64,000 bases of DNA. It comes from Pseudomonadaceae bacterium (GTDB taxonomy: Bacteria; Pseudomonadota; Gammaproteobacteria; Pseudomonadales; Azotimanducaceae). Both the position numbers and the translations under genes were made by a program. The notes beneath the pieces were generated by a model. That model searched no databases, was not told the DNA's origin, and was given only the letters and a program-made list of their open reading frames with translations. This document shows positions 1 through 64,000 of the stretch, one piece after another. The stretch lies in NCBI GenBank assembly GCA_024743175.1, contig JANSXA010000002.1:434001-498000 (forward strand). The letters are read 5' to 3'. Each line of letters begins with the position of its first letter. Position 1 is the first letter of the stretch.

Positions 1-2076
1 GCTGCATTAATTGAATCAGAAGAAAAATTCGAAAAAGTATTCAGCCAGAGCCCGGACGGCATTGTCATCCTGCGCAGCAGTGACGGGGTGGTCACAGATC
101 TTAACGACGCCATCCTGGATCGCAGTGGCTATTCACGAGAAGAAATCATTGGCCAGTCAGTCTACGAGATGCAGCAGTTCATCAGTACCGAAGACATGGC
201 TGCAGCTGCAGAGACGTTAAGTACTGAAGGCATGCTGTCTAACCGTTCAGTTTCGCTCCTTACCAAAGCAGGCGAACAGATACCATCGCTGATATCTGCA
301 ACCATCGTGGAACTGTCCGGCGAGGCCCACATCATGGTCATTGCCAAGGACATCAGCAAACAACGCATAACCGAAGAGCGACTGCGCAGCAGTGAAGAGC
401 GCTTCCGCGGCATTTTCGAGAACGCTCCGATAGGCATCATGCTGGTTGATATGCAGGGTCGTATTTCTCAATCGAACCGCACCGCCGCAGATCTTTTAGC
501 TTACGATGAAAAAGACATGTTCGGCATTCATATTTCCCGCCTGGTGCCCACCGAAGATCGCGCCGGCTTAAAAGAAAAGCTCAATTCGCTGACCGTCAAA
601 GATATCAACACAGACCGCGCTGAGCGTCGCATGATCTGCCGCGATGGCTTGGAAATATGGACAAACTTCCACGTTGTCCTGCAGCAGAACAGCGCTGGCG
701 ACGGCCAGTACTATATTGTTCAGATCGCTGACATTTCAGACATCAAGCGCAGCCAGCAGCGCATGGAACGGATGGCGTTTTATGACACACTGACAGACCT
801 TGCCAATCGACGCCTGTTTCACGAACGTCTGGATCACGCTATTGAGCACAGTCGAAGAACCGAAAGCTCAAGTGCACTGCTGTATCTCGATCTGGACAAT
901 TTCAAGCGTGTTAACGATACCCTTGGACACCAGATCGGCGACCACCTGTTGCGCGAAGTTGCTACCCGACTGCAGCAGTGTGTGCGTGGTGAAGACACTG
1001 TTGGTCGAACCGGCGGCGACGAATTTACAATCCTGCTGGCAGAGATAGGATCACCAACTGACGCCGGCGTTGTCGCGCAGAAAATTCTCAATCACCTGCG
1101 CGAGCCCATACATGTTTCAGGCCACCCGCTGATCGTCACGACAAGTATCGGTATCACCATTATACCGGGCGATTCGGTAGATCCGAACGAGCTTATGCGC
1201 AACGCTGATCTGGCGATGTACAAAGCCAAGGAGCGGGGACGCAACAACTACCAGTTTTACTCTGAAGACCTCAACACCAACGCCGCTATTCGTTTACGCA
1301 CAGAGTATGAAATTCGGCACGCTCTGGAACACGACGAATTCGAACTCTTCTATCAACCAAAAATAGACATCAGCAGCCGTGAAGTTGTTGGTGTCGAAAG
1401 TCTGATTCGCTGGAATCACCCTGATCGAGGTTTACTGGGACCTGACGAGTTTATTGCTGTAGCAGAAGATACTGGCAGCATCATCGACATAGGCACTTGG
1501 GTTATCGAAGAAGCCTGTCGCGCCTGCAAGCAGCTCAGCACAGAACACAATCGCCCGGTTAAGGTGGCAATAAACATTTCACCGCGACAGTTCCGGGACC
1601 CGAACCTGGTGGCCACCATGCGTCGCAGCCTTCGTGAAACCGCCCTTGATGCAAAAAACATTGAAATCGAAATTACCGAGACCATGCTGATGCAGGATGT
1701 TGATGCCGCGCAGATAACTTTACAGCGGCTTTCTGATCTCGGCGTCAGCCTGGCTATCGACGACTTCGGAACCGGCTATTCATCGCTGAATTACCTGAAG
1801 CGTTTCCCGATCAATACGGTGAAGGTCGATCGCAGCTTTGTCATGGATATTCCCTCCAACCCGGACGACATGGCCATTACCCGTGCGGTTATCGCGATGG
1901 CGCATCAGCTGAAAATGGAGGTGGTTGCAGAGGGTGTTGAAACTCAGGAGCAGTTCGATTTTCTTGCCGAGCAGCGATGTGAGTTTGCCCAGGGCTGGTT
2001 ATTCAGCAAAGCGCTGCCACTGGAGCAGGCCAGCGCATTCATGAACGAAGGCAGCGCAAAATTGAACGTCGGGTGA
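1..2076 (+). CDS. PAS-GGDEF-EAL sensory cyclic-di-GMP protein (5' truncated by window edge)
   Basis: Frame is open from base 1 (AALIESEEKFEKVFSQSPDGIVIL...), so the listed start at 88 is internal. PAS repeats, GGDEF (GRTGGDEFTILL) and EAL (GVESLIRWNHP, DDFGTGYSSLNYLKRFPINTVKVDRSFV). Confidence 0.93.
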   Translation, partial: AALIESEEKFEKVFSQSPDGIVILRSSDGVVTDLNDAILDRSGYSREEIIGQSVYEMQQFISTEDMAAAAETLSTEGMLSNRSVSLLTKAGEQIPSLISATIVELSGEAHIMVIAKDISKQRITEERLRSSEERFRGIFENAPIGIMLVDMQGRISQSNRTAADLLAYDEKDMFGIHISRLVPTEDRAGLKEKLNSLTVKDINTDRAERRMICRDGLEIWTNFHVVLQQNSAGDGQYYIVQIADISDIKRSQQRMERMAFYDTLTDLANRRLFHERLDHAIEHSRRTESSSALLYLDLDNFKRVNDTLGHQIGDHLLREVATRLQQCVRGEDTVGRTGGDEFTILLAEIGSPTDAGVVAQKILNHLREPIHVSGHPLIVTTSIGITIIPGDSVDPNELMRNADLAMYKAKERGRNNYQFYSEDLNTNAAIRLRTEYEIRHALEHDEFELFYQPKIDISSREVVGVESLIRWNHPDRGLLGPDEFIAVAEDTGSIIDIGTWVIEEACRACKQLSTEHNRPVKVAINISPRQFRDPNLVATMRRSLRETALDAKNIEIEITETMLMQDVDAAQITLQRLSDLGVSLAIDDFGTGYSSLNYLKRFPINTVKVDRSFVMDIPSNPDDMAITRAVIAMAHQLKMEVVAEGVETQEQFDFLAEQRCEFAQGWLFSKALPLEQASAFMNEGSAKLNVG

Positions 2077-2089
2077 ATTTGACCGCCAG

Positions 2090-3370
2090 TTACTGAATAA
2101 ACCACAAACTCAGTGCTGGAACGTATGTAATGAACCCCAGCGCCACCAGCAGCACCACCATAAACGGCCAGGTTGCAGCATAAAGCTCAAGCAGTGGCTT
2201 GTGGAACCGGTAACTGGCAATAAACAGATTCATGCCCACCGGCGGCGTAAAATACCCAATCTGCATATTCGCAAGAAAGACGATACCCAGATGTACAGGA
2301 TGAATGCCGTAACCTGCTGCAACCGGCAGCAGCAGAGGTACCATAATGACAATCGCAGAGTAAATATCGAGGATTGCACCCAGCGCCAGCAACAGCACAT
2401 TCAGCAGCAGCAGGAACCCTAACGGACTTGAGATATAGGTCTGCATTAATTCAAACAGCTGCTGTGGCACTTCTGCGTCAACAAGAAAATTGGTAAAAGC
2501 CAGAGCTATACCCAGAATCAGCAGAATGCCCCCAACCATGACCATCGACTCAACCATGACCTCAGGCACTTTCCGCAGCGAAACCTCACGATATAAAAAG
2601 ACTTCTACGATCAGCACATAGAATGCTGTGACGGCAGCCGCTTCAGAGACAGCAAAAAAGCCGCTGAATACACCACCAAGCACAACAAAGGGTAGCGGCA
2701 GTTCCCAGCGTGCGTCTTTTATGGCCTGCCAGACATTTGACCGCTTGAAAGGGATTCGCGGAATAACACCGCCACGGTGTTTCCAGAGCGTCCACGCGGT
2801 TAAGAGACCCAACATGAGGAGCAGCGGCCCAATACCGGCAATAAACAGATCAACTATCGTGAAGGGTTCACCAACATCAAGTTGCTGAGCTATTACACCA
2901 TAAAGAATCAGAGGCACAGAAGGCACGAGCAGTAATCCCAGACTGCCGGAAGAAGTCACCAGACCCAAACTGTAGCGTTCGGAAAAACCAGCCTCTTTCA
3001 GGGCCGGGAGTAACAAGGCACCTAACGCAACAATGGTGACGCCTGATGCACCTGTCAGCGCAGTAAAGACCGCGCAGGCGACAAAACCGACCACCGCCAG
3101 ACCGCTGGGAAGAAAGCCAAACATGCTTTGCACCAGGTTCACCAGACGTTTGGAGGTGTTTGCCTCGCTCAGCAGATAACCGCTGAAGGTGAATAGAGGC
3201 AGCGCGACCAGTAAAGGGGTGTCGACAATTCGATAGAGTTCGATCGCGACGATAGCCAGGTCAATGTCAGCACTATAGAAACCCAGCAGCGCAGCGCCCA
3301 GGAGGACAGAAAACAGCGGCGCACCAGCAACCGCTGCCACCACCAGTACGATAATGCCGAACCAGATCAC
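2090..3370 (-). CDS. dctM: TRAP transporter large permease (DctM family)
   Basis: 426 aa, multi-TM, FTALTGASGVTIVALGALLLPALKEAGF and NMQIGYFTPPVGMNLFIASYRF motifs. Confidence 0.93.
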   Translation of the reverse strand: MIWFGIIVLVVAAVAGAPLFSVLLGAALLGFYSADIDLAIVAIELYRIVDTPLLVALPLFTFSGYLLSEANTSKRLVNLVQSMFGFLPSGLAVVGFVACAVFTALTGASGVTIVALGALLLPALKEAGFSERYSLGLVTSSGSLGLLLVPSVPLILYGVIAQQLDVGEPFTIVDLFIAGIGPLLLMLGLLTAWTLWKHRGGVIPRIPFKRSNVWQAIKDARWELPLPFVVLGGVFSGFFAVSEAAAVTAFYVLIVEVFLYREVSLRKVPEVMVESMVMVGGILLILGIALAFTNFLVDAEVPQQLFELMQTYISSPLGFLLLLNVLLLALGAILDIYSAIVIMVPLLLPVAAGYGIHPVHLGIVFLANMQIGYFTPPVGMNLFIASYRFHKPLLELYAATWPFMVVLLVALGFITYVPALSLWFIQ

Positions 3371-3840
3371 ACTTCATCCCTGGCTGGCACGATAGTCAGG
3401 ATGGCATATCGTAATGCCATCACCGCAGCACCAACAGGCATAATGATTTCGCAGAGCCAGGCGGGCACAATGCCAAAAGCGATGGTGCCATCTTCATATT
3501 CAAAACGCACAAACTCAACGCTGTACCAGGCGAAAATCAGTAAAACTAAACAGGTAAACGCGCTGACAAACCGGCTCATGTAGGGTTTGAACTGCGGTGA
3601 GACAAAGCGACTGGCGATGTCGATCCGGATGTGCTCATTGCGCCTCGAGGCTATCATGGCGCCTAACATGGCAACCCACAGAACCACGACGCGTACTGCA
3701 CTGTCTCCCCAGTACAAACCGCTGTCGAAGAAGTTTCTCAGCACAACCTGAGAGGCCGAAAGCAGAATCATTGCCGTGAGTAACAAGGCTAACAACGCTT
3801 CTTCAGCGCGATGAATCAGCCGTAAAGCAGTTTTAACCAC
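3367..3840 (-). CDS. dctQ: TRAP transporter small permease (DctQ family)
   Basis: 4-TM DctQ-like protein (RRNEHIRIDIASRF). Probable GTG start at 3840 overlaps the dctP stop (GTGGTTAA); the listed 3939 start is inside dctP. Confidence 0.85.
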   Translation of the reverse strand: MVKTALRLIHRAEEALLALLLTAMILLSASQVVLRNFFDSGLYWGDSAVRVVVLWVAMLGAMIASRRNEHIRIDIASRFVSPQFKPYMSRFVSAFTCLVLLIFAWYSVEFVRFEYEDGTIAFGIVPAWLCEIIMPVGAAVMALRYAILTIVPARDEV

Positions 3841-4843
3841 CTGATTCGCGGAACTCTTCGAGTAGCGCAACAGTTTTATTGTACATCTCTGTAGAGACAT
3901 AGCCGGTTTCAACGAGGCGGTCTGTTGCCTCGGCAGCAAGACTCAACCATTCCTGCATTTGGGCCTCATTCGGTGCAGCCCATTTGATACCCTGCTTCGC
4001 CAGAGCCTGTTTTGCACTCAGATGATCGCGTCGCGCAGCCTGGTCAGCGCTGTGAACGGCAGCCCGCATTTCTTCCTCGACGATGACCTGTTGTTCGGGT
4101 GTGAGTCGCTTGAACGGCTTTTCCGCCATAGCGGCCAATCCGTAAACATACAATATCGGTAAATCAAGCCCATACTGAACCTGGGTGTGCCACTGCAGAG
4201 CAATAGTGCCGATCGGGGGTGAAGCGATACTGTTGATAAGGCCAGTCTGCAGGCCAGCAAGCACATCTGCTATAGGCAGCGGTATCGGAGAGATATCAAA
4301 TGCCTCGAACGCGCGCAACGAACCTATGTCGTTGTCTGGCGTCCAGACTTTACTCGCCTGCATCTGTGCAACACTTTGAGCAGGCTGCTGACTCATCGGA
4401 TAGGCAAAACCAACCTCGGCAAATCCGAAGCCAACAAATTTTTCCTCGCGCAAGCCCTGCATAAGTTGCTCATCAAGCTTGGCGCGGACGTAATCGATCT
4501 CCTCATCACTTCTGAACATCAGCGGCAGGTTGTACAGGGCGATATCCGGATAATTCTGGACCAGCCCCCCGGAAGTCAGAACCGCACCATGCAGCTGGCC
4601 GACACGCATCTTACGTAAGACAGCTTTATCATCACCCATCACGCCGCCAGGATAGAACTTCATTTTAACTGCGCCGTCAGTACGCTGCTCAATGGCTTTG
4701 CCATGCTTACGCAGGAGCTTCATCCAGCTCGACCCCTCCGGCGATAACGTGGCGATTTTAAGTGTCGCCGCCGCAGCATAAGGTGTGCAGAGCAGAGCGA
4801 AGCTCAAGGTAAAAAAGGTAAAGATACGTCTAGAAATAGTCAT
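3833..4843 (-). CDS. dctP: TRAP transporter substrate-binding protein (DctP family)
   Basis: Signal peptide, LKIATLSPEGSSWMKLLRKHGKAIEQRTDGAVKMKFYPGGVMGDDKAVLRKMRVGQLHGA. Confidence 0.93.
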   Translation of the reverse strand: MTISRRIFTFFTLSFALLCTPYAAAATLKIATLSPEGSSWMKLLRKHGKAIEQRTDGAVKMKFYPGGVMGDDKAVLRKMRVGQLHGAVLTSGGLVQNYPDIALYNLPLMFRSDEEIDYVRAKLDEQLMQGLREEKFVGFGFAEVGFAYPMSQQPAQSVAQMQASKVWTPDNDIGSLRAFEAFDISPIPLPIADVLAGLQTGLINSIASPPIGTIALQWHTQVQYGLDLPILYVYGLAAMAEKPFKRLTPEQQVIVEEEMRAAVHSADQAARRDHLSAKQALAKQGIKWAAPNEAQMQEWLSLAAEATDRLVETGYVSTEMYNKTVALLEEFRESGG

Positions 4844-5693
4844 CAGCTGAATCCAATAGTTGCCGTGCCTGTTCTTTGGCCACGGTATTCATCAATGTAA
4901 GGCCCGGTGCCAGCGCTGGCGCTTCTATCACCTGAGTTAGCAACCTGTCGTGCAGTTCGCGATCAAACACCAGGCGTGCGTATTGTTCCGCATACATCAC
5001 TTTGGCGAGCAGATTTGTGCCGTTAGAGCGTTCAATCGCCTGTTCAAAATGTGCCCTGCCAATCTCCGGTTTACCGCCCATGGCAGGCGGAAACAACGTT
5101 TCAAAAACCCCCAGGTAGAGAAAGACACCGCCACTGTCATAGTCAGGATCAAGCTCCGCTGTACGCGCCATCAGGGCTTTTACCCTTGCCAGTTCAGCAA
5201 TCGCACTGAAATCATCGCTGTTGGCCTGAATCCAGCTTGCCCAGGTTGTACCCAAATCGTACATCGCAGGTACCTGCGCAGTTTTCTGTCGAGCCAGCCA
5301 GTTATCAAACTCAGCAAACGGCCGGCTGTCCAGATTACAGGCGTCTTTCAGTCCATAACATGCTGACGCCAACGCCTGAGTTTTGGCTTTATCATGCAGC
5401 AGCTTCGCCCGCGTCTCGTCACTGACAAACGCCGCAGCATAGGCTGAGTGCAATTTTGCCGACTGCTGCAGCATGAACGCATCCTGCGGAGAGCGTGCAA
5501 CCAGCGAATCCACCAGAATCAGATAAGACGGCGCGCCATCGCGCACCATGGCAAGGTCTTCATTATTCAGGATAGCTGCAGACAGATCTTCTGCAAAACT
5601 CTGGGTAACCGAACCCACCAGTGCGCTGCAGCCGCTCAACGCTGTAGCAGCACACAAGTACAAAATGGCGGTGGGATAGAATTTTAACTTCAT
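4830..5693 (-). CDS. TRAP-associated TatT-like periplasmic/lipoprotein
   Basis: Lipoprotein-type signal (ALSGCSALVG), TatT-like body (DGAPSYLILVDSLVARSPQD), overlaps dctP start. Confidence 0.75.
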   Translation of the reverse strand: MKLKFYPTAILYLCAATALSGCSALVGSVTQSFAEDLSAAILNNEDLAMVRDGAPSYLILVDSLVARSPQDAFMLQQSAKLHSAYAAAFVSDETRAKLLHDKAKTQALASACYGLKDACNLDSRPFAEFDNWLARQKTAQVPAMYDLGTTWASWIQANSDDFSAIAELARVKALMARTAELDPDYDSGGVFLYLGVFETLFPPAMGGKPEIGRAHFEQAIERSNGTNLLAKVMYAEQYARLVFDRELHDRLLTQVIEAPALAPGLTLMNTVAKEQARQLLDSADDYF

Positions 5694-5747
5694 GATAAAA
5701 ACTGGCCAGGACGGCTTACCTGCAGGCAGGCCGTTCGGTTTCCTGAT

Positions 5748-6335
5748 CTATTTACTGAGCGTCTCGAGGTCTTTATACAACATGTCGAATGGTGGTCGTT
5801 TCCGGTATCCGGGTACCGCATACTTTGCCTTAACGATACCGTCACTACCGACAAAAATAATGCCTGGATGTGGTATGCCATAGGCGCGATGCCCTGGTGC
5901 ATAGTCTTCATCAAGCACTCCAAAAGCCAGCACATGTTTTGCGTTCTCGTCCTGCAACAGCGGATACCCAAGGTTTTCGCTGCTGTGAAAATCGGCCAGA
6001 ATTTCCCGACTGTCATACGTCATTGCGGCCACGTTGACCCCTAAAGCGGCAAATTTTTCCTGCCATTGTGCCAGTTGAACCAACTGGTGTTTGCAAAAGG
6101 GTCACCAGTCCGCCGACCGGCTTAAAAACAATAACAAGCCATGATCACCGGATAAAGAAGCAAGATGGTGCTCTACTCCAGCCTGATCTACTGCAGCAAT
6201 GGGCGGCAGCACAGTGCCAACAGACGGCCCCCAGCCTGCGGAGTATTCATCCGCGCTGAGCTGCAGGGAAACCACAGTGAAAAAGATCGCGGTAAGTCTG
6301 AGCAGCCACTGTTGTAAAGGTCCTGAATCAGACAT
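5748..6335 (-). CDS. Candidate selenoprotein: thioredoxin/peroxiredoxin (AhpC/TSA)-like, in-frame TGA at 6104..6102 read as Sec (W-U-P-F-C)
   Basis: ORFs 6102..6377 and 5748..6083 are in the same frame, separated only by one TGA and six codons: ...LLLFLSRSADW-TGA-PFCKHQLVQLAQWQEKFAALGVNV.... ATG at 6335 overlaps the upstream stop (ATGTCTGA). Hairpin follows the TGA. Confidence 0.8.
6071..6087 (-). promoter_or_regulatory. Candidate bacterial SECIS hairpin
   Basis: Minus strand: TGA-CCCTTTTGCAAACA-CCAGTTG-GTT-CAACTGG. Perfect 7-bp stem, 3-nt loop starting with G, loop begins 21 nt after the TGA. Confidence 0.7.
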
Positions 6336-7335
6336 GATCTTTCCCTGTTGTTGAACCCGCTGCGCCATTGGGGTCACTCACTCGACCTATTTGTCCGGTT
6401 TGCATCAGACTGACGTCACGTAAGCCAAGACGATCAACCGCTGCTTCCACCCACCTTGCGATGTGTTTGGGTTTCACATTGAAACAGTCACTGGCAAGAC
6501 GCAGCATACGTTTGTCCATCTTCTCAATCTGCCGATCAATATGAAGCAGCACTATATCGAGCGTCTGTTGCTCTAGGGCTTTGTCGTCTGCTGCGCTCTG
6601 TTGCGCTTCTCCGTGCAATTTCAGCAGCCCGCTGCGCGTGCGCAGGGTATCCGACATCTTCAGTAAGTACCACAACTGGCTCTTACCCTTGTCAGACAGT
6701 CCGGGGCGCAATAGTTCCAATTGATGGGCACATACCTGTACCCGGCGATACAGGTTTTTGCTCTGACTGGGCATGAGCTTTTTTGCATCAGCAAAACAGT
6801 CGTTGGCCAGGCGGTAGCTCTTTTTGTAACTGCGCGCCACCCGCTGACAGAGCAAATCATCATGCAAGTGACGAAATTCAGCGGATTCGCGCCAGAAGTG
6901 GCTGTCCCGCGCAAACAACTCGTTCAATTCATCCCAGCTGAACGGATTTTCCGGGCGTAGCTTGCGTGCGATGGTCAAAATTGCCTGAGCCTCGTGGTCT
7001 TCGCTGGCAACACCAGCCAGACGCATTGCCAGGCGGTGTCCGGACGAGCCATCCGCCAGGCCGCTGGCGGCTTTCTTCAATGTCTTTACATGGTTGACCA
7101 CCTCCGCGGTGGTATCTACCCAGCCAGGTTTCATCAGAGACCACATACTGGCCAGACGACGGCTGTCGCGGGTCAACAGACTCTCGGCATAAACCATGTG
7201 GCCTTCAGCAGGCAGCTCGTCACCCCCATCCGGCGACAAAGAATTGCCTTCACGGGTGTCACATTCCGCCAGATAGCGCAGACAGCGATTATTAATCTGC
7301 AGGCTGTAACTGACCACGTAGTCCGCTAAACGCAC
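6328..7335 (-). CDS. CHAD domain-like protein
   Basis: Listed ORF is extended into antisense of the crotonase; GTG at 7335 with AGAGG-like SD is a better start. CHAD-like repeats (VARSYKKSYRLANDCFADAKKLMPSQSKNLYRRVQVCAHQLELLRPGL). Confidence 0.6.
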   Translation of the reverse strand: MRLADYVVSYSLQINNRCLRYLAECDTREGNSLSPDGGDELPAEGHMVYAESLLTRDSRRLASMWSLMKPGWVDTTAEVVNHVKTLKKAASGLADGSSGHRLAMRLAGVASEDHEAQAILTIARKLRPENPFSWDELNELFARDSHFWRESAEFRHLHDDLLCQRVARSYKKSYRLANDCFADAKKLMPSQSKNLYRRVQVCAHQLELLRPGLSDKGKSQLWYLLKMSDTLRTRSGLLKLHGEAQQSAADDKALEQQTLDIVLLHIDRQIEKMDKRMLRLASDCFNVKPKHIARWVEAAVDRLGLRDVSLMQTGQIGRVSDPNGAAGSTTGKDHV

Positions 7336-7486
7336 AACGCTACCTCTTTGATAAAAAACCGATGCTAGCGGTTTCTCAACACAGAATCGAGGCTTTGCGC
7401 AGCTGCGATAATGCCGTTGAATCGAGCGCACCGCCCACCAGACTGCTAGACTGGCGCCCTGCAAATGGGTTGAGAGAGAGACTTCA

Positions 7487-8266
7487 ATGAGTGATGAACT
7501 GGTTCGAGTGAATAAGCGCAATGGGGTTGCCGTAGCTACATTGAATCGCCCTGATGCTTTGAATGCATTGTCCATGGCGCTGCGCAATGCCATTGCTGAA
7601 ACCTTTGATGAACTGGAAGCCGATCCAGACGTGCAGGTCATTATTCTTACCGGTGCAGGCCGCGCATTTACTGTCGGTCTGGATCTGAAAGAGCTGGGCG
7701 GCGAAAAACCCGCGGATGCCGCCGCCTCAAGCCGCGATCTGAGCGATGCGATTGGGGCGCTCAGCAAACCTGTTATCGGTGCAATCAATGGCTTTGCCAT
7801 CACCGGTGGCTTCGAAATCGCGCTGATGTGCGACTTCCTTATCGCCAGCCCGGATGCCCGCTTTGCAGACACCCACGCACGGGTTGGTGTGGTTCCCGGC
7901 TGGGGGCTGTCACAGCGGCTGCCCAGATTGATAGGCATCAACCGCGCGAAAGAATTAAGCCTAACCGGCAACTACCTGGATGCTGAAACCGCCTGTGCCT
8001 GGGGGCTGGTGAATCGCGTAGTCCCAGCCGAAGAACTACTGCCCACCTGCGAAGCTCTGGCCCGGGATATTGTCAGCACCGATCCCGTCACGCGGGGTGA
8101 GATCCGCAGAATCATGGACGCCGGCTGGGCATCCACTCTGGGCGACGGCCTGGCACTGGAAGACGAAGCCAGTCGCGCCCACTCCAAAAGCCAGGTGCGT
8201 GCAGATAAAGTTGCCCAGCGACGCAAAGATATCCAGGACCGTGGCCGGGTACAGTCCGATGGGTAA
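7487..8266 (+). CDS. Enoyl-CoA hydratase/isomerase (crotonase) family protein
   Basis: LNRPDALNALSMALRNA, AFTVGLDLKEL, GAINGFAITGGFEIALMCD. Confidence 0.93.
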   Translation: MSDELVRVNKRNGVAVATLNRPDALNALSMALRNAIAETFDELEADPDVQVIILTGAGRAFTVGLDLKELGGEKPADAAASSRDLSDAIGALSKPVIGAINGFAITGGFEIALMCDFLIASPDARFADTHARVGVVPGWGLSQRLPRLIGINRAKELSLTGNYLDAETACAWGLVNRVVPAEELLPTCEALARDIVSTDPVTRGEIRRIMDAGWASTLGDGLALEDEASRAHSKSQVRADKVAQRRKDIQDRGRVQSDG

Positions 8267-9650
8267 CAAACTGTTATTTTTTGCCCTTGTCCTGCTGGTT
8301 AGCGCAAAATCACTTTCAGCAGGCCAGATTCAGAGCGCTGACATCTTTGCGCGTCCTGCCGGCGCGGCAGGGATCCATGAAGTAGCCGCCGGTTATCAGG
8401 CGCTGTTCACCTGCTCTGCGCACTTTGTCGCCCAGCGGGCACTGGCAGACATCATTGATGTTGAACTGGTGGATATGGCTCAGTTCAATTTACCTCAGCC
8501 TGAAATCGACGCCCAGAGGCAACTGGTTCGTGCCAGCAATGGCGAAGGCTTTACCGCAGTTGCAGCCTATCGACCCAGTGTCGGCTGCACGCTCCTGCCA
8601 CCGACCTGGACTGAAGCAGATGTGGGTCATTTGCCAAATATTGCGCTGCCAAAAACACCGGCAATGGATTCAGTGGCTTTCCCGATGGGTGACAAAACCA
8701 ATGTGAAGCCAGACCGGCAGGCACGGACACTTCTGAACCAGGCGTTTGATGGCCAGACTTTTGGTGAGGGCACTGTGACCGCAGGCATTGCCATCGTACA
8801 TAAGGGCCAGCTGGTGGCAGAGCAATATCGAGAGGGTTTTGGCATCCACAGTGGATACCGCACCTGGTCCACCGCAAAAAGTATTTCCGCCAGCCTGATC
8901 GGTATTGCTGTGAAGGAGGGCCTGATTGACATCAAGGCGCCAGCAGACATTCCCGAATGGCAGTTTTTCAACGATCCGCGCCAGGCCATTACTTACGAAC
9001 ATTTATTACACATGTCATCCGGCCTCTACAGCCAGGGCGCAAATACAAATGCAATGTATTTCGGCGGTCAGGACGTGATCAGCTCGGCAACCACGACTCA
9101 TCTTGAAGTTGAGCCCAACACCCGATGGAAGTACGCCAACAATGATACTCTGCTGCTACTGCGCGGTCTGCGTGCCTCGCTGAACAATGACCTCGCGTAT
9201 ATGCGCTACCCCTACGACAAACTCTTTCACCGCATTGGTATGTACCACACCCGCATGGAAATGGACCATCAGGGTAATTTCATTGGTTCCAGCCAGGTAT
9301 ATACCACGGCGCGAGATCTGGCCAGATTTGGCCTTTTGTACCTGAACAAAGGCGTTTGGGCAGGCCAGCAGATATTACCCGTTGGTTGGACAGACTATGT
9401 TGCACAAGCTGCTCCGACGCTGCCGAGAAGCCCGGACAAGCGAGGCTACGGTGCCCAGTTCTGGTTGCTGGACAGTCTGCCTGGCATTCCAGCTGGCACC
9501 TATACAACTGCCGGTAACAAAGGTCAGTTTGTGACCATTGTGCCCAGCCAGGACATGGTTATCGTGCGAACCGGCGTTGATCCAAATGGCAAAGCCTGGG
9601 CATTAGATAAGTTTGTGAATGCCGCGATTGAGGTATTTGCAGAGCCGTAA
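8259..9650 (+). CDS. Serine hydrolase, beta-lactamase/class C-like
   Basis: Start ATG 8259 overlaps upstream stop; signal peptide; STAKSISASLIGIAVKEG (SxxK), YANNDT (YxN-like), TAGNKGQ. Confidence 0.88.
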   Translation: MGNKLLFFALVLLVSAKSLSAGQIQSADIFARPAGAAGIHEVAAGYQALFTCSAHFVAQRALADIIDVELVDMAQFNLPQPEIDAQRQLVRASNGEGFTAVAAYRPSVGCTLLPPTWTEADVGHLPNIALPKTPAMDSVAFPMGDKTNVKPDRQARTLLNQAFDGQTFGEGTVTAGIAIVHKGQLVAEQYREGFGIHSGYRTWSTAKSISASLIGIAVKEGLIDIKAPADIPEWQFFNDPRQAITYEHLLHMSSGLYSQGANTNAMYFGGQDVISSATTTHLEVEPNTRWKYANNDTLLLLRGLRASLNNDLAYMRYPYDKLFHRIGMYHTRMEMDHQGNFIGSSQVYTTARDLARFGLLYLNKGVWAGQQILPVGWTDYVAQAAPTLPRSPDKRGYGAQFWLLDSLPGIPAGTYTTAGNKGQFVTIVPSQDMVIVRTGVDPNGKAWALDKFVNAAIEVFAEP

Positions 9651-9680
9651 TACACGTTATCGCGCGACTCTTGGCGCCAA

Positions 9681-10637
9681 TTATCCGGACAGGGCTCTCA
9701 AGCAGTGTGCCGCGCCGATAATACCCGGCTCAGGTTCAGTCACTATCAGCAGCGGTATCTGTTGCGCAAAGGGGCTTAAATCACCACGTTCTTCAAATCG
9801 CCTGCGCAGCGGGCTGCTGCGCACAAAATCCAGCATGCGGGGTAAAATACCGCCTGCCAGATAAACCCCTCCGGATGCAGCTACGGTCAACGCCAGGTTA
9901 CCCGCGGCAGACCCCAACAACGCGCAGAAGGTTTCTAGCGTCTGGTGACAGACCGGGTCCTGCATATCGGTCCCCTGCGCAAGAATCTCACCTGGAGACA
10001 AAGCCTTTGCGGGCACACCCCAGACGGCCGACATCGCTTCATAGAGATTTGCCAGGCCCCGGCCACTCAGTACCGTTTCCCAGCATACCGGGTTGTGACT
10101 GGTGGCCAGGCGACCCCACAATTCCACCTCCAGATGACTGCCGGGGGCCAGATCTGCGTGCCCGCCTTCTGAAGCGAGCACCTGCCATGTGTGCGCACCC
10201 TGCCTCGACACGACAGGCACCAGTGTCGCCATTCCCAGACCCGTCCCCGGACCGAGCACAGCCTTTGTCAGCGGCTGCACCGCACCACCACCCATCTGCT
10301 CGAACTGGCTGAAAAAAGGTACACCGTGGGCCAGCGCAAAAAAATCATTAACCAGATGTGGCGTGCACCCCAACACGGACGCGGCGGCTCTCTGCGCAAT
10401 CTGTAAGCCGGTATTGGTCACCTCAACCTGATCTCCACCTGGGGCAATCGGTCCAGCTATCGCCAGCAGCGCAGCATCGAACCGCTTATGCCCGAGCGTC
10501 CGCATGGCATGACTTATTAACTCTGCGCCATCTGCAAAATCGACCGTAGACAGAATCAGCACATCGCCAACCAGCCGTTCCTTTTCCACACATTGAAAAC
10601 GAGCGTTGGTAGCGCCAATGTCGGCCACTAGATCCAT
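9681..10637 (-). CDS. glk: Glucokinase
   Basis: MDLVADIGATNARFQCVE, LVNDFFALAHGVP, VLGPGTGLGMATLVP, SEGGHADLAP. Start moved from 10742 to the MDLVADIG Met. Confidence 0.9.
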   Translation of the reverse strand: MDLVADIGATNARFQCVEKERLVGDVLILSTVDFADGAELISHAMRTLGHKRFDAALLAIAGPIAPGGDQVEVTNTGLQIAQRAAASVLGCTPHLVNDFFALAHGVPFFSQFEQMGGGAVQPLTKAVLGPGTGLGMATLVPVVSRQGAHTWQVLASEGGHADLAPGSHLEVELWGRLATSHNPVCWETVLSGRGLANLYEAMSAVWGVPAKALSPGEILAQGTDMQDPVCHQTLETFCALLGSAAGNLALTVAASGGVYLAGGILPRMLDFVRSSPLRRRFEERGDLSPFAQQIPLLIVTEPEPGIIGAAHCLRALSG

Positions 10638-10719
10638 TGAGGTATCCTTAAGTTGCTGCAGCAAATGATAATTCGCGTCACTTTTTAGTATGGTGCGGCT
10701 TCGATGTACAGGTGTTGTT

Positions 10720-12324
10720 ATGTCACAAACTTTGTTAAGCAAATGGACCCGCCCTGCCCTTGCCGGGTTGCTGGGCTTATTGTTGCTGTCGTCTTTCCTG
10801 TTGCCCTACACGGTGACCGCAGACGAGGGTGTCCTGACTATCGGTAATGCGGGTGAACCGCAAACGCTGGACCCGCATCGCTACAACCTGCGTCTCGAAG
10901 AAACGCTGTTAAACGATCTGTTTCTGGGCCTGACCACTTTCAACGCCGCAGGTGAAATCGTACCGGGGGCAGCACAGTCCTGGCAAACCAGCGAGGACGG
11001 CCTGACCTGGACGTTCAAACTGCGTGACAACCTGAAATGGTCTGATGGGCAACCGTTAACCGCAAATGATTTTGTCTACGCCTCACAGCGCCTGCAGAAT
11101 CCTGCCACAGCGGCAAGCCTTGCTTACTTCATGTATATGGTTAAGAACGCGCCTGAGGTGAATCGGGGCGAGTTGCCGGTCAGCGCCCTGGGTGTTTCGG
11201 CCCCGGATGCACAAACCTTTGTTATAGAACTGAGCCAGCCTTATCCGTATCTTCTGGAACGCCTGCTGTATCCCACGGCATTCCCGGTGCCAGAACATGT
11301 TATTGAGACCCACGGCGACAATTGGGTTAAACCCGCCAACTGGGTAAGCAATGGCGCATACACGCTGGCAGACTGGCAACCTCAGGCGTTTGTCGCCATG
11401 CAGGCGAACCCTCACTTTTACGAATCCGTCTCCATTGCAAACGTACGCTATCTGCCTGTGGTCAACGAACAGAGCGCCTATAACCGCTTTCGCAACAACG
11501 AACTTCATGTGATCGGATCTTTTCCAGTGGGAGAGCTTGCGCGCGTCAAAGCCAACTACCCCGACGAGCTGCACCTGTCTGACCTTCTATCGATGATGTA
11601 CCTGGTTTTCAATACTGAAAAAGCGCCGTTCAACGACACCCGTGTGCGACAGGCACTCTCCCTGGCGATTGACCAGGATATTCTGACAGACAAGGTTCTA
11701 CGTTCCGGCAACAAGCCAGCCTACAGCTTCGTGCCGGACCTCATTGCAGATTATCAGACCACACCATTACTGCACATCGGCAAAGCCAGGGCAGAGCGTC
11801 TACAGCAGGCCAGAGAGCTGCTGGCGTCTGCCGGATACAACAATTCTAATCCGCTGAAGATAACGCTGCGCCACGTCAGCGGTGTAGAGGGTAAAAAAGT
11901 CAATCTGGCGATTACTGGCATGTGGCGCCAGATTGGTGTTGTGGCAAACCTGCAACAGGCTGAACTGCGCAATCATTTTGCTGACCTGCGCCAGGGTGAT
12001 TTTGACGTCGCTTGGGCGGGTTGGGTTGGCGAGAACAACGCTGAGCATTACCTGACGTTGCTGCAATCTGATATCGGCAATGTTAACTATGGCCGTTTCG
12101 CCGATGCTAGATTTGACGACATGATCAAAACCGCACAACAACTTTCAAGCGCCAAACAGCGCAACCAACAGTTAGCCGCTGCAGAAGCTTATGTGGTAGA
12201 TGCTTATGCCGTTGTACCATTGTACACGGTCAGCGTGCGACGGCTTGTCTCGCAAAAAATATCCGGCTGGCAGAACAACCTGCGCGATGTCCATCAGATA
12301 AGGTACTTGAGTTGGTCAGACTAG
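10720..12324 (+). CDS. Peptide ABC transporter substrate-binding protein (OppA-like)
   Basis: Signal peptide, GNAGEPQTLDPHRYNLRLEETLLNDLFLGLTTFNAAGEIVPGAAQSWQTSEDGLTWTFKLR. Confidence 0.92.
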   Translation: MSQTLLSKWTRPALAGLLGLLLLSSFLLPYTVTADEGVLTIGNAGEPQTLDPHRYNLRLEETLLNDLFLGLTTFNAAGEIVPGAAQSWQTSEDGLTWTFKLRDNLKWSDGQPLTANDFVYASQRLQNPATAASLAYFMYMVKNAPEVNRGELPVSALGVSAPDAQTFVIELSQPYPYLLERLLYPTAFPVPEHVIETHGDNWVKPANWVSNGAYTLADWQPQAFVAMQANPHFYESVSIANVRYLPVVNEQSAYNRFRNNELHVIGSFPVGELARVKANYPDELHLSDLLSMMYLVFNTEKAPFNDTRVRQALSLAIDQDILTDKVLRSGNKPAYSFVPDLIADYQTTPLLHIGKARAERLQQARELLASAGYNNSNPLKITLRHVSGVEGKKVNLAITGMWRQIGVVANLQQAELRNHFADLRQGDFDVAWAGWVGENNAEHYLTLLQSDIGNVNYGRFADARFDDMIKTAQQLSSAKQRNQQLAAAEAYVVDAYAVVPLYTVSVRRLVSQKISGWQNNLRDVHQIRYLSWSD

Positions 12325-12340
12325 AGCAACACCGGTACCG

Positions 12341-13267
12341 GTGATGACCCGCTACATCCTGAAACGTCTGGTTTTTGCGGTGGTGACTCTGTTTGTCATC
12401 ATCACCGTGGTGTTTTTTCTTCTGCGTCTGGCGCCGGGTGGTCCATTTGACGGCGAGCGACGCCTGCCGCCGGAAATTGAAGCCAATCTTAAAGCGGCCT
12501 ATAACCTGGATGCGCCTCTGTTTCTTCAGTATGGGCGCTTCATGGTGAACCTTGTCCAGGGGGACCTGGGACCATCATTCACACAGAAAGACTTTGACGT
12601 TAACGCACTCATACGTGCTGGTTTACCCGTAAGTCTGAGGCTGGGTCTGGGGGCGCTGGTTTGCGCGCTGCTGCTGGGTTTATCAATTGGTATTGTAGCC
12701 GGGCTGAAACCCGGCGGGCTTCTCGACACCCTGCTGATGGCCGTCAGCAATCTGAATATTGCCGTGCCTACCATTGTTGCAGCGCCTCTGATGGTGTTGC
12801 TGTTCAGCGTCACGTTGTCGTGGTTTCCGGGTGGAGGCGCAGATACCTGGTGGCACTTTGTGCTTCCGGCCCTGGCTCTGGGTCTACCCTTAAGCGCGGA
12901 AATTGCCCGCATCATGCGTGGCGGCATCGCTGAAACAAACCTTGAACCGTTTGTTAAAACCGCTAAAGCGAAAGGCCTGAAGTCACCCAGAATTGTGTTC
13001 CGACATCTGTTGCCCGCCGCGTCGATTCCTCTGTTGTCCTTTCTGGGACCTGCAATGGCCGGTTTGTTGACCGGCTCTGTGGTTGCTGAACAGATATTTG
13101 ATCTACCCGGTATTGGACGCTACTACGTGCAGGGGGCACTGAACCGCGATTACACCCTGGTCATGGGGGTGACCATTGTCTACTCCTTTGCAATCCTGTC
13201 ATTCAATCTGCTGGTTGACGTCGCCTATGGCCTGATCGACCCACGCATTCGGATTGCGCAGACATGA
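12341..13267 (+). CDS. ABC transporter permease (OppB-like)
   Basis: MMTRYILKRLVFAVVTLFVIITVVFFLLRLAPGGPFDGER, EAA loop. Confidence 0.92.
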   Translation: MMTRYILKRLVFAVVTLFVIITVVFFLLRLAPGGPFDGERRLPPEIEANLKAAYNLDAPLFLQYGRFMVNLVQGDLGPSFTQKDFDVNALIRAGLPVSLRLGLGALVCALLLGLSIGIVAGLKPGGLLDTLLMAVSNLNIAVPTIVAAPLMVLLFSVTLSWFPGGGADTWWHFVLPALALGLPLSAEIARIMRGGIAETNLEPFVKTAKAKGLKSPRIVFRHLLPAASIPLLSFLGPAMAGLLTGSVVAEQIFDLPGIGRYYVQGALNRDYTLVMGVTIVYSFAILSFNLLVDVAYGLIDPRIRIAQT

Positions 13268-14100
13268 GGAGCAGCAGCGAACAGTTCTTCAAGTCCTCAC
13301 CGCTGGTGGTGATTGCTGCAGCGTTACTGCTGCTGATGATTACAGGTGCTGTTCTGGGGCCCGTGTTCAGCCCCTGGGACGGCGAAGCCATGGACTTCGA
13401 GGCGCTGGAAGCACCGCCCTCCTTCAGCCATTGGTTTGGCACCGACCTCGTCGGCAGAGACCTGTTCGTGCGCACAATGCAGGGCGCGCGGGTGTCTTTT
13501 CTGGTGGCATTCATTGCGGTCACGGTGAGTCTGGCCATCGGCATACCCTGGGGCGCTGCTGCCGGACTTGCCGGCGGGCGTGTAGATCAACTCATGATGC
13601 GTATCGTCGATGGTCTCTACTGTTTGCCAGGCATCCTCATTGTGATTCTGCTGGTGGTCCTGTTCGGGCGGAATCCTTACCTGCTTTTTGCCGCTCTGGG
13701 CGCCATCTCCTGGCTGACGATTGCACGTATCGTACGCGGACAAACACTACGATTGCGCAATGCGCCTTTCATTGAAGCGGCCAGAGCGATGGGGTTATCC
13801 ACCCCCTATATTCTGCGCAAACACGTCATTCCAAACGTGATCGGCCCGGTAATTGTCTATACAACCCTGGCCATACCCGCGGTGATTCTGGCTGAAAGTT
13901 TCATCAGCTTTCTGGGACTGGGTATTGCAGAGCCACAGACCAGCTGGGGCGTTCTGGTTTCAGATGGCACGGCTGCGATGGAATCGTCACCCTGGTTGCT
14001 TGTGTTTCCAGCGTTGTGTCTCGGCATTACCGTCTGGAGCTTTAACACTCTTGGCGATCGCCTGCGCGATCATCTGGACCGGCGTGAACATATCAACTGA
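13264..14100 (+). CDS. ABC transporter permease (OppC-like)
   Basis: GTDLVGRDLFVRTMQGARVSFLVAFIAVTVSLAIGIPWGAAAG; EAARAMGLSTPYILRKHVIPNV. Confidence 0.92.
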   Translation: MRSSSEQFFKSSPLVVIAAALLLLMITGAVLGPVFSPWDGEAMDFEALEAPPSFSHWFGTDLVGRDLFVRTMQGARVSFLVAFIAVTVSLAIGIPWGAAAGLAGGRVDQLMMRIVDGLYCLPGILIVILLVVLFGRNPYLLFAALGAISWLTIARIVRGQTLRLRNAPFIEAARAMGLSTPYILRKHVIPNVIGPVIVYTTLAIPAVILAESFISFLGLGIAEPQTSWGVLVSDGTAAMESSPWLLVFPALCLGITVWSFNTLGDRLRDHLDRREHIN

Positions 14101-14130
14101 CACATTACTGAAACTGCAGGGAGAGAACAG

Positions 14131-15057
14131 ATGGCCATAGGCGCAGGTATCGGCATTGCAAATTTCACCTTCGATGATGCCAGAGGGTTCTGGCGTTGGG
14201 TCGATTTGTGTGACAACGGTGGTGTGGATTCCATCTGGCAGAGCGACAGAATTATTGATGCAGCGCCTAATCTTGAAACCATGAGCGTTATGGCTGCACT
14301 GGCCGGTGGCAGTAAAAAGCTCAAATTCGGCATGAATGTCGCAAGCCTCGGCCTGCGCAACCCGGTGCTGATGGCCAAACAATGTGCCACGATTGACGTG
14401 CTCAGTGAGGGCAGGTTGCTGCCTGCGTTCGGCGTGGGCAGTGCGTTATCCAAAGACTTTTCGGCAACCGGCACACCGACCAAAGGTCGCGGCAAGCGCA
14501 CTGATGAGGGTCTGGAGATCATGTCGCGCCTGTGGCGGGAAGATAACGTGGATTTTGAGGGGCAATATTATCAGCTCAAAGGCGCTACGATTTCTCCCAA
14601 ACCGGTGCAGAAGCATATACCTCTGTGGACTGGCGGCTCGGCTCAACAAGCGATCGAACGTACCGCAAAATGGGGTACGGGCTGGCAGGCGGGTATTGAT
14701 ACGGCGGCAGAAACTGCACCGGTCATCAGCGCGATAAAGACACGCGCCAGAGAATTAGATCGGCACATCGACGATGACCACTTTGGTGCTGGCTTCGGGT
14801 TCCGTTTCGGCAGCGAGGATGAACCCATTGTGCAGCGTTACCAGATCCTGTTAAGCAAGCGTCTGGGCAAACCCGCTTCCGACTACAGCGCCGTCGGCGG
14901 CGTCGCGGAAATGATGGCCCTGGTGCACGACTTTCGCGCCGCCGGTGTGCACAAATTCATCCTGCGGCCGATTGCCGCAGGCACCGAGGATATGCTGACC
15001 CAGACGCGTCTGATGGTGGAAAAACTGATCCCCGAAATTGATGCGCTAAACAGGTAG
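14131..15057 (+). CDS. LLM-class (probably F420-dependent) flavin oxidoreductase
   Basis: Luciferase-like fold motifs: LKFGMNVASLGLRNPVLMAKQCATIDVLSEGRLLPAFGVG. Confidence 0.85.
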   Translation: MAIGAGIGIANFTFDDARGFWRWVDLCDNGGVDSIWQSDRIIDAAPNLETMSVMAALAGGSKKLKFGMNVASLGLRNPVLMAKQCATIDVLSEGRLLPAFGVGSALSKDFSATGTPTKGRGKRTDEGLEIMSRLWREDNVDFEGQYYQLKGATISPKPVQKHIPLWTGGSAQQAIERTAKWGTGWQAGIDTAAETAPVISAIKTRARELDRHIDDDHFGAGFGFRFGSEDEPIVQRYQILLSKRLGKPASDYSAVGGVAEMMALVHDFRAAGVHKFILRPIAAGTEDMLTQTRLMVEKLIPEIDALNR

Positions 15058-15807
15058 CTGCGATTTGGCCGCGGCGACATAGCCCCGGTTCCATGTCGGG
15101 CTGATGGTCAGATCGTTGATGCACACGTGTGCGGGCAACTGGGCGAGGAAGCGGATCACTTCACCACAATCTTCTGCCTGTACCATCTGTGCACGGTCTT
15201 CCTCACTGACCGGAATCGGACGATTATCGAGAATCGGTGTGGCCACTTCTCCGGGACACATGGCACATGCGCGCACGCCGTCCTGACAGGCTTCCATGTT
15301 CAGACTTTCGTTCATGGCATTCATCGCGTGTTTTGCGGCGGTGTAAGCAGGTCCGGTGACGACACCGACGTGTTTGCCGGCCCAGCTTGAGATGTTGATG
15401 ATCAGACCGTCACCCTGGGCTTTCATGGTGGGTAGGACCGCCTTGCAACAATAGAACGCGCCATCCAGATCAATGCGGATCACACGGTCCCAATCTTCGT
15501 AGGTCACATTGTGCCAGTTACGATTTTTCACGTTGATACCAGCGCTGGCCACCAGCACGTCTATGCGTCCATATTCCGCAACTATACGATCGGCAACCGC
15601 AACTACGGCGTCTTTGTCCGCGACATCGAGTACTTCAATACGGCTTTTGCCTGCGCAGGACGCTGCCACGCTTTCAAGTTTTTCGAGCCTGCGTCCCGAC
15701 AGGATTACCTGCATACCCGCTTCCGACAATGCAATGGCCGCAGCTTCGCCTATCCCCGTACCCGCACCTGTGATCCAGGCTACCTTGCCAGCCAAATCGC
15801 GCAACAT
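15046..15807 (-). CDS. SDR family oxidoreductase
   Basis: GKVAWITGAGTGIGEAAAIALSEAG, NISSWAGKHVGVVTGPAYTAAKHA (YxxxK). Confidence 0.93.
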   Translation of the reverse strand: MLRDLAGKVAWITGAGTGIGEAAAIALSEAGMQVILSGRRLEKLESVAASCAGKSRIEVLDVADKDAVVAVADRIVAEYGRIDVLVASAGINVKNRNWHNVTYEDWDRVIRIDLDGAFYCCKAVLPTMKAQGDGLIINISSWAGKHVGVVTGPAYTAAKHAMNAMNESLNMEACQDGVRACAMCPGEVATPILDNRPIPVSEEDRAQMVQAEDCGEVIRFLAQLPAHVCINDLTISPTWNRGYVAAAKSQLPV

Positions 15808-16091
15808 GATCGTCTCCTTAACAAAAACCCCAACTTAGCCACAGCCGGGGGCCAGGAACAATCATTAGTGTGCAACGGGCTTTACCTGCGCAGGCGTGTG
15901 TTCAACCGGTGACAACGTTTGCGGATCCCAGATCAAAAGGCGTCGGCGCTGGCGACGCTGTGTCACCGATAGAAAAGCATGCAGTAAACGCCTGGGTAGC
16001 AGCCGGAGTTTTGTGCTGAGTTGTGTGGCTGAAATGATCATCTTCACCTGCATAGCGTTGGTTAACAGGCTGACATCTTAGCTGCCACCTA

Positions 16092-16109
16092 CTGACAACA
16101 TGATGTCAG
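16092..16109. promoter_or_regulatory. Putative operator palindrome CTGACA-N6-TGTCAG (copy 1)
   Basis: CTGACAACATGATGTCAG; exact inverted repeat upstream of WYL regulator. Confidence 0.6.
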
Positions 16110-16145
16110 GACAGCACTGTTGACCTGGAGAAACAGGTATCTCTA

Positions 16146-16163
16146 CTGACAATGGTATGTCAG
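16146..16163. promoter_or_regulatory. Putative operator palindrome CTGACA-N6-TGTCAG (copy 2)
   Basis: CTGACAATGGTATGTCAG; same arms and spacer length as copy 1, 54 bp apart start to start. Confidence 0.6.
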
Positions 16164-16205
16164 CAGCCCATCTTTAAGACGCAGCTCCTCTGTTACCATA
16201 CCGCC

Positions 16206-16898
16206 ATGAGACCTGCTGACAGATTATTTCAAATTGTCCTGCAACTCGGCCGCGGTCGGGTCCTGACTGCACACACCCTGGCTGAGCGGCTGGAGGTCAG
16301 TGAGCGCACGATTTACCGCGATATCCAGAACCTGATGGCTTCCGGTATTCCAATCGATGGTGAGGCCGGCGTCGGCTATCGCCTGCATCGCGGTTACCAG
16401 GTACCACCCATGATGTTCGATCAGGACGAAATACAGGCTTTGATATTTGGTGCGCAGGTAGCGACACGCTGGGGTGACCATGACATGGCTGCCGCCGCCG
16501 AACGCATTCTCGACAAAATAGATGCCGTGTTACCCGAAAACCTGCGGCCTTTGCTGCAGTCCGAAACCCTGATCGTTCCAGAAATGGCCAGTGCCCAGAG
16601 TGAACTGACCACCACCAACCTTGGAGCGGTACGCGATGCGATAAACGACCGCAGACGCCTCTATATCACCTACCAGGATGCAGCAGAGCATCCAACAGAG
16701 CGGATCGTCTGGCCACTGAGCCTGATGTACTGGGGGCATACCTGGATGGTGGGTTGCTGGTGTGAACTGCGGCAGAGTTTCCGCAGCTTCAGAATTGACC
16801 GCATTGTTGAGGCACGCACCCTGGCCACAACGTATCCGGATGAATCGGGTAAGCGTCGGGCAGATTATTTTGCCCAGGTTCGTGACGAAAAATATTGA
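16206..16898 (+). CDS. YafY-type HTH/WYL-domain transcriptional regulator
   Basis: MRPADRLFQIVLQLGRGRVLTAHTLAERLEVSERTIYRDIQNL...; WYL-like TYQDA...ERIVWPLSLMYWGHTWMVGCWCELRQSFRSFRIDRI. Start moved from 16152, which lies within palindrome copy 2. Confidence 0.92.
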   Translation: MRPADRLFQIVLQLGRGRVLTAHTLAERLEVSERTIYRDIQNLMASGIPIDGEAGVGYRLHRGYQVPPMMFDQDEIQALIFGAQVATRWGDHDMAAAAERILDKIDAVLPENLRPLLQSETLIVPEMASAQSELTTTNLGAVRDAINDRRRLYITYQDAAEHPTERIVWPLSLMYWGHTWMVGCWCELRQSFRSFRIDRIVEARTLATTYPDESGKRRADYFAQVRDEKY

Positions 16899-17030
16899 GA
16901 TAGATTCAGCTTCATTCCCGCAGTCAGTTCTGTTCCCACTGACGCGTTCAAGTATTATCTACCCGATTTTTACTGGCGAATCATCCATGTCTATGTTTTT
17001 GTACCCGCGATCCGGCACAATGTCTGAAGA

Positions 17031-17957
17031 ATGAGACTCGTCAGCGCAACACCCCTCTACCTGCTCAGCTTCTTTGTTACAGTTAACACGACTATCACTG
17101 CCTCGGCGTTTGAGTTTAATCAGAAACTGGATTTGCAGATCCGTGCAGACGAACGCTCCTCCAACAAAATTCGTTACCAGTACCGTGCGCGCTATTACCC
17201 TTCGGTTACTTTTACCGACGCTTTGAGCGTGCATGCCTTTGCAGTCACCGGCGACGAGTTTGGCTCCAGTCACAACACCGTCAACGATGGCGCCGCGGAC
17301 TACCTGTACATCCGGCGTGCTTATCTGCGCCACGAGGGCAACTATGGTAAAACCGAAGCTGGGGTTATTCCAACTTACAAAGGCAAAGTGTCATCAACCG
17401 GCCTGTCCAAAGACGGCTGGATTCAGGGCATTCGATTCGTCCGTAACATGGAATCAAACGCGCGTCTCGAAATGGTAGTTGGGCAACTGGAATCTAATGA
17501 TCCAGCTGATGCCCTGGGGCTCCCAGACGAGATTGACTATCTGGAAATGGAATACTCGGCAGATTTCAACGACGAAACGAGCTTTGAACTCAGCGTGGAG
17601 AAAATGACCCAGGCAAACTTTTTCCGCACGGAGCTGCGGCATGAGTTCAGTGCGCAGTATACTGGCTTTGCAGAACTTGTTTATCGCCTTGACGAAACCG
17701 CCAGAAAAGTAGTCATCGGCATCGATACCGAATTTGAAATGTTTGGATCCGCCACCGATGTAACTGCCCTCTACGCATACGTTAGCGATGATTTCGGCGA
17801 GCGGGCGGAACTCACTGAAGACTTCCTCGGCACCGGCCACGGGATGACTGCAGAACTGGCAAGCGGTTTTGGAAACTCACGTTGGGATTGGTTTGTTAGA
17901 TATGACGGCACCGAGTTTCGTTCTCGATTTATTGCCGGTATTAAATGGTCACTTTAG
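17031..17957 (+). CDS. Putative outer-membrane beta-barrel/porin-like protein
   Basis: Signal peptide (TASAF), alternating beta-strand pattern, aromatic C-terminal strand (RFIAGIKWSL). Confidence 0.6.
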   Translation: MRLVSATPLYLLSFFVTVNTTITASAFEFNQKLDLQIRADERSSNKIRYQYRARYYPSVTFTDALSVHAFAVTGDEFGSSHNTVNDGAADYLYIRRAYLRHEGNYGKTEAGVIPTYKGKVSSTGLSKDGWIQGIRFVRNMESNARLEMVVGQLESNDPADALGLPDEIDYLEMEYSADFNDETSFELSVEKMTQANFFRTELRHEFSAQYTGFAELVYRLDETARKVVIGIDTEFEMFGSATDVTALYAYVSDDFGERAELTEDFLGTGHGMTAELASGFGNSRWDWFVRYDGTEFRSRFIAGIKWSL

Positions 17958-17980
17958 GATCAGGTTAAGGGTGATAGTCA

Positions 17981-19018
17981 ATGAAACTGGCCATTGAGAT
18001 CGGCAGCGTTGCGGCAGACAAACTCAGTTTGACGACCGAGTGGGTCCAGTTTGCAGAGAAACTGGGCATCAATATGGCTTTCTCGGCGGAAGCCTGGTGG
18101 AGTGATGCAGTAACTCCGCTGGCCTACCTGGCTGACAAAACCGAACACATAAAGCTCGCCACTGGCATTATGCAGATCACTGCGCGTACGCCAGCAATGA
18201 CAGCCATGACCGCGTTAACCCTGCACGACCTTACCGAGGGTCGTTTTGTCCTGGGTCTTGGCGCCAGCGGACCGCAGGTAGTTGAGGGTTTACATAGCGT
18301 ACCTTACACAACCCCACTCACCCGCCTGCGCGAAACCGTAGACATCTGCCGGATGATCTTTGCCGGCGAAAAAGTCAGATACGATGGCAAGGTCTTCCAG
18401 TTACCCCTCCCGGATAGCGAAGGTAAGGCGATTCGTATCGCCCATGACCCCGCCGACGTGCCCATCTATCTGGCGACCTTAGGACCCAATTCCCTGCGTT
18501 ATACAGGGGCCGCTGCTGATGGCTGGCTGGGCACCTCCTTCTCACCTGACCACCCGGAAGCACACCTGGATTTCATCAACAAAGGCATCAACGATGCAAC
18601 GCGAAAAATTCAGGATCTCGATCTGTGTGTTTCTGTACGTGTTGAAATCGGCGATGACGTGGAGCAAATGATCGAGCGACGTAAACAGGGTGTCGCTTTC
18701 AACATGGGTGGCATGGGCTCAGCTACCACTAATTTCTACAACGATGCTTTTAAGCGGGCCGGTTACACAGAAGATGCTCTTGCAATCCAGTCTCTATGGC
18801 TGGCAGGGAAACGTGATAAAGCAGCCGAACGGGTACCGGACGCCATGGTTACACAATTTCAGGCGTTAGGTACTGAAGATATGGTGCGCGAGCGACTGCG
18901 CAAATATCGTGACGTTGGTGTCACAACGTTGAAACTCGGACTGGACAGCGCTGGCCCAATTGGTCCGAAACGCTACGCGCTTCTGGAAACAATTGTCGAC
19001 ATGGTGGAGGGGCTTTAG
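17981..19018 (+). CDS. LLM-class F420-dependent oxidoreductase
   Basis: EHIKLATGIMQITARTPAMTAMTALTLHDLTEGRFVLGLGASGPQVVEG. Confidence 0.9.
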   Translation: MKLAIEIGSVAADKLSLTTEWVQFAEKLGINMAFSAEAWWSDAVTPLAYLADKTEHIKLATGIMQITARTPAMTAMTALTLHDLTEGRFVLGLGASGPQVVEGLHSVPYTTPLTRLRETVDICRMIFAGEKVRYDGKVFQLPLPDSEGKAIRIAHDPADVPIYLATLGPNSLRYTGAAADGWLGTSFSPDHPEAHLDFINKGINDATRKIQDLDLCVSVRVEIGDDVEQMIERRKQGVAFNMGGMGSATTNFYNDAFKRAGYTEDALAIQSLWLAGKRDKAAERVPDAMVTQFQALGTEDMVRERLRKYRDVGVTTLKLGLDSAGPIGPKRYALLETIVDMVEGL

Positions 19019-19651
19019 ATGAAACTTTATATGGTGCCACTGGCACCTAATCCCACAAAAGTGATGTTGTACATCGCAGAGCGCGCTGAACTGGGCGTTG
19101 ATATGAATATCGAGCAGGTCGTGGTCAATACTGTGAAAGGCCGACACAAAGAGCCGGAACACCTGGCTCGTAATCCTTTTGGCACCGTCCCTGCTTTAGA
19201 GATGGAGGACGGCACCTACCTTGTAGAGTCCCTTGCCATTATTGGCTACCTGGAACAGAAATTTCCAGATCAGTGCCTGTTAAATGGCACTCCGGAAGAA
19301 AACGGCAAAGCGTTAGATGTAGAGCGAATCATCGACCTGCGCCTCGCCGGTCCCATGGGGACTTATGGACACGCGGTAAACTCGCCGCTGGGATATCCAA
19401 AGGACGAACAAAAGGCGGCACAGATGCAGGCCAACATGCAGACGCCATTAGACTACCTGGAAGAATTGCTCAGCGATGAGCGTCCGTTGTTGCTCGGTGA
19501 TCGCGTTTCAATTGCCGATTGCACGCTACAGGCGTCCCTACAGTTCATGCGTTACGTAGAAGTGGACCCTTTGGGTGAACGACCACTGTTGCGCGCATGG
19601 GACGAGCGCTATCGCGCTCGACCTGCCGCACAGAATGTACTTCGATGGTAG
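19019..19651 (+). CDS. Glutathione S-transferase family protein
   Basis: MKLYMVPLAPNPTKVMLYIAERAE, NPFGTVPALEMEDGTYLVESLAIIGYLEQKFPD. Confidence 0.9.
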   Translation: MKLYMVPLAPNPTKVMLYIAERAELGVDMNIEQVVVNTVKGRHKEPEHLARNPFGTVPALEMEDGTYLVESLAIIGYLEQKFPDQCLLNGTPEENGKALDVERIIDLRLAGPMGTYGHAVNSPLGYPKDEQKAAQMQANMQTPLDYLEELLSDERPLLLGDRVSIADCTLQASLQFMRYVEVDPLGERPLLRAWDERYRARPAAQNVLRW

Positions 19652-19672
19652 TGGGGTGGATTGCGGAGCACT

Positions 19673-20188
19673 TCAATTGTCGTGTGACACAGGGGTGACG
19701 GGTATCCATATTTCCAGTCCGCCCTCTCCCGTCATCGGATTGAAGCTTTCACCATACTTTTCAAACCACGGTGCTTCGATGACAGATCTGTCAGAAGCAG
19801 GCAGCCAGTCAGACCATATGGCGTCACAGGTATCGCGCACGTTGGCAACATGGCCCGGGTGAGAGAAAACCAGGTAGTGTTGTGGTGCCAGGTCCAGGCG
19901 AACCAGATTTTCCGGGCAGGCAGTGCCTTTACTCAGCTCTACCCCAGCTAAATAGTCAAAGCTGACGTCACTGCCATTATAAATTACACCATAAGTAGTG
20001 GGATTTTCCGCCGGGCTTAGCCGAGCCAGGATCTGACCAAGCGACTGCCACTGATCCGGGATTTGCCCTACATTATCAAACGGGTAGTAGCGCGAAATAC
20101 CAGCAATTGAGAGTTTGTCTCTCAGCACTTCGCTGCGTGGCTCTTGCAGGGTTGCGGCTTTGTTGTGTTGCATAAGAACAGGCTCCAT
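19673..20188 (-). CDS. GyrI-like/AraC effector-binding domain protein
   Basis: YGVIYNGSDVSFDYLAGVEL...LVRLDLAPQHYLVFSHPGHVANVRDTCDAIWSDWLPAS...GEGGLEIWIPV. Confidence 0.8.
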   Translation of the reverse strand: MEPVLMQHNKAATLQEPRSEVLRDKLSIAGISRYYPFDNVGQIPDQWQSLGQILARLSPAENPTTYGVIYNGSDVSFDYLAGVELSKGTACPENLVRLDLAPQHYLVFSHPGHVANVRDTCDAIWSDWLPASDRSVIEAPWFEKYGESFNPMTGEGGLEIWIPVTPVSHDN

Positions 20189-20198
20189 TAATTCCAGG

Positions 20199-21374
20199 TC
20201 ATTGGTGTGACGCTGCGCTCTCACCTGTTCGGGCGTTTTCAGAGGATGGTACCGTGTCGTCGTAAAGCCGACGCACCATCTGATCCTGCCATTTCACCTT
20301 GAGATACTGGGGCTCGAACTCCGGCGAGCGCTGGACCACAGTGAGCGTGGTGGATACACCTACTACAATCGAGGCGACGGCGATCAGCCAATACGCCTGT
20401 TCGTAGGGATCGCGGGTTTTATCTTTCATGCGCTGTTTTGTACCAACCCATTTGTCTTCGAAAACAAGCCCATCAACACGGACGTTATCAACTGAGGGTT
20501 GAGGTGGCAGCCAGGTCACACCGTTACTGGGCACGCGCAGCAGGCCATTGGCCTCAAGCTCAGGAATCTCACGCAGAGTATCCGTACGTTTCGCAAGGCT
20601 ACGGACGTCCCGCGCCCAACCTTCATTGTCACGATAGGCAGAGGCCGCCAGCCTTTCCGCAGGCTCCACCAGATGTTTTGCCAGGCCGTTCAGCAGTTCA
20701 CTGACCCAGGGCGCTGGCCAGTAAAGTGCCTGCACCAGACGGCCAAAAACCAGCCAACGCCATTGGTTCTGTTTGAGCTGAGCCAGCTGACTGAGCAACA
20801 TGACGTCTATCAAACCCGCCGGCCAGTTTACAGTCGCAGCTGGCACACAAATAATTGCAGTTTGAGATTTACCCAGTCCAGCGCCCACATGCCAGCCCTG
20901 TTCGGCGCCACCGGCACAGACATGAACATCCTGCAGGTAGGCAAGTCGCTTCTGCCAGTGCTGGCACCTTGCGGCCAGCTTTGCCGGGGCAGCTGGATAT
21001 TGTTGCGCCGCTGCCCGCGTCTGACTCATGATCTTAAACGCCTTGTTAGCGTGGTAAGCCACACCCAACAGCCAGATCAGCAGCAGGACGCTGGCTGCAT
21101 GTCCCGGAACCGGCGTCGAAAATGCGCGAAACTCATCAACAGGGACAGGTACCTGGACGTTGAACAGATACACACAAAGCGGCACGCCGATCAGCGCCAG
21201 CAGCGCGCCTTTGCGATACAACACCTGTAAAGTCGACCCCATCTGGCCTGGCAGTAAGCGTGTGAAGCCATAAAGAACCAGAGTCAGCAGAAACGCCAGC
21301 AGCAATACCCTGCCAAAATCCGGTAGCGTGTCGAGCGCCATGGCAAGGTAAGTCAACGGGTTCAAATCAACCAC
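20199..21374 (-). CDS. Membrane protein resembling M56 (BlaR1-type) peptidase with degenerate catalytic motifs
   Basis: Several N-terminal TMs; DVMLLSQLAQLKQNQWRWLVFGRLVQALYWPAPWVSELLNGLAKHLVEPAERLAASAY aligns by eye with HELAH...ExxxD of M56, but catalytic residues are substituted. Confidence 0.5.
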   Translation of the reverse strand: MVDLNPLTYLAMALDTLPDFGRVLLLAFLLTLVLYGFTRLLPGQMGSTLQVLYRKGALLALIGVPLCVYLFNVQVPVPVDEFRAFSTPVPGHAASVLLLIWLLGVAYHANKAFKIMSQTRAAAQQYPAAPAKLAARCQHWQKRLAYLQDVHVCAGGAEQGWHVGAGLGKSQTAIICVPAATVNWPAGLIDVMLLSQLAQLKQNQWRWLVFGRLVQALYWPAPWVSELLNGLAKHLVEPAERLAASAYRDNEGWARDVRSLAKRTDTLREIPELEANGLLRVPSNGVTWLPPQPSVDNVRVDGLVFEDKWVGTKQRMKDKTRDPYEQAYWLIAVASIVVGVSTTLTVVQRSPEFEPQYLKVKWQDQMVRRLYDDTVPSSENARTGESAASHQ

Positions 21375-21900
21375 CGGCGATCATCTGATAAAGGTGTCGG
21401 AAAGACATATCCAGACCCAGCACAGCCAGTACATAAAGCCCCATCACGCCAGCACCCTGCAGCAGGGGTTTGCTCAAACCCCAGGCGACCACGCTGGCAG
21501 CCCCGTAAAGTGCACATGCAGCAATCAGATACGCGGTTGCAACACGCAGGTTCTGTTCAAGGCCGGTAAGATTCAAACCCACACCCAACAAGGCGAGTAA
21601 GCTGTCTACCAGAAGACTGATCAAGACCAGTACAACTAGAACTTTTGCCAGCCTCAGGCGGGTGATTTTTGCGGTTAACAGGACCATCATCAGCATGAAC
21701 ATGGTCACTTCGGCAAACACGCGAAGAATCACAAATACCACTGTGTCCTGGAAATAAAGCGCCTGAGCGGCGGCGCTGGCAGCCACCGCCAGCAACAGCG
21801 AATAGCGTCCAAGCCGTTGGGAGTAATAGATCCGCTCCGGCGAGCCACGCAAAAATACGATGCGTATGACGTCCCGCAACAGCCCCAAAACAAACGCCAT
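21367..21900 (-). CDS. Hypothetical multi-TM membrane protein
   Basis: 177 aa, about 5 hydrophobic segments, overlaps downstream gene by 8 bp. Confidence 0.6.
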   Translation of the reverse strand: MAFVLGLLRDVIRIVFLRGSPERIYYSQRLGRYSLLLAVAASAAAQALYFQDTVVFVILRVFAEVTMFMLMMVLLTAKITRLRLAKVLVVLVLISLLVDSLLALLGVGLNLTGLEQNLRVATAYLIAACALYGAASVVAWGLSKPLLQGAGVMGLYVLAVLGLDMSFRHLYQMIAGG

Positions 21901-21915
21901 GAGTTAGAGGATTCC

Positions 21916-22821
21916 CTAACCTTTCATGCTGGAGAGGAACTCCAGAGTACGGTCGTAAGCACCGTCTTCGGTGTTCATGATCGCTGCATTGAAATCAGTG
22001 ACACCCATATCCGCAAAGCGCTTTATTTCACCACGCAGCTGATTTTCATCACCGACAATGGCGATATCTGCCGGTCCTGCAGCCCCTTCGCGATCCAGCA
22101 TGGCGCGATAGCTGGGTAACTGACCATAGATGGTCAGGTCTTTAGCAATTTTCTCTTTAGCCTCATCCACGTTGGTGGTCAGCACAATGGGCATCCCTGC
22201 AACAACGGTAGGATCCGCATTACCCGCATCATGTAGCGCAGGCAGAATGTGGCCATCCATGGTTTTCGGGCCCACCATCCAGGTATTGGTGCCATCAGCC
22301 AGCTGCGCCGCCAGCTTCAGCATAACCGGACCTAGTCCAGCAATAACAACGGGCAGGCGCTCCGCCCCAGGCACATCCAGTGCCACACCGCGCACGCGAT
22401 ACTGCTCTCCTTCAAAATTAACCTGTTCACCTCGGGCCAGCGGCATCAGCACACTTAAATACTCACGCATGTGTTTGGCCGGCTTGTCGTAGGACATGCC
22501 CAGCATGTCTTCGATCACTACTTTGTGCGATAGCCCGATACCCAGGGTGAAGCGGTTGTTGGTCGCAGCGGCTGTCGTAAGGGCCTGCTGCGCAATCGCG
22601 GTAGGATGGCGCGGATAGGTGGGTGTGACCGCGGTACCCAGGCCAATACGCTGTGTTTCCCGGCCAATCAGCGCAAGTGTGGTGATGGCATCAAAACTGA
22701 AGATATTGGCCAGCCAGACATTGTCCAAACCCGAGTTTTCGGCGTTTTTCGCCACCTCAATCACGTCGTCGAGGGTATTATTGGCCCCATCCGCGCCGAT
22801 CATCACTCCAATTCTCATCAA
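21916..22821 (-). CDS. LLM-class F420-dependent oxidoreductase
   Basis: MRIGVMIGADGANNTLDDVIEVAKNAENSGLDNVWLANIFSFDAITTLALIGRETQRIGLGTAVTPTYPRHP. Confidence 0.9.
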   Translation of the reverse strand: MMRIGVMIGADGANNTLDDVIEVAKNAENSGLDNVWLANIFSFDAITTLALIGRETQRIGLGTAVTPTYPRHPTAIAQQALTTAAATNNRFTLGIGLSHKVVIEDMLGMSYDKPAKHMREYLSVLMPLARGEQVNFEGEQYRVRGVALDVPGAERLPVVIAGLGPVMLKLAAQLADGTNTWMVGPKTMDGHILPALHDAGNADPTVVAGMPIVLTTNVDEAKEKIAKDLTIYGQLPSYRAMLDREGAAGPADIAIVGDENQLRGEIKRFADMGVTDFNAAIMNTEDGAYDRTLEFLSSMKG

Positions 22822-22935
22822 TTTTCTCCCAAATTCTGTAAAACCTTGACGCTAGGCTCACTCACTGTGGCTTTTAATTCAAGGTACAAAAACGGCATAA
22901 TCCGCCGCCTTCTCTTCTAATCACCGGATAACAAC

Positions 22936-23598
22936 ATGTCTGATAAAGAAACCATAGCCATTCTGGGTGGCACAGGTGACCTCGGTACAGGTCTGGCCAT
23001 ACGCTGGTCCAAAGCAGGTCACAAAATTGTGATCGGTTCACGCACGCTGGAAAAAGCACAAACCGCCGTAGATGCATTGCACGAAATCAGCCCGGACACG
23101 CCTGCTGTGGCCATGGAAAACCTTGATGCAGCCGCTGCCGGCGATATTGTGGTGTTGACCGTGCCGGCAGAACATCAGATCTCTACCCTGGATTACGTCA
23201 AAGACCATCTGCAGGGCAAGATCCTGATCGATGTCACTGTTCCTCTGGTACCGCCCAAAGTCGGCACGGTACAATTACCGGCAGAGGGCAGCGCAGGCAA
23301 ACGTGCCCAGGACTTTCTCGGTGAAGACGTCATGGTTGTCACCGCTTATCAGAATATTGCCGCACACCTGCTGCAACAGGACGTTGAAATCGAATGTGAC
23401 GTGCTGGTTTCAGGTAACAAGAAAGCCGCTCGTGAGAAAGTCATCGAGCTGTCGAAGGCGGCTGGCATGACCGCCTGGCATGCAGGACCTATCGCCAACT
23501 CCGCAGCAGCAGAAGCACTGACCTCGATACTGATTCAGATCAATCGCAGCGGCATCGTGTCACACTCCGGTATTAAAATTATCGGCCAGGAACACTGA
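22936..23598 (+). CDS. npdG: NADPH-dependent F420 reductase
   Basis: IAILGGTGDLGTGLAIRWSKAGHKIVIGSRTLEKAQ; next to cofE/cofD. Confidence 0.92.
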   Translation: MSDKETIAILGGTGDLGTGLAIRWSKAGHKIVIGSRTLEKAQTAVDALHEISPDTPAVAMENLDAAAAGDIVVLTVPAEHQISTLDYVKDHLQGKILIDVTVPLVPPKVGTVQLPAEGSAGKRAQDFLGEDVMVVTAYQNIAAHLLQQDVEIECDVLVSGNKKAAREKVIELSKAAGMTAWHAGPIANSAAAEALTSILIQINRSGIVSHSGIKIIGQEH

Positions 23599-23602
23599 CA
23601 CC

Positions 23603-24373
23603 GTGACGTCGGGTTTTTCCGTCATTCCCATACCCGGCGTGCCGATGGTTGTGCCGGGTGATGATCTGGGTGAAGTGATCCGCGCAGCACTAAGTGCTGC
23701 GCACGTTACTCTGGTAGACGGCGATATTGTTTGTCTGGCGCAAAAAATTGTCTCCAAAGCAGAGGGCCAACTGGTAGCCCTTGCTGATGTCACGCCGTCA
23801 CAGGAAGCTATCGAACTGGCGGAAAAAACGCTTAAAGACCCCCGCATGGTAGAGCTCATCCTCAGGGAAAGCAGTGAAGTCATGCGGCACAAGCCCGGCG
23901 TTCTGATCATGCGACACCGGCTCGGCCTGGTGGGTGCTCATGCCGGCATAGACCAGTCAAATGTAGATCACAGCGATGGCGAGCAGGCCCTGCTGCTACC
24001 TGAAGATCCGGATGCCAGCGCCCAGCGTCTGCGCGAAAATCTTGCCGCCAACAACAACGTTCAGGTGGGTGTAGTGATCACAGACAGTCAGAATCGCCCC
24101 TGGCGCATGGGTACAACCGGTGTTGCTATTGGGTGTGCCGGCCTCACTGTGCTTGAAGACTATCGAGGCGGCAGTGACGTATACGGGCGCGAACTCAGAG
24201 TAACACTGATTAATCGTGCGGATGCGATTGCCGGTGCGGCAACCCTGGTTATGGGTGAAACCACGGAAAAGATTCCGCTGGTGATCGTGCGCGGTTTCGC
24301 GCCTGATGTGGATACTGAAAACCAGAACGCCGCCATCATCAATAGACCGATTGAAGAAGACCTGTTCCGCTGA
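23603..24373 (+). CDS. cofE: Coenzyme F420-0:L-glutamate ligase
   Basis: GDIVCLAQKIVSKAEGQ, GVVITDSQNRPWRMGTTGVAIGCAGL, DVYGRELRVTLINRADAIAGAATLVMGETTEKIPLVIVRG. Confidence 0.95.
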   Translation: MTSGFSVIPIPGVPMVVPGDDLGEVIRAALSAAHVTLVDGDIVCLAQKIVSKAEGQLVALADVTPSQEAIELAEKTLKDPRMVELILRESSEVMRHKPGVLIMRHRLGLVGAHAGIDQSNVDHSDGEQALLLPEDPDASAQRLRENLAANNNVQVGVVITDSQNRPWRMGTTGVAIGCAGLTVLEDYRGGSDVYGRELRVTLINRADAIAGAATLVMGETTEKIPLVIVRGFAPDVDTENQNAAIINRPIEEDLFR

Positions 24374-25293
24374 TGAGTAAAATTCTCGCCATAACCGGCG
24401 GTGTTGGCGGCGCTAAACTGGCGCTGGGCCTCAGCAAAATACTCAGCGCGGACGAACTCGTTTTTGCGGTGAATACCGGGGACGACTTTGAACACCTGGG
24501 TTTACATATCTCTCCGGACATCGACAGCCTGACCTACGCCCTGGCTGAAGAGAACAATCAGGAACTGGGATGGGGCCGTGCAGGTGAAACCTGGCAATTC
24601 ATTGAAACCTTAGGACAACTTGGCGGCGAAAACTGGTTCCGTCTTGGCGATAAAGATCTTGCACTGCATATGCAGCGCACACAGATGCTGCGTTCAGCCT
24701 CGACTTTGACTGAGGCGACAGCCCACATCACCCGGGCTTTTGGCATCACACACACCGTTGTGCCCATGACGGACGACGCAGTGCGCACGATTGTCCACAG
24801 CGATCAGGGAGCACTCGCCTTCCAACATTATTTCGTGCGTGAGCAGTGCAGGCCAGCGGTTTCAGGTTTTGAATTTGCTGGTATCGAATCTGCAAACCTG
24901 AACCCCATAATTGCAGAGACGCTTGAAGATTGCCGTGGGGTGATCATCTGCCCCAGTAATCCCTATGTCTCAGTAGACCCGTTACTGTCGCTACCTGGGA
25001 TGCGCGAGGCGTTGCGGAACATCCCTGTTATTGCTGTATCACCGATCGTCGGCGGCATGGCCATCAAGGGTCCAGCAGCAAAAATGATGCAGGAACTTGA
25101 CGTCCCCGCCAGCGCGCCTGCGGTTGCTGCACACTATGGCAACTTGTTAGATGGCTTTGTCATGGATCTAACGGATGCTGATCAGCGCAGTGAAATTTCC
25201 GTGCACACACGCGTCACGGAAACGATTATGAATTCCCTCCAGCGGCGCATTGAACTGGCCCGCTTCTGCGTTGAGTTTCTGCACGCGCTCTAA
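24373..25293 (+). CDS. cofD: 2-phospho-L-lactate transferase
   Basis: ITGGVGGAKLALGLSKIL, VNTGDDFEHLGLHISPDIDSLTYALA; ATGA coupled to cofE. Confidence 0.95.
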   Translation: MSKILAITGGVGGAKLALGLSKILSADELVFAVNTGDDFEHLGLHISPDIDSLTYALAEENNQELGWGRAGETWQFIETLGQLGGENWFRLGDKDLALHMQRTQMLRSASTLTEATAHITRAFGITHTVVPMTDDAVRTIVHSDQGALAFQHYFVREQCRPAVSGFEFAGIESANLNPIIAETLEDCRGVIICPSNPYVSVDPLLSLPGMREALRNIPVIAVSPIVGGMAIKGPAAKMMQELDVPASAPAVAAHYGNLLDGFVMDLTDADQRSEISVHTRVTETIMNSLQRRIELARFCVEFLHAL

Positions 25294-25389
25294 CGCCATC
25301 AAGCAACACTGTGCCGGCTACTTGATTGGTCCAAATTCCGGTGTCACTATGCCAGCTGAAGCAGGTCGAACGATAACGCCTAGTGTAAT

Positions 25390-26220
25390 TTGACACAGAG
25401 ATGTGCAGAGGGGCAGATCATGATACGCGTGGCATTGATATCCGTTGTGCTCACCATTGTGCTCACGCTGTCGGGGTGTGTTTCACTTCCGGATTCCAGC
25501 CAACAGGCCATTGAACTGGGCCAGCAGCGCTTCGACTCCGATTATCAGTTTGCAATTGTCAGCTACTACAACGACACGCAAATTGCGTCCAGTACTCCCA
25601 ATCGAATAGCCGAGTCTTTCACCGCAAATACGGACCGCGAATGGCTGCGCATTCTGCTGGCATCGCAGCAGCGACAGGAAGACAAAGAACGACAACTGGC
25701 CGCCGCTTCTCAAGCGTATAACCTTGTCCCTGGCGTGGCAGACATCGAGCAGTTGTTCGGTGACACCCTGCAAACCTACCTGGGTGTCACACCCGTCTAT
25801 TTATCCCGTGCAGAGATTCGGCGTCGATTGAATGAAGAATTCATGGAATCGTCAGCAATGATGCACGCCAAAGCGATGGCTGCTGAACAGAATCATGACG
25901 CGGTATTGGTTGTCTATTTCCAACCGCTCCTGGCAGAAGTGGACGGTTTCCCTTTCGGCTACCAACTCACCTATGAAGCCACGGTCGCTGCAAGATCAAG
26001 CAAAGCGGACCGCCTGATGTATTTTGTTAAGCGCTTCTACCCGTGCGAGCGAAAGGTAATCTCCAGTGCTTCCAATGCCAATGCTTTTGAAGCTATGAAA
26101 AACTGCGAGCAGAACATCCATGTCGCCATTGTTGAAGACTTTATGGAATTTGCGAAATCCGCGGGCGTTGTATCAGCTGCTGATACGCCAGATCAGGCTG
26201 GCTTCGTCAATCTCAACTGA
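25390..26220 (+). CDS. Hypothetical lipoprotein
   Basis: Lipobox VLTLSGC after hydrophobic leader; remainder unrecognised. Probable start MIRVALI at 25420. Confidence 0.55.
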   Translation: MTQRCAEGQIMIRVALISVVLTIVLTLSGCVSLPDSSQQAIELGQQRFDSDYQFAIVSYYNDTQIASSTPNRIAESFTANTDREWLRILLASQQRQEDKERQLAAASQAYNLVPGVADIEQLFGDTLQTYLGVTPVYLSRAEIRRRLNEEFMESSAMMHAKAMAAEQNHDAVLVVYFQPLLAEVDGFPFGYQLTYEATVAARSSKADRLMYFVKRFYPCERKVISSASNANAFEAMKNCEQNIHVAIVEDFMEFAKSAGVVSAADTPDQAGFVNLN

Positions 26221-27204
26221 CGCGGTTTTCTGCTGTCGCTGAGAAGCCAGAGTGCCGCGCCACATTTCGATCCAGCACGCCAAAACTGTCGAGCGCTCCT
26301 CGCCCTGCAGACCGCGAACGATACGCAGGCCACGTTGCGTAATTTCCTGTTTGCCCGCATGCCGACCTGAATCAATTATATCTCCCATTCCCTCAAACAT
26401 TCTGGCCAGATAAATCCCGGCAGCGGCTACATCCCCTTCCTGCAGACCAATCATCTCGAGGGTTTCCTGGTAATACTGCAGACCGATGAGCCGAGCGGCC
26501 AGGCCGCCCAACGCATTGGTTTCGTCATCGCCTATGACCGACCGCAGTTCGCAAAGTCCATTGCGCACATACTCCATGGCATAGTTTCGACTGGCTTTTT
26601 CGAGCCTGAGCTCATTCCACTGATCGTCAGGAGGCACCGGCTGGTCTTCAGATCGATAGGGTGGCGGTTGCTCATCTTTGGCGAACCGAAGCCGCTCGTC
26701 CGGGGCCAGATCATAATCGTACTCATAGAAATATCCACACAACCCATACTCTCCGGTCATATCTTGCGAAACACAGACAAATCCAAGACGTGGATTGCCC
26801 AGCGATACGCCATTGTGTGCATACCAACCGTTGAGAAAGCCTCGGCTCACTTCTACCGGCACCCCGCAGATCGCAGGTCCGGCGTACATCCAGCGCGGAT
26901 AACGGAAGCGCACCCAGGCTTTGCGGTCGGTCTCGGCCATGTACTCAACACCCACACCACCCATATTGTTGGATAAAACATGATATTGAGCGCAGGCAAC
27001 CGCATGTGGTAGATCTGACAAACCCAGCTTGTCAAAGCTAGATAAAAACTTCTCCACATGCTGGCGGCGAAACAGATTGAACATCCACTTCTCCATGACC
27101 TGCGGCCCTTTGCGCGTGGCCACCATCAACTGCAGCCCCAGAATATAAGCGTGGTGGATGTGAGCCTGGGCGCGGATGGCGGAGGCTTGCGAGATCTCAG
27201 ACAC
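26173..27204 (-). CDS. Conserved hypothetical protein
   Basis: Long ORF with normal protein composition; no family confidently recognised. Confidence 0.55.
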   Translation of the reverse strand: MSEISQASAIRAQAHIHHAYILGLQLMVATRKGPQVMEKWMFNLFRRQHVEKFLSSFDKLGLSDLPHAVACAQYHVLSNNMGGVGVEYMAETDRKAWVRFRYPRWMYAGPAICGVPVEVSRGFLNGWYAHNGVSLGNPRLGFVCVSQDMTGEYGLCGYFYEYDYDLAPDERLRFAKDEQPPPYRSEDQPVPPDDQWNELRLEKASRNYAMEYVRNGLCELRSVIGDDETNALGGLAARLIGLQYYQETLEMIGLQEGDVAAAGIYLARMFEGMGDIIDSGRHAGKQEITQRGLRIVRGLQGEERSTVLACWIEMWRGTLASQRQQKTASVEIDEASLIWRISS

Positions 27205-27211
27205 TATCGCT

Positions 27212-27700
27212 TCAACTTAACGCGCGCCATTCAGTGCTGGCCCGATCAGCCAGCAGATCTTCTCCAAACTCACGAGACAGATAGCAGAACTCAAGTTGCA
27301 GGTGATTTGGATCGTGAAAGTAGATCGACTGGCACCAGCCATGGTCAACCACCTCGGTGACGTTGACACCTTTGCCTGCCAGTTCTTCTCGTTTGCTCAG
27401 AAGCTCGGATTCGTCATCTACACGAAATGCAAAATGCACAACGCCACCCTGAATACCCAGACCGCGGTTCAATCCCGTGTCGAAATCGTTAGGAATTCCC
27501 GGTACGTCGGTACACTCCATGAAAGCAATAAGCTCGCCATTACCGGCATCCAGGAAGGCATGGCGAATGGTGCCGCCCGCCTGCGGCTGCATCAGATCAC
27601 AAACCCTGGTCTCAAAACCGAGGATATCTTCATAGAAAGCCAGTGTTGCATCCATGTCATGCGTGGCCAGACCAAGATGGTGTAAACCTTTGTTTGCCAT
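27212..27700 (-). CDS. VOC/glyoxalase family protein
   Basis: MANKGLHHLGLATHDMDATLAFYEDILGFETRV...SIYFHDPNHLQLEFCYL. Confidence 0.92.
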   Translation of the reverse strand: MANKGLHHLGLATHDMDATLAFYEDILGFETRVCDLMQPQAGGTIRHAFLDAGNGELIAFMECTDVPGIPNDFDTGLNRGLGIQGGVVHFAFRVDDESELLSKREELAGKGVNVTEVVDHGWCQSIYFHDPNHLQLEFCYLSREFGEDLLADRASTEWRALS

Positions 27701-27770
27701 TAACTCTTCCTCTAACATGTAATTTCAGTGAGCATACAATATTGACGGGCAAGATGAACAGGGAGGGGAG

Positions 27771-28169
27771 ATGATCGAAACATTCAATTGGTGGGCAATT
27801 ACAGTCTCTACAGTGCTGGCCTTTGTGCTGGGTGGCCTCTGGTATGGGCCGCTGTTTGGGCAGGCGTGGATGCAGGCAATTGGTAAAACCGAAGCGGATA
27901 TTCAGCCGACTCCCGCACCGTTTGTTATCAGCTTTTTCACAGCACTGCTGACGGCGGTTGTGCTGGCCTGGTTGATTGGAGCACTGGGGGTCACAACATG
28001 GCTGGGCGGCGCCACAATCGGGCTGGTTACCGGTATCGGCTTTATTGCAACTGCGATGGCTTCGGATACCGCATTCTGCGGCTGGGGCATGAAGCTGTTC
28101 ATCATTCAGGCTGGATACCGTGTGTTGTACAGTATTCTTATGGGTGCTGTTTTAGGCGGGTGGCAGTGA
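27771..28169 (+). CDS. DUF1761-like membrane protein
   Basis: NWWAITVSTVLAFVLGGLWYGPLFGQAWMQAIGKTEADI. Confidence 0.85.
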   Translation: MIETFNWWAITVSTVLAFVLGGLWYGPLFGQAWMQAIGKTEADIQPTPAPFVISFFTALLTAVVLAWLIGALGVTTWLGGATIGLVTGIGFIATAMASDTAFCGWGMKLFIIQAGYRVLYSILMGAVLGGWQ

Positions 28170-28205
28170 CCACAACCGCTTAGCACCTGGGATCGTTTGC
28201 AGCGG

Positions 28206-29777
28206 CTAGACAATGCCGCTGCTGTGGTTCTGCCAGTAGCGATCCTTGAGCAGACGCTTGTAGAGTTTGCCGGTGGGTAGCCTGGGTAACTCGTCTTCAA
28301 AATCGATTGATCGCGGACTTTTCTGTCTGGAGAGATTTTCTATGCAAAACGCCATCAACTCATCCGCCAGCGCAGGAGAGGGTTCGATGCCCTCCATCAG
28401 TTGCACCACTGCTTTGACTTCTTCACCAAGGTCTTCGTTGGGTACGCCAAACACCGCTGCATCTGCGATTTTGGGATGAGTGATCAGCAGGTCTTCGGTT
28501 TCCTGGGGATAAATGTTCACTCCGCCGGAGATGATCATGAAAGTTGATCGGTCTGTCAGGTAGAGATAACCGTTCTTCAGGTAGCCCACATCACCTACGG
28601 TGCTCAGAGATCCGTCACTTGAGGTGGCTTCTTCGGTTTTAGCGGCGTTGTTGAAATAGCTGAACTCAGTGGCAGTTTTGAACCAGAGTTCGCCGGGCAC
28701 ACCTTCCGGACAGGGATTTCCATCTTCATCCAGCACATGGAGCTCACCAAGAATGACCTTGCCAACACTACCTCTGTTGGCAAGCCACTCTTCGCTGTTG
28801 AGTGCTGCAAACCCCAGCCCTTCAGTCGCGCCATAGTATTCATGGATAATGGGACCCCACCATTCAATCATCTGTTCTTTTACTTTTGCAGGGCAGGGGG
28901 CGGCCGCATGAACCGCAACTTCCAGGGATGACAAGTCGGCGCCGTCGCGAATGTCCTGGGGAAGTTTCAACATACGGCTGAACATCGTCGGTACCAGTTG
29001 GCTGTGGCTGATCTGATACTCGCGTACATAACGCAGATAATCTTCAGGATCGAACTTTTCCATGATGACAACAGTGCCACCCTTGCGGATTGTCAGTCCC
29101 GTCGCCGCTTGCGGTGCTGAGTGATACAACGGTGCCGGTGACAGATAGATCATGTCTTCACGATACTGCCAGAGGTCCATCAGGAAATGGTAAAGCGGCA
29201 GACAATCTGCGGGTTCGTTTTCAGGTAACGGGCGCATTATGCCTTTGGGTCTGCCGGTTGTGCCTGACGAGTAGAGCATTGGGGTGCCCAGCGCCTCATC
29301 TTCAATAGGCGTGGTTGGATAGTCTGCAACTGCTGCTTCAAAACTGCGGAATTCAGTTCCGTTCGCGAGCTTTTCAGGCAGTTCATCATCAGAGGCGCCA
29401 ACCACCAGGCATAGCGTTATGGCAGGGCTTTCCGCCAGCGCCGTTGAAGCAACCGCAAGCTTATCTTTGGAAACGATGAGCACACGTGATTCGCTGTTGT
29501 TCAATATGTAAGCAAGTTCATCACCTTTGAGATAGTGATTGATACACGTGTAGTAGAGCCCGCTGCGTTCACCGGCAGCACAACACTCAAGATAGCGATT
29601 ATTGTTTTCCATGAAGATGGCGTAGTGATCCAGCCTCGCCAGACCCCGATCCCGCAGAAGGTGAGCCAGCCTGTTGGCTCTGGCTTCGAATTCGCGATAG
29701 GACACTGCTTCACCTGTGCCAGCCATGATGAAAGCCGGTCTGTCGGGGTTTAAGTGAGCATATTTACCTGGATACAT
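28206..29777 (-). CDS. Acyl-CoA synthetase (AMP-binding)
   Basis: MLYSSGTTGRPKGIMRPL, EYYGATEG, YLTDRSTFMIISGGVNIYPQETED, LPTGKLYKR. Confidence 0.95.
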   Translation of the reverse strand: MYPGKYAHLNPDRPAFIMAGTGEAVSYREFEARANRLAHLLRDRGLARLDHYAIFMENNNRYLECCAAGERSGLYYTCINHYLKGDELAYILNNSESRVLIVSKDKLAVASTALAESPAITLCLVVGASDDELPEKLANGTEFRSFEAAVADYPTTPIEDEALGTPMLYSSGTTGRPKGIMRPLPENEPADCLPLYHFLMDLWQYREDMIYLSPAPLYHSAPQAATGLTIRKGGTVVIMEKFDPEDYLRYVREYQISHSQLVPTMFSRMLKLPQDIRDGADLSSLEVAVHAAAPCPAKVKEQMIEWWGPIIHEYYGATEGLGFAALNSEEWLANRGSVGKVILGELHVLDEDGNPCPEGVPGELWFKTATEFSYFNNAAKTEEATSSDGSLSTVGDVGYLKNGYLYLTDRSTFMIISGGVNIYPQETEDLLITHPKIADAAVFGVPNEDLGEEVKAVVQLMEGIEPSPALADELMAFCIENLSRQKSPRSIDFEDELPRLPTGKLYKRLLKDRYWQNHSSGIV

Positions 29778-30187
29778 GGACCTTCTCTCTCAGGGTCAGC
29801 GGGATGCTTTACCATAAAGCAGACTTACCAATCTGTCATGAATGAATCACACGTCGCCAGAAGCAGCCGTGGTTCCATCTCCCGCGGAGCAGGCGTTTGC
29901 TTAGGATAGAAAGAAGCGCGTTGAGCCGCTATCTGGCACGCTATTCCGACGGTTGTTAGTGTTTACCGATAGAAAGCTTGTTCTCTTAAAATGAGCTGCT
30001 TGAACACAAATTCGATACGGTAGCCAGCAACCAGCAATCTTGGCGCTCAAGTTCAAAGTGCTTTCCCGTAAATACCCGGAAGCCAGCGGCGAATGAATCA
30101 ACATTCTCTTGAAAGAGTCGATAGCTTTTAGCTTTAGAAGGGATCTTGTCAACCCAGACCGATTACATCGCACGGCGCCAGATTTTT

Positions 30188-30655
30188 CTAACGTCTAGCT
30201 GCTTGCAAGAAGGCACCACTCGTTACAATGTCTTCGTTAGACATACCCTTAAATCGTCGTGCAAATTGTTTAGCTGAATATTTGGATGGTAGGTCCACTT
30301 TCTTTTCAATTAGCAGTTCGAAACCATTCCGCTCGTACAACATTCGACGCACGGAAAAGTCATTCAGTTGAGGGAAGGCATAATCATCAAGATAAGGCTT
30401 CACGTGCGGAAACTCCAGCCCATCAGGAGTTGGTGCACGCGCCTTAAACAATTCAACAAGTTTATCAAATTTTTCGAGGTTGACGTGTTTAACAACATCA
30501 AAGACATATTAATGGCCTGCTTCAGAAAGAAGGGAACAAAGACCAACACCCAGCGAGTTACCTGGCCGCAACTCACCAACAATGCGGGGTATCGACTGCA
30601 AACCATTTTGGTGAGCCATCGCGGTATCCCACAACAAAAGAGAAAGCAATACATG
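30188..30655 (-). pseudogene. Remnant of a class I SAM/sugar O-methyltransferase-like gene
   Basis: One frame reads HVLLSLLLWDTAMAHQNGLQSIPRIVGELRPGNSLGVGLCSLLSEAGH-TAA-YVFDVVKHVNLEKFDKLVELFKARAPTPDGLEFPHVKPYLDDYAFPQ... across an in-frame TAA at 30511..30509; 5' part missing. Confidence 0.6.
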
Positions 30656-30741
30656 GCCTACTGAAAATCCCCTCCACTAGCCGACACCCATCTCTTTTCG
30701 AGGAATCAACGAGCTAATCCCGTGACGCAAAGGACGCTACA

Positions 30742-31587
30742 TCATGATGTAACAGCTTCAGAACGCAATATGCCTCGTTCAAAAACGAACTCGTTACAAC
30801 CCCATCCCTGACGAGTAATCAGGTTTGTCAGACCAAAACCACGATTTCTATAGAAGTTGAATATTGCCTCCGGTGTTGCCACTTCATATGGCCAGCCACC
30901 AACCCAATCGACATTATCTCGCCAAGCGGACATCCCTCGCTCGAGATGATAAGCACGCCAAGATTTCAACGGCCGCAACTTGATCGTATCTATAAGTAGA
31001 GTAAACCCCCAGCCTCGTACCAGCCCATAAACAAGTAGCAACGGACGAGCCCAACGATGCTGATTGTATGCACGTTTTATCCAAGTCCATTGCCGTGACT
31101 TGTACCCTTGATCGTTATAGATAGCTATGTACAAACAGCCATCGTGTTTAACAAGCGCAGTTACGTTATCCAGTGCTTGCCACATATCACCAGTATGATG
31201 TAACACACCCCAGGAATAAACGACATCCCACCGTCCCAAGCTTTCGACATACGATCGATCCAGCACGGATCCTTGCTCGACAGTCCACATCTCATCATCG
31301 GTGTAGTAACGACGCCGCAACTCCATAGTGCATGCGACTGATTCTTCATCGTAGTCGAAAGAATGTACTTCCGCTCCAAGCCGTCTCGCGGCTAGAGAGA
31401 ACAGGCCGCTGCCGCTACCGACATCCAGAAATCGTTTACCGTCTAAGTTATCAACACCCAGGAATTCACACAACGTTTGGGAGGCGCGCTGCATGCGTTC
31501 CTCGTCCAAGTCGCTTAAGAATCGTGCCCAATTGGCGCCAAACTCAAATCGTTCTCCACTCGCTATTTCTTGTCTTGATGTCGCCAT
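30742..31587 (-). CDS. Class I SAM-dependent methyltransferase
   Basis: GKRFLDVGSGSGLFSLAARRLGAEVHSFDYDEESVACT; RWDVVYSWGVLHHTGDMWQALDNV. Confidence 0.93.
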   Translation of the reverse strand: MATSRQEIASGERFEFGANWARFLSDLDEERMQRASQTLCEFLGVDNLDGKRFLDVGSGSGLFSLAARRLGAEVHSFDYDEESVACTMELRRRYYTDDEMWTVEQGSVLDRSYVESLGRWDVVYSWGVLHHTGDMWQALDNVTALVKHDGCLYIAIYNDQGYKSRQWTWIKRAYNQHRWARPLLLVYGLVRGWGFTLLIDTIKLRPLKSWRAYHLERGMSAWRDNVDWVGGWPYEVATPEAIFNFYRNRGFGLTNLITRQGWGCNEFVFERGILRSEAVTS

Positions 31588-31598
31588 ATAGTCTTACA

Positions 31599-32711
31599 CT
31601 ACTTTTCTAGTTTGTTTCGGATAAGTTCATTCCACTCGGACATTATTTTTCTGGTTGCGAATCGATCCCGGACCATTCGTCCTCGGTCCGAGAGGGTTTC
31701 CGCCAACAATTGATTCTGCTCCAGCGAGTCTAATGCCAAAACAAGAGCATCCACATCTTCGGGCTGAACCAACATGCCATTCTCACCGTTACTGATAATC
31801 TCACCAGGACCGCTGGGACAGTCGGCGGCAATACTCGCGCAACCCATCGACATCGCCTCCAACAGCGCATTGGGAAAGCCTTCAAATCTGGACGGTAGAA
31901 CAAACACGCGGGCCTGATCCAGCCATTTCCAGGGTTCCGAAACAACGCCTGCAAGGCTGACCTGGTTTGTTAGATCATGCTTATCTATCAGCTGTTGTAG
32001 CGCTGGTCGCTCTGGACCTTCGCCAAGGATATTCAACTTCCATCCAGCGACGCGCATGCGACTGACAGCAAATGCTCGAATGAGCAAATCGAACCCTTTC
32101 TGATGCGCAAGCCTGCCTACTGCAACTGCTACTTGTGGTCGATTCGCATAGACACTTGGTTCAGGAAGTACGTCAATAGGGTTTACAATGACTTCAACCT
32201 TGTTCGACCGTGTAACACTTCTACCCCAAGCTGCAACTGACTCAGTCTGCACCACCAACGCACGCGCAAAAGGATACAGGCAGCGACGCGCCAGTCGTCT
32301 AACTGGATCAATGGAATACTCCCTTGGATCTACCCGTTCAGAAACGATCACCGGAAGCTTCGTGCCTAATAGTGACGCAATGACCAGGATATTGGTGCGA
32401 TCGATAAAACTAATTACTATATCAGGTGCAAATTCGACAACGCTGCTTCGAATCATTCGCATGCGCTTGAGATTCGAAATCAACCCCACCAGAATATTTT
32501 GCGATGTCCAGATAATATCGAGACTGAGCCGGGATACACGAGTATCCACTGAATAATGATCGTCCTCCAAGTTTGCTAACGTGAGCAATCCAACTTGAAA
32601 CTGCTGGCTGGCCCAAAAGTTAAGCATATTACAAGCTACCCGCTCCGCCCCACCAGCGCCAAGCCCGGAAAGAACGAATAGAATTCTCGGTTTTTTCCCG
32701 ATACCCGACAA
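31599..32711 (-). CDS. Glycosyltransferase (GT4-like)
   Basis: GLGAGGAERVACNML, VGRLAHQKGFDLLIRAFA, PSRFEGFPNALLEAMSMGC. Confidence 0.92.
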   Translation of the reverse strand: MSGIGKKPRILFVLSGLGAGGAERVACNMLNFWASQQFQVGLLTLANLEDDHYSVDTRVSRLSLDIIWTSQNILVGLISNLKRMRMIRSSVVEFAPDIVISFIDRTNILVIASLLGTKLPVIVSERVDPREYSIDPVRRLARRCLYPFARALVVQTESVAAWGRSVTRSNKVEVIVNPIDVLPEPSVYANRPQVAVAVGRLAHQKGFDLLIRAFAVSRMRVAGWKLNILGEGPERPALQQLIDKHDLTNQVSLAGVVSEPWKWLDQARVFVLPSRFEGFPNALLEAMSMGCASIAADCPSGPGEIISNGENGMLVQPEDVDALVLALDSLEQNQLLAETLSDRGRMVRDRFATRKIMSEWNELIRNKLEK

Positions 32712-32741
32712 ATTTTCCGTCTCTATGTTAACGATTGTTTC

Positions 32742-33701
32742 CTACCGCTTCCAATGAGAAAGATCTCGCTGGATCAGTGCACCAAGCAGATCGATATCAG
32801 CTGAGAATTCTGCCAACATCGATGCACGCAATTTCTCACTCTGCGGCGGTCGTGCGGTCTCCACCATCAGCTTTCGCCGAAGACTCGGTAGCAACCCCAG
32901 TCGATTAAAACCGAAAATTCTCTTCGCGATTTCAACCAGCTTTACCATTGAAGCTGGAGGGTTTCTTGCAAATGCATGCAGGGAAAGATTACGAATTCGT
33001 CTATTGGCGTTTACTGGAGGGAAATCCTCGCGGCTGTCGTACTCTATACCCAAAAATTCCAGGACGCTCACGTAAACTCTCAGCGGATCACTAACAAAAT
33101 CATCGTAAACAATAACTCGTCGTTTGGCAGTGTCGACCTGTTGAAACATTCGCTGGACCTGCACACCCAGCCTCCCCACCCACACATAATCCAGCAACTT
33201 TTTGTCACGGCACCGGGCAGGGATCTTGAGTCCATTCCGTCGCGTTGATTGCAGGTGCCAAGCGGTTTCAAAATCGCGAACCTCTTCATCCAGAGATTCA
33301 ATGGCTTTCTGATGGAATGAAGGTATCAGATCGAGTGGGTTTCGGACCATAATAATGAATTTCGCATGCGGATAACGGCATAGCACATTGGAGATCGCGG
33401 CAGGTGAATATAGGTACCAAACTGAGCCTTCACCTGCAGCCCGAGTCATCTCGTGCGACCCATGTTCGAAACATGCGAGATAATCTTTGTCTTCTGTCAC
33501 ATATCGCATAGCCGGCATATCCGTGCAGAAGAAATGTGGCTCTTTGGGTTTCGAAAAACAAATCTGAGGGTGATCAGCCAGATAAGAACTCAATGCGGTC
33601 GTACCGCATCGTGGAGCACCAACAATAAAAAAATCCGGTTCTACCACATCCTTTGGTTGCTTCCTTGGCGTTCTGTTGTTTACTTCAGACAGCGGCGACA
33701 T
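32742..33701 (-). CDS. Sulfotransferase
   Basis: PDFFIVGAPRCGTTALSSYLADHPQICFSKPKEPHFF (PAPS 5'-PSB), FIIMVRNPLDLIPSFH (3'-PB). Confidence 0.92.
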   Translation of the reverse strand: MSPLSEVNNRTPRKQPKDVVEPDFFIVGAPRCGTTALSSYLADHPQICFSKPKEPHFFCTDMPAMRYVTEDKDYLACFEHGSHEMTRAAGEGSVWYLYSPAAISNVLCRYPHAKFIIMVRNPLDLIPSFHQKAIESLDEEVRDFETAWHLQSTRRNGLKIPARCRDKKLLDYVWVGRLGVQVQRMFQQVDTAKRRVIVYDDFVSDPLRVYVSVLEFLGIEYDSREDFPPVNANRRIRNLSLHAFARNPPASMVKLVEIAKRIFGFNRLGLLPSLRRKLMVETARPPQSEKLRASMLAEFSADIDLLGALIQRDLSHWKR

Positions 33702-34986
33702 TTATACCCAGCAGTTTGCGAATGAGATTTAACAACGAGATATTCCAGACGATTGTCGAAGCTCCTATGGCTACCGCTGCACCCAATGCACCGTAAACGG
33801 GAATCAGCACTGTGCAAGCCAGTATATTGACCACTAAAGCTATAAACCAGGATCTCAGGGCACGTTTTTCAAGACCTGCCATGTTCAGAATCAGACCTAC
33901 TGATCCACAGGCTACATTCAATACCTGGCTGATCAGCAACAGCGCCAAAGGGAGCGCCGCGTCTTCGTATTCGACACCAAACAAAAATACGATAACCCAT
34001 TCACCAAAGAGTCCGATTACAAAAGCCGCAGGCAACGTAACACCCAACGCGATTCTGGCAGCACTACGAGCAATCCTCCCTAACTCCTCCAACTGGCCAC
34101 TGGCATGCAAGCGGGAGACATAAGGCCCAAGGACTATATTGATAATTAAGAAGGATACAGCGACCATTGAAGTTATGTTTTCTGCAACTCGATAAAGGCC
34201 AATTTCTGTCTCGTTGCTCAGTAAACCCATAAACAGTATAGGCGCTCGAAGATTGGCCACGCTAATCAACTGTAAGAAGATGAAGTAACGCCAGGATGAT
34301 ATCCAATCCCGTTGAAGAAACTCTTTTTCTACAGAGCGAATGTCAGCAGGGAGGTTATTCTGTAGAACCAGATAACCAACAAGGGTGGCAAAGGCGAGAG
34401 CAAACAACGTGCTACCCAAGACAGTGGCCGGACCGAGTGATTGAAAATACCAGAGTGTTCCTATACAAAGCAGATAAATTGCAGGGTGTGCGAACCAATC
34501 AAAGAACTGCGCAAGCACAGTCCTTTGCAGACCGAGCAGTGTATTGGACACGCGACCGGCAAGCGCCCAGGCAACGAGCAGCGGCGCAGCAATAACAAAC
34601 AGCATCGCATCAATACTTTGGTTCCGCGTGAATACAACAGTTGCCCCAATGGTTAAGGGAAACAGTATTACCAGGACAGCACCCGCGGTTACCTTGCGGC
34701 TCCAGCTTAATAATCCGCTGAGTATTGACCATCTTCCGGCCTGCTCGTGAACCGAAACTTCACGGACTAAAAGCGGACCCATCGCATTGTTAGATGGAAT
34801 AGACAGCAGGCTCATCACTGCAAGGACAAAGGTAACTTGCCCATATGCAGCTGGACCAAGCTGTCTTGCTACTATGATCGAAGCTATTGTTGTGAATGCC
34901 AGCGACGATATCTTAAGCAGACCTACTCCGGCGATCGGCTTAACCAGATCACGCAGGTCCAGCCAGGCAAACAGGCTTTTTTCCAT
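33685..34986 (-). CDS. Oligosaccharide flippase (Wzx-like/MOP superfamily)
   Basis: LLKISSLAFTTIASIIVARQLGPAAYGQVTFVLAVMSLL; ~12 TM pattern. Confidence 0.85.
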   Translation of the reverse strand: MEKSLFAWLDLRDLVKPIAGVGLLKISSLAFTTIASIIVARQLGPAAYGQVTFVLAVMSLLSIPSNNAMGPLLVREVSVHEQAGRWSILSGLLSWSRKVTAGAVLVILFPLTIGATVVFTRNQSIDAMLFVIAAPLLVAWALAGRVSNTLLGLQRTVLAQFFDWFAHPAIYLLCIGTLWYFQSLGPATVLGSTLFALAFATLVGYLVLQNNLPADIRSVEKEFLQRDWISSWRYFIFLQLISVANLRAPILFMGLLSNETEIGLYRVAENITSMVAVSFLIINIVLGPYVSRLHASGQLEELGRIARSAARIALGVTLPAAFVIGLFGEWVIVFLFGVEYEDAALPLALLLISQVLNVACGSVGLILNMAGLEKRALRSWFIALVVNILACTVLIPVYGALGAAVAIGASTIVWNISLLNLIRKLLGINVAAV

Positions 34987-34997
34987 TCGTAAATTAC

Positions 34998-36932
34998 CTA
35001 CACACCGGACGAATCACCATACGATTCAAGCCACGCTTCGAGCATCATCACAGCCCACAAGCGGGCTGCGTTATTGCTTTGGCCACTCTGATGAGACTGC
35101 CATAACTGCTGTACAGGCTGCGGATCGATAAGCCCCTCAGCAGCAATGCGGCGCGGCTCAAGCAGGTGTTCGCCCCACTCTCGAAGGGGGCCGCGCAGCC
35201 ACGTTTCCAGCGGCACCCCAAAACCCATCTTCGGTCGATCTGTAAGTTGACGTGGCACATATTCGTTCAATATTCGTTTTAGCAAAAACTTGGGCTCATC
35301 GGGTCGGGAGCGCAAATGCCCAGGCAAACCACTGACAAACTCGACAACACGATGATCCAATAGCGGCACTCTGGCTTCGAGACTAACGGCCATACTGGCC
35401 CTATCCACCTTCGTCAGAATGTCATCTGGTAGATAGCAGAGGGTATCCTGCAGAGCCATGCGTTGCAGCTCCGGGAAAGACTGTGTCCAGTGTCGACGAT
35501 CATTGTAAGGTGTCACAAGTTCAGTGCTATCGATGCAGACCTCATCAGGTGACCGCCAGTGCGACATCAAACTTTCATAGAATGCACGATGGCCGTCTGC
35601 ACTAAGCAACTCACCCGCGGTGCGTAGTTTTTGACTCAACGGACCTTTGCGCCCACCCAATGCGCCACCAGGAACGTTGCGCGTCAGCGTTTGAGTGGCT
35701 GGGTGGACAAACAGCCTTGAGGCAGCCCCGCGTAACAGAGGCGGCACCCACCGGATCCGGCGCCAGAACTGTTCTGCCGTGCGGTATCGATTATACCCCC
35801 AAAATAATTCGTCACCACCATCGCCACTCAATGCGACAGTTACCTCCCTTCTAGCCATACGACTGACAAGATATGTGGGTAGGAGCGACGAGTCTGCAAA
35901 CGGTTCGTCACAAAGAGATGGCAGTTTTTCCACCGCCGCCAGCATGTCCTGTTGGTCAATGTATAGTTCAGTGTGCCGGGTACCAAGATGCTGAGCTACA
36001 TCTTTCGCATGTTGCGCTTCATTGTATCGGGGATCATCAAAGCCTATGGTAAAAGTCTGCACAGGCTGCGAAGACTGCTCCTGCATCAGTGCGCAAACCA
36101 GAGACGAATCAATCCCCCCTGATAAAAATCCTCCCAACGGCACGTCAGCGATAAGACGATCTTTAACCGACTGGCGCAGCAGTTCGTGTAGCTGTGTTTG
36201 GGCCGTGCGTTCGTCCAGGTCATCATTCATCTCAACGTAATCGTTTAGCGACCAAAAACTATGGAGTTCGGGAGCCGTATTTACCGCGGCGTTAGTGTCA
36301 AGGCAAAGGAGGTTGCCAGGTAACAACTTCTTTATTTCATTGAAAATGCTCGCAGGTCCCGGAATGAAACTGTGTCTCAAGAAGGTCGCAACCGCTGCAC
36401 GGTTTATGGTCAATTGATTACTACAGGGACGCAATGCATGTAGCTCAGAGGCAAACACAAATGCATTCTCAGCCCAACCATAGTACAAAGGCTTAATACC
36501 CAGGCGATCTCTAGCCAGCCATAATTCCTGTTTGACCGTGTCAAAGACTGCGAAGGCAAACATACCCACCAGCCTGTCCACTGCAGCCTTTACGCCTTGC
36601 TCAGCGATCGCTTCAACCAACACCTCAGTGTCAGAACTGCCGCGCCAGGCAGAGAAACGCAAACTCTCACCTAAGCTCCTAGCATTGTATATTTCACCGT
36701 TGAAGGCGAGCACCCACCGGCCATCGTGCGACTTCATCGGTTGGTGTCCAGCCTCACTTAGATCAACGACGGATAGGCGACGATGGGCAAGCGCGACATT
36801 AGCCTCGCTCCATGCACCTTGGCCATCAGGACCGCGGTGATGAAGGCGGTCAGCCATCGCTCTTACCAGCTTCAGATTCGCATCAGCGTGACTCTGCCTT
36901 TGGGATTGCACCAACCCAGCCAACCCGCACAT
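34998..36932 (-). CDS. asnB: Asparagine synthase, glutamine-hydrolysing
   Basis: MCGLAGLVQSQRQ (Ntn Cys2), LAHRRLSVVDLSEAGHQPM, LSGGIDSSLVCALM, ALSGDGGDELFWGYNRY. Confidence 0.95.
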   Translation of the reverse strand: MCGLAGLVQSQRQSHADANLKLVRAMADRLHHRGPDGQGAWSEANVALAHRRLSVVDLSEAGHQPMKSHDGRWVLAFNGEIYNARSLGESLRFSAWRGSSDTEVLVEAIAEQGVKAAVDRLVGMFAFAVFDTVKQELWLARDRLGIKPLYYGWAENAFVFASELHALRPCSNQLTINRAAVATFLRHSFIPGPASIFNEIKKLLPGNLLCLDTNAAVNTAPELHSFWSLNDYVEMNDDLDERTAQTQLHELLRQSVKDRLIADVPLGGFLSGGIDSSLVCALMQEQSSQPVQTFTIGFDDPRYNEAQHAKDVAQHLGTRHTELYIDQQDMLAAVEKLPSLCDEPFADSSLLPTYLVSRMARREVTVALSGDGGDELFWGYNRYRTAEQFWRRIRWVPPLLRGAASRLFVHPATQTLTRNVPGGALGGRKGPLSQKLRTAGELLSADGHRAFYESLMSHWRSPDEVCIDSTELVTPYNDRRHWTQSFPELQRMALQDTLCYLPDDILTKVDRASMAVSLEARVPLLDHRVVEFVSGLPGHLRSRPDEPKFLLKRILNEYVPRQLTDRPKMGFGVPLETWLRGPLREWGEHLLEPRRIAAEGLIDPQPVQQLWQSHQSGQSNNAARLWAVMMLEAWLESYGDSSGV

Positions 36933-37025
36933 GTTTATCGCCGCTCTAGCAGAGATTGATTTATCAATAGCTGACCTGTTTGCGACATGCCCTGCTTTGG
37001 CACATACACGAGCCCGATAAACTGA

Positions 37026-38150
37026 TCAGGCTTGTTCAACGGAGTCAATTCCAAGCACGCTTTCCCATTCATTCGAAATTTTTTCCATTGCGTAACGTTG
37101 TCGTACTTGTTTTGCCATATTTCCCAAACGCTTTCGCAGAGTCGGATTTCGCATCATGGTTTCAAGACCAGCTTGTAGCTCGTCGCATTCCGATTTAACT
37201 GGCACCAGCATGCCATTCTGGCAGTGTTCGACTATTTCATCCGGACCAGTGTCACAGGCTGTACTGAGCACGGGCACACCATAGCTCATCGCTTCCACCA
37301 AGGCATTTGGAAACCCTTCGTAACGCGAACTCATCACAAACAGATCAGCACGCTCATACCATTGCGCCATATTCCCCACCCTCCCTAGCAGGTGAATTCG
37401 ATTTTGTAGTTTATGTTCAGCAATTTTTGCCTCGAGTTCACTGCGCTGTTCGCCTTCGCCCAGGATAGCCAGCGTCCACTCGGGATAGTCATGCGCAATT
37501 TGCGCAAATGCTTCAGTTAGCTGGTGAAATCCTTTTTGGGGCGTAAGACGACCTACACCGATTACGAGCTTCGACCCCTCGGTGAGTGTGCTGACAGGGA
37601 CTTCAGGCGCCAGCGACGCAGGCAATGGATAGGAAACCGGATTAAATATAACAGTCCCGCGTGCGCCTGGAATCGTACGCGCAAGCCAATCTTTACCTTT
37701 CGCGGTTTGCATCACTACATGCGCACAACGCTTGTAAACCAGCTTACGCAACCACTCCATCAAGGCACCCAGGGGTTGATGGGGAGGATATATTCTTTCG
37801 GACACGACCACGCGGACACCCAAACCGAGCGTTGCCAGAACCACAGCGATATTAACTAGGCTCAGAAAACTCAGTATTGCATCAGGACGTTCCTGGCGAA
37901 CAAGGTCTCGGACGGCCTTGAACCGCTTTAGCTGATTCAGCAGTGAACGCTTCGTCGAACCCACAACATCCGCCAAGAAAGTCAGCTTTACTCCCGGAGC
38001 CAGCGTGTATCCGCATTCACCACGTCCCGAAAAAGTGGCAACTATATGTACGCAATGACCCCGGCTGGTCCAGTCGTTGGCAAGCAGGGCTGCAATTCTT
38101 TCTGCGCCGCCCCCGTGCATGGAACTGACAAATATTACTATCCTCGCCAT
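37026..38150 (-). CDS. Glycosyltransferase (GT4-like)
   Basis: SSMHGGGAERIAALLAND, VGVGRLTPQKGFHQL, MSSRYEGFPNALVEAMSYGVPV. Confidence 0.92.
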   Translation of the reverse strand: MARIVIFVSSMHGGGAERIAALLANDWTSRGHCVHIVATFSGRGECGYTLAPGVKLTFLADVVGSTKRSLLNQLKRFKAVRDLVRQERPDAILSFLSLVNIAVVLATLGLGVRVVVSERIYPPHQPLGALMEWLRKLVYKRCAHVVMQTAKGKDWLARTIPGARGTVIFNPVSYPLPASLAPEVPVSTLTEGSKLVIGVGRLTPQKGFHQLTEAFAQIAHDYPEWTLAILGEGEQRSELEAKIAEHKLQNRIHLLGRVGNMAQWYERADLFVMSSRYEGFPNALVEAMSYGVPVLSTACDTGPDEIVEHCQNGMLVPVKSECDELQAGLETMMRNPTLRKRLGNMAKQVRQRYAMEKISNEWESVLGIDSVEQA

Positions 38151-38582
38151 AACACTACGTATGACATCCTTGGGTGAGTTGCGACGTTAGATTCATAATA
38201 GAGAGTTTACCCCATCAGCTTTAATCAAGGCTCGTCTGTCACTCAGATAACCCAGAAGATGCACTTAACCCTATCCTGTGGTTCGGGCTTGTTAAGGTTA
38301 AAAGTCGCAAGTTACCTCAGGCTGGCTATCGTCTACATCCGCGTGCGTACGATCAGCATCGGCAAAGGGTGAAAAAACGTACTTTGCATAGCAAAAAATC
38401 GAACTATCCAGACCTCTATCATCATGATACGGTTTGTCCCCTTCGGGTTTGGGTACCTGCAGAGCGTTGAAAATAAACGCAAAAATGGTGTCCAAGCGTT
38501 GACGACAACTCAGTTGCGTAGATCGAAAGGAGCGCAAATAGGGGTCGCCGGCGGAACATAAACTACATTTCGGGAGAAGCCA

Positions 38583-39248
38583 ATGTGGGCCATCGTTCCC
38601 ATAAAGACGTTTGAGCGCGCGAAACAACGTCTTGCCAACGTACTCAGTGAAGAGGAACGACGCGCACTCATGCTGGCCATGGCTCGAGACGTTCTGACCT
38701 GTCTCACCAAATGTAATCAACTTTCCGGCATCCTGATTGTATCCCGCACCCCGGAAGCCGACGCTTTGGCACAATCCTTTGGCACAGAGCGATATGCTGA
38801 AAGCCCAACCGCCAATCTGGCACAAGCGCTTGAGCAGGCAACACAACATCTGATCGATCATTTCAACGCCAACGGTGTGGTTATTGTGCCTGCTGATGTT
38901 CCTGGCATCGACGCGCAGGAGCTGGATCAACTGTTGAGTAACAACAAGACCGTAACCATTCTGCCTGATGCAGAGAACATCGGTACCAACGGTCTTATCA
39001 GCAAACCGCCGATGTGCCTGCCTTACATTTTCGACGGTCAGAGTTTTAAACCCCACGTCGATGCGGCCTTTGAACGCGGTATCACGCCTATCATTGTGCC
39101 GGCGACAAAGTTTGCATTGGATATCGATACACCGAAAGACCTTGTAGCCGTGCTCAATGATGAGCCCCACAGTCAGACCGCCAGCTACCTGCGCCGCTCC
39201 GGCATAACGGCACGCCTCGAGCAACTCACGAATTCATTATCTGGATAG
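38583..39248 (+). CDS. cofC: 2-phospho-L-lactate guanylyltransferase
   Basis: MWAIVPIKTFERAKQRLANVLSEEERRALMLAMARDVL, VVIVPADVPGI; directly upstream of FO synthase. Confidence 0.93.
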   Translation: MWAIVPIKTFERAKQRLANVLSEEERRALMLAMARDVLTCLTKCNQLSGILIVSRTPEADALAQSFGTERYAESPTANLAQALEQATQHLIDHFNANGVVIVPADVPGIDAQELDQLLSNNKTVTILPDAENIGTNGLISKPPMCLPYIFDGQSFKPHVDAAFERGITPIIVPATKFALDIDTPKDLVAVLNDEPHSQTASYLRRSGITARLEQLTNSLSG

Positions 39249-39254
39249 CGTTTT

Positions 39255-41759
39255 ATGTACACTTCACATTCAAACCCGGACGATGCTGTTGTTAAACTGT
39301 TGTCTGATGCTCAGGCAGGGATATTGCCCAGCAACGAAGACGCGCTTGCATTGGCTGATTTCGACAACACTCGAGCATTGGCAGACGTCGCGCAGGAGCT
39401 ACGCGACACCGGCTTTCACAATGTTGTCACCTACTCTAAGAAGGTATTCATACCGCTGACACATCTGTGTCGGGATGTCTGTCACTACTGCACCTTTGCG
39501 CAGGTGCCACGCAAACTCAAAGCGGCATATATGACCATCGATGAGGTGCTTGAGGTAGCGCGTCATGGCCTATCCATGGGTTGCAAAGAAGCCCTGTTCA
39601 CGCTGGGTGAAAAACCGGAACTGCGCTACAAAGCAGCACGGGAAGCCCTTGCTGAAATGGGCTATGCCAGCACTACCGAATACCTTAAAGCTGCCGCTGA
39701 AGCAGTTTTCAAGGAAACCGGTTTATTACCGCACCTGAATCCTGGCAACCTGAGCCCTGAAGAACTGGCGGACTTACGCAGCGTCTCGCCTTCTATGGGC
39801 ATCATGCTGGAATCCGCCTCCGACCGCCTGACTGAAAAAGGTATGCCCCACTACGGCAGCCCGGACAAAATTCCCGCGGTGCGACTGGAGACGTTACGCA
39901 ATGCCGGTATCGCCAGAGTGCCTTTCACCACCGGCATTTTAATTGGTATTGGCGAAACTCGACTGGAACGCATTGAAAGCCTGTTGGCTATTCGTGACAT
40001 TCACCAGGAATACGGCCACATCCAGGAAATCATTGTGCAGAACTTCCGCGCGAAAGCGGAGACCAAAATGGTAAATGCACCTGAACCAGACTTAAACGAA
40101 CTGTTGTGGACCATCGCTGTCACCAGAATCCTGTTCGGCGCGCATATGAGCATACAGGCGCCACCCAACCTGAGCCCAGGCGTGCTGCCACAAATTGTCC
40201 ATGCGGGCATCAATGATTGGGGCGGTGTTTCACCGGTCACACCAGATTTTGTAAACCCTGAAGCACCCTGGCCACATCTCGAAGACCTGACCCGGGAAAC
40301 TGCAGCGGCAGGTAAATATCTGACCGAACGCCTGACGGTTTACCCCAGTTATGCAATTGATCTGGACACCTGGGTTCATGAAGACCTGCACATCCGGGTT
40401 CTGGACATGATCGATACCGAGGGATTTCCGCGCATTGATGAGTGGTGCCCTGGGGATGTTGATATCAAACCACCCGTTGACGTCATGACCGCCATCATGG
40501 ATGCACCAGAACACGTATCCGCTGACATCAGGACAATCATCGACAATGTTAAAAGCGGCGAAGACCTCAGCGAAGCCGAAGTTGTCCGCCTGTTTCAGGC
40601 GAGAGGTGACGACTTCACTGCGGTGGTACAGGCTGCAGACGAGTTGCGCCGTCAGGTTTGTGGCAACACGGTCAGTTTTGTCGTTAACCGAAACATCAAT
40701 TACACCAACATCTGTTATTTCAAATGTCAGTTCTGCGCGTTCTCGAAAGGCAAATTGTCTGAAAATCTGCGCGGTCGGCCTTACGATCTGTCTGATGAAG
40801 AAATTACCCGACGTACCCAGGAAGCCTGGCACCGCGGCGCAACAGAAGTGTGTATGCAGGGAGGGATCCACCCGGAATACACCGGTGATACCTACGTCAA
40901 CCTACTACGCACGGTTAAAGCTGCGGTTCCACAAATGCATATTCACGCTTTTTCACCGCTGGAAGTCTGGCAGGGTGCAGCGACCATGGAGATGGAACTC
41001 GAACCCTACCTGCACATGCTGAAAGATGCTGGTCTGGACACGCTACCCGGCACAGCAGCTGAAATTCTTGATGACGAAGTACGTGCCGTTATCTGCGCTG
41101 ACAAAATCAATGCGGCGCAGTGGCTGCAGGTGATGGAAGCTGCACATAATGTCGGCTTCAACACAACTGCCACCATCATGTACGGCCACGTTGAAAAATC
41201 TTATCACTGGGCAAGACATTTAATCCGTATACGCGAGCTGCAGAAGCGCACCGGAGGATTCACTGAATTTGTGCCGCTGCCGTTTGTACATATGGAAGCG
41301 CCTATGTACCTGAAAGGCAAAGCCCGCAAGGGACCTACCTTCCGCGAAGCGGTTCTCATGCACTCGGTGGCAAGACTTACCCTGCACGGCCAGATCGACA
41401 ACATCCAGGCGAGCTGGGTGAAGATGGGGCACGAAGGTGTGAAAGCCTGCTTGAACGCGGGTTGTAACGACCTGGGCGGTACGTTGATGAACGAGTCCAT
41501 CAGCCGTGCTGCAGGTACTGAACATGGCCAGGAAACCTCATCCGAAGAAATGCGCCGAATAATCCGCACCCTGAACCGCAATCCCCGCCAGCGCCTGACC
41601 GCTTATGGTCCAGTCAGCGCTGAACGCGAACAGGCCGGTATCGCTGCGGGTGAGTTAACCGAGATCATCAATACACCAGCGAAAAAGTACGAGCGTAAAC
41701 GGCCTTCGTCGTCCCTGGTACGCAACGATCTGATTGCCGCTGTGGAGATCTCGAAGTAA
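39255..41759 (+). CDS. fbiC: Bifunctional FO synthase (CofG-CofH fusion)
   Basis: Two radical SAM motifs in one 834-aa ORF: CRDVCHYCTFA and CYFKCQFCAFS. Confidence 0.96.
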   Translation: MYTSHSNPDDAVVKLLSDAQAGILPSNEDALALADFDNTRALADVAQELRDTGFHNVVTYSKKVFIPLTHLCRDVCHYCTFAQVPRKLKAAYMTIDEVLEVARHGLSMGCKEALFTLGEKPELRYKAAREALAEMGYASTTEYLKAAAEAVFKETGLLPHLNPGNLSPEELADLRSVSPSMGIMLESASDRLTEKGMPHYGSPDKIPAVRLETLRNAGIARVPFTTGILIGIGETRLERIESLLAIRDIHQEYGHIQEIIVQNFRAKAETKMVNAPEPDLNELLWTIAVTRILFGAHMSIQAPPNLSPGVLPQIVHAGINDWGGVSPVTPDFVNPEAPWPHLEDLTRETAAAGKYLTERLTVYPSYAIDLDTWVHEDLHIRVLDMIDTEGFPRIDEWCPGDVDIKPPVDVMTAIMDAPEHVSADIRTIIDNVKSGEDLSEAEVVRLFQARGDDFTAVVQAADELRRQVCGNTVSFVVNRNINYTNICYFKCQFCAFSKGKLSENLRGRPYDLSDEEITRRTQEAWHRGATEVCMQGGIHPEYTGDTYVNLLRTVKAAVPQMHIHAFSPLEVWQGAATMEMELEPYLHMLKDAGLDTLPGTAAEILDDEVRAVICADKINAAQWLQVMEAAHNVGFNTTATIMYGHVEKSYHWARHLIRIRELQKRTGGFTEFVPLPFVHMEAPMYLKGKARKGPTFREAVLMHSVARLTLHGQIDNIQASWVKMGHEGVKACLNAGCNDLGGTLMNESISRAAGTEHGQETSSEEMRRIIRTLNRNPRQRLTAYGPVSAEREQAGIAAGELTEIINTPAKKYERKRPSSSLVRNDLIAAVEISK

Positions 41760-41777
41760 AACCGTTCAGGTAAAAAA

Positions 41778-41801
41778 GCCCGGGGGGGGTGACCCCCGGG
41801 C
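41778..41801 (-). terminator. Rho-independent terminator
   Basis: GCCCGGGGG...CCCCCGGGC, 9-bp stem; T-run when read on minus strand, placed just after the 41815..42009 small gene. Confidence 0.7.
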
Positions 41802-41814
41802 AAGGCGTAGAACA

Positions 41815-42009
41815 TCAGAATGTCCAGTGAGCGAACTGCATCGCCCGGACCCAGTCGTGAAACCATTGATGTCTACGCGGCTGTATCTCGACCAGCTCGA
41901 GCAATCCACCAGTGCCATGAATAACACGTAGTTCGTAATTCTGCTCCGGCTTACGCGGGCTGTGCGCCCGCTCCAGCTGCTCTGGCTCTAAAGCCTGTTG
42001 AGTACTCAT
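41815..42009 (-). CDS. Small conserved-looking hypothetical protein
   Basis: 64 aa MSTQQALEPEQLERAHSPRKPEQNYELRVIHGTGGLLELVEIQPRRHQWFHDWVRAMQFAHWTF; followed by terminator. Confidence 0.5.
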   Translation of the reverse strand: MSTQQALEPEQLERAHSPRKPEQNYELRVIHGTGGLLELVEIQPRRHQWFHDWVRAMQFAHWTF

Positions 42010-42054
42010 CATCTATCTCCTGAACAATTAAAATCTGTTTGTTGTGGATGCTTT

Positions 42055-43284
42055 TCATCCATTACTCACCTCCTGGCCTGGGGCCACCTGTGTTTGTCCG
42101 TTTTTTATTGCCGCCACCAGCGGCAATATGAGCCCGCCGAATATCACCAGGGTAATGACCGCCAACATGACAAGTGTGGTCTGCATACCCCAGATGTCAT
42201 GGCTGTACCCTACAAATGGCCCGGTCAGTACAAAGGCACCGCGAAAGCCAAAGCTGGCTAACGAGTTGGCTGTTGCACGGAACTCTCCCGGCACACGTCT
42301 GTTCAGCGCATCACGCAGCACCACCAGGCCAAACCCTCTGGCCAGGAAAAATGTAGCGCTGGCCATCAAGCCGCCAACCACCCCGAAAACTTCAAGACCG
42401 ATGTAGCCAACCGCCGGCGCCAGACCGATGAAGACCAACAACACCCTTGACCCCACCAGGTCTTCAAATCGATGAGCCCAGCGACCTGCAAATGCGGCGA
42501 GCAGCGTCAATCCGCCCCACAGCCAGCCGAAATGAGCCAGCTCCACACCCTGGGTTTCCCACAGCTTCTGCAGCAACCAGACCGCATAGAAAGTTGTCAG
42601 ACTCCAGATCGACAGCGCCAGAAACACCAGGCGCAACACAGCAGAATGAGTCGCCAGATAGCGAAGTATCCGACCCATGTTTGCCATATGGCCGCTGGAT
42701 TCCAGACGCTGACCTGGCGGTTCAACCAGTCTCAATACCAGCAATACCGGTAGCCATCCGACCAGCACCTGCAGGTAAACCAGTTCGTCGAAGCTGGCAA
42801 ACAACAACACCAACGTACACGCCAGACCAGCCAGTGCTTCGGAGAACGTTCGCGCACTGTAAAGTTTCCCGACCACCTGACGCTGCTCATCCTCGCTACG
42901 ACCCATCGCTACCTCTGTGTCGTACAACAACGCAAGGTCCGTCCCTGATATCAACGAGTGGCTGAGACCGAGCAGAACTTCAAAGATGGCAAGCGTCCAG
43001 AAACCATCAGCTACCAACAGTGCTGAATGACCCAACGCAGCAACTATTGCACCGGCGACCAGCGTATTCCTGCGGCCTAGAACATCCGCTAAGTATCCGG
43101 AAGGCACCTCGGTCAGCAGAACCACCAGGCCAAACAAAGCCTGCAGGGAAAACACTTCCTGCATGCTGAGCCCCTTGCTCTGAAAGAAAGGCACGGCTAC
43201 CGGGATAATCACCAGAAAGACCTGGAAGAAACCGAGCAATAGCGTGCGGTGCAGGTTCCTACTTAATTTTTCTTCGTACGTCAT
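42055..43284 (-). CDS. MFS transporter
   Basis: ~12 TM; LTEVPSGYLADVLGRRNTLVAGAIVAALGHSALL (MFS loop 2-3 motif). Confidence 0.9.
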   Translation of the reverse strand: MTYEEKLSRNLHRTLLLGFFQVFLVIIPVAVPFFQSKGLSMQEVFSLQALFGLVVLLTEVPSGYLADVLGRRNTLVAGAIVAALGHSALLVADGFWTLAIFEVLLGLSHSLISGTDLALLYDTEVAMGRSEDEQRQVVGKLYSARTFSEALAGLACTLVLLFASFDELVYLQVLVGWLPVLLVLRLVEPPGQRLESSGHMANMGRILRYLATHSAVLRLVFLALSIWSLTTFYAVWLLQKLWETQGVELAHFGWLWGGLTLLAAFAGRWAHRFEDLVGSRVLLVFIGLAPAVGYIGLEVFGVVGGLMASATFFLARGFGLVVLRDALNRRVPGEFRATANSLASFGFRGAFVLTGPFVGYSHDIWGMQTTLVMLAVITLVIFGGLILPLVAAIKNGQTQVAPGQEVSNG

Positions 43285-43341
43285 TTTTCTTCTCGCTCAC
43301 ATCCATGTGATCGTTATTTCAATTTCTATTGCCCCAGAACG

Positions 43342-43375
43342 AAAAAACCCCGAAGGCTTGCGGCTCTTCGGGGTT
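43342..43375 (-). terminator. Intrinsic terminator/attenuator upstream of MFS gene
   Basis: Perfect 10-bp stem AACCCCGAAG...CTTCGGGGTT followed by T-run on the minus strand. Confidence 0.75.
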
Positions 43376-43581
43376 CTAAATGTCTTAAAAGCGACAAATT
43401 CAACCGTCAGAGCCTCCCGGGTCATGGGCTACAAAGTCTTTAGCAACAATGATCGACATCGTTTCCACAGACACAGCCACACAACCGCGCAGGCAGATTG
43501 CCTGTGAGGTGGTTAGATATGTGTTGTGCCAAAGCGGGTTCATACGATGCCCAGGGTTGAATCTATATTTTCAGGGCGCGG

Positions 43582-43610
43582 ATAATGCGCCTCATACTTA
43601 CTGTTGTCAA
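43582..43610 (-). promoter_or_regulatory. Putative sigma70 promoter
   Basis: TTGACA-N17-CATTAT on the minus strand followed by a GC-rich CCGCGCC discriminator. Confidence 0.5.
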
Positions 43611-43678
43611 ACGAACTTTATCAATCTGTCGACATGACGTGATTTTTTGTGTCGAAATTCTTGTTTTAAACGCGACAG

Positions 43679-44059
43679 CTACAAGCCAAGCGCTTTGCGC
43701 TGCTCAGGTTCATACACAATAATTGTCGCCTGATTACCTTCCGTATCGACAAACTCAGACAACTCGCCTACCGTGGGAATGGTGTGACGATGACCAATCA
43801 GGCGACCTCCAGACTGCTCGATCAATTCAGCAGTGGCGTCAAGATTTTCAACCGCTATTGAACCATGAAAACCATTCCGGCCGGTGCCAAGGGGCTCAAG
43901 GCGCTGCTGCAAGGCGCCATGCAGGCCTGCGTCGTGTATCAGATAGAAATCCGGTGGACCCCAATCTTCAAAACGCCAGCCGAATACAGACTCGTAAAAT
44001 ATTTTTGCACGTTCAACATCATCAGCCTCAATCGCAAAGTGAGCGAGCTTGTTTAGCAT
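43679..44059 (-). CDS. VOC/glyoxalase family protein
   Basis: LNKLAHFAIEADDVERAKIFYESVFGWRFEDWGPPDFYLI. Confidence 0.9.
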   Translation of the reverse strand: MLNKLAHFAIEADDVERAKIFYESVFGWRFEDWGPPDFYLIHDAGLHGALQQRLEPLGTGRNGFHGSIAVENLDATAELIEQSGGRLIGHRHTIPTVGELSEFVDTEGNQATIIVYEPEQRKALGL

Positions 44060-44195
44060 AAATTACCCCGTCAGTCTTTCGAGAGGACCATTTCTACTCC
44101 TCTACGCAAACGTGTCAAGTGAACGCAAACGGGCGGTAACATTTTGCCCAGACAGCATGAACGTTTTGTTAGTGGAATAAGAAGTAGCGGCTGAC

Positions 44196-44393
44196 TCAGG
44201 CAGGTTCCGGCTCCATAAACAAACGCCAGCGCACTTCCGGGATAGGGAAATCCACAATGCGTGTTGCAGCACCCTGCTTGGTTGTGGTGCGCGCAAAGCC
44301 CCGTTCCCCATCGATGGAGACCACCAGATACAGGTGCTCATCAATATTGAACAGACGGCCTTCCAGCCTGGAGTCGAGCAAATCGTTAGCCAT
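44196..44393 (-). CDS. Small hypothetical protein
   Basis: 65 aa MANDLLDSRLEGRLFNIDEHLYLVVSIDGERGFARTTTKQGAATRIVDFPIPEVRWRLFMEPEPA; coding-like composition only. Confidence 0.4.
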   Translation of the reverse strand: MANDLLDSRLEGRLFNIDEHLYLVVSIDGERGFARTTTKQGAATRIVDFPIPEVRWRLFMEPEPA

Positions 44394-44501
44394 GGTAGGA
44401 TTATGTCACCAACTTTCAGCGAAAGGGGGCGACCCTACATAGTAATGACAATTTGAATATCATATGGCGCAAAATCACAAAACCGTGTCAAAAAATTAGC
44501 G

Positions 44502-44999
44502 TCAGGCTGTGTCGATCATAGTAATTGAGCGTAATCGAAACTCTTTGTCATCTGGCGCTTGCCAGGCAGCATCAGCCAGCGCAAAAATTTCGTCGGACAC
44601 CAGCATTTGGAATGTGTCTCCCTGCTCCAGATTACGCTTCTGCACCCGAGCCATACGCTCTTTGCGCGGGGCACCAAGAACCACTACCTGCAGATCAAGG
44701 CCGGCATCCTCTGCTCTGTTATAGACGTCGATTCGATCAGCCTGTTGCACCAGACCCAACTCCAGCACTGCGGTAATACCCACTGCGCTGCAATTGAGCG
44801 CAGTGGCCCAGATCTGCTCGATACACCGCTGCTTACGCTCATTATACCAGTGCATGAAATCAACCTCTGGTCGATCCGGCCGAAAGAGCACAACCATCCA
44901 CTCGTCCAGGTTCAAGTGCAATGCATTGTGTTGTTGAGACAATTGCCTGGCATAGGTCGACTTGCCTGCACCAACCGGACCTTCAATCAGATAGATCAC
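44502..44999 (-). CDS. P-loop AAA/kinase-like ATPase
   Basis: MIYLIEGPVGAGKSTYARQLSQQ Walker A; short nucleotide-kinase-like fold. Confidence 0.8.
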   Translation of the reverse strand: MIYLIEGPVGAGKSTYARQLSQQHNALHLNLDEWMVVLFRPDRPEVDFMHWYNERKQRCIEQIWATALNCSAVGITAVLELGLVQQADRIDVYNRAEDAGLDLQVVVLGAPRKERMARVQKRNLEQGDTFQMLVSDEIFALADAAWQAPDDKEFRLRSITMIDTA

Positions 45000-45081
45000 C
45001 TTTTCACCTGTGTTAAGCGGCCAGAGAAAGCCAACCTACACGTTTTGCATGTGTGATAGCAGTCTGCTAACTTGGTCTCTC

Positions 45082-46067
45082 TTATGCCGCTTCCCGCCGG
45101 CAGGCAAACCAGAATGACAGGTGCCCGAGAAGGCGCGACAACTGCTCACCTTCCACGCTGATCAGGGCTGATTCGGTCATCGTCCATTGCACGTCGCCGG
45201 TCAGCAAAACGGTCTCGCTATTCCTGGAAGCAGTAAATTCATAATCACCCCGCCGATAGGCTCGCACCGTGCGGGTTTGTGCATCTCCAATCAGCACAAT
45301 TTTTACGACTCCCACCTGATCGTTGATCACCTGCCCGCCTTCAAATGCGCTCAACGGCCAGGCGCGTTCGACACCACTCATACGCAGCCCAAATACCTGT
45401 TCTTTCTGCTTAAGCTGGCGATCAGCGGTAAGCGTTGGGGAACATCAGCTTGTTCGATTGATACAGCAAACCGGACGAGCCAAAAATAAGCGGCTTATTC
45501 CCGTCGGGCCGAGAGGTATCATATAAGATCCCTGAGCCACACAGCGTGCAATAAGCCAGGGCAACCGGCACACCACCCCAGACAACCTCTTCCAATCTTA
45601 TGGCATGCTTCACGCCCGGATAAATGAAGTCTTTAAATCCCGGGTCCAGACTTCCAAAAAGCGCGCTGAGGAAAACGTCAAAGCCTGCAAAGGGCTCAAT
45701 GCCTGGATTAGCCTGCAGCCACTGCATCCAACGCAACCAGTCATCCCCATAACGCTTTTTGGTTATACTCTGCAGCGTCTGCACCAGGTCATCACGCTGT
45801 GTTGGCCGGGCAAAACGCATGGCATGAATAAGCGCTGCTGCGATATCCGAATTACCGCGCCGTTTGATCCAACGCAGGGCACGGATCCGATTGTTTCCTG
45901 CACCATAGAGAATAAATCGGGAATTCAGGAGCGGATTATCAGTTAGCCCTGGAGGCAAGCTGCTGGTTTTTTTGAGCGTCTTTGTCGACAGCTGCGGCTG
46001 GTTTATTGGCGAGGCCTGCTCCAGTTGGCAACAGCATACACAGTAGTGCCGTTACAGTTTGTCGCAC
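45082..46067 (-). pseudogene. DUF3179-like protein gene with several lesions
   Basis: GVKHAIRLEEVVWGGVPVALAYCTLCGSGILYDT and FGSSGLLYQSNKLM are DUF3179 hallmarks. ORF breaks at TGA near 45422; C-terminal part continues in another frame (ADRQLKQKEQVFGLRMSGVERAWPLSAFEGGQVINDQVG...). Signal peptide at 46067 lies in a third frame across an A7 run. Confidence 0.65.
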
Positions 46068-46072
46068 GTGTT

Positions 46073-47920
46073 CTATCCGAACTGATAAGGCTCCAGATCT
46101 TTCTGTGCCTTCAGCCGGAACTTATGCCATTGGCCACCACCGTAATAGGCCAGGCTGCCCGGCTCTGCTTCACCATGGCCGTTGTAATAAGTGATACAGT
46201 CGCGCAGTGGCCGAGTCACCTGATCCGCCATGCGGCAGTGTTCTGCATATTCATCTTCAGGTGCCTGCTTTACGTCTACGGTTCGAGCCCCGTTGTCCCG
46301 CATAGTGGACAGCATCCACACAACATAATCCGCATGTTCTTCTATGGCATTGGTGAAATTGAAGCTGCCACCGCCACCCTGGGGACCGGAGATAATAAAC
46401 AGATTCGGAAAGCCTTTGCTGTGCAGGCCCAGAAAAGTTTTGGTGCCTTCGCTCTGCCATTTGTCCCGCAGGGATTTTCCGCCACGACCGACAATCATGT
46501 TGAAGGTTGATGTTGCCATCCACTGAAACCCGGTGGCGTAGATCAATACATCTAACGGATATTCAACACCGTCGTGGACCACGCCACGCTCGTTGATTTC
46601 ACTCACCCCTCTGGGTGCTGTGTCGACCAGGTGCACATGGGGCAGGTTAAACGCAGGCAGGTACTCATCATGGAATGTGGGTCGTTTGCAGCCATAGGGA
46701 TAGTAGGGTTTTAACGCCTCGGCAGTTTTTGGGTCCTGCACAATGGCATCCACCCTGGCCCGGATCTGCTCCATGATGCGGAAGTTGGTATCCAGCTGTT
46801 TCTGCACCAGCTCTTCCTGAGTCAGTTTACCGGCATGGGCTTTGCGCTCTTTATAATCATCTACTTTGCCCGCCAGGTAATCATCATTGGCTTTCAGCGC
46901 GGTACGCCCTTCCGCAATTCTGGCAAATCGCGCACGACGTTTCTTGGCCCAGTCCGGCTCGGTGGCCCAGATGCGGCGTTCTTCTTCGGTGGTTTCACGC
47001 TGGTCGCGCACGTCGATAGACGAGGGTGTGCGCTGGAAAACGAACAGCTCGCCAACCGTTTTAGCCAACTCAGGCACCGCCTGTACAGCGGTTGCGCCGG
47101 TGCCGATGATGCCCACCCGCTTGCCTTTAAGATCAATGTTGTAATTCCAACGAGACGTGTGGAACGAATCACCCTGAAACGTTTCCATACCCTCAATTCT
47201 TGCCAGCTTCGGCGTTGTCAGAATGCCGTTAGCCAGAATCACAAAGCGCGCGCGCATGTTGTCACCCCGATCGGTGTGCACACGCCAACGCGCCTCTTCT
47301 TCATGCCACTGGGTCTTCTCCACCGTAGTATGAAACAGACACTTATCGTAAAAGCCAAACTTCTCCGCCATGGACTGGCAGTACTCCATGATTTCGAAAC
47401 CGGCGGCAAATTTCATCGACGGCACGTAGCCCATTTCTTCAAGCAGCGGCAGATAACTGTAGGACTCAACATCACAGGCGATACCAGGGTATCGGTTCCA
47501 GTACCAGGTACCGCCTACGTCGCCGCCTTTTTCGCAAAAACGGACGTCGGTAAATCCAGCCTCGCGCAATTTGTACCAGAGCAACAAGCCGGCAAACCCG
47601 GCACCGACTACAAGAATTTCACATTCGTCGTTTAAAGCTTCTCGCTCGACAGGCTCCGCTGAATAGACGTCCTGCAGATAGCGGCTGAACTCGCCTTCCA
47701 TTTCCATATAATCCGCAGCGCCTGCACGTGCTTCTTTAAACGCTTTGTATTTGGCCTGCTCCTCGGCATCAAACACAGCGCCAGGCGGCGGTGGCGGCAG
47801 TGTTTTCAAGGATTCGTCGGCAACCGTCGAATAGCCCTGGCCGGATATCTTTTCCGTCGCCTTTGCGGCGCGTGTGTTGAATATTTTGAGACCCGTAGCG
47901 GGGTCAATGCGAATGGACAT
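46073..47920 (-). CDS. Flavin monooxygenase, Baeyer-Villiger type
   Basis: ILVVGAGFAGLLLWYKLREAGF, FQGDSFHTSRWNY (FxGxxxHxxxW), VGIIGTGATAVQAVPELA. Confidence 0.92.
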   Translation of the reverse strand: MSIRIDPATGLKIFNTRAAKATEKISGQGYSTVADESLKTLPPPPPGAVFDAEEQAKYKAFKEARAGAADYMEMEGEFSRYLQDVYSAEPVEREALNDECEILVVGAGFAGLLLWYKLREAGFTDVRFCEKGGDVGGTWYWNRYPGIACDVESYSYLPLLEEMGYVPSMKFAAGFEIMEYCQSMAEKFGFYDKCLFHTTVEKTQWHEEEARWRVHTDRGDNMRARFVILANGILTTPKLARIEGMETFQGDSFHTSRWNYNIDLKGKRVGIIGTGATAVQAVPELAKTVGELFVFQRTPSSIDVRDQRETTEEERRIWATEPDWAKKRRARFARIAEGRTALKANDDYLAGKVDDYKERKAHAGKLTQEELVQKQLDTNFRIMEQIRARVDAIVQDPKTAEALKPYYPYGCKRPTFHDEYLPAFNLPHVHLVDTAPRGVSEINERGVVHDGVEYPLDVLIYATGFQWMATSTFNMIVGRGGKSLRDKWQSEGTKTFLGLHSKGFPNLFIISGPQGGGGSFNFTNAIEEHADYVVWMLSTMRDNGARTVDVKQAPEDEYAEHCRMADQVTRPLRDCITYYNGHGEAEPGSLAYYGGGQWHKFRLKAQKDLEPYQFG

Positions 47921-48064
47921 AACTCTTCTCCCTTGCACCCCAGAGCGTATCTGAACACACGGCGGACATCGACCCCTGCTTGAGCGCACAACATGTTTGA
48001 TCAACAGCGACACACACACCTGAAACTCAGACAGATATACTCAACCCTTCTTCAAGCAGGGGAT

Positions 48065-48457
48065 ATGAAAACGATGAGCCATACAGATTTAGCAGAACAG
48101 TTATTCAGCGCCTTTCAAAACGCTGACGATGATGCCGCGCGCGCACTTTGCAGCCCGGATCTGAAAGCAATTCAGAACCACCGCCCGGCTATGGACCTGG
48201 AGGCACTGCTCGGATTTAACCAGGCGGTACAGCAGAAGGTGAAAGACTTCCATTACGCTGATGCCGTGCGGGCCGCGACAGCAGATGGGTTTGTTGAAGA
48301 ACACAGTGTCCGCGGCACGTTGCCGGATGGCAGCCCACTGCAGATTGCAGCCTGCGTTGTTGCCCAGGTCAAAGACGGTAAAATTACCGAGCTGCGCGAA
48401 TATCTGGATGGATCAAGCGCGCGAGGACTGATCAAAGCCCTCGCCGCTGACGGGTAA
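48065..48457 (+). CDS. SnoaL/NTF2-like protein
   Basis: MKTMSHTDLAEQLFSAFQNADDDAARALCSPDLKAIQNH...GKITELREYLDGSSA. Confidence 0.8.
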   Translation: MKTMSHTDLAEQLFSAFQNADDDAARALCSPDLKAIQNHRPAMDLEALLGFNQAVQQKVKDFHYADAVRAATADGFVEEHSVRGTLPDGSPLQIAACVVAQVKDGKITELREYLDGSSARGLIKALAADG

Positions 48458-48466
48458 CGTCAGAAA

Positions 48467-48997
48467 TCAGGAGGCGCTATAGCGATCAAGTGATTCCTGA
48501 ATCAGGCGCTTGGCATCCTCTACCCCGCCCCAACGCTCAACCTCGACCCATTTGCCATCTTCGAGGTCTTTGTAGTGCTCAAAGAAGTGTGCAATCTGGT
48601 CCAGAGTAATGCGAGGTAGATCGTGGATATCTTTAACGTTTTCATAACGTCGTGTCAGCCGGGTTGAAGGCACGGCAACAACTTTCTCATCACCGCCGGC
48701 TTCGTCTTTCATCATCAGCACACCTATAGGTCGACAATTGACCACGGCACCCGGGGTTATTGCGCGGGTATTGGCAACAAGCACATCAATAGGATCACCA
48801 TCATCCGACAAGGTGTGAGGTACAAAACCATAGTTGCCGGGGTAGCGCATGGAGGTATACAAAAACCGGTCGACCACCAGAGCGCCGGCGTCTTTGTCCA
48901 TCTCATACTTGATGGGTTCACCGCCAACCGGTACTTCGATAATGACGTTGATATCGTTTGGCGCGTCGTCGCCAACGGTGATCCGTTCCAGGTTCAT
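48467..48997 (-). CDS. ppa: Inorganic pyrophosphatase
   Basis: [44 protein letters not shown]. Confidence 0.96.
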
Positions 48998-49119
48998 GTA
49001 CTAACACCTCAGCTCTGGGCAAAAAGGCGGTAGTCTACCGTAGCCTTGGCCTTGCCGCGCCCTTTTGGTGTTAAGGAAACGTAAATTGGCGAGCGCTTTT
49101 TGGCCAGGGAGAAAAAACT

Positions 49120-50178
49120 CTACTCCTCCAGCCCCAGGATACGCCGGTTTTTTGAGTCGTCGGTGCCGCTGGCGGCAAAGTCGTCAAATGCTTTGTCTGT
49201 CACGCGGATAATGTGATCCCGGATAAACGCTGCGCCTTCGCGGGCACCATCTTCCTGGTGCTTCAAACAGCACTCCCATTCAAGCACTGCCCAGCCCTGA
49301 TAGTCATACCCGGCCAGTTTGGAAAAAATGGCTTTGAAATCAATCTGGCCGTCACCTAACGATCGAAATCTTCCAGGGCGCTGTAACCAGTCCTGATAGC
49401 CGCCATAAATGCCACTGCGGCCGGTTGGATTGAACTCAGCATCTTTGACATGAAACATCTTGATACGCTCATGGTAGATATCTATAAAGCTGAGATAGTC
49501 GAGCTGCTGCAGGAGAAAATGGCTTGGGTCGTAGAGAATGTTAGCGCGGCTGTGCCCGTCTACAGCGTCGAGAAACCGCTCAAACGTTACCCCATCGTGC
49601 AGATCCTCACTGGGGTGGATCTCGTAACAGACATTTACCCCGGCTTCTTCATGGGCATCGAGTATCGGTCGCCAGCGGCGGGCGAGCTCAGCAAAACCCT
49701 CTTCCACCAATCCCGGCGAACGCTGGGGCCACGGATACATCATCGGCCACAGTAAAGAACCTGAGAACGATACCTGCTCAGTCAGCCCAAGGTTTGCACT
49801 GGCTTTTGCCGCTAACGTGACCTGTTGTATCGCCCACTGGGTTCTGGCTTTGGGATTGCCGCGCACTTCGGGTGCTGCAAAACCATCAAAGAGCTCATCA
49901 TAAGCTGGATGCACTGCAACCAGCTGACCTTCCAGATGGGTGGACAACTCGGTGATGACCACACCCTGCGCTGCAACCCGTCCTTTCAGCTCATCACAGT
50001 AAGTCTTGCTCTGCGCTGCCAGCGCCACATCAATGAACGCCGGGTTACCAATGGGTACCTGCACACCCACAAAACCCATATCTGCCGCCCACTTCGCCAT
50101 CTGTTCGATGCTGTTAAAAGGCTCGTTATCATCCATAAACTGGGCCAGAAAAATCGCTGGCCCCTTTAACGTTTGCAT
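49120..50178 (-). CDS. Sugar phosphate isomerase/epimerase (xylose isomerase-like TIM barrel)
   Basis: NVCYEIHPSEDLHDGVTFERFLDAV...ILYDPSHFLLQQLDYLSFIDIYHERIKMFHVKDAEF. Confidence 0.9.
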   Translation of the reverse strand: MQTLKGPAIFLAQFMDDNEPFNSIEQMAKWAADMGFVGVQVPIGNPAFIDVALAAQSKTYCDELKGRVAAQGVVITELSTHLEGQLVAVHPAYDELFDGFAAPEVRGNPKARTQWAIQQVTLAAKASANLGLTEQVSFSGSLLWPMMYPWPQRSPGLVEEGFAELARRWRPILDAHEEAGVNVCYEIHPSEDLHDGVTFERFLDAVDGHSRANILYDPSHFLLQQLDYLSFIDIYHERIKMFHVKDAEFNPTGRSGIYGGYQDWLQRPGRFRSLGDGQIDFKAIFSKLAGYDYQGWAVLEWECCLKHQEDGAREGAAFIRDHIIRVTDKAFDDFAASGTDDSKNRRILGLEE

Positions 50179-50187
50179 GTGTTTTTC

Positions 50188-51324
50188 CTAGTTCACGTCC
50201 AATTTTACCCAGGCACAATCCTGCGCAGAACTTTGCACCACCGCCTCTATGAACCGGTTACCCCGAAGCCCAGCCTCAATAGACGGGTACTCACCATGGG
50301 GTAAACCGTGCAGATGCAGACAGAAGTCCCGATAGATCTGTGCAAAGGCTTCAATATAACCTTCGGGATGACCCGCAGGGATGCGTGTTGCCGCTTGTGA
50401 GCGCTCGCCTGTACCTGGCCAGCCGCTGCGCCTTACCTCATAGGGTTTGTCAGGCCAGCGCACAATCAACGAGTTCGCATCACTCTGCCGCCACTCCAGA
50501 CCACCTCTTTCCCCATAGAGCTGCAAAGTCAGATCATTTTCTTTGCCGACTGCTATCTGGCTTGCGCTGATGGTGCCCCTCGCACCATTGCTCAGGCGCA
50601 ACAGCACGTTGCCGTCATCATCCAGAGCTCGGCCCGGAACAAAAGTTGAAAGATCTGCACAGACCGCCTCAATCGCCAGGCCACTGACAAAACTCAGTAG
50701 ATTTTCGGCGTGGCTGCCAATGTCTCCAAAACATCCTGCGCTTCCGGCCCGGGCAGGGTCTGTGCGCCACTGGGCCTGCTTACTGTCTGCTGCCTCCTGT
50801 GCCAACCAGCCCTGCAGGTAACTACAGCTGACCCGGCGGATAGCACCCAGGGCGCCACTGGCGACCAGATCACGGGCTTCTCTGATCATCGGGTAACCGG
50901 TGTAATTATGGGTCAGTGCAAATCGCAGTTCGCTCGCCTGCAACAGTTCCGCTAACTGCAGGGCCTCATCAACGTGCATGGCCAAAGGTTTGTCACAGAC
51001 CACATGAAAGCCTGCCTGCAGGGCAGCTTGCGCTACAGGCACATGCAGATGATTTGGCGTCACTATCACAACAAAGTCCATGCGCTCATCTGCCGGCAGC
51101 GCCTGTTCCTGCTTAAACATAACCTCATAGCCTGGATAACAGCGCTGTGCGGGAAGACGATAGATGTCCTGTCCGGAGCTTTGTGATCGTTGTGGATCCG
51201 AAGCAAAGGCGCCACACACCAGTTCTGCGTGACCATCGAGTTCAGCAGCCATCCGGTGAACCGGACCAATAAAAGCCCCCTGCCCACCGCCAACCATGCC
51301 AAATCTTAACTTACGCTTCTGCAC
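50188..51324 (-). CDS. Gfo/Idh/MocA family oxidoreductase
   Basis: RFGMVGGGQGAFIGPVHRMAAELDG, VTPNHLHVPVAQAALQAGFHVVCDKPLAMHVDEA. Confidence 0.94.
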   Translation of the reverse strand: MQKRKLRFGMVGGGQGAFIGPVHRMAAELDGHAELVCGAFASDPQRSQSSGQDIYRLPAQRCYPGYEVMFKQEQALPADERMDFVVIVTPNHLHVPVAQAALQAGFHVVCDKPLAMHVDEALQLAELLQASELRFALTHNYTGYPMIREARDLVASGALGAIRRVSCSYLQGWLAQEAADSKQAQWRTDPARAGSAGCFGDIGSHAENLLSFVSGLAIEAVCADLSTFVPGRALDDDGNVLLRLSNGARGTISASQIAVGKENDLTLQLYGERGGLEWRQSDANSLIVRWPDKPYEVRRSGWPGTGERSQAATRIPAGHPEGYIEAFAQIYRDFCLHLHGLPHGEYPSIEAGLRGNRFIEAVVQSSAQDCAWVKLDVN

Positions 51325-51373
51325 CTACACTCCCTCCACAAACAACGCTACGATAGCCTAAAGGGAGGTCATC

Positions 51374-52144
51374 ATGAGCACAAATATCCCACCGGTTTCG
51401 GTGCAGCTTTATACTTTGCGGGACGCCTGTCAGGATGACTTCGATGATGTTCTGGCCGAGCTCGCCAGAATTGGATATGCAGGCGTGGAGCCTTTCAATC
51501 TGTTTGGAAAGTCACCAGATGAATTCTGCCAGCAGGTGCAGGACCTTGGCATGCGGGTCAGCTCGAGCCATTTCCCCTGGACCAATCGTGCCGAGAGCCT
51601 CAATGAGGTGGTTGAAACCATTCAGGCACTGGGTTTAACACGCGCACCGGGCGGCTTTGGACCAGATGATTTCAAAGACAGGGCCAGCCTTGAAAAGACC
51701 ATCGCAACCACCGCTGAACTGGTTGACGCATTGAAACCTCATGGTCTTACGCTGTTTCTGCACAATCATTATTGGGAATACGACCTGATTGATGGAAAAC
51801 CCGGTTACCATTATCTGCAGGATGCAGTGCCTGACGTGGAATTTGAAATCGACACGTACTGGGCTGCTAATTTCGGCCAGTGCAATCCTGCAGAGGAGAT
51901 CACCCGGGTCAACAAACGTGTGCCGCTGATTCACGTCAAAGACGGGCCGTTAGTCAAAGGTCAGAGCCATGTAGCTGTCGGCGATGGCGCCATGGACATT
52001 CCCGCGCTGTTTACCGCCGCTGACCCGGACACGCTGGAGTGGGCAGTGGTTGAGCTGGATCAGTGTGACACTGACATGATGACCGCAGTCACCGCGAGCT
52101 ATCAATACCTTACCTCTAACCAACTGGCGCAAGGAAATGTCTGA
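51374..52144 (+). CDS. Sugar phosphate isomerase/epimerase
   Basis: VSVQLYTLRDACQDDFDDVLAELARIGYAGVEPFNLFGKSP; LFLHNHYWEYD. Confidence 0.9.
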   Translation: MSTNIPPVSVQLYTLRDACQDDFDDVLAELARIGYAGVEPFNLFGKSPDEFCQQVQDLGMRVSSSHFPWTNRAESLNEVVETIQALGLTRAPGGFGPDDFKDRASLEKTIATTAELVDALKPHGLTLFLHNHYWEYDLIDGKPGYHYLQDAVPDVEFEIDTYWAANFGQCNPAEEITRVNKRVPLIHVKDGPLVKGQSHVAVGDGAMDIPALFTAADPDTLEWAVVELDQCDTDMMTAVTASYQYLTSNQLAQGNV

Positions 52145-53303
52145 AATACTCTACGACTTCGGTACTGGCCGCTCCGACCCGAGCACTTTCCCCACTCAGG
52201 CGATCCAGGCAGCAGCCGTTGCAGCCATTGGTCGAGAGGCGGAGGCACTGACCCGCTATCCGGGTGGATTAGGACATCAGCGCCTGCGCGAACTGATGGC
52301 AGAACGTGAGGGCCAGCGCGAAGGTGTTAACGTTGATCCCGAACATCTGATTATTACTAACGGATCAATGCAGGCGGTGACATTATCTGCACAGGCCCTG
52401 ATGCAGGACAAAGGTGACACAGTTCTTGTAGAAGAGTACTCATACCCCGGTACTTTAAGCGCTTACCGCGGCATCGGTCTCGAGCTGGTGGGTATCAAGC
52501 TTGATGAAGGGGGTATGCGTATGGATCACATGGCCGCGGAGCTTGAACGGTTGGAAAGTGAAGGTCGCCGCCCGAAGTTCATTTACGCCATCAGTACCTA
52601 TCAGAACCCAACCGGTTTCATCATGCCAAAGGCAAGACGCCTGGAAATGATAGAGCTGGCCGCCCGCTACGATATACCTATTGTCGAAGATAACTGTTAC
52701 GCCGACGTGCACTATGAAGGCGAGATTGAGCCAGCTATCTTTGCATTGGATGACAACCCGAAACATATCTATCTGGGTTCGCTGTCAAAAATACTCGCAC
52801 CGGGGTTTCGCCTGGGTTACATCTATGCGCGCCCGCCGATGCTGGAAAAAATGCTGGCTCATCGCCATGATGCGGGTTCAAACTACCTGGCTTCTGCTAT
52901 TGCAGCAGAATTCTACAAAGACGGTATCGGTGACCACGCAGCTGTCACAAATCCGGTACTGAAAATCAAACGCGACCTGACCGTGAATGGATTAGCTGAT
53001 CAGCTTGATGACATTTGTGTGTGGTCAAACCCTGCCGGCGGTCTGTTTGTGTGGGTGCGCTTACCGGACGATGTGGATCGACCAAAATTATGGCAACTGG
53101 CAGAAGATAATGGCGTGGCTTATTTACCCGGCGTGGCATTTCACTATGCCAACCGCAATAAACCTTATCTGCGCCTGGCCTTTGGCCACCTGACCGAGGA
53201 CCAGATTACCAGGGGTATTCCAGTGCTGGCCCGCTGTATTCGTGAGGCGCGCACCAGCAACGAAGCGCGTACGTTTACCAGCTTGTTTGAAGATGAAGAC
53301 TAA
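52137..53303 (+). CDS. PLP-dependent aminotransferase (class I/II)
   Basis: LITNGSMQAVTLSAQALMQDKGDTVLVEEYSYPGTL, YQNPTGFIMPKARR, HIYLGSLSKILAPGFRLGYI. Confidence 0.94.
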   Translation: MSEILYDFGTGRSDPSTFPTQAIQAAAVAAIGREAEALTRYPGGLGHQRLRELMAEREGQREGVNVDPEHLIITNGSMQAVTLSAQALMQDKGDTVLVEEYSYPGTLSAYRGIGLELVGIKLDEGGMRMDHMAAELERLESEGRRPKFIYAISTYQNPTGFIMPKARRLEMIELAARYDIPIVEDNCYADVHYEGEIEPAIFALDDNPKHIYLGSLSKILAPGFRLGYIYARPPMLEKMLAHRHDAGSNYLASAIAAEFYKDGIGDHAAVTNPVLKIKRDLTVNGLADQLDDICVWSNPAGGLFVWVRLPDDVDRPKLWQLAEDNGVAYLPGVAFHYANRNKPYLRLAFGHLTEDQITRGIPVLARCIREARTSNEARTFTSLFEDED

Positions 53304-53686
53304 AGTTGCGGCCGTGCACCTTTAACAATATCACGCAAACGGTCCATCAGAGTTTCATATTTAAGATCTGAAAACTCTCCTGCGTCAAAATACATGCCTT
53401 CACACTGCGCACAAGTCTCAAACCAGATGTGCTTCTGCGCCTGATCAAAAGTCTGATCCATGCGAATGCCGCATTCGGGGCAGTTGATATCACCCAGAGC
53501 ATCGTGTTTCTGCCCAAGTTTCTTGTTGCCGCTGTCCAGAACAATCTCTGACATCCACTCGCGCTTCATCTCAAGCAGCACGTCGGGCTTACAGAACAAA
53601 CCACCACATTGATCGCAACGATGCAGCGCAATTTTTCGACCGTAAGTTTCTGTCTGCATACTGCCGGGACACTTAGGGCATTTCAT
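53300..53686 (-). CDS. zf-TFIIB-type zinc-ribbon protein
   Basis: Paired CxxC motifs: MKCPKCPGSM...HRCDQCGGLFC...NCPECGIRM...ETCAQCEGMYFDAGEF. Confidence 0.85.
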   Translation of the reverse strand: MKCPKCPGSMQTETYGRKIALHRCDQCGGLFCKPDVLLEMKREWMSEIVLDSGNKKLGQKHDALGDINCPECGIRMDQTFDQAQKHIWFETCAQCEGMYFDAGEFSDLKYETLMDRLRDIVKGARPQL

Positions 53687-53718
53687 TGATGTCTCCAACA
53701 GCGCTGTATGACAACAGC

Positions 53719-54219
53719 TCACTCAAAATGGGTACCCGGCACGTAGTAACGATCATGCCAGATGCCCATGCCGTCCTCTGATTCTAACGGCATACGCCAG
53801 CTCGTCACTTTCGCATCATCAAGGACTACTTTGAATAAACCTCTGGGTTGCTCAATGGTGTTCTGCACATACGCCTGTGCGCCTTGCTCACCAACATATT
53901 TCTGCGCAATACGCTGATAAAGATCACGCCACTCATCATCGGCACCGACGTCAAACAACAACTCTGCAGCACCTTCCACAATCACTTTACGATAGGGTAG
54001 AGGTTGCTCATCAATGCACAAGGAAACACGCGGGTCCCGCCGCAGGCAGGCAAACCATTCCGATTTCTCGCGCGGCGTGAAAAAAATTGAACCGTTCTCA
54101 TAAAGGAACCAGATTGGCGTCACCAGAGGGCTGCCGTCAGCACGAACAACAGCGATGCGCATGAGAATGCCCGTCTCTGCCAGGAAATCATCCTGCTCGT
54201 CTGGTGTCAGTTTAGGCAT
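53719..54219 (-). CDS. Pyridoxamine 5'-phosphate oxidase-like split-barrel protein
   Basis: RIAVVRADGSPLVTPIWFLYENGSIFFTPREKSEWFACLRRDPRVSLCID. Confidence 0.85.
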   Translation of the reverse strand: MPKLTPDEQDDFLAETGILMRIAVVRADGSPLVTPIWFLYENGSIFFTPREKSEWFACLRRDPRVSLCIDEQPLPYRKVIVEGAAELLFDVGADDEWRDLYQRIAQKYVGEQGAQAYVQNTIEQPRGLFKVVLDDAKVTSWRMPLESEDGMGIWHDRYYVPGTHFE

Positions 54220-54238
54220 GACGGTTTATACCGCCATG

Positions 54239-55174
54239 TCAGGCGGACACACCTGCAGGCACAGCGACCGCAAGCATGGCTTTATAGTTGGGCTGTACTT
54301 CCATCTGTTCGAGATAGCCTTTATCAATCAGCATCTGATGCGCCCGCTTCAGGTTGTACCAGGGTGCGTTGACCACAAGATGGTGCTCCAGATGATAATT
54401 CACGCCATACGGTGCAATGAATGCCCGCTCCAGCCAGTTGGCTTCGATGGTGCGGGTGTTGCGCAGACGATCATTATCGTCTGGAACCGCTGCGTGCTCA
54501 CCGATATTACGCAGACGGGTGATAAACCGGTTCCAGGTCAGTGCAGGCACCCACCACAGTAGGAAATACAGATACCATTTCCCCGCCAGCGTGAAACCAG
54601 CGAGAAACAGCAGGTTGATGACTATATTAGGGCCAAAGCGACGCCAGCCATTCTTTAACGCCTGGCCGGTGGTGTCGCCTTTGAACGCGTCAGCGAACAT
54701 CGCACCATATTGCTTCCAACCCGTCTGTCCGGAAAGATCACGCCACACCTTGCGCCGAAACGAGGACTTGCTGATGGGAAAAGGCTTGGACAGATGCAGG
54801 TCCGGATCCTCAGGCTGCTGGGTGAAGGCATGGTGTTGCAGGTGATATTTACGGTAGCCATAAATAGTGCCGCTGGTAAACGGTCGACTCAGCACCCATT
54901 CCGACAACCAGTCATTGAGTTTCCGATTCCTGCTCAAAGCAAAATGGGCGCCATCGTGAGACAGCACCCCTAAACCCAGCTGGCGGGCACCGATGATAAA
55001 AATCCCCAACAACACAGTCAGCGGGTTAGTCCAGATACCCACAGCAATCCAGGTGGCAAGAATCACCCCCCAGCAGTGCAGCAGCGCGTAAGCCGAGCGC
55101 CAGGGCGAATGCTGGCGCAGCTGCTCAATTTCAGCTTCGCTGAAAAAATCTTTGGGGCGTTGCAGGGTTGTCAT
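54239..55174 (-). CDS. Fatty acid desaturase
   Basis: Histidine boxes HDGAH, KYHLQHH, NYHLEHHLV. Confidence 0.92.
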   Translation of the reverse strand: MTTLQRPKDFFSEAEIEQLRQHSPWRSAYALLHCWGVILATWIAVGIWTNPLTVLLGIFIIGARQLGLGVLSHDGAHFALSRNRKLNDWLSEWVLSRPFTSGTIYGYRKYHLQHHAFTQQPEDPDLHLSKPFPISKSSFRRKVWRDLSGQTGWKQYGAMFADAFKGDTTGQALKNGWRRFGPNIVINLLFLAGFTLAGKWYLYFLLWWVPALTWNRFITRLRNIGEHAAVPDDNDRLRNTRTIEANWLERAFIAPYGVNYHLEHHLVVNAPWYNLKRAHQMLIDKGYLEQMEVQPNYKAMLAVAVPAGVSA

Positions 55175-55196
55175 CTCTACAGTCTACCACTTGTGC

Positions 55197-56453
55197 TCAG
55201 TTGCCAAAATCCCAAGTTTCCCCGGCGTGATAACGACGCAGAATCAGTTTGGCGATGAGAATTTTGTGCACTTCATCCGGACCATCAGCCAGTCGTAGCG
55301 TGCGCGCACCCTGATACATGCCCGCCAGCGGCAGATCACCGGAAACGCCTGCTGCACCCCAGACCTGGATAGCGCGGTCTACCACTCGTGAATACGCTGC
55401 GGGCACAAAAATCTTGATGGCGGAGATATCCGTGCGTGGATCAACGCCGGTTTCCATTTTCTCAGCGCAGTGGATGGTCATCAGCCGGGCTGACTGGATA
55501 TCCATGTAGCTCTCTGCAACAAATCCCTGCATGAACTGTTTTTCTTCCAGCTTTTCACCACCGTGTACTTCACGGCTGGTCAGCCGCTCAATCATCAGAT
55601 CAAACGCGCGCCACATGGAGCCAATTGAATTCATACAATGATAAACCCGCCCTGCACCGAGACGATCCTGTGCTGCCTGGTGGCCGGAGCCGGTACGGCC
55701 CAACTGATTGTTTTTCGGCACCCGGACATTGTCATAAATAATTTCACAATGACTGGAGGCTTTACCCCAGACCGGCACACCACGAACAACTTTTAACCCA
55801 GGGCTGTCTTTCGGCACGATAATCTGGGTCATGGTCTGCTTGTCCCCACTCGGATCATCTGGATCTGCGGTTCGACACATCACAATAAAAAAGTCGGCGG
55901 CATGGCCGTTGGAGGTAAACCACTTGTGGCCGTTGATGACCCACTCATCGCCGTCAAGCACCGCCTGGGTTTTAATTGACCTTGGATCCGAGCCAGGATT
56001 ATCCGGCTCAGTCATCGAAAAACCGGATTGCATGGTGCCTTCCGTGAGCGGCTTCAACCACTGTTCGTGCTGTTCCGGTGTACCGTATTTCGCCAGAATC
56101 TTCTGATTACCTGAATTAGGGGCCACTACGCCAAACAGCGAAGCTGCACCCGGGCTGTAAGAGAGGATCTCGTTCATATAGGCATGCTGCAGAAACGAAA
56201 TACCCATACCGCCAAATTCCTGGGGTAAATGCGGCGCCCACAGATTGGCATTTTTAACCTTGTTCTGAATCTCGTGGCGTAACTCGGTGGCTTCAGCCTT
56301 CACCTCATTGGTGGCATTGGCACTGTCTGCAAGCCAGCCCCAGAGGCGTTTTTCATTCGGCACAATATCGTTGTTAACAATCTCTGCGGTGGCCATACGA
56401 ATATCGTTCACTTCGCTGTCCAGGGTCGGGATCGGTTTTATGTTCATCGCCAT
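55197..56453 (-). CDS. Acyl-CoA dehydrogenase
   Basis: QSGFSMTEPDNPGSDPRSIKTQAVLDGDEWVINGHKWFTSNG; IQVWGAAGVSGDLPLAGMYQGARTLRLADGPDEVHK. Confidence 0.95.
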   Translation of the reverse strand: MAMNIKPIPTLDSEVNDIRMATAEIVNNDIVPNEKRLWGWLADSANATNEVKAEATELRHEIQNKVKNANLWAPHLPQEFGGMGISFLQHAYMNEILSYSPGAASLFGVVAPNSGNQKILAKYGTPEQHEQWLKPLTEGTMQSGFSMTEPDNPGSDPRSIKTQAVLDGDEWVINGHKWFTSNGHAADFFIVMCRTADPDDPSGDKQTMTQIIVPKDSPGLKVVRGVPVWGKASSHCEIIYDNVRVPKNNQLGRTGSGHQAAQDRLGAGRVYHCMNSIGSMWRAFDLMIERLTSREVHGGEKLEEKQFMQGFVAESYMDIQSARLMTIHCAEKMETGVDPRTDISAIKIFVPAAYSRVVDRAIQVWGAAGVSGDLPLAGMYQGARTLRLADGPDEVHKILIAKLILRRYHAGETWDFGN

Positions 56454-56552
56454 AGTTAATCTCCTCCTCAAGAATCCTCGAATTTACCCGAATTCAACAA
56501 GCCAAACTAGGGACGCGCCAGAGCGACCTGATGCAGCTATACTGCGCCGGCT

Positions 56553-57665
56553 ATGCATGAAAAAGACAATTTGAAATACCCCTGGGACGATCATCCTGCA
56601 CCGGGTAACACGGTTGAAGTCGCTCCCGGTGTGCGCTGGTTAAGCATGCCGATGCCCGGTTCGTTGAGTCACATCAACCTGTATCTGCTTGAGGATAAAG
56701 CCGGTTGGTGGGTGGTCGACACCGGCCTTGCACTCCCCGATGTGACTGAGCTGTGGCATCAGATTTTCAGCCAGGAACTGGGAAATCGACCGGTCATTGG
56801 CGTGATCTGTACACACATGCATCCGGATCATATCGGTCAGGCGGCGATGATCACCGACTATTTCAAATGTCCCCTGTATATGACCCGGGCGGAGTACTAT
56901 CAGGCCAGAGCGTTTGCCGGTGGTGGTGCCTCACATCACTCAAGCTGGCTGGGACAGCAGTTCTATGAACGTGCCGGTATGCCCAGTGATTACCTCGAAC
57001 AGCTGGCCAGAATGTGGAGCCAGCGCTCTTCTGAAGGCATGTCGATGCCTGATATGCCCTCGGGCTACCAGCGGCTGACAAATGGCCAGGTGTTGACCAT
57101 TGGCAGGAACGACTGGCAGATTGTTGTCGGTTCCGGACATTCACCTGAGCACGCCTGTCTTTACAGTGCTGCTCTGAAAGTGATGATATCCGGTGACCAG
57201 ATTCTGCCCATCATCACCTCCAACGTCAGCGTGCACCCGACAGAACCAGAGGCCAATCCGTTGAAAGACTGGATGGATTCGCATGACCGGTTTTTATCAA
57301 CGCCTTCTGACACACTTGTACTGCCTGCACACAACCTGCCCTTTTATGGTGTTCGTGAGCGCCTGCGTGGCCTGATCGGTCATCACGACGACCGCATGCT
57401 GGCCATTGAAGAAGCCTGCGTTGAACCCCATGTTGCTAAAGATCTGCTGCCGGTTCTGTTTGCACGGGAACTGGATCCGCGTCAGATGATGATGGCCCTG
57501 GGTGAAGCCATCGCTCACGTTCACCTGCTGATGTATCGCAATCGCATTGAGCGCATCCTGCACGAAGATGGCCGGTACAGATTCTTATCCATTGACCCGG
57601 ACCTCCCGCGTCGCGCGCATCCCGGCACTCACGATGCGCCGAGTGACGGCCCAGTGATGGTGTAG
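56553..57665 (+). CDS. MBL-fold metallohydrolase
   Basis: VICTHMHPDHIGQAAMI; VVGSGHSPEHACLYS; ISGDQILP. Confidence 0.93.
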   Translation: MHEKDNLKYPWDDHPAPGNTVEVAPGVRWLSMPMPGSLSHINLYLLEDKAGWWVVDTGLALPDVTELWHQIFSQELGNRPVIGVICTHMHPDHIGQAAMITDYFKCPLYMTRAEYYQARAFAGGGASHHSSWLGQQFYERAGMPSDYLEQLARMWSQRSSEGMSMPDMPSGYQRLTNGQVLTIGRNDWQIVVGSGHSPEHACLYSAALKVMISGDQILPIITSNVSVHPTEPEANPLKDWMDSHDRFLSTPSDTLVLPAHNLPFYGVRERLRGLIGHHDDRMLAIEEACVEPHVAKDLLPVLFARELDPRQMMMALGEAIAHVHLLMYRNRIERILHEDGRYRFLSIDPDLPRRAHPGTHDAPSDGPVMV

Positions 57666-57946
57666 TGGCAAAACCAGGCGAGCTCACGCTCAAACAGAGA
57701 GTTGCAGTTGTTACCTATCGAACCCTGAAGTGGGGTCGTGACCATGTAGCACCCGGTGTCCGCAGCCTGATTGGCGTCGGTTTCATGGTTGGTGGTGTGT
57801 TTGGATTTCTGCCGGTGCTGGGATTCTGGATGTTTCCGCTCGGCGTAGCTTTTGTCGCGATGGACATCCCGTTGACGCGACATAGAATCGAGGCCTGGAT
57901 GGTGCGCCTCGAAGCTCAGCTTGAGACACACCCAACCAAGAAATAA
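57665..57946 (+). CDS. Small membrane protein
   Basis: GTG start overlaps upstream stop; two hydrophobic segments (GVGFMVGGVFGFLPVLGFWMFPLGVAFVAMDIPLT). Confidence 0.6.
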   Translation: MAKPGELTLKQRVAVVTYRTLKWGRDHVAPGVRSLIGVGFMVGGVFGFLPVLGFWMFPLGVAFVAMDIPLTRHRIEAWMVRLEAQLETHPTKK

Positions 57947-58870
57947 TCAGCCCGGGTTGCTCTGCACCTCAAACCCTGCCTGGGGGAAATGCACATACAC
58001 CGTGGAATCATCCAACGGCCGTTCAATCACGACTTCTTCTGCGCTGGCTGCTACCAGGGTGCCGTCAACGGGAATACAGCCATAATCCACCGGCGTCACC
58101 GTGACCCGATCACCCACTTCATAAGCTACGTTTTCCGGCATAACCAGGTCAGGTCGTTTTGGCTGGGAATCACGCGCTGCGGCTAAAGCTGCCTCGCCAT
58201 CACTGTCTGTGGGTTTGCCGTGGCCCATATCAACTATACGTTTGAACCAGGCCTGGATCTGATCAAATCCTTTCAGCAGAGGCGCATTCACCGGATTGTT
58301 GTTAAGAAACCAGAGATTATGGAACACTGCAAAGTCTGCAATGCTGGGGGTTGATCCGAGCAGATAGCTGCCCGTGCCGGCTAGTGTTGTTTCCAGCTCA
58401 TGCAGCGCATGGTTCAGGTACGCCATCGCCGCAGCTGGCGAAAGACTGGCTATCGGCTGGTCGCCAGACAGCTCAGCGCGATCTTTGGCAAACGCAGCCG
58501 CTTCCTCTGCTGAAAACTGCCCCATCATCACGGTCAGCGCCTCCGGGCGAAAATTCAGCGCAACGGTGACTTTGAACAACTGGCTGTCTGCCCAGTCCGC
58601 GGTTCTATGAGCCACAAATCCCTGCTTGTAGAGACTGTCATCGCCGACGTGCCGCGCCAGACCCGTGCAGATAATTTTACTGTCGCAGTAAACGTTGGCA
58701 TCAATCTGCAATACTGGCGTGCGCCGATAGCCGCCAGACAGCGGCATCAACAAAGGCCGCGGCATGATGCTGGGAATCTCCACCGAATGCCATGGCAGAT
58801 CATAGTAGCCCAGCAGTGCACGGATTTTCTCCGAGAACAACGAAGCGGGATAATGGTGCAAGTAGATCAT
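57947..58870 (-). CDS. Glutathione S-transferase N-domain protein
   Basis: MIYLHHYPASLFSEKIRALLGYYDLPWHSVEIPSIMPRPLLMPLSGGYRRTPVLQIDANVYCDS. Confidence 0.88.
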   Translation of the reverse strand: MIYLHHYPASLFSEKIRALLGYYDLPWHSVEIPSIMPRPLLMPLSGGYRRTPVLQIDANVYCDSKIICTGLARHVGDDSLYKQGFVAHRTADWADSQLFKVTVALNFRPEALTVMMGQFSAEEAAAFAKDRAELSGDQPIASLSPAAAMAYLNHALHELETTLAGTGSYLLGSTPSIADFAVFHNLWFLNNNPVNAPLLKGFDQIQAWFKRIVDMGHGKPTDSDGEAALAAARDSQPKRPDLVMPENVAYEVGDRVTVTPVDYGCIPVDGTLVAASAEEVVIERPLDDSTVYVHFPQAGFEVQSNPG

Positions 58871-59011
58871 ATCTAACTCAGGATAATTTCAGGTACGCCA
58901 TTCTAGTCGGCAGGCGTCCGCTTGTCGCCAGATGCGCACTACGGGTATACAGCTTGATAAAATCAATTTCACACTGCACAGTCTGGCCCAAAGCGAACCC
59001 TGGGACATACC

Positions 59012-60469
59012 ATGAGCGATCTGGCTTTCTGCTCCGCCACTGAGCTGGCTGCAAAAATCAAAAACAAAGAAATCTCTGCCCAGGAGCTTCTGCAGCACTA
59101 CCTGCAGCGGGTGGATAAATACAACGGTGAAATCAACGCCATTGTTGTCGACATTCGCGAACAGGCTCAGCAATCTGCAGAGGCAACCGACCAGGCCATT
59201 GCCAGCGGTGATACGCTGGGACCTCTCGCCGGGGTGCCGATGACCGTTAAAGAGTCTTACAACGTCGCCGGTACACCAACTACCTGGGGTAACCCGGCAT
59301 GGCGCGACAACGTGCCCACGGAAGACGCCGAGTCGATCAAGAAACTCAAGTCCATCGGCGTGAACATCTTTGGTAAAACCAATGTACCGCTGTCCCTGGC
59401 GGACTTCCAGAGCTACAACGAGATATACGGCACCACCAACAATCCATACGACCTGACCCGCACCCCCGGCGGCTCATCAGGCGGCTCAGCCGCTGCCCTG
59501 GCTGCGGGTTTGACTGGCATTGAAACCGGCTCAGACATTGGCGGTTCGATCAGAAACCCGGCCCATTACTGCGGCGTTTTTGGCCACAAACCAACCTATG
59601 ATCTGCTGTGGACGCGCGGTCACACGCCACCGGGCGACGTGCGTTCGAGCTCAGACATATCCGTGATCGGACCCCTGGCCCGTTCAGCAACCGACCTGGA
59701 AACCACCTTACGTGCCATGGCCGGACCGGACGAAATCAAACAGCGGGGCTTCACGCTGAACTTACCCGAGTGGCAGGGACGCAGCTTGAAAGGGTTGAAA
59801 GTGGCCGTATGGCGAAATGACGAGAACGCGCCAGTCGCCAAAGAAGTGGAAGCACGGGTAGACCTGGTCGCCCAGGCGCTGGCGGATGCAGGTGCGCTGA
59901 TCCATACCGACGTGCGACCCGACTTTGACCCTGGACATAGTCACGATACGTACCAGAACCTGCTGCAGTCGACCATGGCGATGCGCATGCCTGATACCGA
60001 ATACGACAGCCTGAAAGAGTACGTGGCAACATTAAGCCCTAACGACAACAGCCAGGGGGCCAAGGTGTTGCGCGCGCAGGTTGCCAGTTTCAAACAGTGG
60101 GGGGCGGCAAATGAGGAGCGTCACCATCTGCGCTGGCACTGGCATGAATTCTTTAACAGTTATGACGTGCTGCTCACACCGATGATGGCCACTGCGGCGT
60201 TCCCCCACGATCATCGCAAATTCGGCGAACGCACCCTGATGGTGGATAAGCAGGAGAGGCCTTACTTTGAGCAGGTGTTCTGGGCAGGCCTCACCGGCGT
60301 CACGTACCTGCCTTCAACGGTTATCCCAACGGGCTTAAATGACGACGGTTTACCCATTGGGGTACAGATTGTGGGAAGGGAATATGATGACCTGATCACT
60401 ATCGGCATCGCGCGGGAACTGGAGCGCATGGGTTTTCGATTTGTCCCACCCGCTGATTACATAGACTAA
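59012..60469 (+). CDS. Amidase (amidase signature family)
   Basis: GVPMTVKESYNVAGTPTTWGNPAW; TPGGSSGGSAAALAAGLTGIETGSDIGGSIRNPAHYCGVFGHKPT. Confidence 0.95.
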   Translation: MSDLAFCSATELAAKIKNKEISAQELLQHYLQRVDKYNGEINAIVVDIREQAQQSAEATDQAIASGDTLGPLAGVPMTVKESYNVAGTPTTWGNPAWRDNVPTEDAESIKKLKSIGVNIFGKTNVPLSLADFQSYNEIYGTTNNPYDLTRTPGGSSGGSAAALAAGLTGIETGSDIGGSIRNPAHYCGVFGHKPTYDLLWTRGHTPPGDVRSSSDISVIGPLARSATDLETTLRAMAGPDEIKQRGFTLNLPEWQGRSLKGLKVAVWRNDENAPVAKEVEARVDLVAQALADAGALIHTDVRPDFDPGHSHDTYQNLLQSTMAMRMPDTEYDSLKEYVATLSPNDNSQGAKVLRAQVASFKQWGAANEERHHLRWHWHEFFNSYDVLLTPMMATAAFPHDHRKFGERTLMVDKQERPYFEQVFWAGLTGVTYLPSTVIPTGLNDDGLPIGVQIVGREYDDLITIGIARELERMGFRFVPPADYID

Positions 60470-60502
60470 CTGCAGCCCACAGCGCTGCATCACTGAAGCA
60501 GA

Positions 60503-61441
60503 ATGACTCACGCCCGCGCCCATCCGAATATCGCCCTGGTCAAATACTGGGGCAAACAAGACAAGCCGGGCAATTTACCCGCCACGCCTAACCTGTCTAT
60601 CACTCTGGACAATCTAGCAACCGACACAGTCGTCTCTACACATCATCAGGATGAAGTCTGGCTGAATCAGAAACAGGTTGCAGACCAGAAGATTTTTCGT
60701 TTTCTCGAAGAACTGCGCAGCGAGTTTGAACTCGCGCCAATCAGGATAGAAACCAGCAACAATTTTCCCACCGGCGCCGGGCTGGCCTCTTCCGCCTCGG
60801 GATTTGCAGCCCTCATCTGCGCGATCAATCAACATGCAGATCTGGGCTTGAATGCGGATCTCATGTCAGATTGGGCTCGACGCGGTTCAGCCAGTGCCGC
60901 ACGCTCGCTTTTCGGTGGCTACGTCGCCCTGGTGCCGCCGCTGTGGCGTGCACAACCGATAGCGCCTGCCAGTCACTGGCCGTTGAAAACAGTTGTGGCG
61001 ATCACCAACGAAACGCAGAAATCAATCAGCAGCAGCGAAGGCATGGAGCGCTCGCGCCTGACATCAGATTTCTATACACCCTGGTTACGCGGTGCTGGCG
61101 ATGATTTTGCTGCTGCGTTCGACGCCATCAATAACAAAGATTTTGCAGCGCTTGCAGAAATTGCCGAGTTGAGCTGTCTGAAAATGCACAGCGTCATGCT
61201 GACAAGTCTACCCACGTTAAGCTACTGGAACCCAGCCACCCTGGCGTGCATGGACGCCGTGCGAGAACTGCGCAACCAGGGTACCCCTGTATTCTTCACT
61301 GTTGATGCTGGACCTCAGGTCAAAGCCGTGTGCGAGCCTCAACACGAGACTCGCGTCAGTGAAGTGCTCACTCAAGTGCCTGGTGTCATACGCACCATAA
61401 CCTGCGGGTTGGGCAACGCAGCACATATTGTTGAACCTTGA
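60503..61441 (+). CDS. mvaD: Diphosphomevalonate decarboxylase
   Basis: RAHPNIALVKYWGKQDKPGNLPATPNLSITLDNLATDTVV; NNFPTGAGLASSASGFAAL; ARRGSASAARSLFGG. Confidence 0.95.
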   Translation: MTHARAHPNIALVKYWGKQDKPGNLPATPNLSITLDNLATDTVVSTHHQDEVWLNQKQVADQKIFRFLEELRSEFELAPIRIETSNNFPTGAGLASSASGFAALICAINQHADLGLNADLMSDWARRGSASAARSLFGGYVALVPPLWRAQPIAPASHWPLKTVVAITNETQKSISSSEGMERSRLTSDFYTPWLRGAGDDFAAAFDAINNKDFAALAEIAELSCLKMHSVMLTSLPTLSYWNPATLACMDAVRELRNQGTPVFFTVDAGPQVKAVCEPQHETRVSEVLTQVPGVIRTITCGLGNAAHIVEP

Positions 61442-62391
61442 TCTATCGCGCGCCGGGAAAAATCGTTTTATGGGGCGAGTATGCGGTATTGGCAGGTGCA
61501 CCTGCTGCGGTTGCCGCCGTTAACCGCTATGCAAGCGTTGAGATCAGCCCCCAGGACAACAGCTGGAGCTTCACCAGCACCGGCTTCCTGACGCCAGGAG
61601 TACATAATTTCAGCGGCGAGTTTACCGATGCACCCTGTGCATCAATGGCCGAGCAGGTTGTGCGTTACTTTGATATGAACAGTTTGCCTGCCGGCTTTAG
61701 CCTGAACAGCGATACCGGCGGTTTTTACCATCCGACCGAGAACAGGGGCAACAGACCCGCCAAATATGGTCTGGGCTCATCCGCCGCTGTGTGCACGGCT
61801 ACATATTATGCCCTGACTGATTTTGTTGGCCACGATAAACACCTCAACGAAGCCATGGCGATTCATCGGGCCTTCCAGAATGGCAAAGGCAGTGGCCTGG
61901 ATGTCGCAGCCAGTTGGCACGGCGGCGTTATCCGTTTTCAAAATGGCCATGTGCAGCCACAACCCTGGCCTGACAACCTGCACTGGCAGGCTGTATGGAC
62001 AGGTAGCAGTGCAGCAACAGATACTGCCCTGGGCCATTTTGCCCGCTGGCAGGCAGAGGCTGACAACGGGCCGCTGAATGCCCTGGCCGAAGCCAGCAAC
62101 CTGCTGAGCGATGCGCCTTGCATGGAGAATCTTGCCAGTTACACCCAGCTCCTGGGCCAACTGGACAAAGCTGCGGACCTGAATATTTTCACCCCAGCAC
62201 ACCAGCGCTTAGCTACAATTGCGCACGCGCATCATCTTATCTATAAACCCTGCGGTGCCGGCGGTGGTGACATCGGCATAGCAGTGGGTGAAGACCGCAG
62301 TGCTGTGCAACAATTCTGCAGCCAAGCAGCTGCTGCGAACTATGTTCCGCTAAACCTGGAGATTGCGCCCCATGGCGTCGAAAAAGCCTGA
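61438..62391 (+). CDS. GHMP kinase, probable phosphomevalonate kinase
   Basis: YRAPGKIVLWGEYAVLAGAPAAVAAVN; KYGLGSSAAVCTATY; KGSGLDVAASWHGGVIRF; PCGAGGGDIGIAV. TTG start overlaps mvaD stop. Confidence 0.8.
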   Translation: MIYRAPGKIVLWGEYAVLAGAPAAVAAVNRYASVEISPQDNSWSFTSTGFLTPGVHNFSGEFTDAPCASMAEQVVRYFDMNSLPAGFSLNSDTGGFYHPTENRGNRPAKYGLGSSAAVCTATYYALTDFVGHDKHLNEAMAIHRAFQNGKGSGLDVAASWHGGVIRFQNGHVQPQPWPDNLHWQAVWTGSSAATDTALGHFARWQAEADNGPLNALAEASNLLSDAPCMENLASYTQLLGQLDKAADLNIFTPAHQRLATIAHAHHLIYKPCGAGGGDIGIAVGEDRSAVQQFCSQAAAANYVPLNLEIAPHGVEKA

Positions 62392-64000
62392 CTCACTGCC
62401 TTCATCCCGCATTCCGAATTTTTTCCGCATGCCGGTGAATGACAGAATTGCGGCACTGCACGAACGCGGGTTACTCAACGCCAGCGACGTTGCGCAACTG
62501 GTCTCGGCCCAGCATCAGCTTACGGTCAAAGTTGCTGACAAGATGATTGAGAACGTTGTCGGCGTATTTGGTCTGCCGATGGGTGTGGCGCTGAATTTCC
62601 TGATTAACAACAAAGATTATGTTGTACCGCTGGTGGTTGAAGAACCTTCGATTGTGGCCGGCCTGTCCGGTGCTGCCCGCATGGCAAGGCTCGGCGGCGG
62701 CTATACAGCCACTGCCAGCGATCCGATTCTGATCGGTCAGGTGCAGTCAGTTCTGAACGAAAATCCCGAACAGGCGATGGCAACATTGCTTGAGCATAAA
62801 GACGAAATACTCGCCCTGGCCAACAGCCTGCACCCGAAAATGGTGGCGCGAGGTGGTGGCGCTATTGATATAGAAGTGTTTCATCATCACGCAGAACAGG
62901 ATGGTCGACACATGGTGGTCCTGCACCTGCTGGTGAATACCTGTGATGCCATGGGCGCGAATCTGGTCAACACCATGTGCGAAGGCATTGCCGGGCTGGT
63001 GGAAAGCCTTACTGGCGGACAGGTTTTTCTGCGCATCCTGTCCAACCTGACCGACCGCGCGATCGCCCGGGCAAAAGTGGTCATTCCTACCGCCAATCTG
63101 GAAGGCAAAGGGTACAGTGGTGAGCAGGTTCGTGACGGCATCATTCTTGCCAATGATCTTGCCCTTGCCGACCCTTACCGGGCTGCAACACACAACAAAG
63201 GCATCATGAACGGTGTTGACGCGGTGGCCATCGCTACCGGCAATGACTGGCGCGCTATCGAAGCCGCCGCCCACGCTTTTGCCGCGCGCAGTGGTCGCTA
63301 CAAGGGGTTAACCCGCTGGTACAAAAACGCAGCAGGCGCGCTGGTTGGTGAAATTGAGATACCCATGAAAGTCGGTACCGTAGGCGGCTCGTTAGAGAGC
63401 AACCCATCGGTCAAAATCAACCACCGCCTGCTGGGTTCACCAAATGCCACCGAGCTGGCCTCGATCATGGGCACCATCGGACTGGCGCAGAATTTTGCCG
63501 CTCTGCGCGCGCTGTCAACCAATGGCATTCAGCAGAATCACATGAACCTGCATGCACGCAGTGTCGCCAGCAGCGCCGGTGTGCCTGAAGAACATTTTGA
63601 GAGCGTGGTAGAGGGGCTTATTGAATCCGGCGACATCAAAGTGTGGAAAGCTCAGGAAATAGCCAAAAACCTGTCGCGCAAAATAGCCCAACCGGACAGC
63701 GGTGAACGTTTTGCTGCCTGCGGCAAAATTATTCTGTTGGGCGAACATGCGGTAGTTTACGGCAGACCGGCAATTGCACTACCGATACCGCTGGCGGTGG
63801 AAGCCATGGTGCGACGCGAAGGCCAGGGTATCAATATTGTTATTCCACGATGGGGACTGGAACAGCCCGTGCACGCCAATACCCAGGGGCTCAGCGGCAT
63901 TCTGGCGAAAATTCTGAGTGACCTGGATCTTGACCAGGAGAACATGACCATAGAAGTGTTCCCGCACATTCCACGCGCCATGGGATTGGGTGGTTCTTCC
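62372..64000 (+). CDS. HMG-CoA reductase fused to mevalonate kinase (3' truncated by window)
   Basis: My translation from ATG 62372 is open to base 64000. HMGR part: VPLVVEEPSIVAGLSGAARMARLGGGY...MGANLVNTMCEGI...NHMNLHARS. Mevalonate kinase part: ACGKIILLGEHAVVYGRPAIALPIPL...PRAMGLGGSS. Confidence 0.92.
   Translation, partial: MASKKPDSLPSSRIPNFFRMPVNDRIAALHERGLLNASDVAQLVSAQHQLTVKVADKMIENVVGVFGLPMGVALNFLINNKDYVVPLVVEEPSIVAGLSGAARMARLGGGYTATASDPILIGQVQSVLNENPEQAMATLLEHKDEILALANSLHPKMVARGGGAIDIEVFHHHAEQDGRHMVVLHLLVNTCDAMGANLVNTMCEGIAGLVESLTGGQVFLRILSNLTDRAIARAKVVIPTANLEGKGYSGEQVRDGIILANDLALADPYRAATHNKGIMNGVDAVAIATGNDWRAIEAAAHAFAARSGRYKGLTRWYKNAAGALVGEIEIPMKVGTVGGSLESNPSVKINHRLLGSPNATELASIMGTIGLAQNFAALRALSTNGIQQNHMNLHARSVASSAGVPEEHFESVVEGLIESGDIKVWKAQEIAKNLSRKIAQPDSGERFAACGKIILLGEHAVVYGRPAIALPIPLAVEAMVRREGQGINIVIPRWGLEQPVHANTQGLSGILAKILSDLDLDQENMTIEVFPHIPRAMGLGGSS

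Follow-up and report, generated by a model that had tools for sequence, protein, structure and literature searches.

A predicted exported Prx-like selenoprotein encoded just upstream of a TatT-TRAP transporter locus

Within the window, the 64,000-nucleotide stretch of DNA analysed here, positions 6335 to 5748 of the minus strand constitute one selenoprotein gene, which routine annotation would report as two separate ORFs. The coding sequence (5748..6335, minus strand) runs from an ATG start to a TAG stop and, when read through an in-frame TGA (6102..6104), yields a Sec-containing Prx-like protein of 195 amino acids, in which the TGA is assigned from the sequence and its aligned homologues to Sec78, the U of a W-U-P-F-C motif. 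On this evidence, Sec insertion at codon 78 and membership of the Prx-like redox class can be predicted with near certainty, a judgement that leaves the substrate aside. By domain and motif, the gene is placed among the known Prx-like UxxC selenoproteins (pfam00578), reported in 2005 and again in 2008 and listed in current tables (PMC1088965, PMC2398784, PMC13188914). It has in common with these proteins, and with 'Prx-like 1' of the GOS survey, an AhpC-TSA domain with a CxxC motif whose first Cys is replaced by Sec, occurrence in marine bacteria and the existence of Cys homologues (PMC1088965, PMC2398784, PMC9312934, PMC13188914). Judged against the published descriptions, the subfamily in the window is set apart by its signal peptide and its conserved TatT-TRAP neighbourhood.

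One reading frame with a UGA at the redox position

The two minus-strand ORFs at 6102..6377 and 5748..6083 share a common frame whose sole break is the TGA at 6104-6102. The first-pass annotation had proposed as much, placing the TGA on the redox Cys codon of a W-C-P-x-C motif and describing the downstream codons as intact and family-like, and each of these points was borne out. The read-through protein has the sequence SADW-U-PFCKHQL around the TGA, and its matches to the Pfam families AhpC-TSA (1.7e-20; 73.6 bits against a threshold of 26) and Redoxin (1.9e-12) both span the TGA. The second residue of the UxxC motif, Cys81 (TGC at 6093..6095, minus strand), is invariant in the alignments and is presumed to be the resolving Cys. 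Translation likely begins at the ATG at 6335, which follows a GGGAAAG-like ribosome site, and not at the GTG at 6377; the start of the gene overlaps the 3' end of an upstream ORF (6328..7389, minus strand) by 8 nt. The first ~29 residues (6249..6335, minus strand) were recognised by eye as an N-terminal signal peptide with the hydrophobic core LLRLTAIFFTVVSLQL and a likely cleavage site near LSA-DE, and by eye similar N-termini are also present in related proteins; from this N-terminus we infer that the product is exported. No NCBIfam model scored above its cut-off for the read-through protein, the nearest being those for thiol peroxidase Bcp, SelL-related proteins and ResA, all far below; the gene thus represents an exported subfamily that no NCBIfam model names or covers.

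To follow the codon across relatives, homologues were collected from 78 genomes, the host genome included, at E<=1e-25. The search returned 54 matches in 40 genomes, all 54 with an in-frame TGA (one also with a TAA). The motif W-U-P-[FY]-C was present in all 31 related loci that were read, always with TGA at the Sec78 codon, and this codon was TGA in 29 of 29 codon-aligned genes. The host genome itself encodes a second family member, 40-42% identical and with TGA at the same codon. A related set of open frames (G026:C99, G030:C279, G017:C144, G037:C26, G035:C84, G488, G731, G802 and G819) is longer, at ~380-430 aa with one TGA, and probably represents fusions of the Prx-like domain.

Cys orthologues were found at the order level, with TGC or TGT at precisely this codon: five come from genus g357 (family f226), and another five were read in family f222. 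Genus g373, also of family f226, retains TGA in five of five genes. The homologues in f222 have no in-frame stop, and of ten genomes of this family that were tested, nine lacked selA; selA is still present in four of five g357 genomes. A tree requires three Sec/Cys changes and lends support to one switch within f226. More distant proteins at the class level also align Cys with the TGA position, in agreement with the conserved Cys that the first-pass annotation had expected among homologues.

These data bear on the possibility that translation really ends at the TGA, the gene being in decay or misread. A standard gene caller does report two ORFs, as would be expected of a pseudogene or a sequencing error, but the protein is conserved on both sides of the TGA, its orthologues carry Cys at the codon, the genome possesses Sec machinery, and the in-frame TGA recurs in all 54 matches from 40 genomes. 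A misread TGC or TGT, raised at the outset as a possible cause, is excluded by the independent TGAs in homologous genes of dozens of genomes. We therefore assign a negligible probability to the pseudogene or error explanation, which the 54 TGA matches and the Cys orthologues refute in practice.

A predicted SECIS hairpin and the selenium machinery of the genome

Downstream of the UGA, a predicted bacterial SECIS hairpin, CCAGUUG-GUU-CAACUGG (6071..6087, minus strand), has a 7-bp upper stem and a 3-nt loop that starts with G. The distance from the UGA to the GUU loop is 21 nt and the MFE is -10.2, within published bSECIS limits (criteria from PMC13188914); 42-nt folds of several relatives were weaker than -7.5. 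Folding energy of a single sequence was considered as proof of a SECIS element and dropped, because synonymous recodings fold about equally well (mean z -0.6, not unusual). Since the single-sequence energies are unremarkable, the case for a SECIS element rests not on stability but on a conserved register, covariation and loss in the Cys forms.

Among 32 close genes, all six core pairs were formed in every sequence (100% paired), and two of these pairs displayed changes on both sides (U-A/C-G). The covariation score for these 32 genes was reached by 0 of 500 shuffles, and full pairing together with a loop starting G-G/U was found in 44 of 47 Sec genes compared to 0 of 10 Cys orthologues; the sequences are related, so both the shuffle and the Fisher tests overstate their independence. 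The loop began with G followed by G or U in every one of the 47 Sec genes, and a single Cys orthologue (L110) paired fully but without the G-G/U loop. At the codon level, across 47 conserved positions, zero entropy was seen, apart from the TGA itself, only for the hairpin codons CAG (U+6) and CTG (U+10); in contrast with the fixed CTG, the remaining conserved leucines use all six codons. This comparative evidence strongly supports the interpretation of the hairpin as a SECIS element inside the coding sequence.

The first-pass annotation had tied its proposal to the presence of selA, selB, selC and selD, and all four were found in the host genome (4.72 Mb, 98% complete). The selA (5e-142) and selB (6e-127) genes are adjacent and directly followed by a tRNA-Sec gene (71.7 bits; gathering score 47), identified by ARAGORN as tRNA-SeC with anticodon TCA, and selD (2e-80) lies ~11 kb beyond this cluster. 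Among the 40 genomes with matches, selA was found in 35; the other five are draft genomes, and the missing selA genes are probably draft gaps.

Two features of the machinery loci were also observed. The selD gene resides within a 732-aa open frame (L023:18476-19876 and beyond, on contig C7 of the host genome) with confirmed AIRS domains, and by eye the upstream part of this frame looks like a pyridine-nucleotide oxidoreductase, in the manner of the Ndh-SelD fusions that have been described (PMC2398784). An element of ~9.3 kb (L023:7355-16719, same contig) that encodes a tyrosine integrase and carries a tape-measure-like gene adjoins the tRNA-Sec gene at its 3' end; it is flanked by a perfect 23-nt repeat, TTCGACTCCTACCTCTTCCGCCA (7426-7448 and 16697-16719), which corresponds to the tRNA's own 3' end.

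The open frame would also result from any other form of read-through, so we considered whether UGA might be read as Trp or Cys by way of an altered genetic code or a suppressor tRNA. However, the conserved upstream ORF terminates at a TGA (6330-6328), indicating that TGA still functions as a stop; the in-frame TGAs that were read lie at redox-Cys sites, and selABCD and the SECIS-like hairpin are present. On these grounds we rejected recoding of UGA as a residue other than Sec, which we hold to be highly improbable. Besides the gene in the window and its paralogue, five more AhpC/TSA-family genes of the host genome carry one in-frame TGA (C8:94822-95184, C8:51449-51811, C9:133633-133977, C14:110632-110973 and C5:79368-79703), indicating a genome rich in predicted selenoproteins. 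The motif types read at the corresponding loci (L063, L069 and L070) were TGGUT, RGHWUPFC and YUGC.

The TatT-TRAP neighbourhood

Just downstream of the Sec gene and on the same minus strand are genes for the TRAP T-component TatT (PF16811; 4830..5693; 3.4e-69), with a lipoprotein-like N-terminus (LSGC), the solute-binding protein DctP (3833..4843; 2.9e-33), the small permease DctQ (3367..3939; 2.4e-25) and the large permease DctM (2090..3370; 1.5e-79). This set conforms to the definition of TPAT, namely TatT with DctP and DctQM. To the TPAT operon as reviewed, which contains no redox gene (PMC5812351), this locus adds the Sec gene. TatT proteins form TPAT transporters, which are thought to carry hydrophobic molecules, and among free-living proteobacteria TatT occurs mainly in hydrocarbon degraders (PMC5812351).

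The order Sec gene then tatT, followed by dctP where the locus is long enough, was observed in the genus of the window and in several other genera of its family; loci with this order include L003 (a Pseudomonadales MAG), L036, L039, L041-L046, L053, L054, L107, L108, L112, L116 and L122. The upstream ORF (6328..7389) has no Pfam match, and its homologues precede the Sec gene in several relatives. No tatT was found beside the L002-type paralogue or beside the f226 homologues. In several genomes, a small membrane protein that has no Pfam match is encoded after the second, L002-type Sec gene (L024:10945-11358, L026:2110-2529 and L029:1044-1463).

A general link between TatT and redoxins across the class was considered and rejected: outside the family, a redoxin lay within the flanks of only one of 30 TatT loci, as judged by a profile built from A3, which a more distant redoxin could escape. 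The association is therefore specific to the family of the window and not a general TPAT trait. The one positive locus, in a distant gammaproteobacterium, has a TlpA-like CxxC protein (L082:2975-3640) beside tatT-dctP-dctQ, on the opposite strand. In the window, co-transcription of the Sec gene and tatT is no more than a possibility, given a promoter-like match before tatT and, by eye, a GC-rich hairpin with a T stretch between the two genes. Our literature search found no paper tying TatT to redoxins or selenoproteins, and the conserved place of this exported subfamily, just upstream of TatT-DctP-DctQ-DctM and kept across several genera, may be new.

Predicted fold and proposed function

The mature part of the protein, with Cys modelled for Sec, was predicted by AlphaFold2 (pLDDT 93.5) with high confidence to adopt an AhpC/TSA fold. 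The nearest solved structures were the peroxiredoxins Bcp4, BcpB, PrxQ and AhpE, together with ResA, the only one with a sequence match. The Bcp/PrxQ and AhpE peroxiredoxins were the best fold matches (TM ~0.7-0.8), but identity to them is ~20%, and the protein has W-U-P-F-C and lacks the T-x-x-C/U active-site motif of peroxiredoxins. A sequence relation to SelL and SelL-related proteins (NF040769) was evident at 5e-9, although the score of 36 bits is below the cut-off of 120. The SelL motif is UxxU, compared to UxxC in the window protein. From these fold neighbours and the signal-peptide-like N-terminus, the function is most likely that of a periplasmic Prx-like thiol peroxidase or thiol-disulfide oxidoreductase.

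We propose that UGA at codon 78 would be decoded as Sec by SelB and tRNA-Sec(UCA) under the direction of the SECIS hairpin 21 nt downstream. The selenolate of Sec78 would then attack a peroxide or disulfide, Cys81 would resolve the intermediate by forming a selenenylsulfide, and the protein would be re-reduced by an electron donor. More speculatively, its steady position upstream of the TatT-TRAP genes suggests that it might protect or modify the proteins of the adjoining uptake system or their hydrophobic cargo, and oxidised hydrophobic compounds are possible substrates. The strongest form of this proposal, in which the exported protein is a dedicated TPAT part in this bacterial family and, during uptake, reduces peroxides or disulfides carried by the hydrophobic cargo or by the binding proteins, is conceivable from the conserved gene order but, in our view, unlikely.

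It is quite possible, though short of probable, that the protein is not a peroxidase but has its main role in protein maturation, as a thiol-disulfide reductase of the ResA/TlpA type with no link to TRAP cargo, an alternative that concerns function only and has Sec insertion in common with our preferred reading. Like the window protein, ResA/TlpA proteins are exported, their WCxxC-type motif aligns with W-U-P-F-C, and the UxxC motif resembles a thioredoxin-like CxxC; beyond the sole sequence match to ResA among solved structures, such a role is consistent with the paralogue and f226 homologues that lack a TatT neighbour, and with the TlpA-like protein beside tatT in L082. On the other hand, the score against ResA (NF002854) is 27.7 bits compared to a cut-off of 170, the overall fold is nearer to Bcp/PrxQ, the top structural matches are the peroxidatic Bcp, PrxQ and AhpE, and the family matches are strongest for AhpC-TSA and the Bcp type.

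Whichever function applies, six more AhpC/TSA genes of the host genome, the paralogue included, have an in-frame TGA, and sister genera supply close Sec/Cys pairs in which only the Sec forms keep the complete hairpin, a clean natural experiment on how Sec is exchanged for Cys and the SECIS element lost. The fixed TatT-TRAP link provides a testable lead on the cargo of TPAT transporters; if the protein does serve as a TPAT part, it would couple a selenium-dependent redox step to a transporter.
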